From: Bacteroidota bacterium
GTDB lineage: Bacteria > Bacteroidota > Ignavibacteria > Ignavibacteriales > Ignavibacteriaceae
DNA: 47,637 nucleotides
Direction: 5' to 3'
Assembly: GCA_021813585.1 (NCBI GenBank)
Contig: JAKAJV010000012.1
Span: forward strand, 1 to 47,637
This document shows positions 1-47,637 of the stretch, one piece after another. The notes beneath the pieces are model-generated. The model searched no databases. It saw nothing but the letters and a program-made list of their open reading frames with translations, and was not told the DNA's origin. Made by a program: the position numbers and the translations under genes. Every line of letters starts with the position of its first letter. Positions within the stretch are counted from its first letter, which is position 1.

Positions 1-140
1 TTACGCAGGAATACATTTTGATGTCCGCATTGTCATTCCCACGAAAGTGGGAATCCATTTTTTATCATATTTTCGCATCTTGGATACCCGCTTTCGCGGG
101 TATGACACTCAAGCTTTATAATTTTGCATAACATGAGTTA
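1..140. mobile_element. MITE/REPIN-like element, copy 1 (cut by the window start)
   Basis: This is the near-complete first copy of an element repeated at 28561-28708. The right terminal repeat TGCATAACATGAGTTA is at 125-140. The left terminus is cut by the window edge and begins at TTACGCA. Inside are two hairpins in inverted orientation: ATTCCCAC-gaaa-GTGGGAAT at 35-54 and ATACCCGC-tttc-GCGGGTAT at 84-103. The two hairpin units are roughly reverse complements of each other, the arrangement seen in REPIN doublets. Comparison with copy 2 shows one indel and two substitutions over about 140 bp. No transposase is encoded. It lies beyond the korB terminator. Confidence 0.85.
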
Positions 141-256
141 CTTAATTTTTTTGTGCCCAAAGATAATATTTTCAAACTAATATTAAAATTAAATTTTTAT
201 TTTTTAATCTATAAATTTATTTTAGTTGATTAATATTATGATACGACAACCTGAAC

Positions 257-294
257 AAAAAAAATCTGATGAAAGCCGAACTGCTTTCATCAGA
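257..294 (-). terminator. Rho-independent terminator of korA-korB
   Basis: A perfect 12-bp stem (TCTGATGAAAGC at 265-276, GCTTTCATCAGA at 283-294) closes a 6-nt loop. On the minus strand it is followed by eight consecutive U (257-264). It lies 47 nt past the korB stop codon, as expected for an intrinsic terminator of the minus-strand transcript. Confidence 0.9.
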
Positions 295-341
295 TATAAT
301 TTTTTATGCAAAGCTGCGTAAAATTTAGACCGGGCTAAATC

Positions 342-1403
342 TTAGTTAACTTCCCAGGTATTTCCGTTAAACAACGTTTTTTCCAGGTCGCCTTCGCCTT
401 TGGATTTTTTAACCTGTTCAATCTGTTCCGCAACACCTTCATCATAAGTCGACTTAAAAATCTGCCTGAATATTCCGATAGGTGTGGGCAGTGAAGGATC
501 ATCTGTCATATGAGCTAATATTGTAGCGAGGATAGGACTTTCTGCAAACTCATCATGTATTAGGACATCCTCAACCCTGCGTTTGCCCGGGCCTACTTCA
601 ACCGCTTTTACAGTACCTCCTTCAAAAACAATTCCCTTATCCTTGTTTGCACCGAAAAGCATCGGCTTACCGTGTTCAAGCACAAGCAGATTATCGTCCT
701 TCGTCTTCTTGTCGGACAAATTATCGAAAGCACCGTCGTTATAAATTACACAATTCTGGAAAACTTCTATGAAGGCCAAGCCTTTATGTTCTGCTGCCCT
801 CTTAATTACTGCTTGAAGATGCTTCGGGTCTCTATCCAGAGTTCTTGCAACAAATGTAGACTCGGAACCCAGTGCCAGAGCAACAGGATTAAACGGGTAA
901 TCCACGCTTCCGTAAGGAGTGGTCTTTGTCTTTTTGCCTTTCTCAGAAGTAGGTGAATATTGACCCTTCGTCAGTCCGTAAATTTTATTATTGAAAAGGA
1001 TCATTTTCAAATCAACATTTTTGCGGCAGGCATGAATAAAGTGATTTCCGCCGATACTCAGCAGGTCACCGTCGCCGGTAGCTACCCACACAGAAAGATC
1101 GGGTCTGGCAACTTTAACACCGGTTGCAATTGCCGGGGCTCTGCCGTGGATGCCGTGGAATCCGTATGTGCTCATATAATAAGGAAAGCGCGAAGAGCAG
1201 CCTATACCGGAAATCCAAATTAGTTTTTCTTTATTAATTCCTACTATATCCGCGAATGATCTTTGTACTTGAGCAAGAATAGAATAATCGCCGCATCCCG
1301 GGCACCATCTTACATCCTGATCGCTGGCAAAATCTTTAGCCGTTAGTTTTATTTCTTGAACATCAACCTGCGCATTCGTTGAATCATTATGATTATCGGC
1401 CAT
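342..1403 (-). CDS. korB: 2-oxoacid:ferredoxin oxidoreductase, beta subunit (KorB-like)
   Basis: This is the thiamine-diphosphate subunit of a CoA-acylating 2-oxoacid:ferredoxin oxidoreductase, which with KorA oxidises 2-oxoglutarate or a related 2-oxoacid and passes electrons to ferredoxin. Near the N-terminus is WCPGCGD (Cys34 and Cys37 counted from the chosen start), followed by GIGCSSR and later FQNC, the four cysteines expected for the [4Fe-4S] cluster. The ThDP/Mg motif is GDGDLLSIGG with a downstream NNKIYGLTKG. The start is ATG at 1403 rather than the upstream TTG, because GGAGGA (1411-1416) lies 7 nt before it. The gene overlaps the end of korA by 11 nt, so translation is probably coupled. 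Substrate (2-oxoglutarate, pyruvate or branched-chain) cannot be fixed from sequence alone; KorB is the best fit. Confidence 0.92.
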   Translation of the reverse strand: MADNHNDSTNAQVDVQEIKLTAKDFASDQDVRWCPGCGDYSILAQVQRSFADIVGINKEKLIWISGIGCSSRFPYYMSTYGFHGIHGRAPAIATGVKVARPDLSVWVATGDGDLLSIGGNHFIHACRKNVDLKMILFNNKIYGLTKGQYSPTSEKGKKTKTTPYGSVDYPFNPVALALGSESTFVARTLDRDPKHLQAVIKRAAEHKGLAFIEVFQNCVIYNDGAFDNLSDKKTKDDNLLVLEHGKPMLFGANKDKGIVFEGGTVKAVEVGPGKRRVEDVLIHDEFAESPILATILAHMTDDPSLPTPIGIFRQIFKSTYDEGVAEQIEQVKKSKGEGDLEKTLFNGNTWEVN

Positions 1404-3243
1404 TATTTTTTCCTCCAAGTAATTCTTTTATTTTATTTTCAATGTCGGTTACCCTGAAAGGCAATCCTCTTACAACATTAAATTGCTCAACAGGAATTAA
1501 GAATTCGTTCCGCAGCATTTTTGCAAGCTGACCCAAATTTATTTCCGGAACCAATATCTTCTTAAACCTTCTTAAAACTTCTCCCGTATTTTTCGGGAAC
1601 GGATTCAAATATTTAAAATGAATCTGTGAGACTTTGTATCCGGAATTCCTTGCCTTAATTACTGCTTCTTTAATAGCACCAAATGTTCCTCCCCACCCTA
1701 CTACAAGCAGCTCTCCTTCCTGTTCACCATCAACAATAATATCGGGGATATCTCTTACCATATTTTTAACTTTTTGCTCTCTCAGCTTAATCATTTTGTC
1801 GTGGTTATCGGGATCATAACTAACGTTGCCTGTAATATTGGCTTTTTCCAATCCGCCTATCCGGTGTTCTAATCCGGGAGTACCTAATTTAACCCAGGGG
1901 CGGGATAAATTTTCATCCCTCAGATAAGGAGCGAATCCTTCCTTTTCTGTTCTGAATTTAACCGGAATCTCAGGCAGTTCATTTACATGCGGAACTTTCC
2001 ACGGTTCAGAGCCGTTTGCCAGGTAACCGTCTGTTAGTAAAATTACCGGCGACATATATTTTATTGCAAGCCTCGATGCTTCAATAGCCATATTAAAGCA
2101 ATCGCTTGGAGTTGAAGCGGCAAGCACCGCAACAGGAGACTCGCCGTTTCTGCCGTATACAGCTTGAAGCAGATCGGCCTGTTCTGTCTTTGTAGGCAAG
2201 CCGGTACTCGGCCCGCCTCTTTGAACATCGACTATAACCAGAGGCAGTTCAGTCATAACCGCTAAGCCGATGGCTTCGGTTTTTAATGCTAGCCCGGGCC
2301 CGCTGGTAGTTGTTAGGGCAAGGTCGCCTGCATAAGCCGCACCAATTGCCGAAGTAATGCCGGCAATTTCATCTTCCGCCTGAAGTGTTTTTACGCCGAA
2401 ATTTTTGTATGTGCTTAAGTATTGTAATATTTCGGAAGCCGGAGTTATAGGATAAGAACCAAGGAAGAGCGGTAAACCGCTTCGTACTGATGCAGCCAGA
2501 AATCCTAGAGCCGTGGCTTCGTTACCGGAAATGCTTCTATAGATTCCCTTGGGTAATTTTGCCGGCTCTACACTGTACCTGGTAGAAAATACTTCGGTCA
2601 TTTCGCCAAAGTTATATCCTGCTTTCAGAGCTTTTTCATTAGCATCTATAAATTGCGGTTTGTTTTTAAATTTTAGCTGAATCCAATCGAGGGTGGGTTC
2701 CAGAGGCCTGTTATAAAGCCAGTACATTAAGCCCAGTGCAAAGAAATTTTTACACCTGGAAATTTCTTTTTGAGAAAGCGAAGTCCCTTCTAGAGCCTTT
2801 GCAGTTAGATTAGCAATCGGAACCGGGTAAACTTCGTAGCCTTTCAAACTGCCGTCTTCCAAAGGATTGCTTTGATACTTTGCAAGCTGTAAATTCTTTT
2901 TATCGAACGCATCGGTGTTGGCTATAATCATACCGCCTGGTTTCAATTCGTCGATATTCTTTTTAATAGCAGCCGGATTCATTGCCACAAGCACGTCCGG
3001 TCTGTCTCCGGGCGTATGGATATCGCTGCTGCTAAAATGAAGTTGAAAACCGCTCACTCCGTAAACAGTTCCCTGCGGAGCCCTTATCTCGGCCGGATAA
3101 TCCGGAAGTGTGCTGAGATCATTACCAACCAGCGCAGTAGTATCGCTAAACTGACTTCCGGTTAACTGCATCCCGTCTCCGGAGTCCCCGGCAAACCTTA
3201 CCGTCACTTCTGCTAAATTTTGAACTTCTTTCTCTTTTATCAT
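1393..3243 (-). CDS. korA: 2-oxoacid:acceptor oxidoreductase, fused gamma-alpha subunit (KorA-like)
   Basis: This 616-aa protein carries the gamma domain in its first ~190 residues (VTVRFAGDSGDGMQLTG near residue 14) and the alpha (pyrimidine-binding/transketolase-like) domains from about residue 225 onward (FLGSYPITPASEI, TTSGPGLALKTE, QRGGPSTGLPTKTEQ). It pairs with the ThDP subunit encoded directly downstream. The fusion is the usual architecture of KorA-type enzymes in Bacteroidota and Chlorobiota. The complex is cytosolic and reduces ferredoxin, so it serves oxidative catabolism or, in reverse, reductive carboxylation. Direction of use is not visible in the sequence. Confidence 0.92.
   Translation of the reverse strand: MIKEKEVQNLAEVTVRFAGDSGDGMQLTGSQFSDTTALVGNDLSTLPDYPAEIRAPQGTVYGVSGFQLHFSSSDIHTPGDRPDVLVAMNPAAIKKNIDELKPGGMIIANTDAFDKKNLQLAKYQSNPLEDGSLKGYEVYPVPIANLTAKALEGTSLSQKEISRCKNFFALGLMYWLYNRPLEPTLDWIQLKFKNKPQFIDANEKALKAGYNFGEMTEVFSTRYSVEPAKLPKGIYRSISGNEATALGFLAASVRSGLPLFLGSYPITPASEILQYLSTYKNFGVKTLQAEDEIAGITSAIGAAYAGDLALTTTSGPGLALKTEAIGLAVMTELPLVIVDVQRGGPSTGLPTKTEQADLLQAVYGRNGESPVAVLAASTPSDCFNMAIEASRLAIKYMSPVILLTDGYLANGSEPWKVPHVNELPEIPVKFRTEKEGFAPYLRDENLSRPWVKLGTPGLEHRIGGLEKANITGNVSYDPDNHDKMIKLREQKVKNMVRDIPDIIVDGEQEGELLVVGWGGTFGAIKEAVIKARNSGYKVSQIHFKYLNPFPKNTGEVLRRFKKILVPEINLGQLAKMLRNEFLIPVEQFNVVRGLPFRVTDIENKIKELLGGKNNGR
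1411..1416 (-). promoter_or_regulatory. Shine-Dalgarno that decides the korB start
   Basis: GGAGGA on the minus strand sits 7 nt before ATG 1401-1403 and inside the last codons of korA. It rules in the methionine of MADNHND as the start and rules out the more upstream TTG. Confidence 0.8.
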
Positions 3244-3343
3244 TTTTTAATCTCGAATATTTAGTTATTTAAAAATCCGTAGAATTTCCCCATAAACCAT
3301 GCCATCATATAAAGTATATTTATAATTATAGTTTGTTTACATT

Positions 3344-3357
3344 ACAATAAATATTGT
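3344..3357 (-). promoter_or_regulatory. Candidate operator upstream of korA
   Basis: ACAATA-AA-TATTGT is a perfect 6-bp inverted repeat about 100 nt upstream of the korA start, just upstream of an AT-rich stretch that resembles a -10 region. The regulator is unknown, and such palindromes can arise by chance in AT-rich DNA. Confidence 0.25.
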
Positions 3358-3560
3358 TAACATATTCCATACGCTATCATTTTTATTTCTCACGAGTGGG
3401 AATGCCATTTTTAAGTTAGAAAATAGAATTAAATATTTGTGAATTGAAAATAATTATTCTAACATTTTTAATTTGATGATAGGATGGGAAGGACAATAAA
3501 ATTGTTGACTTGACATTTATGAAATATTCTTACGAAGAATATATTTGATTTTTTTCCGAA

Positions 3561-3607
3561 GCGGTGAAATCTGAATCCCGGATTAATCGGTCGTCCGATT
3601 TCACCGC
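3561..3607. repeat. Strong inverted repeat downstream of dsbD
   Basis: GCGGTGAAATC (3561-3571) and GATTTCACCGC (3597-3607) form a perfect 11-bp stem around a 25-nt loop that contains GATTAATC. On the minus strand the following bases are A-rich, not U-rich, so it is not a textbook intrinsic terminator. It could still end or protect the nadE-dsbD transcript, or be a protein-binding site. Confidence 0.6.
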
Positions 3608-3643
3608 GTATTATTTAATTGGGTAAGTAGAAGTATAATTATA

Positions 3644-5437
3644 TCAATCTACGCTGTTCAATATCTTTAAAAATTCGTTGGCATTAAGGTAGCCGGTAAT
3701 CCTTTCAACTTCCTTACCCTTGGAGTTAATTATCAGCACTGTAGGGACGCCGACTATATTATACTTATCTCTTAACGCTTCCACCTCGGGCGAAAGTGAT
3801 TTGGTCATATTAGCCTTGTAAGTTAAAAAGCTTTTCGCCGCATCTATTACTTTAGGATCTCTAAATGTTGAGGCGTCGAGTTCTTTACACGGTATGCACC
3901 AATCGGCGTAAAAGTCTATTATCATTCCCCTGCTGCTGCTTAAGCCTGCTGTGGAAATATTTGAGTTATATGGTTTCCAATTTATCTCTGCTTTTTGCTC
4001 TGGGATAAGAGAATAAACTGCAACTGCAATAATTAAGATGGAGAAGGCTATCTTAAAAATTCTAAAACCTTTTATCTTGCTGCCGAACTTCTCGAAGATT
4101 AATAAATAGAGCCCGGTTACTATCATATAAACCGGCAAAACGTAACCGGAAAAGCTTTTCGGCAACAAAGGTAAAATGAAATAGAATGCCATACCGATTA
4201 AAATAAATCCGAAAATATGCTTAACCGCTTCCATCCATTCGCCTGCTTTGGGAAGCTTTTTAATCTTACCCGAAAATACTGCAAGGATTAAATAAGGCAG
4301 CCCTAGTCCGAGTGCCAGCACAAAGAACATTAAGAACCCGAAGAAAGGATCGGCCTTTGCGGCAACGTATGTTACTAGTCCCAGAACAAAAGGACCGATA
4401 CAAGGCGCAGCAACTATGCCCATGGTAAGGCCCATAAAGAAAGCGCCATAATAGCCGCTCTTTGCCCCGCCTGCTTTTGCTACTATAGAATTAGGAAGCT
4501 GGAACTCGTAAACGCCGAACATGCTTAAGGACAGCACCACAAAAACCAGCGCAATAAAAATTATTACAACCGGATTTTGCAGAAGCGATCCGAACACGGC
4601 ACCGCTTAACGCAGTTACCACACCAATTACTGAATACGTTATGGCCATACCAATGACGAACAGCAGCCCCATCATAAAAAGCTTCTTGGTGCTGCCTTCA
4701 CTCTGCCCGCCGAAGAAACCGATGGTTATGGGTATAAGAGGGTAAACACAGGGCGTTAAGTTTAATGCAAGTCCACCGATAAAGATGAACAACAGGCTTA
4801 ATAAAATTCCGCTGTGCTCTAGCACGGAGGTTACTGAGCTTTTATTTGAATCTACCGATGCATTTGACCCGGTATAATTAAGATCGATATTCTTAAATAC
4901 GCTCTCATTTATTTCCGCAGCATTAACCGAATTGTCCGCTACTTCTACCATTAGTGTATCTTTTAGAACAACCGGCGGCAGACACGTCATATTGTTGCAT
5001 GATTGATATTCAACGTTTACTACCAAAGGATATTTGCCCGGCGCCAAACCCGAAGGTGCTTGGACTAAGCCGCCAATAAATACTTCTCCCTCCCAAACAG
5101 ACAGCGGCGTTTCGGAAAAGCTTAATTTGATATCGCTCGCTTCAGGATAAACTGTTTTAGATAAAACAAATTCTTTTGAAGAATCAATGCTTAACTTTGT
5201 AGGAATTAAAAAGCTCTCATGCGGTTTGTCTGAATTTATATGCCAGCCTTTGTCCACTTCGAGCCGGGCTGCTATTTTGAATTCGCTTACTGCATGAACC
5301 TTATCTAACGACTGGAAAGCCTTTAAGGTTACTACATTTTTTTGAAATCCGAACTGAGCATAATTGAAGCCCGCTGCAAAGCAGATTAGAATTATGATTG
5401 AAATAAATTTCAGCTTGTTAACTCTCATTATATCCAT
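3644..5437 (-). CDS. dsbD: Thiol:disulfide interchange protein DsbD
   Basis: DsbD carries reducing equivalents from cytosolic thioredoxin across the inner membrane to periplasmic thiol proteins. After an N-terminal signal segment, the periplasmic alpha domain (residues ~30-170) shows the redox pair SCNNMTC. The central CcdA-like membrane domain of about eight segments (~205-480) has its two cysteines in LTPCVYPL and AAPCIGPF. The C-terminal thioredoxin-like domain has WCIPCK about 80 residues from the end. Length (597 aa) is normal. It follows nadE with a 25-nt gap and is probably co-transcribed. Two ATG starts three codons apart (MDI or MRV) are both possible; neither has a clear Shine-Dalgarno. 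Confidence 0.95.
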   Translation of the reverse strand: MDIMRVNKLKFISIIILICFAAGFNYAQFGFQKNVVTLKAFQSLDKVHAVSEFKIAARLEVDKGWHINSDKPHESFLIPTKLSIDSSKEFVLSKTVYPEASDIKLSFSETPLSVWEGEVFIGGLVQAPSGLAPGKYPLVVNVEYQSCNNMTCLPPVVLKDTLMVEVADNSVNAAEINESVFKNIDLNYTGSNASVDSNKSSVTSVLEHSGILLSLLFIFIGGLALNLTPCVYPLIPITIGFFGGQSEGSTKKLFMMGLLFVIGMAITYSVIGVVTALSGAVFGSLLQNPVVIIFIALVFVVLSLSMFGVYEFQLPNSIVAKAGGAKSGYYGAFFMGLTMGIVAAPCIGPFVLGLVTYVAAKADPFFGFLMFFVLALGLGLPYLILAVFSGKIKKLPKAGEWMEAVKHIFGFILIGMAFYFILPLLPKSFSGYVLPVYMIVTGLYLLIFEKFGSKIKGFRIFKIAFSILIIAVAVYSLIPEQKAEINWKPYNSNISTAGLSSSRGMIIDFYADWCIPCKELDASTFRDPKVIDAAKSFLTYKANMTKSLSPEVEALRDKYNIVGVPTVLIINSKGKEVERITGYLNANEFLKILNSVD

Positions 5438-5462
5438 TGTAAACTTTAATATTTAATAATTT

Positions 5463-7100
5463 TTATTTCCGCCATCCCTGCACTATAGGGTACCTTCTTC
5501 CGTACCCGAAGGCTTTTTTAGAAACTCTTAATGCCGGCGCGGCCTGCTTTCTTTTAAATTCATTTATATCAACCAATCTCAAAACTTCCTTCACCACCTT
5601 ATCGTCGCCGATGATTGCCGAAATTTCTTTCTGCTCTTTATTTTCTTCCAGGTACATCCTAAGTATTTTATCTAAAAGTTCATACTCCGGAAGAGAGTCC
5701 TGGTCTTTTTGCCCTTGCCTTAGTTCCGCCGAAGGAGCTTTATCTATAATTTCTACCGGAATAATTTCTTCATCCCTGTTTATATACTTTACCATTCTAT
5801 AAACATCTGTCTTATAAACATCCGCAATAACTGCTAGACCGCCGCTCATGTCTCCGTACAAAGTGCAATAGCCTACAGCCATTTCGCTTTTGTTGCCTGT
5901 TGTAAGAAGCAGATATCCATGCTTATTAGAAAGTGCCATCAGGTATAAGCCGCGCAGCCTTGCCTGAATATTTTCTTCCGTAATACCGGCAGTCTTACCT
6001 GCAAAAGCATGGTTAAGCATTTCAATAGTCTTATCTACTACAGGCTGTATGGAAATCTGTTCTGATGAGATGTTTAATTTTGAAATAAGTTTCCGGGAGT
6101 CGGTTATGCTTCCCTGGCTTGAGTATTCGGAAGGCATAAGTACAACATGCACATTTTCCTTTCCGAGCGCCCGCACCGCAATATACGTAACAAGGGCGGA
6201 ATCAATCCCCCCGCTCAATCCTACCAGCAGCTTCTTAAACCCAAGCTTGCCGCAGTATTCTTTTACACCGTAAATTAGCGCATCAAGAACCTCTTTCTCA
6301 AAAGTTCCTTCGGATTGTTTTACCGGCTTATAATTTTCCTTAGTATCGAAAATAAGATAGTCTTCCGTATAGGCTTTACCCAAACGGACGAGGTACCCTT
6401 TGGAATCGAAGCACATACTTGCACCGTCGAATATCAAATCGGTTTGAGCGCCTACGCAGCAAACATACGCGAGTGGAATTTTATCCTGCCTTGTAAGAAC
6501 CGATAACATCTGCTGCCTGTCTTTTCTCTTGCCGTACGAATACGGGCTTGCCGATATATTTATTAATAAGCTAGCGCCTTTATCGATTAGCTTTTTTACA
6601 GGATCGATACTGTACCTTCTTCTATGCCAGTAGTCGGCGTCGTTCCAAATATCCTCGCAGATCGATATCCCCAATTTTTCATCTTTGAACAAATGCACAT
6701 GCACATCTTTTGCCTGGTCGAAATACCTCATCTCGTCAAAGACATCGTAATTAGGAATTAAGGTCTTATGCTGTATAAATTGAATTTTTCCGTCGTAGCA
6801 AAGAATGGCGGAGTTGTGGATATCCGTGCCGATAAGATCGTCGTCTTCCGTAATTGCGCCGAACAACAGCCCGGTTCCTTTTGTTACCGAGGCAATTTCA
6901 TTTGCAGCATTATTAACCGCACTTCTGAATTCTTTTTTCTCTACCAGGTCTAGAGGCGGATAACCAACCAATGCCAGCTCAGGAAAAATTACCAGATCAA
7001 CTCCGTCTTTAACCCCGGCATTATAACCTTCAATTATTTTCGCCTTGTTGTTTTCTATATCTCCGATTACAGTATCAATTTGGCATAGAGCAATTTTCAT
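5463..7100 (-). CDS. nadE: Glutamine-dependent NAD+ synthetase
   Basis: The enzyme performs the last step of NAD+ synthesis, amidating nicotinic acid adenine dinucleotide with ATP and glutamine-derived ammonia. The N-terminal nitrilase-fold glutaminase domain (about 1-250) shows its Glu in VIFPELALVGYPP, its Lys in HKTLIPNYDVFDE and its nucleophile Cys in LGISICEDIW. The C-terminal synthetase domain has the PP-loop GLSGGIDSALV and the TTGNKSEMAVGY signature. The 545-aa length is typical of bacterial two-domain NadE. It is the first gene of a probable nadE-dsbD operon. Confidence 0.96.
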   Translation of the reverse strand: MKIALCQIDTVIGDIENNKAKIIEGYNAGVKDGVDLVIFPELALVGYPPLDLVEKKEFRSAVNNAANEIASVTKGTGLLFGAITEDDDLIGTDIHNSAILCYDGKIQFIQHKTLIPNYDVFDEMRYFDQAKDVHVHLFKDEKLGISICEDIWNDADYWHRRRYSIDPVKKLIDKGASLLINISASPYSYGKRKDRQQMLSVLTRQDKIPLAYVCCVGAQTDLIFDGASMCFDSKGYLVRLGKAYTEDYLIFDTKENYKPVKQSEGTFEKEVLDALIYGVKEYCGKLGFKKLLVGLSGGIDSALVTYIAVRALGKENVHVVLMPSEYSSQGSITDSRKLISKLNISSEQISIQPVVDKTIEMLNHAFAGKTAGITEENIQARLRGLYLMALSNKHGYLLLTTGNKSEMAVGYCTLYGDMSGGLAVIADVYKTDVYRMVKYINRDEEIIPVEIIDKAPSAELRQGQKDQDSLPEYELLDKILRMYLEENKEQKEISAIIGDDKVVKEVLRLVDINEFKRKQAAPALRVSKKAFGYGRRYPIVQGWRK

Positions 7101-7231
7101 ATCAATCCAAATTTTTTTTACAAAAATAGGAAAGGCATCTAGATTTTACAATCTATAAAAAGAGTGCATCATGTTTTATTAAAATATTTGTGTTATTTTG
7201 GAATACATTTTTTCCAACATGTGCAAACGAA

Positions 7232-8029
7232 ATGCTTAAAAGAATTTTACTCCCGGTTTTTCTATTTGCAGCTCTCATCTATCCACAGGATACTTTATTC
7301 TTCAACAGGAGCTATATACCGCATACCGACACGACGCTTGTGTTTACGCCGTCCGATTACAATCCGTCTGTTTCCTACCCGCTTGTATTTATGCTGCACG
7401 GCTGGTCCGGCAATTATGCACAGTGGGGCGAAGATGCGGATTTACAGGGCTACGCAAATAAAGACAGCCTTATAATAGTGTGCCCGGACGGATTTTATGA
7501 TTCGTGGTATATAAACAGCCCGGTTAAGAAGAACAGCCAGTACGTTAAATTTTTCTTTAACGATCTTGTGCCGAAAATTTTTGCAAAATTTAATATCGAT
7601 AGGAAAAACATTTTTATAACCGGGCTTAGCATGGGAGGCCACGGTGCAATTTATTTGTACCTTACTCACAGTAAATTCTTTAAGAGCGCGGGAAGCACCA
7701 GCGGCATTCTGGATATAACCGCATTCCCTAAAAATTGGGGGCTGCCTAAAGTACTGGGCCCGTTTGATTCTACCGCCGGCAGTTGGAAAGATTTTTCGGA
7801 TATCTATCTATTGAAAAATATTAAGGGCAATAAAATTCCTATAATAGTGGATTGCGGCAGCGAAGACTTTGCTTTTGATGTTAACAAAAGATTCGATGAA
7901 AAATGTAAGGAGCTCGACATTCCTATTGATTTTATTACCGGTCCCGGCAGCCATAACCATGATTACTGGAAAAGGTCGGTAGTGAAGCATTTTCAATTTT
8001 TTAAAAGCCTTATTGAAGAGAGTAAATAA
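7232..8029 (+). CDS. Exported alpha/beta-hydrolase (putative esterase, D/XynZ-type)
   Basis: The mature protein resembles the putative-esterase family (esterase D, feruloyl/acetyl esterases). Visible features are the oxyanion-side HGWSGN, the nucleophile elbow GLSMGG, an acidic region DCGSEDF and a late GSHNHDYWK that supplies the catalytic histidine. The start at 7232 gives MLKRILLPVFLFAALIYPQ, a clean signal peptide; a longer frame opens at 7190 but adds a segment with no signal character. It probably acts in the periplasm or outside the cell on an ester substrate that the sequence does not reveal. It is divergent from nadE across 131 bp. Confidence 0.85.
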   Translation: MLKRILLPVFLFAALIYPQDTLFFNRSYIPHTDTTLVFTPSDYNPSVSYPLVFMLHGWSGNYAQWGEDADLQGYANKDSLIIVCPDGFYDSWYINSPVKKNSQYVKFFFNDLVPKIFAKFNIDRKNIFITGLSMGGHGAIYLYLTHSKFFKSAGSTSGILDITAFPKNWGLPKVLGPFDSTAGSWKDFSDIYLLKNIKGNKIPIIVDCGSEDFAFDVNKRFDEKCKELDIPIDFITGPGSHNHDYWKRSVVKHFQFFKSLIEESK

Positions 8030-8147
8030 ATTTTTAACCGTTAATCTTTTTTTACTCCCGTACTTCAAACAAGTTTACCGGCAAAATAATTGATAAATTT
8101 CCTTTGTACTATTTTTTGTATTATTACCTGCAGAAAAACAAAATATT

Positions 8148-8156
8148 AAAGGAGGT
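8148..8156 (+). promoter_or_regulatory. Near-perfect Shine-Dalgarno of the PspC gene
   Basis: AAAGGAGGT lies 5 nt before ATG 8162. It is unusually strong for this window, where many genes have no recognisable site, and suggests high translation of the PspC-domain protein. Confidence 0.8.
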
Positions 8157-8161
8157 ACAAG

Positions 8162-8629
8162 ATGCCGAAGAAGTTATACCGTTCTAGAAAAGATAAAATG
8201 ATAGGCGGAGTTGCCGGCGGCCTTGCAGAGTATTTTGAAGTCGATCCCACACTTGTTAGAATAATCTTCATCGTCACTCTCTTCCTTGGCGGGAGCGGCG
8301 TTCTTGCGTATATTATTCTATGGATTGTTGTACCCGAAGAGCCGTATGTCTTTACAACCGCAGGCACAACAACGGAAAGCACATCATCATCTTCAACTGC
8401 TTCATCAAGCGAGCAGAAATCGACTGCCGAGCCCGATTTTACGGCCTACCGCGAGGCATATGAGGAACAAAGACACAGGCGCAGAAATATTGGCGGAACA
8501 ATACTGATAATAATTGGCGTGCTGTTTCTAGCCGATAACTTTATCCCGAGATTTAATTTCGGAGACTACTGGCCGCTGATTTTAATCGCTCTCGGCTTTG
8601 GATTATTATTGAGATCTAAAAAGAATTAA
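8162..8629 (+). CDS. PspC-domain membrane protein
   Basis: Residues 1-60 form a PspC domain (KLYRSRKDKMIGGVAGGLAE, then a membrane segment ending in ILWIVVPEEP). A Ser/Thr-rich linker follows (~62-85). The C-terminal ~45 residues hold a second hydrophobic pair (NIGGTILIIIGVLFLADNF and a later helix) of the LiaI/LiaF-like type. PspC proteins sense or relay envelope stress at the inner membrane, known from phage-shock and LiaFSR systems. The next gene, 23 nt downstream, repeats the LiaF-like segment, so the pair probably works together. No pspA or liaRS is adjacent. Confidence 0.88.
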   Translation: MPKKLYRSRKDKMIGGVAGGLAEYFEVDPTLVRIIFIVTLFLGGSGVLAYIILWIVVPEEPYVFTTAGTTTESTSSSSTASSSEQKSTAEPDFTAYREAYEEQRHRRRNIGGTILIIIGVLFLADNFIPRFNFGDYWPLILIALGFGLLLRSKKN

Positions 8630-8652
8630 TTACTAATCTTAATGAGAAAAAT

Positions 8653-9594
8653 ATGAAGACAAAACATATTTTCTGGGGATTGTTTTTTATTACTATAGGC
8701 ATTTTTATACTGCTGAATAACTTAAGCAATATTAATCTGGACATACCGCATCTATGGAAATTCTGGCCGGTAGTAGTTGTAATATGGGGGCTCACATTCC
8801 TTGTAAGGAATAACATTGTTAAATCTCTGCTTGCCGGATTGGCGGCAATAGTACTGGCTGTTACCATCTTTGCCTTCTTTAACTCGGCATTCTGCTTTGT
8901 AGACAATAAATTCACAATAAACGACAAAGGCATCAGCCTTGAGTTTGACGGTAATGTGGATACTAACAACTACAGCATCCCTTACGACAAATCGATTAAA
9001 AATGCCGAGCTGGATTTTAAAGCCGGTGCAGGTACATTTATTATCCGGGATACAACCGCACAATTAATTTCTGCCGTAACAACGGGCATTAAAAATAACT
9101 ACGAGCTTAATAGGTGGATAAGCGATAACAGCACCGTCGTTAACCTTAATATGAAGAGCAGGAAGTTCACGATAAATGACGGCAATTTGAAAAACAGAGC
9201 AAAGATAAGATTAAATACTACGCCGGTGTGGGATTATAATTTTGAGCTTGGCGCTGCTTCGGTAGATTTTGACTTAAGCCCTTATAAAGCCAATGATGTT
9301 AATATACATATGGGTGCAGCCTCTTTAAGATTAAAGCTAGGCAACAAATCAGATTCGACTAATGTCTATGTAAAATCAGGTGTCTCATCTATTGTAATCC
9401 TTGTACCGGATTCGGCAGGCTGCGAAATTAAAACCGAGGTTGCTCTATCCACTAAGGATTTTTCCGGGTTTGATAAAATCAGGTCCAATTTGTATAAGAC
9501 AGGAAATTTCGATTCAGCACCCAAGAAAATTTATTTGAACCTTCAGGCAGGCGTCTCGTCAATTAAGGTTGAAAGATATACTTCGGACTGGTAA
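8653..9594 (+). CDS. LiaF-like membrane protein with C-terminal beta domain
   Basis: Four hydrophobic stretches in the first ~90 residues (FWGLFFITIGIFILLNN, then WPVVVVIWGLTFLV and others) match the LiaI/LiaF transmembrane region. The rest (~100-313) is beta-rich with repeated patterns (AELDFKAGAGTFIIRD, FELGAASVDFDLS, HMGAASLRLKLG, KSGVSSIVILVP), as in the adhesin-like or cell-wall-active-antibiotic-response domains. In LiaF homologues this part is linked to envelope-stress signalling. It follows the PspC gene and is likely in the same transcript. Confidence 0.82.
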   Translation: MKTKHIFWGLFFITIGIFILLNNLSNINLDIPHLWKFWPVVVVIWGLTFLVRNNIVKSLLAGLAAIVLAVTIFAFFNSAFCFVDNKFTINDKGISLEFDGNVDTNNYSIPYDKSIKNAELDFKAGAGTFIIRDTTAQLISAVTTGIKNNYELNRWISDNSTVVNLNMKSRKFTINDGNLKNRAKIRLNTTPVWDYNFELGAASVDFDLSPYKANDVNIHMGAASLRLKLGNKSDSTNVYVKSGVSSIVILVPDSAGCEIKTEVALSTKDFSGFDKIRSNLYKTGNFDSAPKKIYLNLQAGVSSIKVERYTSDW

Positions 9595-9703
9595 TACTGG
9601 TAAAGAAATTTAGCTGCTTCTTGTACATAAACTTTCCGCGCAATAAGTTTGTGCAATTAATTTTAAGCTTTAGTGAAAAGTTATAAATAACTCACCGGGT
9701 ATA

Positions 9704-10489
9704 ATGTTGATTATTGAAATGCAGAATGTCTCATGGCGGAAGGATAATTCCAACATACTTAAAAACATTAATTGGGCAGTTGCACAAGGTGAGCATTGGT
9801 CTGTCGTCGGATTGAACGGATCGGGCAAGACATCGCTTTTAAAAATGATTACGGGTTATATTTATCCTTCCGAAGGCGAGATTACTGTGCTCGGTAAAAA
9901 ATTCGGTTCGTACGACCTGCGCGAGCTGAGGAAATCAATCGGCTGGGTTAGCTCTTCCCTACAGGAAGCATTGTACGTAAATGAATCCGTAGAAGAGATA
10001 GTTTTGAGCGGAAGGTTTGCAAGCATCGGGCTGTACGATAAGCCGGCAAAAGAAGATTTGCTTCAAGCAGAAGGCTTATTGGAACAATTCGGCTGCACAG
10101 GTTTAAGGAAAAGAGCTTATTATACTTTGTCCCAGGGCGAAAAGCAGAAAGTGATTCTTGCTAGAGCACTGATGAACTCTCCCAAGCTTCTTATACTTGA
10201 CGAGCCGTGTACCGGCCTTGATATTTTTGCCAGAGAAAATTTTCTTTCTGATGTGGAGAAGATCGGAGGCGTGCCGGGCTCACCTTCTCTTCTTTACGTA
10301 TCGCATCATATAGAGGAAATACTGCCGGTCTTTGATTACACTTTGCTAATGCGTGATGGGAATATATTTTCATCCGGGAGAACTAAAGAGGTACTCACAG
10401 AATCAAACTTAATAAATTTCTACGGAAGGCCGGTTAAGTTTGAATGGAACAATGACAGGCCGCGGCTTCAGGTAAACACCCTAAGCTAA
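9704..10489 (+). CDS. ABC transporter ATP-binding protein without a visible permease
   Basis: This is a complete ABC ATPase: Walker A GLNGSGKTS at residues 36-44, Q-loop near SLQEALYV, signature LSQGEKQK, Walker B LLILDEP and H-loop VSHHIEE. No membrane or substrate-binding subunit is adjacent, so the partner is unknown. The sequence style (single domain, ~260 aa) resembles ModF/YlmA-type lone ATPases more than importer ATPases with regulatory extensions. A second Met five codons in (MQNVSW) could be the start. It sits 109 nt after the LiaF-like gene and before the large phosphatase. Confidence 0.85.
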   Translation: MLIIEMQNVSWRKDNSNILKNINWAVAQGEHWSVVGLNGSGKTSLLKMITGYIYPSEGEITVLGKKFGSYDLRELRKSIGWVSSSLQEALYVNESVEEIVLSGRFASIGLYDKPAKEDLLQAEGLLEQFGCTGLRKRAYYTLSQGEKQKVILARALMNSPKLLILDEPCTGLDIFARENFLSDVEKIGGVPGSPSLLYVSHHIEEILPVFDYTLLMRDGNIFSSGRTKEVLTESNLINFYGRPVKFEWNNDRPRLQVNTLS

Positions 10490-10530
10490 AAAGAAGTTTT
10501 TTATAGGATAATTTATTCTCATTCTTTTTG

Positions 10531-10538
10531 TAAATTTG
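10531..10538 (+). promoter_or_regulatory. Candidate Bacteroidota-type -7 element
   Basis: TAAATTTG matches the TAnnTTTG -7 consensus known in Bacteroidota and lies 23 nt before the ATG of the composite phosphatase. No convincing TTG -33 element is seen at the usual spacing, so this is tentative. Confidence 0.3.
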
Positions 10539-10561
10539 AATTGCAATAGCGGGAATAATTT

Positions 10562-12943
10562 ATGAACCGAAAATTTTATAGCTTCTTATCGAAATGTTTG
10601 ATTCTATCTGCACTATTCATTCTATCAAGCTGCTCAAATAAATCCTATGTAAGCAGTAAAGTAAATTTTATTGTTCAACTGAAAAAGCCTTTAACCGGCC
10701 AGAAAATTTACGTTACCGGGAACAAAGAAGTCCTTGGCATCTGGAATCCCGCCGCAGTTCCGATGGACAGGCAATCGGATACCGTTTGGATTAAAAAAGT
10801 TTTACTTAAACAGGGAGACAAAATAGAGTTTAAGTTTACAAAGGGCACATGGAACACAGAAGCTGTTGACGAGGGCGGATGGATTAAAGGTAATTTAACG
10901 GCAACCATATACAACGATACCACAATCAGAATTACAATTCCTAAATGGAAAGATAACATTTATGAGCGCATGATTACTCCGTTAAGCTTTGAGGGCAGCG
11001 ACCCCGGATTAAAATTAATCAATAACTGGAAGTACCACACCGGAGATAATATGCAATGGGCATCGGAAAATTTTAACGACAGTTCGTGGGAAACAGTTAC
11101 ATCAGCCCTTATTACCGGAAACCTCCCCCAATCCGGCTGGAAAAATGTCGGCTGGTTTAGAACTCACTTTATTGTAGATTCAAGTCTCTGGAATAAAACG
11201 TATGTCTATCTTATCGGACAGCTAGGCGCATCTGAAGTTTATCTGAACGGAAGGCTAATTGGTAAATACGGACTAGTTGGAAATTCCGGTAAAAGTTATG
11301 TACCCGAGCAGAACAGGCTATGGCACGAAATAAAATTTGATCCCCAAAAACATCAGGTAATTGCTGTTAGATATGCGAATTATTCTGCCGGCTCCTTTAT
11401 GAAGTACGGGTTTGATGCCGGATTTGCGATCTATATAAGAGAGTTAAATACAATATTGGATATTATGCCCGGAGAGATTAGGTCAACTTATATTTATGAA
11501 ATGACCTTCACACTAATTCCTTTGATATTATTTTTTTTCCACATTATTCTGTACGGCTTTTACAGAAAACAAAGACAAAATTTATTTTATGCCATCTGCC
11601 TCTTAGGCTTTGCAGGACTAACGTATTTTAGAATTGAAAGGTATGTGGCTACTGTCCCCGAACAAATAATTTTTTATTACATGATGAACGGTATTTCTGC
11701 GGCGGTAACAATTTTTTTCGGGACCGTTACAGCTTTCTCCATCACTTTGGAGAGATTACCTAAGTATTGGATTGCCTCGCTATTACTAGCTGTTGCGGTG
11801 GTTGTTTTGTCTGTAATTTATCCTTTGGGAAACATCTCCAGCATAAATATCTATGTTTATTTCGCTATCTCGATGCTTGCAATAATTTACTTTTCATTTA
11901 AAAAGGGAAAGAAGAAGCAAAAAGGCTCATGGATAATCTTTACCGGATTTATTATTCTAAGTGCATTTATAATTTATCAGATATTAATTGACTATTCTTT
12001 CGTTACACCGTTATTCAACATACAGCCTGTTTTTGTATACGGCATGTTAGGGCTTGCGGTTTCTATGTCGATATTTCTTGCGTATAATTTTGCTTATGTA
12101 AATAAGGACCTTGAACTTCAGTTGACGAACGTTAAGGTCTTATCTGAAAGAGCGCTGGCACAGGAAAAACTTGCAGGCAAAATTGAGCTTGAAAGAAAAC
12201 TGGTGGAAGCTGAAAATAAGAGGACGCTGAAAGAACTTGAAGAGGCCAGGCAACTGCAGCTGTCTCTTCTTCCCAAGCAGGTGCCAAAAATTGAAGGCCT
12301 TGACATTGCCTGCTTTATGAAGACGGCTTCCGAAGTAGGAGGAGATTATTACGACTTTTTCCTGCATGACAATAAATCGCTTACAACAGTGATAGGCGAT
12401 GCAACAGGCCACGGATTAAAAGCCGGCAATATGGTAATTGTAACAAAGGGCCTGCTGAACATTTTATCCGGCAACGGCAGCCTTGATGAAATTATGAATT
12501 CATCCAACCGCGCTATTAAAAAGATGAATCTATATATGTTAACGATGTGCCTTGCCGCCGTTAAAATTAAAGATCATAATCTTGAATACAGCTCTGCGGG
12601 AATGCCTCCGATTTTAATCTTTCGAAACAGCTCCGGCCTGGTAGAAAATATTATTCTGAAAGCTATGCCTCTGGGCGCCTTCTACGATTTCCCCTACGGG
12701 AAAATTGAAACTTTGCTGCAAGTGAACGACGTTATTTTATTAATGAGCGACGGACTGACCGAACTTTTTAACAAGGACAAAGAAGATTTGGGAATTGATA
12801 AGGTGGGCGAATTACTCAAAGAATCCTCCGGCGGGTCTGCGGATGATATTTTAAAATATATTTTCGACAAATGCAGGCAATGGTCCGAAGGCATGCAGAT
12901 ATCGGACGACATTACGATAGTTGCGATAAAAGTGTTAAGCTAA
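10562..12943 (+). CDS. Composite sensor phosphatase: lipobox, CBM20-like, jelly roll, 7TM, SpoIIE-type PP2C
   Basis: The 793-aa protein starts with a signal segment ending in a lipobox (LSSC). Next is a CBM20-like starch-binding fold (~33-135; YVTGNKEVLGIWNPAAVPM is characteristic). A galactose-binding/7TMR-DISM-extracellular-like jelly roll follows (~145-290; WFRTHFIV, SEVYLNGRLIGKYG), then seven membrane helices (~310-510), a charged coiled coil (~520-570) and a C-terminal SpoIIE/RsbU PP2C phosphatase. The phosphatase metal-binding segments GGDYYDFF, IGDATGHG, LMSDGLTELF and ISDDITIVAIK are intact. Such enzymes dephosphorylate anti-sigma-factor antagonists in partner-switching. The periplasmic part suggests the signal is a carbohydrate or glycan. 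No STAS antagonist or HATPase anti-sigma kinase is adjacent. Confidence 0.88.
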   Translation: MNRKFYSFLSKCLILSALFILSSCSNKSYVSSKVNFIVQLKKPLTGQKIYVTGNKEVLGIWNPAAVPMDRQSDTVWIKKVLLKQGDKIEFKFTKGTWNTEAVDEGGWIKGNLTATIYNDTTIRITIPKWKDNIYERMITPLSFEGSDPGLKLINNWKYHTGDNMQWASENFNDSSWETVTSALITGNLPQSGWKNVGWFRTHFIVDSSLWNKTYVYLIGQLGASEVYLNGRLIGKYGLVGNSGKSYVPEQNRLWHEIKFDPQKHQVIAVRYANYSAGSFMKYGFDAGFAIYIRELNTILDIMPGEIRSTYIYEMTFTLIPLILFFFHIILYGFYRKQRQNLFYAICLLGFAGLTYFRIERYVATVPEQIIFYYMMNGISAAVTIFFGTVTAFSITLERLPKYWIASLLLAVAVVVLSVIYPLGNISSINIYVYFAISMLAIIYFSFKKGKKKQKGSWIIFTGFIILSAFIIYQILIDYSFVTPLFNIQPVFVYGMLGLAVSMSIFLAYNFAYVNKDLELQLTNVKVLSERALAQEKLAGKIELERKLVEAENKRTLKELEEARQLQLSLLPKQVPKIEGLDIACFMKTASEVGGDYYDFFLHDNKSLTTVIGDATGHGLKAGNMVIVTKGLLNILSGNGSLDEIMNSSNRAIKKMNLYMLTMCLAAVKIKDHNLEYSSAGMPPILIFRNSSGLVENIILKAMPLGAFYDFPYGKIETLLQVNDVILLMSDGLTELFNKDKEDLGIDKVGELLKESSGGSADDILKYIFDKCRQWSEGMQISDDITIVAIKVLS

Positions 12944-13074
12944 AACCGGATGATATCTTTCACTACTTCAAAAAAGTGCAGCACACCGGGCACAAACACG
13001 CACTTAAATGAACCCGGCATACACGCGATAGCTGTTTCCTTCATTTATAAATTTCTATTCTTTACGGTTTTAAT

Positions 13075-13947
13075 TTAATCTCTCTTTAACGGAACAATAC
13101 CGGCCATATCCCCGATAATATTTACGAGTTCTTGATCGTTCGGGACGATGATCTTTGTATTCTTTTCAAAAGCACTCTGAACGGTTTCCAATTTTTTCAG
13201 AACCTGTGCATTGCCCACAAAATATTTTTCAGCGGCTTCATTAACAAGCCTTATAGCCTCCGCCTCTCCCTCCGCTTGTAAAATTCTTGCCTGGCGTATT
13301 CCTTCGGCTTTTTTAATTGCTGCCCGCTTCTCGCCGTCGGCGGTTGTTTCGGCAGCAGTCGCAAAATCTACCGCAGCAATTTTTTCATTCTCCGCCTTAA
13401 CAATCTTGTTCATTGTGTCCTGTACATCCTTCGGAGGATCGATCTGCTTCAGCTCCGCACGTACAATATCTATTCCCCAAGACGTAGTTTCTTTAATCAG
13501 TGTACCGTGCAGCTGGTCGTTTATCTTTCCACGTTCGCTGTTTGCGGATTTAAGAGTTAGCGTGCCGATTATATTTCGCAGCGTTGTCCTTGCAAGGTTA
13601 ACAATCTGGTCGTCTACATTATAAACATTATACTGCGAGTTCCTTACGCTTTCTTCATCCTCCTTTACGCGGTAATAAATCTGCGCGTCTACAAGCGCGT
13701 TTAGGTTATCGTTGGTTATTATCTCCTGCGGCTCGGCATCTATCATACGCTCGGTAACATTCACCCTGTACATTTTATCTATTAAAGGAATTATCCAGTT
13801 GAAGCCGGAATGCGCAAAGCGATAATACTTGCCTAACCTTTCAACTAAACCCCGGTGCGTCGGCCGTACTATCCTTATGCCCCATATGAAAAATAAAAAC
13901 AATATTGCAGCAACAACCACGTACAAAAATGTGTTAGAATCTTCCAT
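13075..13947 (-). CDS. SPFH/Band 7 (stomatin/paraslipin-like) protein
   Basis: One N-terminal membrane helix (~8-25) is followed by a Band 7 domain (RPTHRGLVERLGKYYRFAHSG, VNVTERMIDAEPQ, LKQIDPPKDVQDTMNK) and an alanine/glutamate-rich coiled coil (IRQARILQAEGEAEAIRL). Family members oligomerise in membrane microdomains and act as scaffolds or protease partners. A GGAG site (minus strand, 7 nt before the ATG) supports the start. NfeD, the usual partner of one stomatin class, is not adjacent. Length of 290 aa is typical. Confidence 0.92.
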   Translation of the reverse strand: MEDSNTFLYVVVAAILFLFFIWGIRIVRPTHRGLVERLGKYYRFAHSGFNWIIPLIDKMYRVNVTERMIDAEPQEIITNDNLNALVDAQIYYRVKEDEESVRNSQYNVYNVDDQIVNLARTTLRNIIGTLTLKSANSERGKINDQLHGTLIKETTSWGIDIVRAELKQIDPPKDVQDTMNKIVKAENEKIAAVDFATAAETTADGEKRAAIKKAEGIRQARILQAEGEAEAIRLVNEAAEKYFVGNAQVLKKLETVQSAFEKNTKIIVPNDQELVNIIGDMAGIVPLKRD

Positions 13948-14324
13948 GCTATTCTCCTCAAAAAAATTATTAATGGATTAACTACATGTTGATTATAAAT
14001 TTGCTTTAATTGAAGCTTTACGAACGGGCGCCCTGTACATCTTCTGCTTTTTAAACAAGTTCATTAAAAAACTACACGTTTAATTTAATTATTTTTTTGC
14101 AATGAAAAAGAAAATAATTCAAAATAATTACAGCCGGATAGAATTCATTCTTTTTAGTGCAATACAAATATTAAACCGATTAAGCTTTATTGCATTTATG
14201 AACTGCATAGAAAATAGCAATAATTTTTTATAAGTTAGTATGTAAAATTCAACATGAATTAATAATGTGCAAATGAGCCTACGGCAAAACGTAATTAGTT
14301 AAAAACATTTAGCGGGGCATTAAA
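13948..14324. other. 377-bp divergent intergenic region
   Basis: It separates the stomatin-like gene (minus) from the SHOCT gene (plus). It must hold both promoters. A 43-codon frame at 14102-14233 lacks a ribosome-binding site and resembles nothing. No clear operator or RNA structure is seen. Confidence 0.5.
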
Positions 14325-14552
14325 ATGTTTCATAGTTTTTTTTGGAACGGGATGTGGTTTGGGTGGATTTTCTGGATTATCATAATTGTACTTATAGTCT
14401 GGGCAGTATCTAACGGCTCGAGCAGGCATCATCCTACTGTTCAAAATTTTCCGCCTCAGGAAACTCCTCTGGATATATTAAAAAGGAGATATGCAAAGGG
14501 CGAAATTACTAAAGAGCAGTTCGACCAGATGAAAAGAGACATTGAATCTTAA
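14325..14552 (+). CDS. Small SHOCT-domain membrane protein
   Basis: The 75-aa protein has one membrane helix (WFGWIFWIIIIVLIVWAVS, ~12-30), a short polar linker and a C-terminal SHOCT domain (LDILKRRYAKGEITKEQFDQ). SHOCT domains are short helical pairs found at the ends of many bacterial proteins and thought to mediate oligomerisation. No catalytic function is implied. It is monocistronic by its surroundings. Confidence 0.9.
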   Translation: MFHSFFWNGMWFGWIFWIIIIVLIVWAVSNGSSRHHPTVQNFPPQETPLDILKRRYAKGEITKEQFDQMKRDIES

Positions 14553-14603
14553 TTTCTCTTTTAATAACTCAGCTTACGCATTAAACCTTCAACTAATTAA
14601 GCG

Positions 14604-14637
14604 ACCTTGAAGGTCTGAAAACAGTGGCCTTCAAGGT
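14604..14637 (+). terminator. Hairpin after the SHOCT gene, possible terminator
   Basis: ACCTTGAAGG (14604-14613) and CCTTCAAGGT (14628-14637) form a perfect 10-bp stem. A five-T run follows only after 7 nt, so termination would be imperfect. It lies between convergent genes. Confidence 0.45.
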
Positions 14638-14668
14638 ATGGCTCTTTTTGAGTAAGGTGAGTTAATAA

Positions 14669-14902
14669 TTAAAAGGAAGACAAAATACATTTGTATTTCG
14701 GATTCTTAATTTTGCCTGCATAATTATCAGCTTTAGCTATATCGCCTCTTAATATATAAAGATGATAGATATCCGCATAGCTTTTATCACCGTCTACTTT
14801 CCCGATATAGTTCTCTTTGTTCCTTATTACCCGGCTTGGAATAAAGGAATTTAATAATTCTATTTCAATACTAGTCACGTTATGATCAAAAATAGTCTCC
14901 AT
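14669..14902 (-). CDS. Small hypothetical protein (77 aa)
   Basis: A good ribosome-binding site (GGAAGGAG on the minus strand) precedes the ATG by about 7 nt, which argues for a real gene. The protein starts METIFDHNVTSIEIELLNSF and has a later ADIYHLYILRGDIAKADNYA helix pair. No membrane segment or catalytic motif is visible. It resembles short conserved hypothetical proteins with the same METxFDHNVT opening that I recall from other bacteria, but I cannot assign a function. The C-terminus is short and may be degenerate. Confidence 0.6.
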   Translation of the reverse strand: METIFDHNVTSIEIELLNSFIPSRVIRNKENYIGKVDGDKSYADIYHLYILRGDIAKADNYAGKIKNPKYKCILSSF

Positions 14903-14960
14903 TTCATCATCTCCTTCCCAAATAATTATTACAGCAGAAAAATCATAGCGCGCTAAAGCG

Positions 14961-14984
14961 CAAGTTCAAGATCAAGTTCAAGAA
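14961..14984 (+). repeat. 12-bp tandem duplication
   Basis: CAAGTTCAAGAT is followed directly by CAAGTTCAAGAA. It is a two-unit direct repeat with one mismatch in non-coding DNA upstream of the 77-aa gene. Confidence 0.7.
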
Positions 14985-15037
14985 AAAACAAATGAAATAT
15001 CTTGACACAAAAAATCCCGAAGGGATTACAATGTGAC

Positions 15038-15062
15038 AAAGATTTAAACGGCAATACTATAG
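15038..15062. repeat. 25-bp interspersed repeat, copy 1
   Basis: An AAAGATT...CGGCAATACTATAG sequence matches 27552-27576 with only two transitions. It lies just after a short hairpin (ATCCCGAAGGGAT) and before a second CTATAG at 15092-15097. Origin unknown; possibly the end of a mobile element or a shared regulatory site. Confidence 0.6.
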
Positions 15063-15267
15063 ATTGATTTTCAAAAATAATCTTGATGCTATAGTTTTAA
15101 TTTCAAAGAGCCGGTCGGTAAAAAAGCAGATTAAAAATGATTCCTATTAAAAATTAAGATATTAATTTCTGATTCCAAGTTATGATAAATAAAATACCAT
15201 TCCATCCCAAAACCGGTACCGTTGATGCAGTATACACATACTGATTTATTCCATTGCCTCGAAGGAT

Positions 15268-15303
15268 AAAAAAAGCGGCAGCAATTATTTTAACTGCTGC
15301 CGC
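15268..15303 (-). terminator. Rho-independent terminator of the PfpI gene
   Basis: GCGGCAGCA (15275-15283) pairs perfectly with TGCTGCCGC (15295-15303) around an 11-nt loop. On the minus strand it is followed by seven U (15268-15274). It starts 5 nt past the PfpI stop codon. Confidence 0.88.
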
Positions 15304-15308
15304 CAAAT

Positions 15309-15890
15309 TTACGGCTCTATCTTTGAGCCCAGTACTTTAAGGAACTGTCTCATCCATTCGGGATGCGCAGGCCACGCTGGTGCCGTAACAAGCTTTCCGT
15401 CGGTAACGGCATTGTCCGCGCCCGCACTAACTTCCCCAAATTCAGCGCCAGCAATAATGCATTCCGGACCGACTGCGGGGTAAGAAATCATATGCTTACC
15501 TTTAAGCATATCTGCGGCTGCCAGTATCTGGGGGCCGTGGCAGATAGCTGCAATAGGCTTACCTTCAAACTGCTTTACTATTTGAATGACCCGCTTATTT
15601 AACCTTAAATATTCGGGAGCTCTTCCACCCGGAATAACCAGCGCATCATATGTTTCGGGCTTTATACTTTCAAAGTCCGCAGTTAGTTTGAACCTATGCC
15701 CGGGCAACTCAACATAAGTTTGGTCACCTATAAAATCATGAACTGCGGTTTTAACGGTATCCCCTGCTTTTTTATCCGGGCACACCGCATCAACTTGATG
15801 ACCAACCATTTTCAATATCTGAAACGGGACCATCACTTCGTAGTCTTCTACAAAATCGCCGACAATCATCAAAATTTTTTTTGCTGCCAT
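15309..15890 (-). CDS. DJ-1/PfpI family protein
   Basis: The protein has the class-I glutamine-amidotransferase-like fold: N-terminal [15 protein letters not shown] with the conserved acidic residue, [12 protein letters not shown], and the nucleophile elbow [14 protein letters not shown] with its reactive Cys-His. Members act as glyoxalase III/deglycase-like enzymes, chaperones or peptidases, and the class cannot be told from sequence. The ATG at 15890 has AAGGA about 10 nt upstream; a TTG two codons earlier is less likely. Length ~193 aa fits. Confidence 0.92.
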
Positions 15891-16051
15891 ACTCAAATTC
15901 CTTTCCTAATTTTTAAATAAAAGAAAGTTTCAATAAATAATTTTCCGGCATTTACGGCATAATCTTCACCGGATTATTTACTCATGAATTTACTTTAAGC
16001 ATACATACAATTTTTTTCAGTATTAGTCAATGAACATATTCGGTTCAGCTT

Positions 16052-17560
16052 TTAATTCCCTTTGGAAGTAAAGCCTGCCAACATTTCAAGTACACTATCG
16101 GTTAAATCTTCGGTCTCCTTTGCAGTCTGCAGATGGCCGTTGACAATAAATGAAAATACCAACGGCTCACCGTCGGCAGTAGTAACATAACCGGAAAGCG
16201 ACCGTACATTCGATATCGTACCTGTTTTTGCATGAACATTTCCGGCAGCAGCGGTTCCTCTCATTCTGTTTGAAAGAGTGCCGTCCGTACCGGCGATAGG
16301 CAGAGCGTTATACCAAATGTCGTGTTCCTTGCCCTTCCACATTCCGGTTAATACAGCCGTTAATTGTTCCGGACTTACATAATCATACCTGCTAAGACCA
16401 GAGCCGTCCATATAACGGTAACTGCCGGGTTTAATTCCGAAACTTTCCAATTCTTCTTCAACAATTTTTTTACCGTTTTTGAATGAGCCTAATCCGGTTT
16501 CCTTCCAGCCCAGAGTTCTAACGAGTGTCTCGGCATAAAGATTTTGACTTCTTTTTAGCATGCCTGTTAAAATATCTTTCAGCGGAGCCGATTTATGGTC
16601 ATCGATAAGCTGAAAGTCTTCCGGCTTATGATTCCATTCCGGAAGCACTCTGCAGCTAACGGGCTTTCCCTCAACTTTAATTCCGCGGTTTTCAAAAACT
16701 TCTTTAAGCACTGTTACATAAAATTGAGTAGGGTAAGTTAAAGTTGGCGAAACCATAACTTCGCGCGAGCCTCTCTTTATTAAACCGGTAAATATAATAT
16801 TATTGGTTCCGAGCTCCCTTGTAAAATTTATCTGTGTCCGGCCGGTATCTTCTACAGTCATATTATTTATTATCTTATAAAATTTACTCGGCAGGTTTGG
16901 AATTATTTTAACCGAATCACTTTCCATCTTTGGAGGAATAATTTTCAAGTCGATGTAGTTTTCATTTAGCTGCAGGGCGCCTACCTCGGCTGAATACCAG
17001 GAGTCAAGCCCGTCAAAGGACCAGCCGAACCCGAGCGTATCGCTGCCGAATGCTTCGTCGTCTCCAATAATATCTCCGGTAATTTTTTTTATCCCTCTTT
17101 CAAGAAGCATGTTTGCCCACGAATTGAATAAATCCCTGGGATCCTTGAAAAACCTATCGTAAAGGGTCGGATCGCCGTTCCCGAATACAACCAGGTCACC
17201 ATCTAAGGCGGAATCGACAATATTACCCCGGTAGCACAAGTATGTATCGAACGTAAATTCCGGACCAAGCTTTAACAGCGCGGAGGCCCCGGTAAGAATT
17301 TTTTCGTTTGAGGCAGGCATAAACATTTTAGATGAATTAAGCGAGTACCACGTTTCGCCTGTTTTAAGAGATTTGATTAAGGCTCCCCAATGCGCGCTGG
17401 CGAACAATGAATCGTTAAAGCGCTCATCAATTTTTGCTTTAAGCTTGTTGATTCTCTCCTGCTCAACCAGCTGCGGACTGACGGCGCAGCCTTCAATTAA
17501 TATTATTGATGCCAGAATGATAATTGAATAGAAGCCTACTCTTAAAGTTAGGTTTTTCAT
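16052..17560 (-). CDS. dacB: D-alanyl-D-alanine carboxypeptidase/endopeptidase (PBP4 type, S13)
   Basis: Peptidase S13 enzymes trim or cleave peptidoglycan cross-links in the periplasm. The SxxK motif is in MPASNEKILT, the S13 segment DGSGLSRYDYV lies in the middle, and the KTG box is in HAKTGTISNV. A long insert (~100-300) between SxxK and the second motif is typical of PBP4. The N-terminus has a signal segment that ends in a cysteine (LIEGCAVSP), so it may be a lipoprotein, although Glu at -2 is unusual for a lipobox. Length is normal. Confidence 0.9.
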   Translation of the reverse strand: MKNLTLRVGFYSIIILASIILIEGCAVSPQLVEQERINKLKAKIDERFNDSLFASAHWGALIKSLKTGETWYSLNSSKMFMPASNEKILTGASALLKLGPEFTFDTYLCYRGNIVDSALDGDLVVFGNGDPTLYDRFFKDPRDLFNSWANMLLERGIKKITGDIIGDDEAFGSDTLGFGWSFDGLDSWYSAEVGALQLNENYIDLKIIPPKMESDSVKIIPNLPSKFYKIINNMTVEDTGRTQINFTRELGTNNIIFTGLIKRGSREVMVSPTLTYPTQFYVTVLKEVFENRGIKVEGKPVSCRVLPEWNHKPEDFQLIDDHKSAPLKDILTGMLKRSQNLYAETLVRTLGWKETGLGSFKNGKKIVEEELESFGIKPGSYRYMDGSGLSRYDYVSPEQLTAVLTGMWKGKEHDIWYNALPIAGTDGTLSNRMRGTAAAGNVHAKTGTISNVRSLSGYVTTADGEPLVFSFIVNGHLQTAKETEDLTDSVLEMLAGFTSKGN

Positions 17561-17647
17561 AATCTCCCATTTCTAAATTTAAAGATCGATTAAATGGAAA
17601 TTATTTGTATTAAAGATTAAAAGGATCGCAGGAACTTAATTTCATTT

Positions 17648-18058
17648 TTAAAGACTCTTTCCCGTCTTCCGTTTATACACTCCCAGAATTGCGGCAAGCA
17701 TCTCTTCATTCCTAATGGGCCTAGCCAGAAATTCGTCAACGCCTGCGTCAAATGCATTTAATCTATCCTCTGGAAACACGTGAGCAGAAATGCATAAAAT
17801 AGGCGAGTTGGCATAAAGCGGCATTTCCCTCAATTCTTTTACCAGCTGCAGGCCGTTTTTCTTCCCCTTAATATAAATATCAACTAGAAAAATATCATAC
17901 TTGGTTTTATTGAGCTCCTCATAAAACGTATCTTCGGAATCCGAGACCCCGATCTCGAATTTGTTCCTTAAACAGACCTCGATAAGTTTCCGGTTTTCGA
18001 AATCATCCTCAACAACAAGAAGCTTGGGCTTACGTGTTTTGTCGGCTACTTCTTCCAT
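17648..18058 (-). CDS. Single-domain response regulator (CheY-like)
   Basis: The receiver domain has the acidic pair in LLVVEDDFENRK, the phospho-acceptor Asp in DIFLVDIYIKG and the Ser/Thr switch in LCISAH. The residue normally Lys before Pro in the beta5 loop is Arg here (FLARPI instead of the usual K-P), which may alter phosphorylation. There is no output domain. It lies 185 bp downstream of two histidine kinases on the same strand and is a likely partner. Confidence 0.9.
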   Translation of the reverse strand: MEEVADKTRKPKLLVVEDDFENRKLIEVCLRNKFEIGVSDSEDTFYEELNKTKYDIFLVDIYIKGKKNGLQLVKELREMPLYANSPILCISAHVFPEDRLNAFDAGVDEFLARPIRNEEMLAAILGVYKRKTGKSL

Positions 18059-18243
18059 TATTTATCTCTACTTAGTTATATAATTAAATTTATTGACGGA
18101 TATAAAATCAAATTTATTTAAAGCCATAGACAATAATTGAAATAAATTCGGAGTTAACCACGAATTCTGGCGTACTAGTTATAAAAATAAATTTAAATAT
18201 CACAATTTTCAACGTTTATCTTTTTTAATAAGGAAGCAGAACT

Positions 18244-19542
18244 TTATTCAACCGATTCTTTATATAGCGGAAGAGTAACATTAAACATTGTTCCTTCACC
18301 GGTTTTGCTTTCAACATTTATATTACCTCCTAGCTTTTCAACAAAGCTTTTAATTAACAAAAGTCCCAGCCCGGTTCCTTCTTCCCCGCTTGTACCTTTA
18401 GTGGACTTTTTAATATCTAGCTTAAATAAATTGTCCAGTGTTTTTTCGTCCATCCCGATGCCGTTGTCTTTTATCGAAATTATAGCATCCGCCTTGTTAC
18501 TAATTGATGAAATAGTTATTTCCCCGCCGCTGTTTGTGTATTTAATCGCGTTAGTCAGTAAATTCGTTAAGATTGAGTTCAGCATATCTTCATCTGCATA
18601 CACGTGTATTTGGCCGGTAGTTTTATTTGTGATATGCAATTTCTTCCTTAGGGCGTTTCCTTCTAACAATAAGAGTAGATTGCCTACAACATTATTTATG
18701 GAGAGAACTTTCGGATTAAATTCACTCAATCCGGCCTCAAATCTCGAATACTGCAGCAGGTTATTCAACAGGTTAAAAATATTCCTGGAAGAATTGTAAA
18801 GCGAATCGACGACGTATTTTTTTTCTTCGGTGCTTAATTCGTCGTACTGGTTTTTAAGCATCTCGGTAAAACCAAGTATTGAATTGAAAGGGCTTTTAAG
18901 ATCGTGAGAAATTATGGAAAAGAATTTGTCTTTGCTTTCGTTTAACTCATGCAGCTTTTTAATATAAGCAATTCTTTCTTCTTCATAAATTGATCTTTCG
19001 ATAGCCCTGGAAATAGGAAATGACGCCATTTCCATAATATCCTTCACTTCCTCGGTTAAAACATTTTCATGATTATATTCCTTTAGCACAATCACACCAG
19101 CCGTCTCGTCCCGTACTACTAAAGGTATGCCCAGCCAGTTTTTAACTTCGCGGGGTACAGGTGCAATAAATCCATCCTCAATTAATTTGTTTATCTCCGC
19201 AGAGTTTAGATATAGTGTCTCTTTATTCCGTATTACAAACTCTGTTAATCCGGAGGCGAATTTCCTGTTCCCCGGTTTATCATTCACTTCATCTACAAAA
19301 TAAGGAAAAGTTAGCAGCTGCCCGGGTTTATTATAAATGGCTACATAAAAATTGTTCAACGGGAAATGCTGTAATAAAATCTTATGAATACGGGCGCACA
19401 ATTCTTCAAGGGTAAAATTAAAATTAGCCGTTTGTAATATATTTATAATTGAATGAACAATATGTTCTTTTTTATCCATAAATAATACGGTATGAAAATT
19501 TGACGGCCCCGGTTTAACTTTTATGCTCTGCCTCTTTTTCAA
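18244..19542 (-). CDS. GAF-domain histidine kinase
   Basis: A GAF domain (~40-190, FYVAIYN...LTFPYFVDEV) precedes a HisKA/HATPase_c core: H-box FSIISHDLKSPFNSILGF, N-box NLLTNAIKYTN, G1 DNGIGMDE and G2 GTGLGLLLIK. No membrane span is present, so it is cytosolic. The frame opens with TTG at 19542; an ATG 21 codons later (MDKKEHIVHS) is an alternative that removes a stretch without domain character. It shares close similarity with the kinase encoded 30 nt upstream and probably arose by tandem duplication. Confidence 0.9.
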   Translation of the reverse strand: MKKRQSIKVKPGPSNFHTVLFMDKKEHIVHSIINILQTANFNFTLEELCARIHKILLQHFPLNNFYVAIYNKPGQLLTFPYFVDEVNDKPGNRKFASGLTEFVIRNKETLYLNSAEINKLIEDGFIAPVPREVKNWLGIPLVVRDETAGVIVLKEYNHENVLTEEVKDIMEMASFPISRAIERSIYEEERIAYIKKLHELNESKDKFFSIISHDLKSPFNSILGFTEMLKNQYDELSTEEKKYVVDSLYNSSRNIFNLLNNLLQYSRFEAGLSEFNPKVLSINNVVGNLLLLLEGNALRKKLHITNKTTGQIHVYADEDMLNSILTNLLTNAIKYTNSGGEITISSISNKADAIISIKDNGIGMDEKTLDNLFKLDIKKSTKGTSGEEGTGLGLLLIKSFVEKLGGNINVESKTGEGTMFNVTLPLYKESVE

Positions 19543-19572
19543 TTTTCCTTATCGGAATAGTTAAATCATCGG

Positions 19573-21207
19573 CTAGACAACCGGCAATGCAAATGTGAAT
19601 GTGGTACCATAGTTTAATTTACTGTGAATCCTTACATAACCTTTATTTTTCTCTATGTATTCTTTTACCAGCAAAAGCCCCAGACCGGTTCCGTATTCTC
19701 TATCGGTTCCCGGAGAAGAAAAGATGACGTCCTTATTTATCTTTTCAAGGTCATCCTTGTTTATTCCCACTCCGGTATCCTGAACAGCAACCTCAGCCAT
19801 TTGTTTGTTATCGGTAGCGGTAATAACGTTTGCGATAATTTTAATATCGCCGCCTCTGTTTGTAAATTTTATAGCATTCGATATCACATTTTGAACAATT
19901 GAATTCAGCATGTCTTCATCGGCAAGAACTTCAATAGCTTTATCTACTTCAACTGTCAAATTCAGCTGCTTTTTTAATGCGTTGCCCTTTAGAATATTTA
20001 AAGCACCGTTTATAATTTTAATGAGCTTAATCTTAACAGGATTATATTCAAACCTCCCCATCTGAAATCTGGAGTAATGGAGAAGGTTAGTTGTCATGCT
20101 GTATAAATTTTTTGAAGCTTCGTAAATGGCCTTTTGATATTCCAGAATTTCATCGTGGGTTAGGCTGTCGTATTCGGTTGTCAAGATTTCCGAGAAGCCA
20201 AGCAATGAATTGAAAGGGCTTCTCAAATCGTGAGAGATTATTGAGATCAATTTGTCTTTAGAGGCGTTTAGCTCGCTCAGTTTTTCAATAAGTTTATTTT
20301 TTTCATTTTCAACTCTCTTCCTTTCTATCGCATAAGAGATTGGATAGGCCAGCAGTTCTAAAGTTTTCTGGTCTTTTTCAGTGTATGCATTTACATCATC
20401 GTAATCTTGAACAACCAGTACCCCAATCGTATTCTCCTTGATTTTTAAAGGCACTCCCAACCAAATTCTGGCAGGAGAGCCGATCAATTCTACCTCTCCC
20501 TTTCGAACCAAATCCTCATCTTTTTTTTCATCGATTAATATCGATATACCGTTTTTCAATACATACTCAGTTAAGCCGTTTCCAAACCTTTTAGGCGGCG
20601 CTACACGATCAATTTTGTCGATGAAGTGCGGAAAGGTTATCATACCGCTTTCTCTATTGTACAATGCTATGTAAAAATTTTCTACCGGCATCACCTTACC
20701 GATTGAGGCATGGATATACTTAAACAATTCGTTTAAGTTGCTTTCGGAGTTAGCAGCCTGCAGTATATCCGATATGATATCTTTTATTTTTTCCTCTTTC
20801 TTGTATTCCGAAATATTAAATCCAAAACATATAATTTTATTTATTGCATTATTTTTTTCTATTATTGCAACGTTGTTCCATTGAAACACAATTTCTTCAC
20901 CTGACTTGCAAATAACAGGTATCTCTATATTTTCAAAATCTGTTGAGCCTCCTTTAACATATTCAAAAAACTTAGCTTTAACTTTATTTGCTTCCTTTGC
21001 CGGGACAAATTTTTCAAACCAATCTATTCCGGTAATTTCATCCCGTGAAATACCCAGGATTTCGCACATATATTTATTTGAAAAAATCAGTTTACCAGAT
21101 TTATCGAGTACAATTATTGAGACTTTCGGCAAGTCCAGTACCGACTGTAATCTAGTATTCCCGGGTAAAAATTCATTCAATGCATTAAATGTGAGTCTCT
21201 CACTCAT
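19573..21207 (-). CDS. PAS-GAF histidine kinase
   Basis: The order is PAS (~20-140; IVLDKSGKLIFSNKYMCEIL), GAF (~150-300; FYIALYNRESGMITFPHFID), HisKA (ISIISHDLRSPFNSLLGF) and HATPase_c (NVISNAIKFTN, DTGVGINKDD, GTGLGLLLVK). There are no membrane segments. GAF and kinase parts align along their length with the next gene. It is the first gene of the run kinase-kinase-receiver and probably acts on the same response regulator. The signals are unknown. Confidence 0.92.
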   Translation of the reverse strand: MSERLTFNALNEFLPGNTRLQSVLDLPKVSIIVLDKSGKLIFSNKYMCEILGISRDEITGIDWFEKFVPAKEANKVKAKFFEYVKGGSTDFENIEIPVICKSGEEIVFQWNNVAIIEKNNAINKIICFGFNISEYKKEEKIKDIISDILQAANSESNLNELFKYIHASIGKVMPVENFYIALYNRESGMITFPHFIDKIDRVAPPKRFGNGLTEYVLKNGISILIDEKKDEDLVRKGEVELIGSPARIWLGVPLKIKENTIGVLVVQDYDDVNAYTEKDQKTLELLAYPISYAIERKRVENEKNKLIEKLSELNASKDKLISIISHDLRSPFNSLLGFSEILTTEYDSLTHDEILEYQKAIYEASKNLYSMTTNLLHYSRFQMGRFEYNPVKIKLIKIINGALNILKGNALKKQLNLTVEVDKAIEVLADEDMLNSIVQNVISNAIKFTNRGGDIKIIANVITATDNKQMAEVAVQDTGVGINKDDLEKINKDVIFSSPGTDREYGTGLGLLLVKEYIEKNKGYVRIHSKLNYGTTFTFALPVV

Positions 21208-21369
21208 TTTATTATTCTTAAGATATTTTAAAGATAAGGATTCTGGTTAATTAAATTTAATTTACCAAACGTTAATTAACTAAAAAATTTATCAAAATTA
21301 AATAGTAAATTTGCATAAAGAATTTTATGATTTATTACAGAAAAAATTTTTTGAGCTTGATTATAAATT

Positions 21370-21381
21370 TAGAATATTCTA
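21370..21381 (+). promoter_or_regulatory. Candidate Fur/PerR-like operator upstream of feoAB
   Basis: TAGAATATTCTA is a perfect 12-bp palindrome 56 nt before the feoA start. It resembles Fur/PerR-family boxes of the type TTAGAAT-n-ATTCTAA but lacks the central spacer base. A Fur-family gene follows feoB, which makes an iron-responsive site plausible. Confidence 0.4.
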
Positions 21382-21437
21382 TTTTTATGTAGACTAAATC
21401 TTAATAGTGCGCAATTAGTTTTAAGGATTTATACGGA

Positions 21438-21659
21438 ATGAGAACTGCTGCCGAGTTAAAATACGGAGAAAAAGGAATAATAAACGATATAGATGGCTCC
21501 CACCCTTCGTCAAGAAGAATTTTGGAAGTTGGCTTTACTCCCGGCCAAGAAATACAATTAATCAATATGTCTGCATTTAGAGATCCGATAGCATTTTCTG
21601 TTAGAGGTACAATAATAGCAATTAGAAAAGATGAAGCTAGCTGTATAAAAGTTTTATGA
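21438..21659 (+). CDS. feoA: Ferrous iron transport protein FeoA
   Basis: This 73-aa SH3-like protein modulates FeoB. It shows the family's opening ELKYGEKGIINDIDG, then RRILEVGFTPGQEIQLINMS, and AFSVRGTIIAIRKDEASCI. It overlaps feoB by four bases (ATGA), so the two are translationally coupled. Its own stop is TGA, which confirms TGA is a normal stop codon in this genome. Confidence 0.93.
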   Translation: MRTAAELKYGEKGIINDIDGSHPSSRRILEVGFTPGQEIQLINMSAFRDPIAFSVRGTIIAIRKDEASCIKVL

Positions 21660-23695
21660 TTACTTCTACTCTTGAAGCAGAGCCGTTGATAACTCTTGTC
21701 GGCCCGCCAAATTCAGGGAAAACTACTCTATTTAATTATCTTAGCGGGAAAAATTATAAGACGGTAAATTACCCTGGAGCCACCGTAGAATATTCAATAA
21801 GCAAACTGCAGAAGAAATACAATTTTGAAGCCAGTATTTTGGATTCGCCGGGAATAATCAGCCTGATTCCAAATTCACCCGACGAAGAATTGTCAATTGA
21901 TTCTCTTTATTCGCACCCCCGTTTTGGTATCCCTGATTTAATCGTAGTAACTATTGATGCAAGCCAATTGTCCCGCCATTTATTACTGGCAAAGCAGCTA
22001 ATAGACGCAAAGTTTAATGTGGTTTTGGTTCTTACAATGACGGATATATTAAACAGAAAAGGATTTGATATATCCCTGCCCGATTTAACTAACGAACTTA
22101 ATTGTAACGTTGTAAAAGTTGACGGCAGAACCGGAAAAGGTATTGATGAACTAATTAAAGTTATTGAAAAAAATATTCTTAACGGAAGATTAAAACCAAG
22201 GCAGAACCCTATAAGGCAGAATGGTAATATTCATTTTGATAAATTAATTGGATATTACAAGGAAATTGAAAATATTGAAGACAAAGTAATTTTTAAAAGC
22301 AATAAAGATGCTAATCCTTCCGACCTTGAAACTGCGAATAAAAAATTAAATATATTAAATAACCCGCAGGCCAGAAATAATATCGGTATCGATCAAACTA
22401 CATTAAAAGTCGATAAGATATTATTACACAAAGCATGGGGCCTAGTGCTGTTCTTTTTTATAATGTCGATAACCTTTACTTCCATATTCTGGCTTGCCCA
22501 GCCGCTGATGGAACTTGTAGATTCTGCTTTTGGTTACCTTGCATACGAAGCTACTGTTTTGCTGGGAAATAATTGGTTTGGTAATTTTATAGCAAACGGC
22601 GTAATAAGCGGTACGGGAGCTGTGCTGGTTTTTGTTCCTCAAATAATAATTTTATTTTTAATTTTAGGCTTACTGGAAGACACCGGATATCTTGCAAGAG
22701 GAGCCATGCTGATTGACCGGCCGCTTTCTAAAATAGGATTAAACGGTCGATCGTTTGTACCCATGCTTTCGGGCTTCGCCTGTGCTATTCCGGCAATAAT
22801 GGCTACCAGAACAATCCCTAATAAAAGAGAAAGACTTCTAACGATTTTTATAATTCCTTTGTTAAGCTGCAGTGCCAGGCTGCCGGTATATGCATTATTT
22901 CTTGCATTCTTATTCCCGATGAGCAAAGCGTGGATAGCAGGATTGGTATTAGCCGGTATATATATTTTTAGCACCATAAGCGCCACTTTAATAGCAAGTC
23001 TTGTAAATAAATTTAATAACAAAATCATAAAGGAAGTTGATAATTCCTCGTTTATTTTGGAACTACCCTCGTACAGAATACCGAAACTGAAAGTTGTTGC
23101 TACAAATACATACCATAGTTCAATGGCATATGTAAAGAGAGCGGGCTCTGTAATTTTATTGCTTTCAATCGTAATATGGTTCTTGACTTATTTCCCGGAT
23201 TATAATCCGCAGGTTAACAGCAGCAGTATGTCCCAGGAACAAGCCGAGCAATTAATCGGCTCTGAAAGATTGTCACATTCTTTTGCTGCCGATTTAGGCA
23301 AATTCATACAGCCGGTAATGAGCCCATTGGGCTTGGATTGGCGTGTAGGAGTTTCTTTAATTCCTACCTTTGCTGCAAGAGAAGTTTTTGTTAGCTCGCT
23401 TGCATTAATATTCAAAGTTACCGGCGATAAAAGTACTTTACAGACATCAATTATAAGGGAGATGCGACAGGCTACTATTGCAGGTACCGGTAAAAAACTG
23501 TTTACCACTGCAACTATTATCGGACTTATTATATATTTTATTTTTTCTCTGCAGTGTATTTCTACTCTTGCTATCTCCCGAAAAGAAACGGGAAGCTGGC
23601 GAATTCCTCTTATTCAACTTTTCGTTTTTACTGCGGCCGGATATATACTAAGCTTTGTTGCTGTTAACGGATTAAGGCTTATTGGTATTAATTAG
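21656..23695 (+). CDS. feoB: Ferrous iron transporter FeoB
   Basis: The main Fe(II) uptake permease. The N-terminal G domain has G1 GPPNSGKTT (residues 16-24), G3 DSPGIISLI and a G4-like TMTD. A helical linker (~190-255) leads to the membrane domain with the two Gate segments around GYLARGAMLIDRPLSKIG and RSFVPMLSGFACAIPAIM, and a C-terminal FAAREVFVSSLALIF. The 679-aa length fits. Its second-position G4 residue is Thr rather than Asn. Expression is likely iron-regulated through the nearby Fur gene. Confidence 0.95.
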   Translation: MITSTLEAEPLITLVGPPNSGKTTLFNYLSGKNYKTVNYPGATVEYSISKLQKKYNFEASILDSPGIISLIPNSPDEELSIDSLYSHPRFGIPDLIVVTIDASQLSRHLLLAKQLIDAKFNVVLVLTMTDILNRKGFDISLPDLTNELNCNVVKVDGRTGKGIDELIKVIEKNILNGRLKPRQNPIRQNGNIHFDKLIGYYKEIENIEDKVIFKSNKDANPSDLETANKKLNILNNPQARNNIGIDQTTLKVDKILLHKAWGLVLFFFIMSITFTSIFWLAQPLMELVDSAFGYLAYEATVLLGNNWFGNFIANGVISGTGAVLVFVPQIIILFLILGLLEDTGYLARGAMLIDRPLSKIGLNGRSFVPMLSGFACAIPAIMATRTIPNKRERLLTIFIIPLLSCSARLPVYALFLAFLFPMSKAWIAGLVLAGIYIFSTISATLIASLVNKFNNKIIKEVDNSSFILELPSYRIPKLKVVATNTYHSSMAYVKRAGSVILLLSIVIWFLTYFPDYNPQVNSSSMSQEQAEQLIGSERLSHSFAADLGKFIQPVMSPLGLDWRVGVSLIPTFAAREVFVSSLALIFKVTGDKSTLQTSIIREMRQATIAGTGKKLFTTATIIGLIIYFIFSLQCISTLAISRKETGSWRIPLIQLFVFTAAGYILSFVAVNGLRLIGIN

Positions 23696-23815
23696 TTACC
23701 GCAATTTATAGGTTATGTCCTTATTAAAAATATGGGGGAAAAATAAAATTAAATTTGCAGTTAAATATTAGCGGCTGTATATTAAAATAAATTAAAATGG
23801 TTCGATAAAGCTATA

Positions 23816-24280
23816 ATGAAAAATAAGCAAGCGGCAGATATATTTAAGGACTTTTTGAAGAACGGGAAAAACAGGATTACTCCCGAAAGGTTCGAAGTAA
23901 TGGACGCCGCACTTGAATATGAGGGGCATTTCGGTGCTGACGATTTATTTATCCTAATGAAGACACAGAAATCGAGGGTGTCTAGGGCTACCGTTTACAA
24001 CACGCTCGAGCTTCTTGTGCAGTGCAATCTTCTTATAAAAAGAAATTTCGGCGAAAATCTTACCAGGTATGAAAGCAATTTCAAAAAACAGAGGCACGAT
24101 CATTTGATTTGCATTGACTGCGGGAAGATAGTTGAATTCATAAATCCCAAAATAAAATCTCTCCCGGAGGAAATTTGCAGCGAGCTTGGCTATACGGTGG
24201 AAAGCTACTCGTTTAATATTTTTGCCAGATGCAAAAACTCCAAATCGTGTAAGTATTATCTTGAGCATAAAAAAGATTAA
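23816..24280 (+). CDS. fur: Fur-family transcriptional regulator
   Basis: An N-terminal winged helix (ITPERFEVMDAALEY...SRATVYNTLELLVQCNLL) and a C-terminal metal-binding dimerisation domain (RHDHLICIDCGKIVEF, later CKNSKSCKYY) give the two CxxC/CxxxxC-type zinc sites of Fur. It sits 120 bp after feoB on the same strand and is the likely iron sensor for feoAB. PerR and Zur cannot be fully excluded without structural comparison. Confidence 0.9.
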   Translation: MKNKQAADIFKDFLKNGKNRITPERFEVMDAALEYEGHFGADDLFILMKTQKSRVSRATVYNTLELLVQCNLLIKRNFGENLTRYESNFKKQRHDHLICIDCGKIVEFINPKIKSLPEEICSELGYTVESYSFNIFARCKNSKSCKYYLEHKKD

Positions 24281-24299
24281 AAATATCTTCAGGCTTTAA

Positions 24300-25016
24300 A
24301 TGATGAAGCAGCAAAAATATCCCCTGGTCTGGCATAAGAATAATTTCTTTGTAAAAATTTTCTGCTCAATTCCGAACATAGCAACAGGCATCCTAATTAA
24401 AATAAACGGAATTCATTTCGTTGTGGATCCGGGCGACGGGATTCTGAGAGACCTTAATAAAGAAATCGGCTCCAGAAATATTCTGGAAATATCCGACCTT
24501 TTTATTACACACGGCCATCACGACCATGTCGGCGGGGTCTGGTCGCTTTTAACTTACATGCGGGTAATGAACAAAAAATCAACTTTGAATATTTGTTACC
24601 CGGAAGGCTGCGTGGAAATTGAGAGCATTTATAATGCCTTCCGCAAAGTTTACTCTAAGACTATTCCCTACAAAATAAACTTAAGAGTATCTAGAGACTC
24701 GGAGAAATTCAAAAGCAAGGGAGTTTCCGTTAAACCTTTTCCGGTTGTACACAAGGAATATTTACACGACGGGATTACAACCAGGCAGGTGCCGGCAATC
24801 GGGTTTAAGTTTTATTACGGCGGGATAAAAGTTTGTTACGGCGGAGATACTGCCTACTGTGAAGAATTGGTTAAGAATGCTAAGAATTCAGATTTGGCGA
24901 TAATTGAAGCCGGCCACGATGAAGACACTCCGGACGATATGCATATGACATTAAAGGAAGCTAGAGCCGTCGGAGAGTCGGCGAAAGAATATTTTATGGT
25001 TCATGTACCGGAATAA
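24300..25016 (+). CDS. Metallo-beta-lactamase-fold hydrolase
   Basis: The dinuclear metal motif THGHHDHVGG is intact, with a later GGDTAYC aspartate and a final HVPE histidine region. The fold and ~238-aa length resemble RNase Z/AtsA-like hydrolases, but the RNase Z specific features are not clear, so the substrate is left open. It follows fur by 19 nt and precedes the M28 peptidase gene by 34 nt, so the three are probably one transcript. Confidence 0.85.
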   Translation: MMKQQKYPLVWHKNNFFVKIFCSIPNIATGILIKINGIHFVVDPGDGILRDLNKEIGSRNILEISDLFITHGHHDHVGGVWSLLTYMRVMNKKSTLNICYPEGCVEIESIYNAFRKVYSKTIPYKINLRVSRDSEKFKSKGVSVKPFPVVHKEYLHDGITTRQVPAIGFKFYYGGIKVCYGGDTAYCEELVKNAKNSDLAIIEAGHDEDTPDDMHMTLKEARAVGESAKEYFMVHVPE

Positions 25017-25050
25017 TTTTATTTCAGATCAATTAACAATTGGGGTTACC

Positions 25051-26853
25051 ATGAAAAAGTTACTTGTCCTTATTTCGTTCTCGGTATTCTTTATAAACAA
25101 TTTTTATTATTGCCAGAGCAGCAGCAACCCGGCAATTACCGCAAAAGAAATTCAAGCAATAATAAATTATCTCGCCTCCGATAAGCTGGAGGGTAGATTC
25201 ACCGGCTCCAAAGGCGCCGGGCTGGCGGCAGAGTTTATAAAAAAAGATTTTTTAAGCTCCGGACTGCTGCCACTTTTCAATGGCAGTTATTACCAGGACT
25301 TTCCATTTATAGCAGGCATAGAGCCGGCTGCAGGCAACTCATTTCAACTTTTCACAAATAAAAAAGCAGATAACCTTAAACTGAATAAAGATTATATCCC
25401 GGCACCATTTTCGGGAAATTTCAGAATTGAGTCTCAACTGGTTTTTGCCGGCTACGGAATTTCTGCGCAAGAACTAAATTACGATGATTATGCAGGATTA
25501 GATGTCCGGGGTAAAGCGGTGGTAATATTAAGGTTCAATCCGGATGAAGGTCATGCGCGCAGCAAATTTGAAAAATATTCAGCACTCCGGTATAAAGCTA
25601 AAGTTGCAAAAGAAAAAGGTGCAGCCGCAGTTATCTTTGTCAACGGTTACTATCCAAAAGATGATGAAGATAAACTGATGAAACTTTCTTACGACGGCGC
25701 TAAGGGAATCGACTCGCTTTGCATAGTGCAGGTGAAAAGAAATATCATAGACCGTTTATTCAATTCCGAAAATTTGAATTTAAAGAATTACCAGGCCAGA
25801 ATGGACAGTACAAAGAAACCTGCGTCCTTTATTTTTAAGAACAGTAATATAAAGATAGAAACAGGATTGAGAGAAATAACAAAGTATGGCAGAAATGTAG
25901 CCGGATATATAAGAGGCAGCGACCCTTCGTTGAGTAACCAGTATATAGTTCTCGGCGCCCATTATGATCATCTGGGATACGGCGAAATTGGTTCGCTGTA
26001 CCGCGGCAAAGAAAAGAAAATTCATTACGGCGCCGACGATAATGCCTCCGGTACAGCCGGAATAATGGAACTTGCTGAGAAATTCTCCTCGATTAAAACC
26101 AAATTAAAGAGAAGCTTAATTTTTATTTGCTTCGCCGGTGAAGAACTCGGAACTCTCGGCTCATCATATTTTGTAAACAATCCTCCGGTTCCACTGCAGA
26201 ATATTTCTGCCATGATAAACCTAGATATGATCGGCAGACTAAACACGGATAACGATCTGATTGTTTACGGCCTGGGAACTTCGTCAATATGGAAAGACCT
26301 GATTGAAAAAGACAAAGCCGGCTTCAATTTCAACATGAAGCTTAAGGATGACGGCTATGCACCCAGCGATCAATCTTCTTTTTATGCTAAGAACATACCT
26401 GTGCTTTTCTTTTTCACCGATATTCATTCGGACTACCACAGGCCTACCGATATTGCGAGTAAAATAAATTCTGCTGGAGAAGAAAAAATTCTAAAGCTGG
26501 TTGATCAAATTTCTTTTCAGGTTGACACTCTTTCGATCAAACCGGATTATATAAGCGTACCCAGAAAAGATACCGGTGAAAAAATCTCCTTTAGGGTGTA
26601 CGTCGGTACAATACCCGATTTCGGCAGCCAGGCCGACGGTTATAAAATAAACGGGGTAAGCGAAGGCAGCCCGGCTCAGAAAGGCGGCCTTAAAGCCGGG
26701 GACGTAATAATAAATTTCGGCGGCAAAAAGATTTCGAACATTTATGATTTTACTTATGCACTGGGAGATTTTTCACCCGGCGACATTGTTGATGTCTCTG
26801 TTTTACGGAATGGGGAAAAGATAAATCTGAAATTAGAGCTTGGCGTTAGATAG
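25051..26853 (+). CDS. Exported M28 aminopeptidase with PA and PDZ domains
   Basis: A signal peptide (MKKLLVLISFSVFFINNFYY) supports the start at 25051; the frame's earlier opening overlaps the previous gene. A PA domain (~90-230) is inserted before the M28 zinc-peptidase core, whose ligands are visible in GAHYDHLGYG, GADDNASGTAG, FAGEELGTLGS, NLDMIGR and HSDYHRPTD. A C-terminal PDZ domain follows (~510-600; GVSEGSPAQKGGLKAGDVI). It is a periplasmic or outer-membrane-associated aminopeptidase involved in peptide use. Confidence 0.93.
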   Translation: MKKLLVLISFSVFFINNFYYCQSSSNPAITAKEIQAIINYLASDKLEGRFTGSKGAGLAAEFIKKDFLSSGLLPLFNGSYYQDFPFIAGIEPAAGNSFQLFTNKKADNLKLNKDYIPAPFSGNFRIESQLVFAGYGISAQELNYDDYAGLDVRGKAVVILRFNPDEGHARSKFEKYSALRYKAKVAKEKGAAAVIFVNGYYPKDDEDKLMKLSYDGAKGIDSLCIVQVKRNIIDRLFNSENLNLKNYQARMDSTKKPASFIFKNSNIKIETGLREITKYGRNVAGYIRGSDPSLSNQYIVLGAHYDHLGYGEIGSLYRGKEKKIHYGADDNASGTAGIMELAEKFSSIKTKLKRSLIFICFAGEELGTLGSSYFVNNPPVPLQNISAMINLDMIGRLNTDNDLIVYGLGTSSIWKDLIEKDKAGFNFNMKLKDDGYAPSDQSSFYAKNIPVLFFFTDIHSDYHRPTDIASKINSAGEEKILKLVDQISFQVDTLSIKPDYISVPRKDTGEKISFRVYVGTIPDFGSQADGYKINGVSEGSPAQKGGLKAGDVIINFGGKKISNIYDFTYALGDFSPGDIVDVSVLRNGEKINLKLELGVR

Positions 26854-26865
26854 AAAACAAGAATT

Positions 26866-27402
26866 CTAAGATGAGGGATTACCAAGCAGGTAAATTATTC
26901 CTTCCGGCTTCGGCGATCCCCCTCTTTTTTCTAGTGTCAGCATTATGGAGTCGAGGTTGTTTAAATTATTCACATGCAGGCTGTCTATCTTAAAAATATT
27001 TTCAGAGTCCGGTCTTCAAATTTTAAAAACTCCTTCGCTTATAGAAGTATCCCCCTTAACCAGCCAAAGTTGATAGTCCTCTTTTCCGGTTGCGGGCATT
27101 AAGTTGGAGACTTGCAGTACTGCAGAGTTATCCGATATATTCCATATTATTTTCCCGTAACCGTTAGGATTTGCATCCTGCCCGTAAAGATTGATAACCG
27201 AGATGTGCTTGGCTTGAATGACTGATAGAATTTCGTTTTTAATATTTAACGTATTAGCCAGCCTGCCTATTTCATCGGATTTAATTCTAGCTTCCTCAGA
27301 CAGAGTATAATCGGAATAAGCAAGCATTGCAGCCGAAATAATAAATAATACTAACAAGACAGGGATAATTATCTTTTTAATTTTACAGGCCGGGCTTTCC
27401 AA
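26866..27402 (-). pseudogene. Broken anti-sigma-K (RskA-like) factor gene
   Basis: The open part (27402-27016) has a membrane helix (IIIPVLLVLFIISAAMLAYS), a coiled segment and the RskA-type periplasmic domain up to YQLWLVKGDTSISEGVFKI, then a TGA stop. Reading on in the same frame gives 49 more codons (FKIDSLHVNNL..., MLTLEKRGGSPKPEGIIYLL) to TAG at 26866, which is exactly the missing RskA C-terminus. The N-terminal zinc-binding cytosolic domain is also absent, and the frame opens only with TTG. No sigma factor is adjacent. It looks like a decaying relic; a single sequencing error at the TGA is the alternative for the 3' break. Confidence 0.8.
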
Positions 27403-27551
27403 ATTTATTTCTTTCTTCCGAATATTTAATCTGCTCCTGGGTTGCCGGAATATCCCGGTAAAAAAAGTTAGAGACGAAGCAGAAATTTTTAAAGTAACTT
27501 GTTAGGAAATTTATAAAACAAAATAATTCCGGATTGTTATAAAGATCAAAT

Positions 27552-27576
27552 AAAGATTCAAGCGGCAATACTATAG
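27552..27576. repeat. 25-bp interspersed repeat, copy 2
   Basis: It matches 15038-15062 with two transitions (core CGGCAATACTATAG). It lies about 150 bp upstream of the broken anti-sigma gene, in otherwise gene-free DNA. Confidence 0.6.
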
Positions 27577-27663
27577 GATGAAATTGTTGGCTTATATCCT
27601 AAAAACTAATTAAGTTGATGAAGTAATTTTTCCGTAAATGTTTCAACAACATGCATAAATAAG

Positions 27664-28074
27664 GTGAAGAAAAAAATTATCATCTGGGCGGTAGTTCTGC
27701 TTGTTCTGTCATTTATATTCTCTTTATTGTTCTATAGAGATCTTAATCCTATAAAGATTTCTGCAGTTAATCTGGCAAAGGAATATTCGGAGAATAAGAG
27801 CCAAGCTGATCAAAAGTACCTGGATAATAAAATTGTTGTAACCGGCACAGTAAAAGCCATATACAGGCTGCTGGGCACAAGGCGTGTGCTTGAGTTTAAT
27901 ACCGGCGATTCGACTATCCCCGTAATCTGTTTCTTCATGGATGAGCATGAAGATTTTGTTGCCAGCCAGCTTCAGCAGGATCAGAATATAGAAATTACGG
28001 GGAAGTGCGTCGGCGAGGATGCTTACTCGTTTGTTAAGGGAATTAAGATTGAAGTAAGTGAAATAAAAGAATGA
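27664..28074 (+). CDS. Small exported/anchored OB-fold protein
   Basis: A single N-terminal membrane helix (IIIWAVVLLVLSFIFSLLFY) is followed by a tRNA_anti-like OB-fold (~45-136; IVVTGTVKAIYRLLG, QNIEITGKCVGEDAY). The pattern matches periplasmic OB-fold proteins with no known ligand in Bacteroidota. The start is GTG. The yjbQ gene begins 26 nt downstream and is probably co-transcribed. Confidence 0.75.
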   Translation: MKKKIIIWAVVLLVLSFIFSLLFYRDLNPIKISAVNLAKEYSENKSQADQKYLDNKIVVTGTVKAIYRLLGTRRVLEFNTGDSTIPVICFFMDEHEDFVASQLQQDQNIEITGKCVGEDAYSFVKGIKIEVSEIKE

Positions 28075-28100
28075 GTTCATATCTTTAATGATTTAGCATT

Positions 28101-28526
28101 ATGGCGTGGTATCAAAAAGAATTCTCACTGGAGCCTAAACTAAGGGGCTTCCATCTGGTTACATCCGAAATAGTTAAGAATGTTCCGGAAATAAAAAAAA
28201 TATCCATCGGTGTAGCTTACATTTTTATTAAACATACTTCAGCCTCCTTAACAATAAATGAAAATGCCGATCCGACCGTCAGGCTTGATTTGGAATCATA
28301 CTTTAATAAGACTGTTCCGGAGAACTCTCCTTTTTATAAACATAATACGGAAGGACCGGATGATATGCCTGCGCATATTAAATCCGTAATTGTGGGGAAT
28401 AGTTTAACTATACCGATAACCGGCGGAAGGTTAAATTTAGGGACCTGGCAGGGAATATATTTATGCGAGCACAGAAATTACGGAGGCGCCCGCAGAATTG
28501 TTGTAACTGTTACAGGAGAGGAATAA
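28101..28526 (+). CDS. yjbQ: YjbQ/UPF0047 family protein
   Basis: The short beta-barrel protein shows the family signatures HTSASLTINENADPTV, HIKSVIVGNSLTIPI and LGTWQGIYLCEHRN. Members have weak thiamine-phosphate-synthase activity when overproduced and their main role is unknown. Length of 141 aa is normal. It follows the OB-fold gene closely. Confidence 0.93.
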   Translation: MAWYQKEFSLEPKLRGFHLVTSEIVKNVPEIKKISIGVAYIFIKHTSASLTINENADPTVRLDLESYFNKTVPENSPFYKHNTEGPDDMPAHIKSVIVGNSLTIPITGGRLNLGTWQGIYLCEHRNYGGARRIVVTVTGEE

Positions 28527-28560
28527 TCTTTTTAGACCTGCTTTATTAATTTTATTTTAT

Positions 28561-28708
28561 TAACTCATGTTACGCAGGAATACATTTTGATGTCCGCATT
28601 GTCATTCCCACGAAAGTGGAATCCATTTTTTATCATATTTTCGCATCTTGGATACCCGCTTTCGCGGGTATGACACTCAAGTTTTATAATTTTGCGTAAC
28701 ATGAGTTA
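28561..28708. mobile_element. MITE/REPIN-like element, copy 2 (complete)
   Basis: This 148-bp element has perfect 16-bp terminal inverted repeats (TAACTCATGTTACGCA at 28561-28576, TGCGTAACATGAGTTA at 28693-28708). Inside are two inverted hairpin units, CATTCCCACGAAAGTGGAAT (one G shorter than in copy 1) and ATACCCGCTTTCGCGGGTAT. It sits between the convergent yjbQ and ferredoxin genes, with no clear target-site duplication. It encodes nothing and would need a transposase in trans. Confidence 0.9.
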
Positions 28709-28730
28709 TTAATACCGGTGCTCTATTCCT

Positions 28731-29081
28731 TTATGCAACGTAGCCCCATTTTTCTTTATTAGCCTGAACTTCTTGACTAGATGGCATTTTCTTATCCTCC
28801 GGCCTCTTTGGAACGAACCTAGGCTTGCCGACTATCCTTGCATTAATTTCAATATCCTCGTGAAAAATTTCCGGAACCATTTCTTCTTCAAAAATTGCTT
28901 CCCACGGGCATTCGGGCACACATGCATTACAGTCGATACATTCATCGGGATCTATTAAGAGCTGGTTTTTAGGAATAGACGTATCGTCTCCACTGTATTC
29001 GTAAATGCAGTCTACCGGGCAAACCTGAGTGCATGCAATATCCTTACAGTCAAGGCATAACTTGGTAATTATATAAGCCAT
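28731..29081 (-). CDS. 7Fe/8Fe-type ferredoxin
   Basis: Two cysteine clusters are present: [14 protein letters not shown] (the 7Fe-ferredoxin arrangement, with a spare Cys between ligands) and [16 protein letters not shown]. It resembles Azotobacter-type FdI/FdxA rather than small clostridial ferredoxins. The ATG at 29081 (MAYIITKLC) has a GGAG site 5-6 nt upstream; the frame opens further upstream but those 21 residues lack domain character. It could serve as electron acceptor for the KorAB enzyme, though the genes are far apart. Confidence 0.9.
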
Positions 29082-29195
29082 AAAAACTCCGCTACCGCTT
29101 TTAAGTTTAAAAAGTATTGAATAGATACATCCGCTAACGTACAAATGTAAAAGAATTCATTCTCTTACGCAATGATGGGCGGCAGATGGGTGGGC

Positions 29196-29225
29196 AAAAA
29201 GTTATGGCGGGAGTTCAATCCCGCC
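29196..29225 (-). terminator. Probable terminator of the GHL10 gene
   Basis: GGCGGGA (29206-29212) and TCCCGCC (29219-29225) form a 7-bp GC-rich stem with a 6-nt loop. On the minus strand a five-U run follows after 5 nt. It lies 9 nt past the stop codon of the glycosidase gene. Confidence 0.65.
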
Positions 29226-29234
29226 GGCTAAAAA

Positions 29235-30740
29235 TTATTTCTTTCCTATTGTGAAGCTAACAGTCGCTCCCTTGCTTTCATTGTTCATTCTATCCAGCGA
29301 GGTAACTACATAGGTAATACCGGGGCTATTCGTCTCTGCGCTTATATCCAAATAAAAATCATTCGCGTTGTCGGTTATCCGGATGATGTGAGTAGCATTG
29401 TCTAAATCAATTTCATCCGGGGATGAAAATCTGTAAATAACAAATCTGTAAGCCGAATCCCCATCCGGCGCAATTGCCGGCCTATCCCAGGTCAGTCTTA
29501 TGCCGTTGGTATCAACCGATGCATGCAGGTTCGTCGGCGGTTCCGGCGGTACAGAGTCTTTCCAGTTCATCACAGGAATTAATGAAGGATATTTAAAATA
29601 TAATTTTAAAGAATCGGAAAAATGAGAATAATTATCTGTAATAGATTTTGCACTGAAAAAAACAATTCCGCCGACTCTGATTATTTGTCTGCTCAATCTA
29701 ATTTGATCTTCCAGCTCGGACGGCGAACCTTTATAATCGCTGCCTGCCATTTTTGTGGAAAAGCTTCCGACGAACAACTGCCGCCCGTCTACTACAGACG
29801 ACCACCAGGGCAGCAACTTGGAAAAATCCGCTGCCTTGTTCCCTATTTCCCAATACAGCTGCGGCAATACGTAATCCACGGTCTTATCTTTAATCCAGGT
29901 TAACGGATCGCAGTAAATCGCTTTGTAAGACTCAAACCCATGCGTACCTGCATATTTATTCTCAACAATTCCAAAGGGGCTAATGCCGAACTTAACGTGA
30001 GGATTTATAGCCATTATCGTATCGTAAACTTCGGCTACCATCTGGTTAATGTTGTGCCTTCTCCAATCGTCTATATCTTTTATCCCGTCGTTGTACTTTC
30101 TGAAAGCGGCTTCATCCTGGTTAGATATTTTGGGAGAATACGGATAGAAATAATCATCAAAGTGAATGCCGTCCACATCGTACCTTCTTACAACATCTGC
30201 AACTATCTTGGCGATATAATCTCTTACTGCGGGTAAGCCGGGATTAAGCATTTTATAATCTTTAAAATCCAGAATCCACTCGGGATGCAAAACCGAAACA
30301 TGATTCTTCGCTATCTGGTATTCGCCGGTTGTTTTTACAGCGCGGTAAGGATTAAACCATGCGTGCAGCTCCATCCCCCTGCTGTGAGCTTCCGATATTG
30401 CAAATGCAAGCGGGTCGTAAAAAGGATTAGGAGCCTGGCCCTGCTTGCCGGTAAGCCAATAAGACCAGGGCTCGTAAGATGATTTATAGAGAGCATCGCA
30501 TTCGGTTCTTACCTGGAAATACACAGTGTTTATGCCTGCGGCCTTTAATTTATCAAAGATATTCACAAGCTCTCGTATTTGTCTGCCCGGCGTTTCATGA
30601 TTGGAAGTAGGCCAGTCGATATTGGCTACGGTTGCAATCCACGCACCCCTAAGCTCGCGCTTGGGATATATATACTGCGCGCCCGTAAAATCTGCCAAAA
30701 AGAAAAATGAAAGTGCGGTAATCAGTAAAAATTTTTTCAT
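29235..30740 (-). CDS. Exported glycosyl hydrolase-like protein (GHL10/DUF187) with FN3
   Basis: A signal peptide is followed by the DUF187/GHL10 core (~20-350): LRGAWIATVANIDWPTS, DGIHFDDYFYPYSP and FGISPFGIVENK are family hallmarks of YngK-type proteins. A fibronectin-III-like domain closes the protein (~395-495). Members are thought to act on peptidoglycan or other glycans. Length of 501 aa is typical. It is divergent from the LMW-PTP gene. Confidence 0.9.
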   Translation of the reverse strand: MKKFLLITALSFFFLADFTGAQYIYPKRELRGAWIATVANIDWPTSNHETPGRQIRELVNIFDKLKAAGINTVYFQVRTECDALYKSSYEPWSYWLTGKQGQAPNPFYDPLAFAISEAHSRGMELHAWFNPYRAVKTTGEYQIAKNHVSVLHPEWILDFKDYKMLNPGLPAVRDYIAKIVADVVRRYDVDGIHFDDYFYPYSPKISNQDEAAFRKYNDGIKDIDDWRRHNINQMVAEVYDTIMAINPHVKFGISPFGIVENKYAGTHGFESYKAIYCDPLTWIKDKTVDYVLPQLYWEIGNKAADFSKLLPWWSSVVDGRQLFVGSFSTKMAGSDYKGSPSELEDQIRLSRQIIRVGGIVFFSAKSITDNYSHFSDSLKLYFKYPSLIPVMNWKDSVPPEPPTNLHASVDTNGIRLTWDRPAIAPDGDSAYRFVIYRFSSPDEIDLDNATHIIRITDNANDFYLDISAETNSPGITYVVTSLDRMNNESKGATVSFTIGKK

Positions 30741-30842
30741 ATAAAATTTTAGATATTAAGAAATAGGAAGTTATTTTTTATTTTTGCTTTCGCTTTTTCA
30801 AGAGACTGAAGCAAAAATACAAAATTTAGGAATATGTAACTT

Positions 30843-31328
30843 ATGACTAATAAAAAAATTCTTTTTGTGTGCATGGGAAACATTTGCAGATCGCCTGCTG
30901 CTGAGACGATAATGTCTTCGCTGATTAAGAAAAATAATCTTGAAAGATTCATTAGTGTTGACTCTGCCGGTACAATTGATTACCATACCGGCGAAAGCGC
31001 AGACTCCAGAATGATTGAACGTGCGGATTTAAGAAATTACGATATTGTCCACAAAGCCAGAACTTTCAATCCCGGCTCCGATTTTGAAAATTTCGATTAT
31101 ATAATAACAATGGACGACGATAACTATGCCGACATATTGGCTTGGGATAGGAAGAAAAAATATAGAAATAAAATTTATAAGATGGCCGGCTTTTCATCTA
31201 AGTATGATATTGATGAAGTACCGGACCCTTATTATAAAGGTGCGGAAGGATTTGACTACGTGCTAGACGTTCTTGAAGATGCTTGCGCCGAACTTTTAAA
31301 TAAAATTAAAAATGAAACTGGAAGATAA
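30843..31328 (+). CDS. Low-molecular-weight protein-tyrosine-phosphatase
   Basis: The P-loop C(x)5R is CMGNICRS (Cys10, Arg16) and the general acid lies in EVPDPYY. Length of 161 aa is normal. It overlaps the next gene by 17 nt. Bacterial LMW-PTPs encoded beside fructosamine-kinase homologues have been linked to protein deglycation, acting on phosphorylated sugar adducts rather than phosphotyrosine, so this pairing favours that role over signalling. Confidence 0.92.
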   Translation: MTNKKILFVCMGNICRSPAAETIMSSLIKKNNLERFISVDSAGTIDYHTGESADSRMIERADLRNYDIVHKARTFNPGSDFENFDYIITMDDDNYADILAWDRKKKYRNKIYKMAGFSSKYDIDEVPDPYYKGAEGFDYVLDVLEDACAELLNKIKNETGR

Positions 31329-32193
31329 AATTCGGTCGAATATTGAATCGTTTACCGGAGACTCTATAGTCTCAGCATCTACTATTGGCGGCGGCTGCAT
31401 CAGCAATTCGTTGAAAATAAAAATGAATTCCGGCGCCGATTATTTCCTTAAGGTCAACTTCTCAACGCCCGCAGATATGTTCTTCAAAGAAGCCAACGGA
31501 TTAAATGAACTGAAAAAATCCAATTCATTAAGAGTTCCCCAAGTAATTATGGCAGAAAAAAATTTTATTCTGCTGGAGCTAATTAACCAGGGAAACCGCG
31601 TAAAAAATTTTTATGAGGATTTTGGACGCGGCTTTGCTCTTATGCATAGGTTCACTTCCAACTCATTCGGATTTTTTGAAGATAACTATATCGGTTCCAA
31701 TAAGCAGATCAACATTCCACAAAAGAGTGCAGAAAATAACTGGGTTAAATTTTATTTCAACAACCGGATTTTATACCAGTTAAAGCTTGCTGAAAAAAAC
31801 GGCTACGCTACAAGTGAGCTGGCTGCCGGAGTATCTAAACTAGAAGACAAAATTGAAAAAATCTTAAATGAAACCGGGGAAAATCCTTCCCTGCTTCACG
31901 GCGATTTGTGGGGAGGCAATTACGTTGTAGATGAATTAGGCAAGGCATGCCTAATCGATCCCGCCGTTTATTACGGGCATAGGGAAGCTGACCTGGCGAT
32001 GACAAAATTATTCGGAGGTTTCGGCAGCGAATTTTATTCCGCGTATAACGAAGCATTTCCGCTTGCCCCGGGTTATGAGTACAGGGAAGACCTTTATAAG
32101 CTTTATCATATTTTAAATCATTTAAATTTGTTCGGCAGGGGCTATTACCAGCAGGCAATCTCGATAATAAATTTCTACGCCAATAGATTTTGA
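31312..32193 (+). CDS. Fructosamine/ribulosamine 3-kinase family protein
   Basis: The protein-kinase-like fold carries the ATP-lobe GGGCISNS, the catalytic LLHGDLWGGNYV and the metal-binding IDPAVYYGHREADLAM. Bacterial homologues phosphorylate ribulosamines or erythrulosamines on proteins so that the adduct becomes unstable and leaves, a repair of glycation. The gene overlaps the LMW-PTP gene by 17 nt, indicating coupled translation. Length of 293 aa is typical. Confidence 0.93.
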   Translation: MKLEDKIRSNIESFTGDSIVSASTIGGGCISNSLKIKMNSGADYFLKVNFSTPADMFFKEANGLNELKKSNSLRVPQVIMAEKNFILLELINQGNRVKNFYEDFGRGFALMHRFTSNSFGFFEDNYIGSNKQINIPQKSAENNWVKFYFNNRILYQLKLAEKNGYATSELAAGVSKLEDKIEKILNETGENPSLLHGDLWGGNYVVDELGKACLIDPAVYYGHREADLAMTKLFGGFGSEFYSAYNEAFPLAPGYEYREDLYKLYHILNHLNLFGRGYYQQAISIINFYANRF

Positions 32194-32202
32194 AATTATA
32201 CC

Positions 32203-32241
32203 GCAGACCGGCGGGGTAAGCCGGTCCGCAAATTTTCTTTA
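32203..32241 (+). terminator. Probable terminator between convergent genes
   Basis: GACCGGC (32206-32212) pairs with GCCGGTC (32220-32226), with two further outer pairs past a mismatch. A T-rich stretch follows on the plus strand. It may serve the kinase transcript and, less well, the FKBP transcript. Confidence 0.55.
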
Positions 32242-32251
32242 ACAGTACCGG

Positions 32252-33073
32252 CTACTTAATATCCAGCACTTCAACATCAAAAATCAAAGTGGAACTGGGA
32301 GGAATAATTCCGTTCTGCTTGTCGCCGTATCCTAGAGAAGGCGGAATAATAAACCTAGCCTTTGCGCCTTTATTAAGAAGCTTAATCCCTTCTTCCCATC
32401 CGGGAATTACGCTGTGCATACCCACCTTAAATTGTATAGGCTGGTCGCGGTCAACAGAGCTGTCGAATTTTTTCCCGTTCAGGAAATAACCGGAATAGTT
32501 AACCGTCACTATATTTCCATCTGCTGCGTTAGGTCCCGTCCCTGCTTTAAGTATTTCGTATTTTAATCCGTCCTTGGTTGTCTTAATCTGCGTCGAATCA
32601 ATTGCCCACTCCTGTGCGTTGGCGGGAAGTTTGGCACTTACCAGCTGTACTTGCACCTTAATATTAGTATTCGGCGGTATCGGGCCTATGCCTGTCTTTC
32701 CATACGCCAATTCCGATGGTATAACAATCGTCCTTGTCCCGCCCACTTTCATTCCGGCAATGCCTTCCTCGCTGCCTTTAATAAATGCATTCGGGCTTAG
32801 GATAAACTTAACAGGCGCTTTCCTGTATTTAGTAGTTCCGATCAATGTATTGATCTTGGAAGAGTCTTTATTCCAATCGCTAAATAAATCCTTGGAATCT
32901 TTTATTATCCAGGCTGAAAAATTAACGGTTACTAGGTCCCCCAATTTGGCCTGCCGACCGGTGCCAACAGTATCATCCGCATATCGAAGGCCGGATTTTA
33001 AAGTAACTACCTCCGGCTTTCTGGAACATCCTGCTATAAGCATTAACAATACAAGTACAAAAAGTTTTTTCAT
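32252..33073 (-). CDS. Double-FKBP peptidyl-prolyl isomerase lipoprotein
   Basis: A signal segment ends in lipobox IAGC, giving a lipoprotein. Two FKBP domains follow in tandem (~25-150 and ~165-273): VTVNFSAWII...AGMKVGGTRTIVIPSELAYG and VTVNYSGYFLNGKKFDSSVD...KARFIIPPSLGYGD. The second matches the canonical FKBP much better; the first lacks parts of the active site and may be structural. It helps fold periplasmic proteins. It lies 104 bp downstream of bshB1 on the same strand. Confidence 0.93.
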   Translation of the reverse strand: MKKLFVLVLLMLIAGCSRKPEVVTLKSGLRYADDTVGTGRQAKLGDLVTVNFSAWIIKDSKDLFSDWNKDSSKINTLIGTTKYRKAPVKFILSPNAFIKGSEEGIAGMKVGGTRTIVIPSELAYGKTGIGPIPPNTNIKVQVQLVSAKLPANAQEWAIDSTQIKTTKDGLKYEILKAGTGPNAADGNIVTVNYSGYFLNGKKFDSSVDRDQPIQFKVGMHSVIPGWEEGIKLLNKGAKARFIIPPSLGYGDKQNGIIPPSSTLIFDVEVLDIK

Positions 33074-33177
33074 TTAAGTCCTTCAGCTTATTTTATATAT
33101 TTAGAGTAATTTATAAAAAAAATTTTAAAAGCGGTTTCAATTTATCCTTTTTCGGAATAACAAACAGATATATATCT

Positions 33178-33897
33178 TTAGGACTTCAATAAAAAGTTAA
33201 AATCAAATTCCATTTTCTCTTCGCAATAAAAAGGCTCTCCGTAATGCCTGCCGATCTGAAATCCGTAAAACTGCGCTCTTGATTCTACGTATTTCAGGAA
33301 TTCGGGCTTACTAATAAACGTCTCGGGCTCAATGCTCTTGGGGTTGTGGAATTGAGTCTCATACGTTTTAACTGCCTTCATCTTCACATCAAAATAATTG
33401 GATATATCGACAATAAAAGTGGGATCGAAAGTAAAGGTTTGCATGTAATAGAAAAGCTTATGAGGCCTGAAAATATCCTGGGCAACTTCTTTATCGAATG
33501 TTTTTATTTTTGCCAGACCGGTAGAGAACATAGCGCGCTTAACCAGCTGGCTGGCATCAATATGGTCAGGGTGCCTGTCGTTAAAATATGGCGCAAATAT
33601 AATTTTCGGCTTATACCTTCTTATCGTCATTATCACCTTCATCAAATTATCTTTTGTCATATGAATTCCCCCGTCGGCGATATGAAGGTTTTCCCTTAGA
33701 GCGGCTTTAAGAACAATTGCGGCCTGGAACGCTTCTTTTTGCCTTATCTCGGCAGTGCCTCTTGTACCGAGTTCTCCACGGGTTAAATCAATTATTCCCA
33801 CTTTAACCTGATTTGAAGTCAGTTTTGCTATCGTCCCGCCCATTGATAGCTCGGCATCATCCGGATGCGCCGCAAATACTAGTACGTCTAGATTCAT
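33178..33897 (-). CDS. bshB1: Bacillithiol biosynthesis deacetylase BshB1
   Basis: This zinc deacetylase of the PIG-L/LmbE family removes acetate from GlcNAc-malate in bacillithiol synthesis. The motif AAHPDDAELSMGGT holds the zinc ligands, RGELGTRGT is the BshB1 signature, and DRHPDHIDA supplies the third ligand. Length of 239 aa is exact for BshB1. bshA and bshC are not in the window. It implies that the cell uses bacillithiol as its low-molecular-weight thiol. Confidence 0.93.
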   Translation of the reverse strand: MNLDVLVFAAHPDDAELSMGGTIAKLTSNQVKVGIIDLTRGELGTRGTAEIRQKEAFQAAIVLKAALRENLHIADGGIHMTKDNLMKVIMTIRRYKPKIIFAPYFNDRHPDHIDASQLVKRAMFSTGLAKIKTFDKEVAQDIFRPHKLFYYMQTFTFDPTFIVDISNYFDVKMKAVKTYETQFHNPKSIEPETFISKPEFLKYVESRAQFYGFQIGRHYGEPFYCEEKMEFDFNFLLKS

Positions 33898-33991
33898 ACT
33901 TTAAATTGTTTTTATTCTGAAGGATGATTTTTTATTGGCTCAACTTAATTATTTTTTATTTGGGATTCCATATTTGGACATAATTATTTTA

Positions 33992-34015
33992 CCGGAAAAT
34001 ATTCCGGAAAATATT
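33992..34015. repeat. 12-bp tandem duplication upstream of the amidohydrolase
   Basis: CCGGAAAATATT occurs twice in direct succession (33992-34003 and 34004-34015) and is followed by a third, degenerate start (CCTAAAAAAT). It lies in the divergent promoter region between bshB1 and the amidohydrolase gene and could bind a regulator. Confidence 0.6.
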
Positions 34016-34113
34016 CCTAAAAAATTTTTTACATCTATCGATTTAAATATTTATTTTAAAGCGGAAGGATTCCAAATTAAAAGGGATAAAATAATTAACT
34101 TCCGGAGGAAGAA

Positions 34114-35775
34114 ATGTTTATTAAACTTCTTTTAGCAGGTATCTTAATGATAATTTCTAGTAAGAATTTAATTTCTCAGAATAACATGACTGCCTTTATA
34201 AACGGTAAAATTTACACCGTCAATAAAAATCAACCGATGGCGCAGGCAGTTCTTATCCGGGAAAATAAAATTATATTCGTCGGCAGCAGCGACGAAGTAA
34301 AAAGGATGATTACCGGTGATACGAGAATTATCGATCTTAAAGGCAGGCTTATGCTTCCGGGATTTATAGACGATCATGTACACTTTATAAGCGGCGGATT
34401 TTATCTGCTTGGTCTTAACCTTAGACCTGCAAAAACAACCGCTGAATTTAAATCCATATTGAAAAAGTATATTGAAAAAAATAAAGGCAAATGGATTACA
34501 GGCGGCAACTGGGACCATGAGGCCTGGGAGGTAAAAGACCTGCCGACTAAAGAAATGATAGATGATTTTACCACTAATACTCCTGTCTTTATAGACCGGT
34601 TTGACGGACATATGGCTCTTGCAAACTCGTACGCTCTTAAATTAGCCGGTATTACTAAAAATACTCCTAACCCGGACGGCGGTACGATTGTAAAAGACAA
34701 ATTAACGGGCGAGCCTACCGGTATACTTAAGGATAATGCGATGGCGCTTATTTACAGAATTATACCCGATAATACCGGGGAAGAAAATTATCAAGCTGCA
34801 CTTGCCGCATTAAACGAAGCAAAAAAATTCGGTGTAACCAGCGCACAGGATATTACGTATAAAAGTAACCTCATCGTTTATCAGAAATTGGAGAAAGAAA
34901 ATAAACTTACTTGCCGTATTTATACCAGGCTGCCTATTGCAAGTTATAAAAGCCTGGCAGATGCCGGAATACAATATAATTTTGGCGACGATAAAATTAA
35001 ACTCGGCTCATTGAAAGCATTTGCAGACGGCTCGCTGGGCTCCAGTACGGCCTGGTTTTTCGATCGCTATAATCAGGATACGACCACTTACGGTTTGCCT
35101 ATGGATATTGTATCCGACGGGAGCCTTGAAAAGTGGGCAACGGATGCCGATAAAAACCTTCTGCAGATTTCTACGCATGCTATAGGCGACAGAGCCAACG
35201 CATATATGCTTGATCTTTACGAAAAAATTGAAAATACAAATCCCAAGTGGGATAGAAGATTCAGGATTGAGCATGCACAGCATCTGAGGAAAACAGATAT
35301 AGATAGATTCGCTAAACTGGGTGTTATTGCTTCGGCGCAGCCTTATCATTGCATCGACGACGGTGTTTGGGCTGAAAAAAGAATAGGTCGCGAAAGGATA
35401 AAAGATGCTTACCCATTTAAATCGCTAATTGATGCCGGAGCTGTTTTATGCTTTGGAAGCGATTGGACAGTAGCGCCAATAAATCCATTACTCGGAATTT
35501 ACGCCGCCGTTACAAGAAGAACACTTGACGATAAAAATCCCGGCGGCTGGATACCAGAACAAAAAATTTCGGTGGAAGATGCAATTAGATGCTACACTAT
35601 TAACAATGCTTATGCTGCTTTCGAAGAAAACATAAAAGGCTCGATTGAACCGGGAAAGCTTGCCGACCTGGTTGTGCTTGACAATGACATTCTTACGATT
35701 GACCCTGTAAAGATAAAAGATGCTAAGGTTTGCATTACTGTATTTGACGGTGATATTATTTTTCAATCGGATTAA
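34114..35775 (+). CDS. Exported YtcJ-like amidohydrolase
   Basis: A signal peptide (MFIKLLLAGILMIISSKNL) precedes the amidohydrolase-3 fold. The metal motif HVH is in DDHVHFISGG, with later ISTHAIGDRANA, RIEHAQHLRK and CFGSDWTVAPINP. YtcJ-type enzymes hydrolyse amides or imidates of unknown physiological substrate. GGAGG lies 5 nt before the ATG (34104-34108), so the start is secure. Length is 553 aa, as usual. Confidence 0.92.
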   Translation: MFIKLLLAGILMIISSKNLISQNNMTAFINGKIYTVNKNQPMAQAVLIRENKIIFVGSSDEVKRMITGDTRIIDLKGRLMLPGFIDDHVHFISGGFYLLGLNLRPAKTTAEFKSILKKYIEKNKGKWITGGNWDHEAWEVKDLPTKEMIDDFTTNTPVFIDRFDGHMALANSYALKLAGITKNTPNPDGGTIVKDKLTGEPTGILKDNAMALIYRIIPDNTGEENYQAALAALNEAKKFGVTSAQDITYKSNLIVYQKLEKENKLTCRIYTRLPIASYKSLADAGIQYNFGDDKIKLGSLKAFADGSLGSSTAWFFDRYNQDTTTYGLPMDIVSDGSLEKWATDADKNLLQISTHAIGDRANAYMLDLYEKIENTNPKWDRRFRIEHAQHLRKTDIDRFAKLGVIASAQPYHCIDDGVWAEKRIGRERIKDAYPFKSLIDAGAVLCFGSDWTVAPINPLLGIYAAVTRRTLDDKNPGGWIPEQKISVEDAIRCYTINNAYAAFEENIKGSIEPGKLADLVVLDNDILTIDPVKIKDAKVCITVFDGDIIFQSD

Positions 35776-36166
35776 AAATAATATGTCCGCTAAAGTTTTC
35801 CGGCATTTTACTCGATTATAATACCGGGAAATAAAATTCAGAAGCCGGCAAGGCGGCTTTATTTCCCCCGCAAATAGGTTAAGGAATTTATACATGCGGC
35901 AAATGGTTTTATAAATCTTTGCAAAAAAAATAGAATGTCGAAAAATTTATATCATTTATCGGCTGTATAAACCTTTTAACGAATAACTGATTGCTGTGTG
36001 TGGCAAAATTATTTATTTTAACATCAGTAAAAGTTCATTGCGGATAAACTGAACTTAAATTTGCTCTAATTTGATTTAACTATCTAAAATCAGAATCAAA
36101 AAATTGAATTTGATCTGGCATTAAATTTTTTTGTATTAAATTTCTAAAATTACGGGAGAAAGAAAT
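35776..36166. other. 391-bp intergenic region
   Basis: No protein of normal length is encoded. A stable hairpin (GGGAAATA at 35826-35833 with TATTTCCC at 35860-35867, enclosing AAGCCG/CGGCTT) follows the amidohydrolase and probably marks its 3' end, although no U-run follows. The rest is AT-rich DNA leading into the 35-aa gene. Confidence 0.5.
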
Positions 36167-36274
36167 ATGGATATGTTTTCGATTATTGTATCTTCTTTAG
36201 GAATTTTTTTCGGTTCGGCTTTACTGCTAATCGGCGGCTCTTATTTAGCTTATAAAGCCAAGAACAGGGAATAA
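36167..36274 (+). CDS. 35-aa single-span membrane protein (micro-protein family member 1)
   Basis: The frame reads M-D-M-F-S then a hydrophobic stretch and ends with GSYLAYKAKNRE. GGGAG lies 9 nt before the ATG. The tail SYLxYKxKN is shared with two other small genes (46944-47072 and 47124-47252), and the matching codons differ at synonymous sites, so the reading frame itself is conserved. N-terminus out and basic C-terminus in the cytosol is the likely topology. Function unknown; superficially like KdpF-type subunits, but no kdp gene is near. Confidence 0.75.
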   Translation: MDMFSIIVSSLGIFFGSALLLIGGSYLAYKAKNRE

Positions 36275-36454
36275 ATGATTTCCACTCCATGGGTGCAATT
36301 TTTTTTATCCTTTACATCTGTACGAAAAGTTTTATTCGTTTGTTCCTGGTGTCGGGCCTTTTAGCAGTATAAAGTCTAAAAAGAATTACCTGTATACCTG
36401 AATTAGTTTCTCTTCTAGGGTCCAATTAAATCGCTTCCGAAAAACTTGAACATG

Positions 36455-37129
36455 TTAAAATGTTTCCACGCGCTTTATATAATCAATTATATAGCCAGGT
36501 ACATTAATCCCCTCGTTTAATCCAGGCGCAGGTATAGGCTTTCCCGGCTTCATCTTAATTGGAATTACCCCGGACCATAGATTTAACATTGTGTCCTGTT
36601 CTTCTTCAACAGGTGGCCCCGTTCTTATTTTTGACGAAGCTTCATCCAGATTCACTGACAGTACCATTGTAGCGTTTAATTCCTTTTCGCTGGGAGTTCT
36701 AGTATCATCCCATCTGCCGGGTAAAAGATGTTCCATTATTATTTTCAGTCCATTAATCTTTTCTCCGGCGGTTTGCAATTCCTCTGTCTTTCCGAATATA
36801 ACTACAGATCTGTAATTGACCGAATGATGAAAAGCGGATTTTGCAAGCACCAGACCGTCAATAACAGTAACCGTTATACAAATTTCAACGCCGGTTCTAA
36901 TTGTTTTAAACAGTCTGCTGCCCTTGCCGCCGTGGAAATATATTTTATTGCCGCCCCGGCCGTACGCTACCGGCAGAACAAATGTCTGTCCTTCGGATGC
37001 AAACCCGATATGGCAAACGAAGGCATCGTCCAGAATTTTATAAATAGTTCCGGTACTGTAATCGCCACGCTTAGGCAGCGTTTTTAGTTTTGTCCTATTG
37101 GTAGTAGTAAGAATTTTCGATCCGTCCAT
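36455..37129 (-). CDS. PPOX/NimA-like flavin-binding protein
   Basis: The pyridoxamine-5'-phosphate-oxidase-like split barrel is visible (VCHIGFASEGQTFVLPVAY, KIYFHGGKGSRLFKTI, HHSVNYRSVVIFGKTEEL). This pattern groups with the NimA/flavin-nucleotide-binding branch, whose members bind FMN or F420-like cofactors and include nitroimidazole reductases. Reaction here is unproven. Length of 224 aa is slightly long because of a C-terminal extension. Confidence 0.85.
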   Translation of the reverse strand: MDGSKILTTTNRTKLKTLPKRGDYSTGTIYKILDDAFVCHIGFASEGQTFVLPVAYGRGGNKIYFHGGKGSRLFKTIRTGVEICITVTVIDGLVLAKSAFHHSVNYRSVVIFGKTEELQTAGEKINGLKIIMEHLLPGRWDDTRTPSEKELNATMVLSVNLDEASSKIRTGPPVEEEQDTMLNLWSGVIPIKMKPGKPIPAPGLNEGINVPGYIIDYIKRVETF

Positions 37130-37267
37130 TTTATTTTCCTATTTTATTTATAAGCCGAATTCAGTTATGATGAAAAGCATCATTATAAATTTATTATAAT
37201 ATCGGCCTTTATAAAAGAGCAGATATGCATTAATTTAATAGTGCCAATATTCAAGAATAATAATTGC

Positions 37268-37272
37268 GGAGG
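37268..37272 (+). promoter_or_regulatory. Shine-Dalgarno that decides a TTG start for sthA
   Basis: GGAGG lies 7 nt before TTG 37280 and favours that codon as start over an upstream GTG at 37241, which has no site and adds 13 residues with no domain content. Confidence 0.7.
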
Positions 37273-37279
37273 AATTAAT

Positions 37280-38665
37280 TTGGAAAATCATTACGACGTA
37301 ATTGTAATAGGCAGCGGACCCGGAGGCGAGGGAGCCGCAATGAAGTGTACAAAGGAAGGCCTTCATGTTGCAATGTGCGATTATTTTTCTTCCTTAGGCG
37401 GAAGCTGCACGCACCGAAGCACAATACCCAGCAAGGCTCTAAGGCATGCAAGTCAAATTCTATATGAAAGCAACAGCCTTGAAGAAGCTAACTTCCAAAC
37501 CCTTCTTAAAAAAGCCGAATCGGTTATCCAGCAGCAGTATAAGCTTAGAAGAAGCTTTTATGAACGGAACCTTGTGGATATTATTGACGGCAAAGCTGCA
37601 TTTATTGACCCGCACCAAATTTCGGTTAAGCTTTCCAACGGCGCAGAGGAGTTTTATACCGCGGACTACTTTGTAATCGCCACCGGCTCGCGCCCTTATC
37701 ATCCGCCAGATGTGGATTTTAAGCATCCGAGAATTCTTGACAGCGATACAATCCTTAATTTAAAAGACAATCCCCGCTCTATTACCATTTACGGCGCAGG
37801 CGTAATAGGCTGCGAATATGCATCCATCTTTAGAGGCTTGCAGATAAAAGTAAACTTAATTAACACACGGGATAAGCTACTGGCCTTTCTGGACGATGAG
37901 ATTATTGATGCGCTTAGCTATCACCTGCGCGAGCACGGCGTTATTCTCCGGCATAATGAAGAGTACGCGAAGGTTGAAGCAGACGACAGCGGCGTTACTG
38001 TATTTTTAAAATCAAATAAAAAGATTAGGACTGACTACCTTCTGTGGGCGCAGGGAAGAACCGGCAACTCGGACAATATGGGCCTGGAGAACCTCGGCAT
38101 TAAAACAAATGTACAGGGCTCTATAGTCGTAAATGAAAATAACCAGACGCCGCATGCGCACATATACGCCGTGGGAGATATAATCGGCTTCCCAAATCTT
38201 GCCAGCGCTTCTTACGACCAGGGCAGATTTGCGGCAACACATATAGCATTCGGAAAATGCGAGCACCAACTGGTAGAATTTATTCCTACTGGAATTTATA
38301 CCATTCCGGAAATTAGTTCCGTAGGGTATACTGAAGAACAATTAACCCAGGAAAAAATTCCTTACGAAGTTGGTCATGCATTTTTTAAGCACCTGGCAAG
38401 AGCGCAAATTACCGGTAGAACAACCGGCATGCTTAAGATATTGTTCCACAGAGAAACTCTGCAGATACTCGGAATACACTGCTTCGGCTACGATGCCGCA
38501 GAAATTATCCATATCGGTCAGGCTATTATGTCGCAGAAAGGAGAAGGAAATTCTCTCATGTTTTTTATAAACACAACATTCAATTATCCTACTATGGCAG
38601 AGGCTTACCGGGTTGCGGCATTAAACGGTATTAACAGGGTTAATCAGCTTAAAAAGGATTTGTAA
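37280..38665 (+). CDS. sthA: Soluble pyridine nucleotide transhydrogenase
   Basis: This flavoprotein transfers hydride between NADPH and NAD+. FAD motif: [17 protein letters not shown]; then [17 protein letters not shown], which is the SthA signature in place of the redox-active CxxxxC of lipoamide dehydrogenases. The NAD site is [15 protein letters not shown]; the C-terminal dimerisation domain ends in [14 protein letters not shown]. The chosen TTG start gives 461 aa, the usual SthA length. It helps balance NADPH and NADH pools. Confidence 0.93.
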
Positions 38666-38761
38666 GAATTTATCGCCTAAAGAATACTGCAGGCCGGACG
38701 TAATTTGCAGAAGGTAGTTTCATCGTTTTAAGCAGCTAAAATTGCGGCTGCGGCCGGTGTT

Positions 38762-40192
38762 CTATTTATTATCGGCGCGGCGGATACGGTTATTTAAAGC
38801 CCTTCTGGAAATTCCGAGCAGCTCGGCAGCAATTGTCTGGTTCCCGTCCGAGCGTTTTAATGCTTCTTCAATCAAGGTATCTTCTGTTTCCTTCAGTGTA
38901 GGAAATCTTCCGGGAAAATAAAGCAGTTCATCCTGCGTTCCGGCAGTAGAATTTGTAACGTTGTTCTTGAAATTTCTATCCTCGTTAAAGTCCGCAATCT
39001 TTTTCCTTATCGACTCAAGCGACAGTATGCCGGAGGTATGCAAGCTTATCGCATCGAAGATCATTCCCTCCAGCTCTCTTATATTTCCTGGGAAAGTGTA
39101 GTTGCTCAACAACGTGTAAAGCTCCTTTGGCGCAGTCGGTCTTTTCTTGCCCAGCTCGCCTGCAGCTTTGGTTATAAAATGGTCAATCAAATAAGGCAGA
39201 TCTATTTTCCTTTCCCTTAAGGGCGGAATAATTATGTGATGGGATTTTAACCGGTAGTATAAGTCCTGCCTGAATTTTTCGCTTAACAGCATGGATTTGA
39301 TATCGCGGTGGGTTGCTACAATAATCCTTGCGTCGGACATCCTGGCAATATCCGAGCCCAAAGGATAGTACTGTCCGTCCTGTAAAAGCCTCAGCAATTT
39401 AACCTGCGATTCCATGCTGAGGTCTCCAATCTCATCAAGGAACAATGTCCCGTTCTCAGCCTTTTCAATTAGTCCCTTTCTTTCGGACTCAGCGCCCGTA
39501 AAGGCTCCCTTCTTATGGCCGAATAGAGTATCGGAAAAAAAGTTGTCGTCAACGCCGGCCACATTAACCGAAATCAGTTCCCCGCTCCTTCTGCTGGCTT
39601 TATGTACAGCCCTTGCAAAAAGCTCTTTGCCGGTTCCGGTCTCACCGGTAATTAATACAGGCAGGTTAGTCCGCGCAATAGCTTCGATATATTTAAATAT
39701 GGACTCGATAACTCCGCAGTGCGTAACTATTTCATTGAATGCACCGGGATTCTGTATGTTGGAGCTAAGCAGGGACTGTTTCAACATCTCGTTCTCGCTT
39801 CTTATCTCGGTAAGTTCCAGTCCGCGCTTAATAGAAGTAACAAGCCTCGTATCGTCAACCGGCTTTACCAGATAATCGAACGCCCCTTCCTTCATACAGA
39901 ACACTGCGCTGTCTACATTGTTAACTGCGGTTATAACAATTACAGGTATGCCCGGGTACTTGTTCACTATTGCGGGCAGAAGATCTAGCCCGGAAAGATG
40001 CGGCATGTTTATATCCAACACTACAAGCGAGTATTCTTTATTCGCCAGCAGGTCCATCACCCGGCTGCTGTCCTTGCATGTTTCAATATTTTTTATCCCG
40101 CTCGATGAAATCGTCAGTTCTGCGCTCAGCAGAAAATGCTCTTCATCGTCAACAAGAAGGATGGGATTTGCAGGTATTGTAATTGTATTCAT
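38762..40192 (-). CDS. Sigma-54-dependent response regulator (NtrC family)
   Basis: The order is receiver (ILLVDDEEHFLL, phospho-Asp in LVVLDINMP, Lys in YLVKPV), AAA+ domain with Walker A GETGTGKE, sigma-54 loop GAFTGA, and Walker B FLDEIGDL, and a C-terminal Fis-type HTH (TIAAELLGISRRALNNRI). It activates sigma-54 promoters when phosphorylated. ATG 40192 has GAGG 5 nt upstream; an ATG at 40225 that overlaps the kinase gene has no site. The kinase upstream is its evident partner. Target genes are not identified in the window. Confidence 0.93.
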   Translation of the reverse strand: MNTITIPANPILLVDDEEHFLLSAELTISSSGIKNIETCKDSSRVMDLLANKEYSLVVLDINMPHLSGLDLLPAIVNKYPGIPVIVITAVNNVDSAVFCMKEGAFDYLVKPVDDTRLVTSIKRGLELTEIRSENEMLKQSLLSSNIQNPGAFNEIVTHCGVIESIFKYIEAIARTNLPVLITGETGTGKELFARAVHKASRRSGELISVNVAGVDDNFFSDTLFGHKKGAFTGAESERKGLIEKAENGTLFLDEIGDLSMESQVKLLRLLQDGQYYPLGSDIARMSDARIIVATHRDIKSMLLSEKFRQDLYYRLKSHHIIIPPLRERKIDLPYLIDHFITKAAGELGKKRPTAPKELYTLLSNYTFPGNIRELEGMIFDAISLHTSGILSLESIRKKIADFNEDRNFKNNVTNSTAGTQDELLYFPGRFPTLKETEDTLIEEALKRSDGNQTIAAELLGISRRALNNRIRRADNK

Positions 40193-40208
40193 ACTTGCCT
40201 CATCAAGT

Positions 40209-41393
40209 TTAAGCTTGGCCTTCATTAACCGGGAATGAAACTCTTGCAGCTGTTCCTGTTCCCGGCTCGCTCTTTAATAAAAGCGTTCCGCCGTGGCTTT
40301 TTACAATATTATATGAAACGGAAAGGCCGAGACCGGTGCCGCCTATATTTCTCTTAGTAGTAAAGAACGGGTCCATAATGTACTTTAGATTTTTTTCGTC
40401 AATGCCTATCCCTTCGTCTTCAACTTTTATTCTTACCTTTTTCCGTTCGGCATTATAATATGTTGAAACCGCAATCTTAGCCGAGGTATCTTTTAACGAC
40501 TGACATGCATTGTTTATAAGATTTATTACAACCTGCTCAAGCTGCTGTATATTGCCTCTTATTCCGGGCAGATCTTTACCGTACTTAACAGCAAAATTAT
40601 TAGTCGATTTTTTTATCAGGTTTTCGGTAATCAAAATTGCCGTTTCTACTACTTTGTTAATGTCAACCTTTTCATTCAGCCTGCCGCTGTCCGTTCCGGA
40701 ATATTCGGTCAGGCTCTTCGTAATTATTTTTATCCTGTCCGATCCTTGAAGTATGCTATCCAAGGATTGGGCAATTTTATCTTTAGCTTTGCTGTACAGC
40801 ATGCCGGCAAGGACAAAGTCGCCGTTGTTGCTGTAATATTCATCCAGAATCGGAGTAATGTCTTTCCAAATCTTTAAGAATAACTGGATATTTAAAAGGA
40901 TAAAATTATTAGGATTATTTATTTCGTGTGCAATGCCGGCAACAAGAATGCCCAGGGAGGCCATCTTATCAGCCTGCCGAAGCTGTTTGTTCCTAATCCT
41001 AGCGGCGGCCTCTGCCTTTTTCAATTCGGTAATATCGTTTATAAGCCCGTCGTAGGAAACCGGGTTGCCGATGCTGTCCTTGGTAACCACAATTTTATTT
41101 TTCACCCATCGTACCGAGCCGTTGCGGTGGATGATTCTATGCTCTATCGGATTTACTTCCTTACCCGAAAGGGCCAGCCCGGCCTGTTCTAGCACTTTAT
41201 CCCTGTCTTTGTCGTGAACCATTCTAAACCACAGATCGGGATCCCTTGCATAATCGTCCGACGTATAGCCGGTAACGGAAACGCAGCCCGGACCGTGGTA
41301 CGTGTCTACAGCAACGCCACCTTTAATGGTTACCGTGTAAATATAATCTGTTAGATAATTAATTAATTTCTCGTATCTGCTCTCTATATTCAT
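40209..41393 (-). CDS. PAS histidine kinase, NtrB-like partner of the sigma-54 regulator
   Basis: A PAS domain (~5-120) precedes the kinase core: H-box AGIAHEINNPNNFILL (typical of the HisKA subset with HEINNP), N-box NLINNACQSL, G1 DEGIGIDEKN and G2 GTGLGLSVSY. No membrane segment is present, so the signal is cytosolic. It directly precedes the sigma-54 regulator and lies 21 nt after the SDR gene, so all are probably one operon. Confidence 0.93.
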   Translation of the reverse strand: MNIESRYEKLINYLTDYIYTVTIKGGVAVDTYHGPGCVSVTGYTSDDYARDPDLWFRMVHDKDRDKVLEQAGLALSGKEVNPIEHRIIHRNGSVRWVKNKIVVTKDSIGNPVSYDGLINDITELKKAEAAARIRNKQLRQADKMASLGILVAGIAHEINNPNNFILLNIQLFLKIWKDITPILDEYYSNNGDFVLAGMLYSKAKDKIAQSLDSILQGSDRIKIITKSLTEYSGTDSGRLNEKVDINKVVETAILITENLIKKSTNNFAVKYGKDLPGIRGNIQQLEQVVINLINNACQSLKDTSAKIAVSTYYNAERKKVRIKVEDEGIGIDEKNLKYIMDPFFTTKRNIGGTGLGLSVSYNIVKSHGGTLLLKSEPGTGTAARVSFPVNEGQA

Positions 41394-41414
41394 ATCTTTC
41401 CGGAATTTTAATAT

Positions 41415-42149
41415 TTAATGATTGACCATGGCGAACAAGGCATCTCCTTTTTCCCGCATGTTCTTTGCCATTCCCACCGCCGACTCGTAGACATCGTTTT
41501 CCAAATATCCCATTGCCTCTGCAATAAATTCGTCAACATGCATTCCGCCGTGAGTTTGATTGGAATCCCTTCTCCTATCGGCACCCAATTCGGTATCCAC
41601 AGAAGGCGGAGCTATCTCAAAAACTTTTACGGCGGTAGCCTTTAATTGATGCCTCAATGAAAGCGTAAATGAATGGAGGGCGGCTTTGGTAGCGCAGTAA
41701 ACCGGCATAAAAGCTATCGGGACAAATGCAAGTCCGGAGGAAATATTAATTATGGCGGCGCTGTTTTTTTCCAGAAGATGCCGGCAGAAAAGAGAAGTAA
41801 GATGAATAGGAGCAATCAAATTAATTTCTATTTCCTTATTTACTCTGTTAAGATCAACCTCCCTGGTAAGGTCTGTAAGAAGTTGAATGCCGGCGTTGTT
41901 TATCAGTGTGTTTGTCTCAGGAAAATTATCCATCACCCATAGCGCAAGTTCCACTCTTTGTTCCCCGTCCTGAACATCGCACACCTTTGTCTCTATTCCG
42001 TTAAACGACTTTTTAATTTCTCTCAGCCTTTCTTCCCTTCGGCCGCAGATTATTACCTTGTTGCCAAGCTCCCAAAACTTTTTAGCAAATGCAAGCCCGA
42101 TACCCGATGTACCGCCTGTAATTAAAATTGTGTTTCCTTTAATCTGCAT
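41415..42149 (-). CDS. SDR-family oxidoreductase (DltE-like)
   Basis: The Rossmann motif ITGGTSGIGLAFAKKF and the catalytic YCATKAA (Tyr-xxx-Lys) identify a classical short-chain dehydrogenase; the INNAGIQ segment is also present. The closest named relatives by pattern are DltE-like enzymes with a NADP preference (Arg in CGRREERL). Substrate unknown. It is third in the five-gene run. Confidence 0.9.
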   Translation of the reverse strand: MQIKGNTILITGGTSGIGLAFAKKFWELGNKVIICGRREERLREIKKSFNGIETKVCDVQDGEQRVELALWVMDNFPETNTLINNAGIQLLTDLTREVDLNRVNKEIEINLIAPIHLTSLFCRHLLEKNSAAIINISSGLAFVPIAFMPVYCATKAALHSFTLSLRHQLKATAVKVFEIAPPSVDTELGADRRRDSNQTHGGMHVDEFIAEAMGYLENDVYESAVGMAKNMREKGDALFAMVNH

Positions 42150-42183
42150 TAATTTTTAATCCGTCCTTAATCTTTTTTAATAT

Positions 42184-43662
42184 TTAAAACGAAGGCTGCG
42201 CTGCAACTTGATATTGTTCCAGCTTGCCGTCCGGCATCTGGTAAGTCCATACCCGCAGAGTCTGGCTCTTCATCACTACACGGAATGAGCGTTCAATCAT
42301 TCCTCCGCGCTTCTGCTGTCCTATTTGTACAAACTCTTTCGGCTGGCCAAAAGGTGCAAGGCTTGATTTGAAATCTTCCAGAGCCTGCTTGCTGAAATAG
42401 AAATTTGCATCGGACGTAAATAAAGAGCGGTCGATAGTTCCGTTCTGCAGTCCTTCAAATATTTTTCGTGCCTGCTCGGTCCGCATTGCAGTTTGAGCAT
42501 CCTGTGCATTGAATAAAAATTTTGATATCCTGACAGCAATAGCTCCGGCAGCGGGCGAGGCGTCCTGGTTTGTAAGGACTACTACGGCGGCACTGTCATC
42601 CGGGAAAACTACATTATCGGCGGTAAACCCGGAAACTTCCCCGCTGTGCGATATCATCCGGTGATTATTCATCATCCCTACTTGAACGCCCAAACCGTAA
42701 TGGGTGCCTACTCCGTCCTTTAACAGCACTTCTGTTTCAAGCTGCTTATACGAATTACGGCTCAGCAGGCTTTGATCAATTAATGAAATATCCCATTTGG
42801 CTAAATCGCCTGCAGTCATAGCCAGCTCGCCTGCGCCTGCCATCCATCCTTCGCCTTCATCCGGTGCGGGGCGCAGCGGTCCCAAGCCGTACTGCATATA
42901 ACCAGATGCGTCTTCACTAGTTAATTTCCCTTTATCAAAATTAACGGCGCTTACTAAACCGAGAGGCTTTAAAATATTATCGTGCAGGAATTTAAAGAAA
43001 GGCTCTTTGGTAATTTTCTCCACAATCTGTGCAGCAATAACGTAATTAGTGTTGCTGTATTGCCACCTGGTTCCCGGCTCAAAATCCAGCGGCTTCTTTG
43101 CCCAGCGGTTTAAGATTTCCTGCGGAGGCATCGGCTTAAGCATCAACGGCGGCACATAATCCTGCGGCCAAAAATCCTGATAACCTGAAGTATGAGAAAG
43201 AACCTCCCGCAGAGTTACGCTGCCTGCCTGTGTAAGATCCGGCAGCCATTTGGAGATTGGATCATCCAACGAAAGTTTTCCTTCCTGCTCAAGAAGAAGT
43301 ATTGAAGCTGTGGTAAACTGTTTACTTATTGACCCGATTGCATAGCGCATACCGGGCTTTGCTGCTACCTTAGGATTAAGCTTTGCATCGCCGTATGCAT
43401 GCTCATAAACTATTCGCCCATGCTGCACAACCGCCACCGATGCGCTTGGAACGCCGCTCTCTCTTAGTACCTGATCTGCTGCGGAGTCAACTTTAGTTGT
43501 AAGAGAATCGCTTTTAAATAAGATTTCATCCTTGGAAAAAATATTTCCCCCGAACGAGAGCTGAGAATAAAAAACAACTGTAAGCAAGCCGAATATTAAC
43601 ATCCGCCGGTTCCAAGGTTTGAAGGTATTTTTTGGCAGCATAAACTTCGTTTTAAAATTCAT
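42184..43662 (-). CDS. Exported class-C serine hydrolase (beta-lactamase family)
   Basis: A signal segment (~18-40) precedes the serine hydrolase fold: SxxK is in IGSISKQFT, the Tyr-Ser-Asn motif is YSNTNYV, and HSGEVSGF takes the place of the KTG box. A C-terminal domain (~390-492) follows, as in many esterase or D-aminopeptidase members. GAGGT lies 5 nt before the ATG. It is likely periplasmic and acts on an ester or peptide, not necessarily a beta-lactam. It sits 43 nt after the S9 peptidase gene. Confidence 0.9.
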   Translation of the reverse strand: MNFKTKFMLPKNTFKPWNRRMLIFGLLTVVFYSQLSFGGNIFSKDEILFKSDSLTTKVDSAADQVLRESGVPSASVAVVQHGRIVYEHAYGDAKLNPKVAAKPGMRYAIGSISKQFTTASILLLEQEGKLSLDDPISKWLPDLTQAGSVTLREVLSHTSGYQDFWPQDYVPPLMLKPMPPQEILNRWAKKPLDFEPGTRWQYSNTNYVIAAQIVEKITKEPFFKFLHDNILKPLGLVSAVNFDKGKLTSEDASGYMQYGLGPLRPAPDEGEGWMAGAGELAMTAGDLAKWDISLIDQSLLSRNSYKQLETEVLLKDGVGTHYGLGVQVGMMNNHRMISHSGEVSGFTADNVVFPDDSAAVVVLTNQDASPAAGAIAVRISKFLFNAQDAQTAMRTEQARKIFEGLQNGTIDRSLFTSDANFYFSKQALEDFKSSLAPFGQPKEFVQIGQQKRGGMIERSFRVVMKSQTLRVWTYQMPDGKLEQYQVAAQPSF

Positions 43663-43705
43663 TTTTACCTCTTCAAGATTAATGTTTTCATCAAATATCT
43701 ATATA

Positions 43706-45694
43706 TTATTTTACATACTTAACAAGCCAGTCAATCCATTTTTTAAACACATCGGTTGTTCTTACAATGTCTCCGGGGAAATGAGTATCCGCAGGATAAA
43801 CAAAGAATTCCGTATTAACTCCGTCATCGCGCAACGCATGGTACATTTCATAACTGTTAACAATAGGAACGTTCGGGTCCCCGGCATCGCCCATAATTAA
43901 AGTAGGTGCTTTAACATTTTTAGCTAATACAATGGGCGACTGCTCGCGCCATATATCCCAATATTTCTCAACCCAGGGCGAGCCGCCGAAGAAATAGAGA
44001 TCATCGGTCTGATAGTAAGCGATGATATAGTCCATAACCCAATCGTTTAGAGCGGCACCTTCAACTGCAGCTTTCCATTTATCCGGGTAATAACCGTTCA
44101 GCCAAGAGGTCATATATCCGCCGTAAGACCATCCGGATATGCCTATGCGGGCAGTATCTATTACACCAAGCCGCTCAACCTTTTCCAGGCCGGCCATTAC
44201 ATCCTTTCCGGGTCCTTCGCCGGTGTTTCTAAAAATTGCATGCTGATAAGCATCGCCGAGATTTGTGCTGCCCCTGTAATTAGGCTGGAACACAAAAAAT
44301 CCCTTGGCGGCCAAAAGCTGAGGCAGAGATGAAAAACCAACCGTAGATGCACCCTCAGGTCCGCCGTGAATTACCAGTGCGAGCGGATATTTATTGCCGG
44401 CTTTAAAATCAACTGGATAAGTTAAAACTCCGTCTTCATCATATCCGTCCGGTCCTTTCCAGCTTATACTTTCTGTTTTACCGAGTGCCAGGCTGTCTAC
44501 AAAAGCATTGAAATTGGTAAGCCGCTTTGCCGTACCGTTTATTGAAGGAAGTACATACAGCTCTGAAGGATGATCTGGTGTGCTGCCGATAAAAGCGATA
44601 ATACCGTTATTCGAAATGCTGATGCTTCCACCTCCGGCTTCAACATCGCCGAGCTTAAGAAGTTCGGCATTACCTTTTAGCGGCTGACGCCACAGTACTG
44701 AACCTGTCCCTTTCTCGCCTGCAAGCAGAAGACTTTTTCCATCGGGAAGCCACAAGTAATTATTTATATTCCGCGCAAGCTCCGCAGTCGCATCGATAAT
44801 TTTACCGTCTGCCTCGGTATATACGGCGTTGCCGTTATTCTGATCGCCGTTTCTCGGACGCATGAATGCAAGAGTCTTTCCATCTGAAGAATATTTCGGC
44901 TGGCCAGATCCTTCGTCTTTAATTACAGTCTTAATTTCTCCGCCGTTTGTATCAACTTCAGCAATAAGGCTGTGCCATGAGTTGCCTTCCCAAACATCCG
45001 GAAACTTCTGGAACAATATTTCTTTCCCGTCGGGGCTCCAGACTAAAGGCGATATAGTTTCTTGGTCGGTACAAAGACTGAAACTCCCTTTAGTAATCTG
45101 TTTGGCCTGGCCTCCTTCAGCCGGGACAATCCAAAGATGCCAGGGCTGAACAGCCGCCCTAACCATGTAATTATTATCAGTTACCTGGAAGGCGTCTTCG
45201 TGGTGCTTAATTTCTTTGGGATTCGGAACAGTATCCTGCGCAACGAATGCAATTTTTTCACCGTTCGGGCTCCAGGTATATTCACTTATTCCGGTTTTTG
45301 ATTTAGTAATACAAACCGGATCGCCGCCATCCATGCGCATTATAAAGATTTGAGATTTTTTCGAGTCTGCATCCTTGGATATAAAAGCTAATTTTGATCC
45401 GTCGGGAGACCAGCTTAAGTGCGATAGGTCTTCCCGCTTGTATGTAATACTTCTGAACGTGTCTTCTTTAATTTTGATAAGATCAATTTCCTGGCTGCTC
45501 TTATCCTTTTCCCAATCGCGCCTGGAAACAATAACTGCAATACTTTTCCCGTCTGGCGAAATCTTGGGGCTTGATAAACCTACCAGTTTTCTCAGGTCAT
45601 CAAGCTTAAACGGTTGCTTAGCATTCTGTGCAGTGCTTATTCCGGAGAATAAAAGAATTATTAAGATTAACAATAAGTAGGAATTTGATTTCAT
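43706..45694 (-). CDS. Exported S9 prolyl oligopeptidase-family peptidase
   Basis: A signal peptide is followed by a beta-propeller (~40-400) with PD40-like repeats such as LSWSPDGSKLAFIS and YTWSPNGEKIAFVA, then the alpha/beta-hydrolase catalytic domain. Its nucleophile elbow is GISGWSYGGYM, the Asp is in MGDAGDPNVP and the His in YPADTHFPG. The family cleaves short peptides, here of the dipeptidyl- or acylaminoacyl-peptidase type. It is the first gene of the five-gene minus-strand run. Confidence 0.93.
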   Translation of the reverse strand: MKSNSYLLLILIILLFSGISTAQNAKQPFKLDDLRKLVGLSSPKISPDGKSIAVIVSRRDWEKDKSSQEIDLIKIKEDTFRSITYKREDLSHLSWSPDGSKLAFISKDADSKKSQIFIMRMDGGDPVCITKSKTGISEYTWSPNGEKIAFVAQDTVPNPKEIKHHEDAFQVTDNNYMVRAAVQPWHLWIVPAEGGQAKQITKGSFSLCTDQETISPLVWSPDGKEILFQKFPDVWEGNSWHSLIAEVDTNGGEIKTVIKDEGSGQPKYSSDGKTLAFMRPRNGDQNNGNAVYTEADGKIIDATAELARNINNYLWLPDGKSLLLAGEKGTGSVLWRQPLKGNAELLKLGDVEAGGGSISISNNGIIAFIGSTPDHPSELYVLPSINGTAKRLTNFNAFVDSLALGKTESISWKGPDGYDEDGVLTYPVDFKAGNKYPLALVIHGGPEGASTVGFSSLPQLLAAKGFFVFQPNYRGSTNLGDAYQHAIFRNTGEGPGKDVMAGLEKVERLGVIDTARIGISGWSYGGYMTSWLNGYYPDKWKAAVEGAALNDWVMDYIIAYYQTDDLYFFGGSPWVEKYWDIWREQSPIVLAKNVKAPTLIMGDAGDPNVPIVNSYEMYHALRDDGVNTEFFVYPADTHFPGDIVRTTDVFKKWIDWLVKYVK

Positions 45695-46310
45695 GCCGTA
45701 ATCCTTTAACGATTTTAATTAAGATACTAAAATAAATTATAACGCCCGCAGAAAAAATTCCCGTTTGGGGCTAAAACCATATACCGAGCCTTTAATTTTT
45801 CTTACTTCTAAATATTATGCAGCAGCTATTTTTTTATTACTAATAAACAAATGCTGAACTTTTACCTTTGCTCATTTTATATTTCTTGTGCAATAACATG
45901 TTTAAATTTATATAATTAGAATTTATCTCTACATAGTATTGTATCACATTCGCGATAATTATTAAAGCTAAAGCCGTATCCGGGACGGTCGATTTCAGCA
46001 AGAGCTCTATTAAAACGAAATCCGAATTATCTATAAAGGGTAGTTATTTTAGACACATCCTTCATTTTAATAAAAATTTAATTTGATTTTAGAAATTTAG
46101 TTTATTACGTTGAATTCGGAATTAATAGCTAGAAATTTATCCCTGTAGTTTTACCCGGTTGCATAGAATATCCAATCTATTTCTCTCGTTCTTGATATAA
46201 TTGAATTTAGCTTTATTATCAACTGACTGATCGTTATATGCATTGCAATATAGTATTTAATAAAAAAGAGATGAGATTAAATATTCAAATGAAATATTCG
46301 AGGGATAACT
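45695..46310. other. 616-bp intergenic region between divergent genes
   Basis: The longest gene-free stretch in the window. It must carry the promoters of the S9-peptidase operon (minus) and of the receiver gene (plus). I found no open frame longer than about 25 codons with a ribosome-binding site, and no tRNA, riboswitch or repeat match. It may hold a small RNA; nothing in the sequence proves it. Confidence 0.5.
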
Positions 46311-46742
46311 ATGAAAGACAAGATAAAAATTCTAGTTGCCGAAGATGAACTGCTGATTGCCATGGATATAAAGCTAAAGCTCGAAGAACTCGGATACGAA
46401 GTCACTTCTTTGGTAAGCACTGCAATTGAAGCAATCACAAAAAGCGAATCCGATAAGCCGGATGTAATTCTTATGGACGTTCGGCTAAGCGGCTCATTAA
46501 CAGGCATTGATGCAGCCAAAATAATTTCCTACAAACACAACATACCCATAATATTCCTAACTTCGGGCAGCAGCGAGGATGTATTGTTACATGACAAGAA
46601 CTTTAAGCCCCAGGAACATATTCCGAAGCCGGTTGAAACCTTAGTAATGCAGCAAGCACTGGAAAAAATAAAGCAGAAAATATTACTGTCATCAAAGCCG
46701 ATGCAGGATAATTTTTCGCAGCCGTCTTCATTTACTTATTGA
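46311..46742 (+). CDS. Response regulator receiver protein
   Basis: A CheY-like receiver with acidic pair VAEDELLIAM, phospho-Asp in VILMDVRLSG, Thr in IFLTSGSS and Lys in HIPKPVE. A short tail of ~25 residues follows with no output domain. It has no adjacent kinase and is followed by two tiny membrane-protein genes of unknown function. Confidence 0.92.
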   Translation: MKDKIKILVAEDELLIAMDIKLKLEELGYEVTSLVSTAIEAITKSESDKPDVILMDVRLSGSLTGIDAAKIISYKHNIPIIFLTSGSSEDVLLHDKNFKPQEHIPKPVETLVMQQALEKIKQKILLSSKPMQDNFSQPSSFTY

Positions 46743-46943
46743 TTTTTAATTTTTCACAGAGAATTTAATCAATTTATTTTGATGCCGCATTGTATTTGCC
46801 TGCTGCCGCATATCGACCAAAAATAAACTTTCAACGATAAATAATGTCGCATGTCTCTATTAGCTTTATTAAATATTCACACTTCAATAAGTTGAAATCA
46901 GATTAAGACAATTTTCTAAATTTTAATTTACACGAGTGGGTTT

Positions 46944-47072
46944 ATGTCGTTAACCGAACTTTCTTTTTCTGCAATCGCAGTAGTATTTGGAGCAATGTTT
47001 ATTCTGGTCGGAATTTCATACTTGTCATATAAATTGAAAAATAAACCTCCCTACAACGTACGCTCTAATTGA
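46944..47072 (+). CDS. 42-aa single-span membrane protein (micro-protein family member 2)
   Basis: After M-S-L-T-E-L comes a hydrophobic helix ending in GISYLSYKLKNKP and a short polar tail. It shares [LI]SYLxYKL(K/R)NKP with the next gene and SYLxYKxKN with the gene at 36167, with synonymous codon differences. A weak GAGTGGG site precedes it. It lies 201 bp after the receiver gene and may respond to it. Confidence 0.75.
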   Translation: MSLTELSFSAIAVVFGAMFILVGISYLSYKLKNKPPYNVRSN

Positions 47073-47123
47073 GTTATTTAATTATGGGCAAAGATTTCAA
47101 TTTAATAACAATTCGGAAAATAA

Positions 47124-47252
47124 ATGGAAATCTATAGGACTATAATTCCATTCCTAGCCGGTTTATTTGTTTTGGGCTGCGCTGTTGTTTTAATATCTTA
47201 CCTTGTTTATAAGCTAAGAAATAAACCAAAAAAATTTTACTCCCTTTTTTAA
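47124..47252 (+). CDS. 42-aa single-span membrane protein (micro-protein family member 3)
   Basis: A hydrophobic helix (~7-28) ends in ISYLVYKLRNKP, followed by a lysine-rich tail. It is a tandem relative of the gene at 46944-47072 with a 51-nt gap. The tail's resemblance to KdpF is superficial, as the potassium-pump genes are absent. Function unknown. Confidence 0.75.
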   Translation: MEIYRTIIPFLAGLFVLGCAVVLISYLVYKLRNKPKKFYSLF

Positions 47253-47286
47253 TCTTAAGGTTATGGTGCTTAATACCTTTAGCCAG

Positions 47287-47319
47287 GCGGTAAAAAAATT
47301 AATTCTTTTTTATAACCGC
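47287..47319. terminator. Hairpin between convergent genes, possible bidirectional terminator
   Basis: GCGGT (47287-47291) pairs with ACCGC (47315-47319), and inside A7 can pair with T6. The A/T flanks of the stem would give a U-run on either strand. It lies between the third micro-protein gene and the minus-strand gene at the window end. Confidence 0.4.
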
Positions 47320-47348
47320 TAAGTACTAAAGTTGAGCTGCTGCTGTTC

Positions 47349-47637
47349 CTAAACCTTCATGCCTTTAGCCAATGCAGTTGCCGCTGCAATTTCATTATAC
47401 GGTATATCATTTTTACGTCCGCACCTAGGACAGGTAATTGATGCTTCTTTATATTGAGGCGGAACCTTAATTTTTAGTCCGCAGGCGCAAACAATAAACG
47501 AAAAATTGCTAACCGTCATCATCAAGTCGCCAAGAGTTCTTTTTTCAGAAATCTTTCCCGGGGCTTCCTTTGCTTCCGAGGCATTTCTTATTTCAACCGG
47601 GGCTGACTCGCCTAGCCCTGAATTTGGAATAATCTGG
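47349..47637 (-). CDS. Zinc-ribbon protein, C-terminal part only (5' end beyond the window)
   Basis: The last 95 or so codons of a minus-strand gene are visible. They contain a zinc ribbon, CACGLKIKVPPQY followed by TCPRCGRKND, and end in AATALAKGMKV. Upstream of the ribbon is a polar linker (EAKEAPGKISEKRTLGD). This may be the tail of a larger membrane or peptidase protein, but the catalytic part lies outside the window, so no function is assigned. Confidence 0.75.
   Translation of the reverse strand, partial: QIIPNSGLGESAPVEIRNASEAKEAPGKISEKRTLGDLMMTVSNFSFIVCACGLKIKVPPQYKEASITCPRCGRKNDIPYNEIAAATALAKGMKV

Follow-up and report, generated by a model that had tools for sequence, protein, structure and literature searches.

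A family of single-span micro-proteins in the Ignavibacteriales, with tandem pairs and tail-bearing relatives

The locus and its short frames

The window, a stretch of 47,637 nucleotides from a genome of the Ignavibacteriaceae, holds three short frames on the forward strand which share a SYxxYK block. The first (36167–36274, + strand) encodes P0001, a 35-residue single-span protein which on translation ends in GGSYLAYKAKNRE, as originally predicted, and the Shine-Dalgarno site claimed for it is present as GGGAG at 36154–36158 (+), 8 nt 5' of the ATG. Directly after its stop lies a terminator-like hairpin (36283–36295) followed by a T run (36283–36304 together, + strand), recognised by consensus match only. 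Three such sites occur between 35700 and 36500, against a mean of 0.6 (sd 0.8) in shuffles, the other two lying inside the 35-residue frame and on the minus strand. The remaining frames, at 46944–47072 and 47124–47252 (both +), each encode a 42-residue single-span protein and form a tandem pair, with translations containing ISYLSYKLKNKP and ISYLVYKLRNKP, respectively. P0001 and the first member of the pair are assigned to type a, the second member to type b (see Tandem pairs). The original prediction gave the positions and the shared block of the 42-residue frames correctly, but took the block to be their end; past ISYLSYKLKNKP and ISYLVYKLRNKP the proteins run seven residues more, PYNVRSN in the first and KKFYSLF in the second. 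From stop to stop the three frames span 42–50 codons, the block begins at residue 25 from the Met in all of them and, read from the DNA, SYL is encoded in the three blocks by the different synonymous codons that had been named.

P0001 is located directly downstream of an Amidohydro_3 protein gene (34114–35775, +), beyond which lies a PIG-L family gene (33178–33897, −), while a NimA-like Pyridox_ox_2 gene (PF12900; 36455–37129, −) converges on it from the other side. In locus L109 of the sister species G003, a positional ortholog of P0001 follows the same two genes, the amidohydrolase being 70% identical over 527 aa and the PIG-L protein 78% identical; the NimA-like gene is not next to the ortholog, and a second family member stands in front of the latter. 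The earlier picture of P0001 alone beside a NimA-like gene is thus right as to the neighbour and is amended as to "alone". A pair similar to P0001 plus partner is also present in G010, elsewhere in the genome. A lost partner gene before P0001 was considered and rejected, the 391 bases at 35776–36166 holding no convincing frame. The tandem pair follows a lone response-regulator receiver gene (PF00072; 46311–46742, +), in agreement with the original prediction. In G001 (L114), too, the pair comes after a receiver, which is 51% identical over 118 aa. The window's pair lies 385 bases from the end of the contig. Homologues at conserved positions in related genomes, the lack of which had been set beforehand as a ground for refutation, are found.

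Extent of the family

A DNA motif pattern applied to the 4.54 Mb genome gives 3 matches, all in the window, and its reversed control gives 0. A looser pattern, free of any start codon, matches in 14 of 59 genomes, that of the window included; on reading of the frames a comparable helix with block is present at four loci elsewhere (G001, G003, G009 and G028), and none was seen among the remaining matches. The block begins at residue 25 in all seven founder sequences (three from the window and four from other genomes), a spacing which was not built into the search, since the four homologues came from the start-codon-free pattern. It holds in 121 of 127 distinct members, a count to be read with a profile which favours residue 25, although its seven founders were found start-free. 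At E<0.01 the 7-row profile identifies six copies in the genome of the window, among which the three window copies are rows of the profile itself. Two of the others, absent from the profile, are a 35-residue protein on contig C78 (E 1.6e-10) and a 130-residue one on C12 (E 2e-7), and the sixth has 170 residues and lies on C74 (E 0.0023). The profile search proposed for related genomes recovers a family, of which the window frames are three of six copies in their own genome.

All 13 genomes of the genus give a match to a 26-row profile at E≤0.1 and, across the phylum, at least 30 of 296 sampled genomes do so at E≤0.001 (for some genomes, among 26 scored candidates). Twenty-seven of these belong to the window's order (families f1–f3) and three to one family of another class, two of which were read and are long forms of a glycosyltransferase kind. 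A profile built solely from short members matches 15 of 52 genomes of the family (genomes at least 90% complete) at E≤1e-5; short frames are present in 12 of these, namely 9 of 9 searched genomes of the genus plus G027, G031 and G061, and the other 3 carry long frames only. The short forms are narrower in distribution than the whole family. The loci read contain 127 distinct proteins, 57 short (34–49 aa) and 70 long (98–267 aa), with a bimodal distribution of lengths and none between 50 and 97 aa. This is a genuine family, found mainly in one order, the Ignavibacteriales.

Small single-span accessory proteins are well known as a kind and are easily missed by annotation. The statement that no named family has this tail is borne out: the members scanned give no match over the curated cut-offs of Pfam or NCBIfam, PDB sequences offer nothing convincing (best E 0.47), and literature listings and the opening parts of abstracts contain no description of such a family. 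The family is apparently undescribed, and so are its pairs and the tail-bearing relatives.

Coding status and selection

Among 14 orthologs of Group I, to which the C78 copy of the window's genome belongs, 91 of 91 pairs have a lower pN than pS, with a pooled pN/pS of 0.315. For the ten nearest pairs dN/dS lies between 0.05 and 0.16 in six, the closest pair differing by one change of each kind, and in the rest dS is saturated; pN/pS is reported for distant pairs because synonymous saturation limits dN/dS. Pooled values for the sets of the window proteins are 0.38 for P0001 (3 pairs), 0.41 for P0002 (6 pairs) and 0.55 for P0003 (6 pairs), the P0003 type being therefore under the weakest constraint. 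Counted by codon position, two close Group I pairs show 4/3/10 and 3/2/17 differences, and in them the annotated frame gives the strongest contrast of pS and pN (0.49/0.06 and 0.64/0.08), against 0.10/0.18, 0.24/0.16, 0.05/0.26 and 0.11/0.24 in the other frames. Strict Shine-Dalgarno sites precede 30 of 55 short frames, compared with a mean of 1.9 and a maximum of 8 in shuffled sequence. The earlier claim, drawn from the synonymous codons, that selection acts on protein and not on DNA agrees with the 91 Group I pairs, and a dN/dS near 1, named as a finding that would count against it, is not seen, pN/pS being below 1 in all sets. Judged by these substitution patterns, the short frames are genes under protein-level selection.

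Frames of 35–42 codons are common in any genome, which could make the three window frames a matter of chance with a coincidental common tail; the E values of 1.6e-10 and 2e-7 for genome copies outside the profile, together with synteny, synonymous divergence and Shine-Dalgarno sites, leave this reading practically no weight.

Where genes are paired, the first usually has a clear Shine-Dalgarno site and in several pairs the second does not (47124 in the window, L114, L117, L139, L164 and L166), while in L142 and L144 the second gene does have one. Absence of the site from second genes may reflect translational coupling.

Anatomy and topology

AlphaFold2 predicts P0001 as a single helix comprising residues 3–32, with a mean pLDDT of 90.7, which supports the original description of a single-span micro-protein. 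The mean net charge of the short members is about −0.6 over residues 1–4 and +3.7 (38 sequences) or +4.8 (8 sequences) over residues 30–39. The N-terminus is slightly acidic and the C-terminus strongly basic; by the positive-inside rule the former would face the periplasm and SYxxYK the cytoplasm, and the topology of the short members is probably N-out/C-in. The SYxxYK block and the basic tail would then be positioned at the cytoplasmic face of the inner membrane, and the fixed 24 residues before the block would fit a helix that just spans it. A glycine-zipper packing face in type a was considered and rejected, as the small residues are without helical periodicity (p 0.81). A period-7 test of type a, chosen after looking, gives p 0.025 and the full period scan p 0.41.

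Tandem pairs

Tandem pairs, defined as members on the same strand less than 400 bp apart, number 23 among the 127 proteins: 13 short-short, 10 long-long and none mixed. Loci added later contributed one further pair of each kind, for a total of 14 short pairs, of which 46944/47124 is one. Closely related genomes (genus g20) contribute several of the pairs. Two types, a and b, fit the 13 short pairs that were typed, clearly so in nine. The a/b labelling of these 13 scores best of 4096, a score which expresses consistency and is not an independent test, because the labels were drawn first. The order is a-b in nine loci, including the window, and b-a in four, all from the window's genus. In a sorting of copies by nearest seed, for which b seeds were drawn solely from a-b loci, the copies of second type in the four b-a loci group with type a, and these may represent a separate partner type. 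Similarity between b copies (51.7) is little above that between a and b (42–45). The division into two types is thus less secure than the pairing.

The neighbours of the pairs vary, with a receiver gene in the window and G001, and elsewhere an ABC-2 exporter, or a cytochrome plus an M16 peptidase. In six genomes (G027, G031, G061, G074, G085 and G409) the pair follows an ABC-2 exporter, assigned by Pfam for the G061 genes only and by likeness for the others, and in six loci it precedes M1 peptidases, families being assigned by Pfam on examples and otherwise by likeness. That the pairs stay together while their neighbours change suggests that the two members probably form a hetero-oligomer.

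An alternative reading takes the short proteins for membrane-depolarising type I toxin-like or stress peptides of the TisB, Ibs and DinQ kind, held in check by antisense RNA, which they resemble in being small, in having one helix with a basic tail and in occurring as tandem copies (compare PMC8309996, PMC3567139). Against such a role, neither Pfam nor NCBIfam gives a family match over cut-off, promoter-like sites in both window regions show no excess over shuffles (by a sigma-70 consensus that may not suit the phylum), and an Rfam scan of the window finds no family. To our knowledge, Shine-Dalgarno sites, tail-bearing relatives and stable neighbourhoods, all found in this family, are not typical of type I toxins either, and a toxin-like function is considered unlikely.

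Envelope neighbourhoods

Of the 14 Group I orthologs, 11 have a TlpA-like gene within the locus read, the other three loci being truncated by contig ends; Pfam and NCBIfam were applied here to the copies of the window's own genome. Between the short gene and the TlpA-like thioredoxin gene, just upstream of the latter, most of these loci also contain a one-span protein of 86–109 aa (L129:2742-3014, with likely orthologs in L111, L119, L121, L123, L125–L127, L145 and L162). It carries MAQKKxKPKERQIGKK or a near variant, and the one copy scanned has no Pfam or NCBIfam match.

Several other neighbours carry a type IX secretion tail. Of ten gene ends picked for scanning as apparent neighbours of interest, eight matched Por_Secre_tail (PF18962) and two, M1 peptidases, did not; against the 27-bit cut-off six of the eight are clearly over, one is at 27 and one at 26.1. 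These two C-terminal parts were those scanned for M1 peptidases beside pairs, and no type IX tail was seen in them. A local profile built from the eight matching ends places a gene with a type IX tail as the next neighbour on one side of 12 of 54 short copies. Six of these 12 share the strand of that gene and follow it at a distance of 77–156 bp (L116, L134, L141, L165 and two in L167). A search for new members of this subtype added ten loci, and in L208, L209 and L210 the copy lies 85–106 bp downstream of a type IX-tail gene, which makes nine copies of the subtype within 77–156 bp. These three loci are apparently orthologous to L134, and the gene on their far side is also of the kind found there. 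No type IX tail was seen in L213–L216 (loci of f2 and f3), the end of the downstream gene being out of view in L214; L207 ends at a contig end, and L211 and L212 belong to other groups. The window contains no type IX genes, so its own copies are not beside any.

By ortholog group, 5 of 13 have a type IX neighbour, against about 5–7% expected per group (P 0.0004–0.002), the background being that of the genus only, among the matches listed (up to 150 per genome). The enrichment is only suggestive, because the groups were drawn post hoc, gene numbers were estimated from genome size and the background is limited to the genus. If the link with cargo is real, it would point to a hitherto unknown inner-membrane step for type IX cargo.

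The steady position of Group I near a TlpA-like gene, usually with an 88-aa membrane protein, and the pairs after ABC-2 exporters in the six genomes named above could also be explained if each short protein were devoted to regulating a single membrane complex encoded next to it, in the manner of AcrZ (PMC7267776) with AcrB. The family would then be a toolkit recruited anew for each neighbour, and its pairs would be duplicated regulators. Among the alternatives to the reading proposed below, such an AcrZ-like role is the foremost. Against it, pairs persist while the neighbour changes, which favours the pair as the unit, and P0001 is flanked by an amidohydrolase and a NimA-like gene, with no membrane complex; the role is considered possible, with perhaps one chance in a few.

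Long, tail-bearing relatives

The long members (98–267 aa) consist of the same N-terminal module followed by a tail. With the short-only profile, 34 of the 58 longs of Group III are recovered at E≤1e-3, which is not an unbiased estimate because the longs were collected with a profile containing shorts. In the same search, shuffling the whole module leaves 0 of 350 sequences matching, shuffling the helix only 10 of 350, and shuffling the juxtamembrane part only 0 of 350; helix sequence and motif therefore both carry the likeness of shorts to longs. An HU-like gene is present in the loci of 43 of the 58 Group III longs, and several of these loci also contain a zinc-ribbon/TPR gene (Pfam, one example) and mraZ- and rsmH-like genes (by likeness). 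Among the 44 non-redundant tails of Group III, 25 contain the motif R[FIY]x[IV][LIVM]N (RFxILN-like), compared with a mean of 0.09 and a maximum of 2 in shuffled tails, for a pattern that was chosen after looking. Two more motifs exceed shuffles to a lesser degree, one being present in 11 of the 44 tails (2.3 in shuffles) and the other in 14 (4.1 in shuffles).

Examples of tail-bearing relatives beside HU-like genes include L130:3090-3482, L147:2699-3181 and L169:1753-2897, among others. In one f2 genome a long-long pair is flanked by HU-like and zinc-ribbon genes, and about 620 bp past these genes stands a 36-residue protein (L213:3096-3206), the sole short form seen in the HU niche.

Since the N-terminal module is common to both forms and nothing among the 127 members falls between 50 and 97 aa, the short frames might be regarded as relics or truncated copies of long, tail-bearing genes. 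This is very improbable: the shorts are under purifying selection, none of 55 is followed within 500 bases by an RFxILN-like match in the forward frames (a scan to which motif-less longs are invisible), and a terminator-like site follows P0001.

Group IV longs are positioned between a GT2 gene and a polysaccharide-deacetylase-like gene. They are only putatively related to the shorts, with 0 of 12 found at E≤1e-3 by the short-only profile and a best value of 0.003. One-span proteins of this type, 136–170 aa in length, occur at L131:3368-3880, L161, L168, L171, L172, L174 and L175, with GT2/deacetylase flanks in most; a varying end block like KYTSEGY...LKWR is seen in L131, L161, L168, L174 and L175, and L171 and L172 represent a relative in another class of the phylum.

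Proposed role

Selection, tandem pairing and partial adjacency to genes for exported proteins suggest that the family may be one of small envelope helper subunits. The reading put forward here, tentatively and with somewhat less than even confidence, is a lineage-specific family of small inner-membrane accessory subunits, in which pairs would form hetero-oligomers that help envelope proteins and longs would serve as tail anchors. The short helices would act as accessory subunits by binding other helices, and gene order suggests that the two members of a pair would associate with one another. Such complexes could help envelope proteins to be inserted, exported or held, candidate clients being type IX secretion cargo, exported peptidases, the TlpA-like thioredoxin and ABC-2 exporters. 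In the longer relatives this anchor would tether a tail that carries a short motif on the cytoplasmic side.

A more far-reaching version is improbable: a modular inner-membrane system of the Ignavibacteriales built on a 35-residue anchor, with paired and cargo-linked helices as companions of type IX cargo and other exported proteins on the one hand and, on the other, tails with an RFxILN-like motif holding a cytoplasmic partner beside an HU gene. If true, this would add a new layer to type IX export or to the assembly of the envelope. As the family is large, conserved and regularly placed (pairs, type IX, HU), it offers testable predictions in a little-studied order.

Comparison with known systems

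In the sense used for plants, microProteins are single-domain relatives of larger proteins. The shorts resemble them in sharing only the anchor module with longer relatives, one domain by which the short-only profile reaches the 34 of 58 Group III longs at E≤1e-3, but differ in that no mixed short-long tandem pair occurs among the 23.

C-terminal sorting signals of the LPXTG, LPxTATN and PEP-CTERM kinds combine a motif, a helix and a basic tail, whereas the family members are whole proteins with their own start codon and often a Shine-Dalgarno site. The resemblance to sorting-signal families reaches 12.7–13 bits against cut-offs of 20–32, and the window frames, at 42–50 codons from stop to stop, are not the C-termini of larger exported proteins, in line with the start codons and Shine-Dalgarno sites seen in the short members.

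The type I toxins TisB, Ibs, Ldr and Fst are small hydrophobic single-span peptides found in tandem copies, a build and arrangement shared by the family. In contrast to them, the family has stable neighbourhoods, with no toxin-family profile matched in Pfam or NCBIfam and no antisense sign in the scans run.

AcrZ, KdpF and CydX are proteins of 30–50 aa with one helix, encoded near membrane complexes and presumed to act by helix-helix contact. The family is alike in size and in its single helix; as to genes near membrane complexes, the pairs after ABC-2 exporters fit, and the window copies, within the reach of the contig, do not. Membership in these named families by sequence was not found in Pfam or NCBIfam at cut-off, nor convincingly among PDB sequences (best E 0.47). 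Unlike them, it is one family spread over many neighbourhoods, with tandem pairs and tail-bearing relatives.
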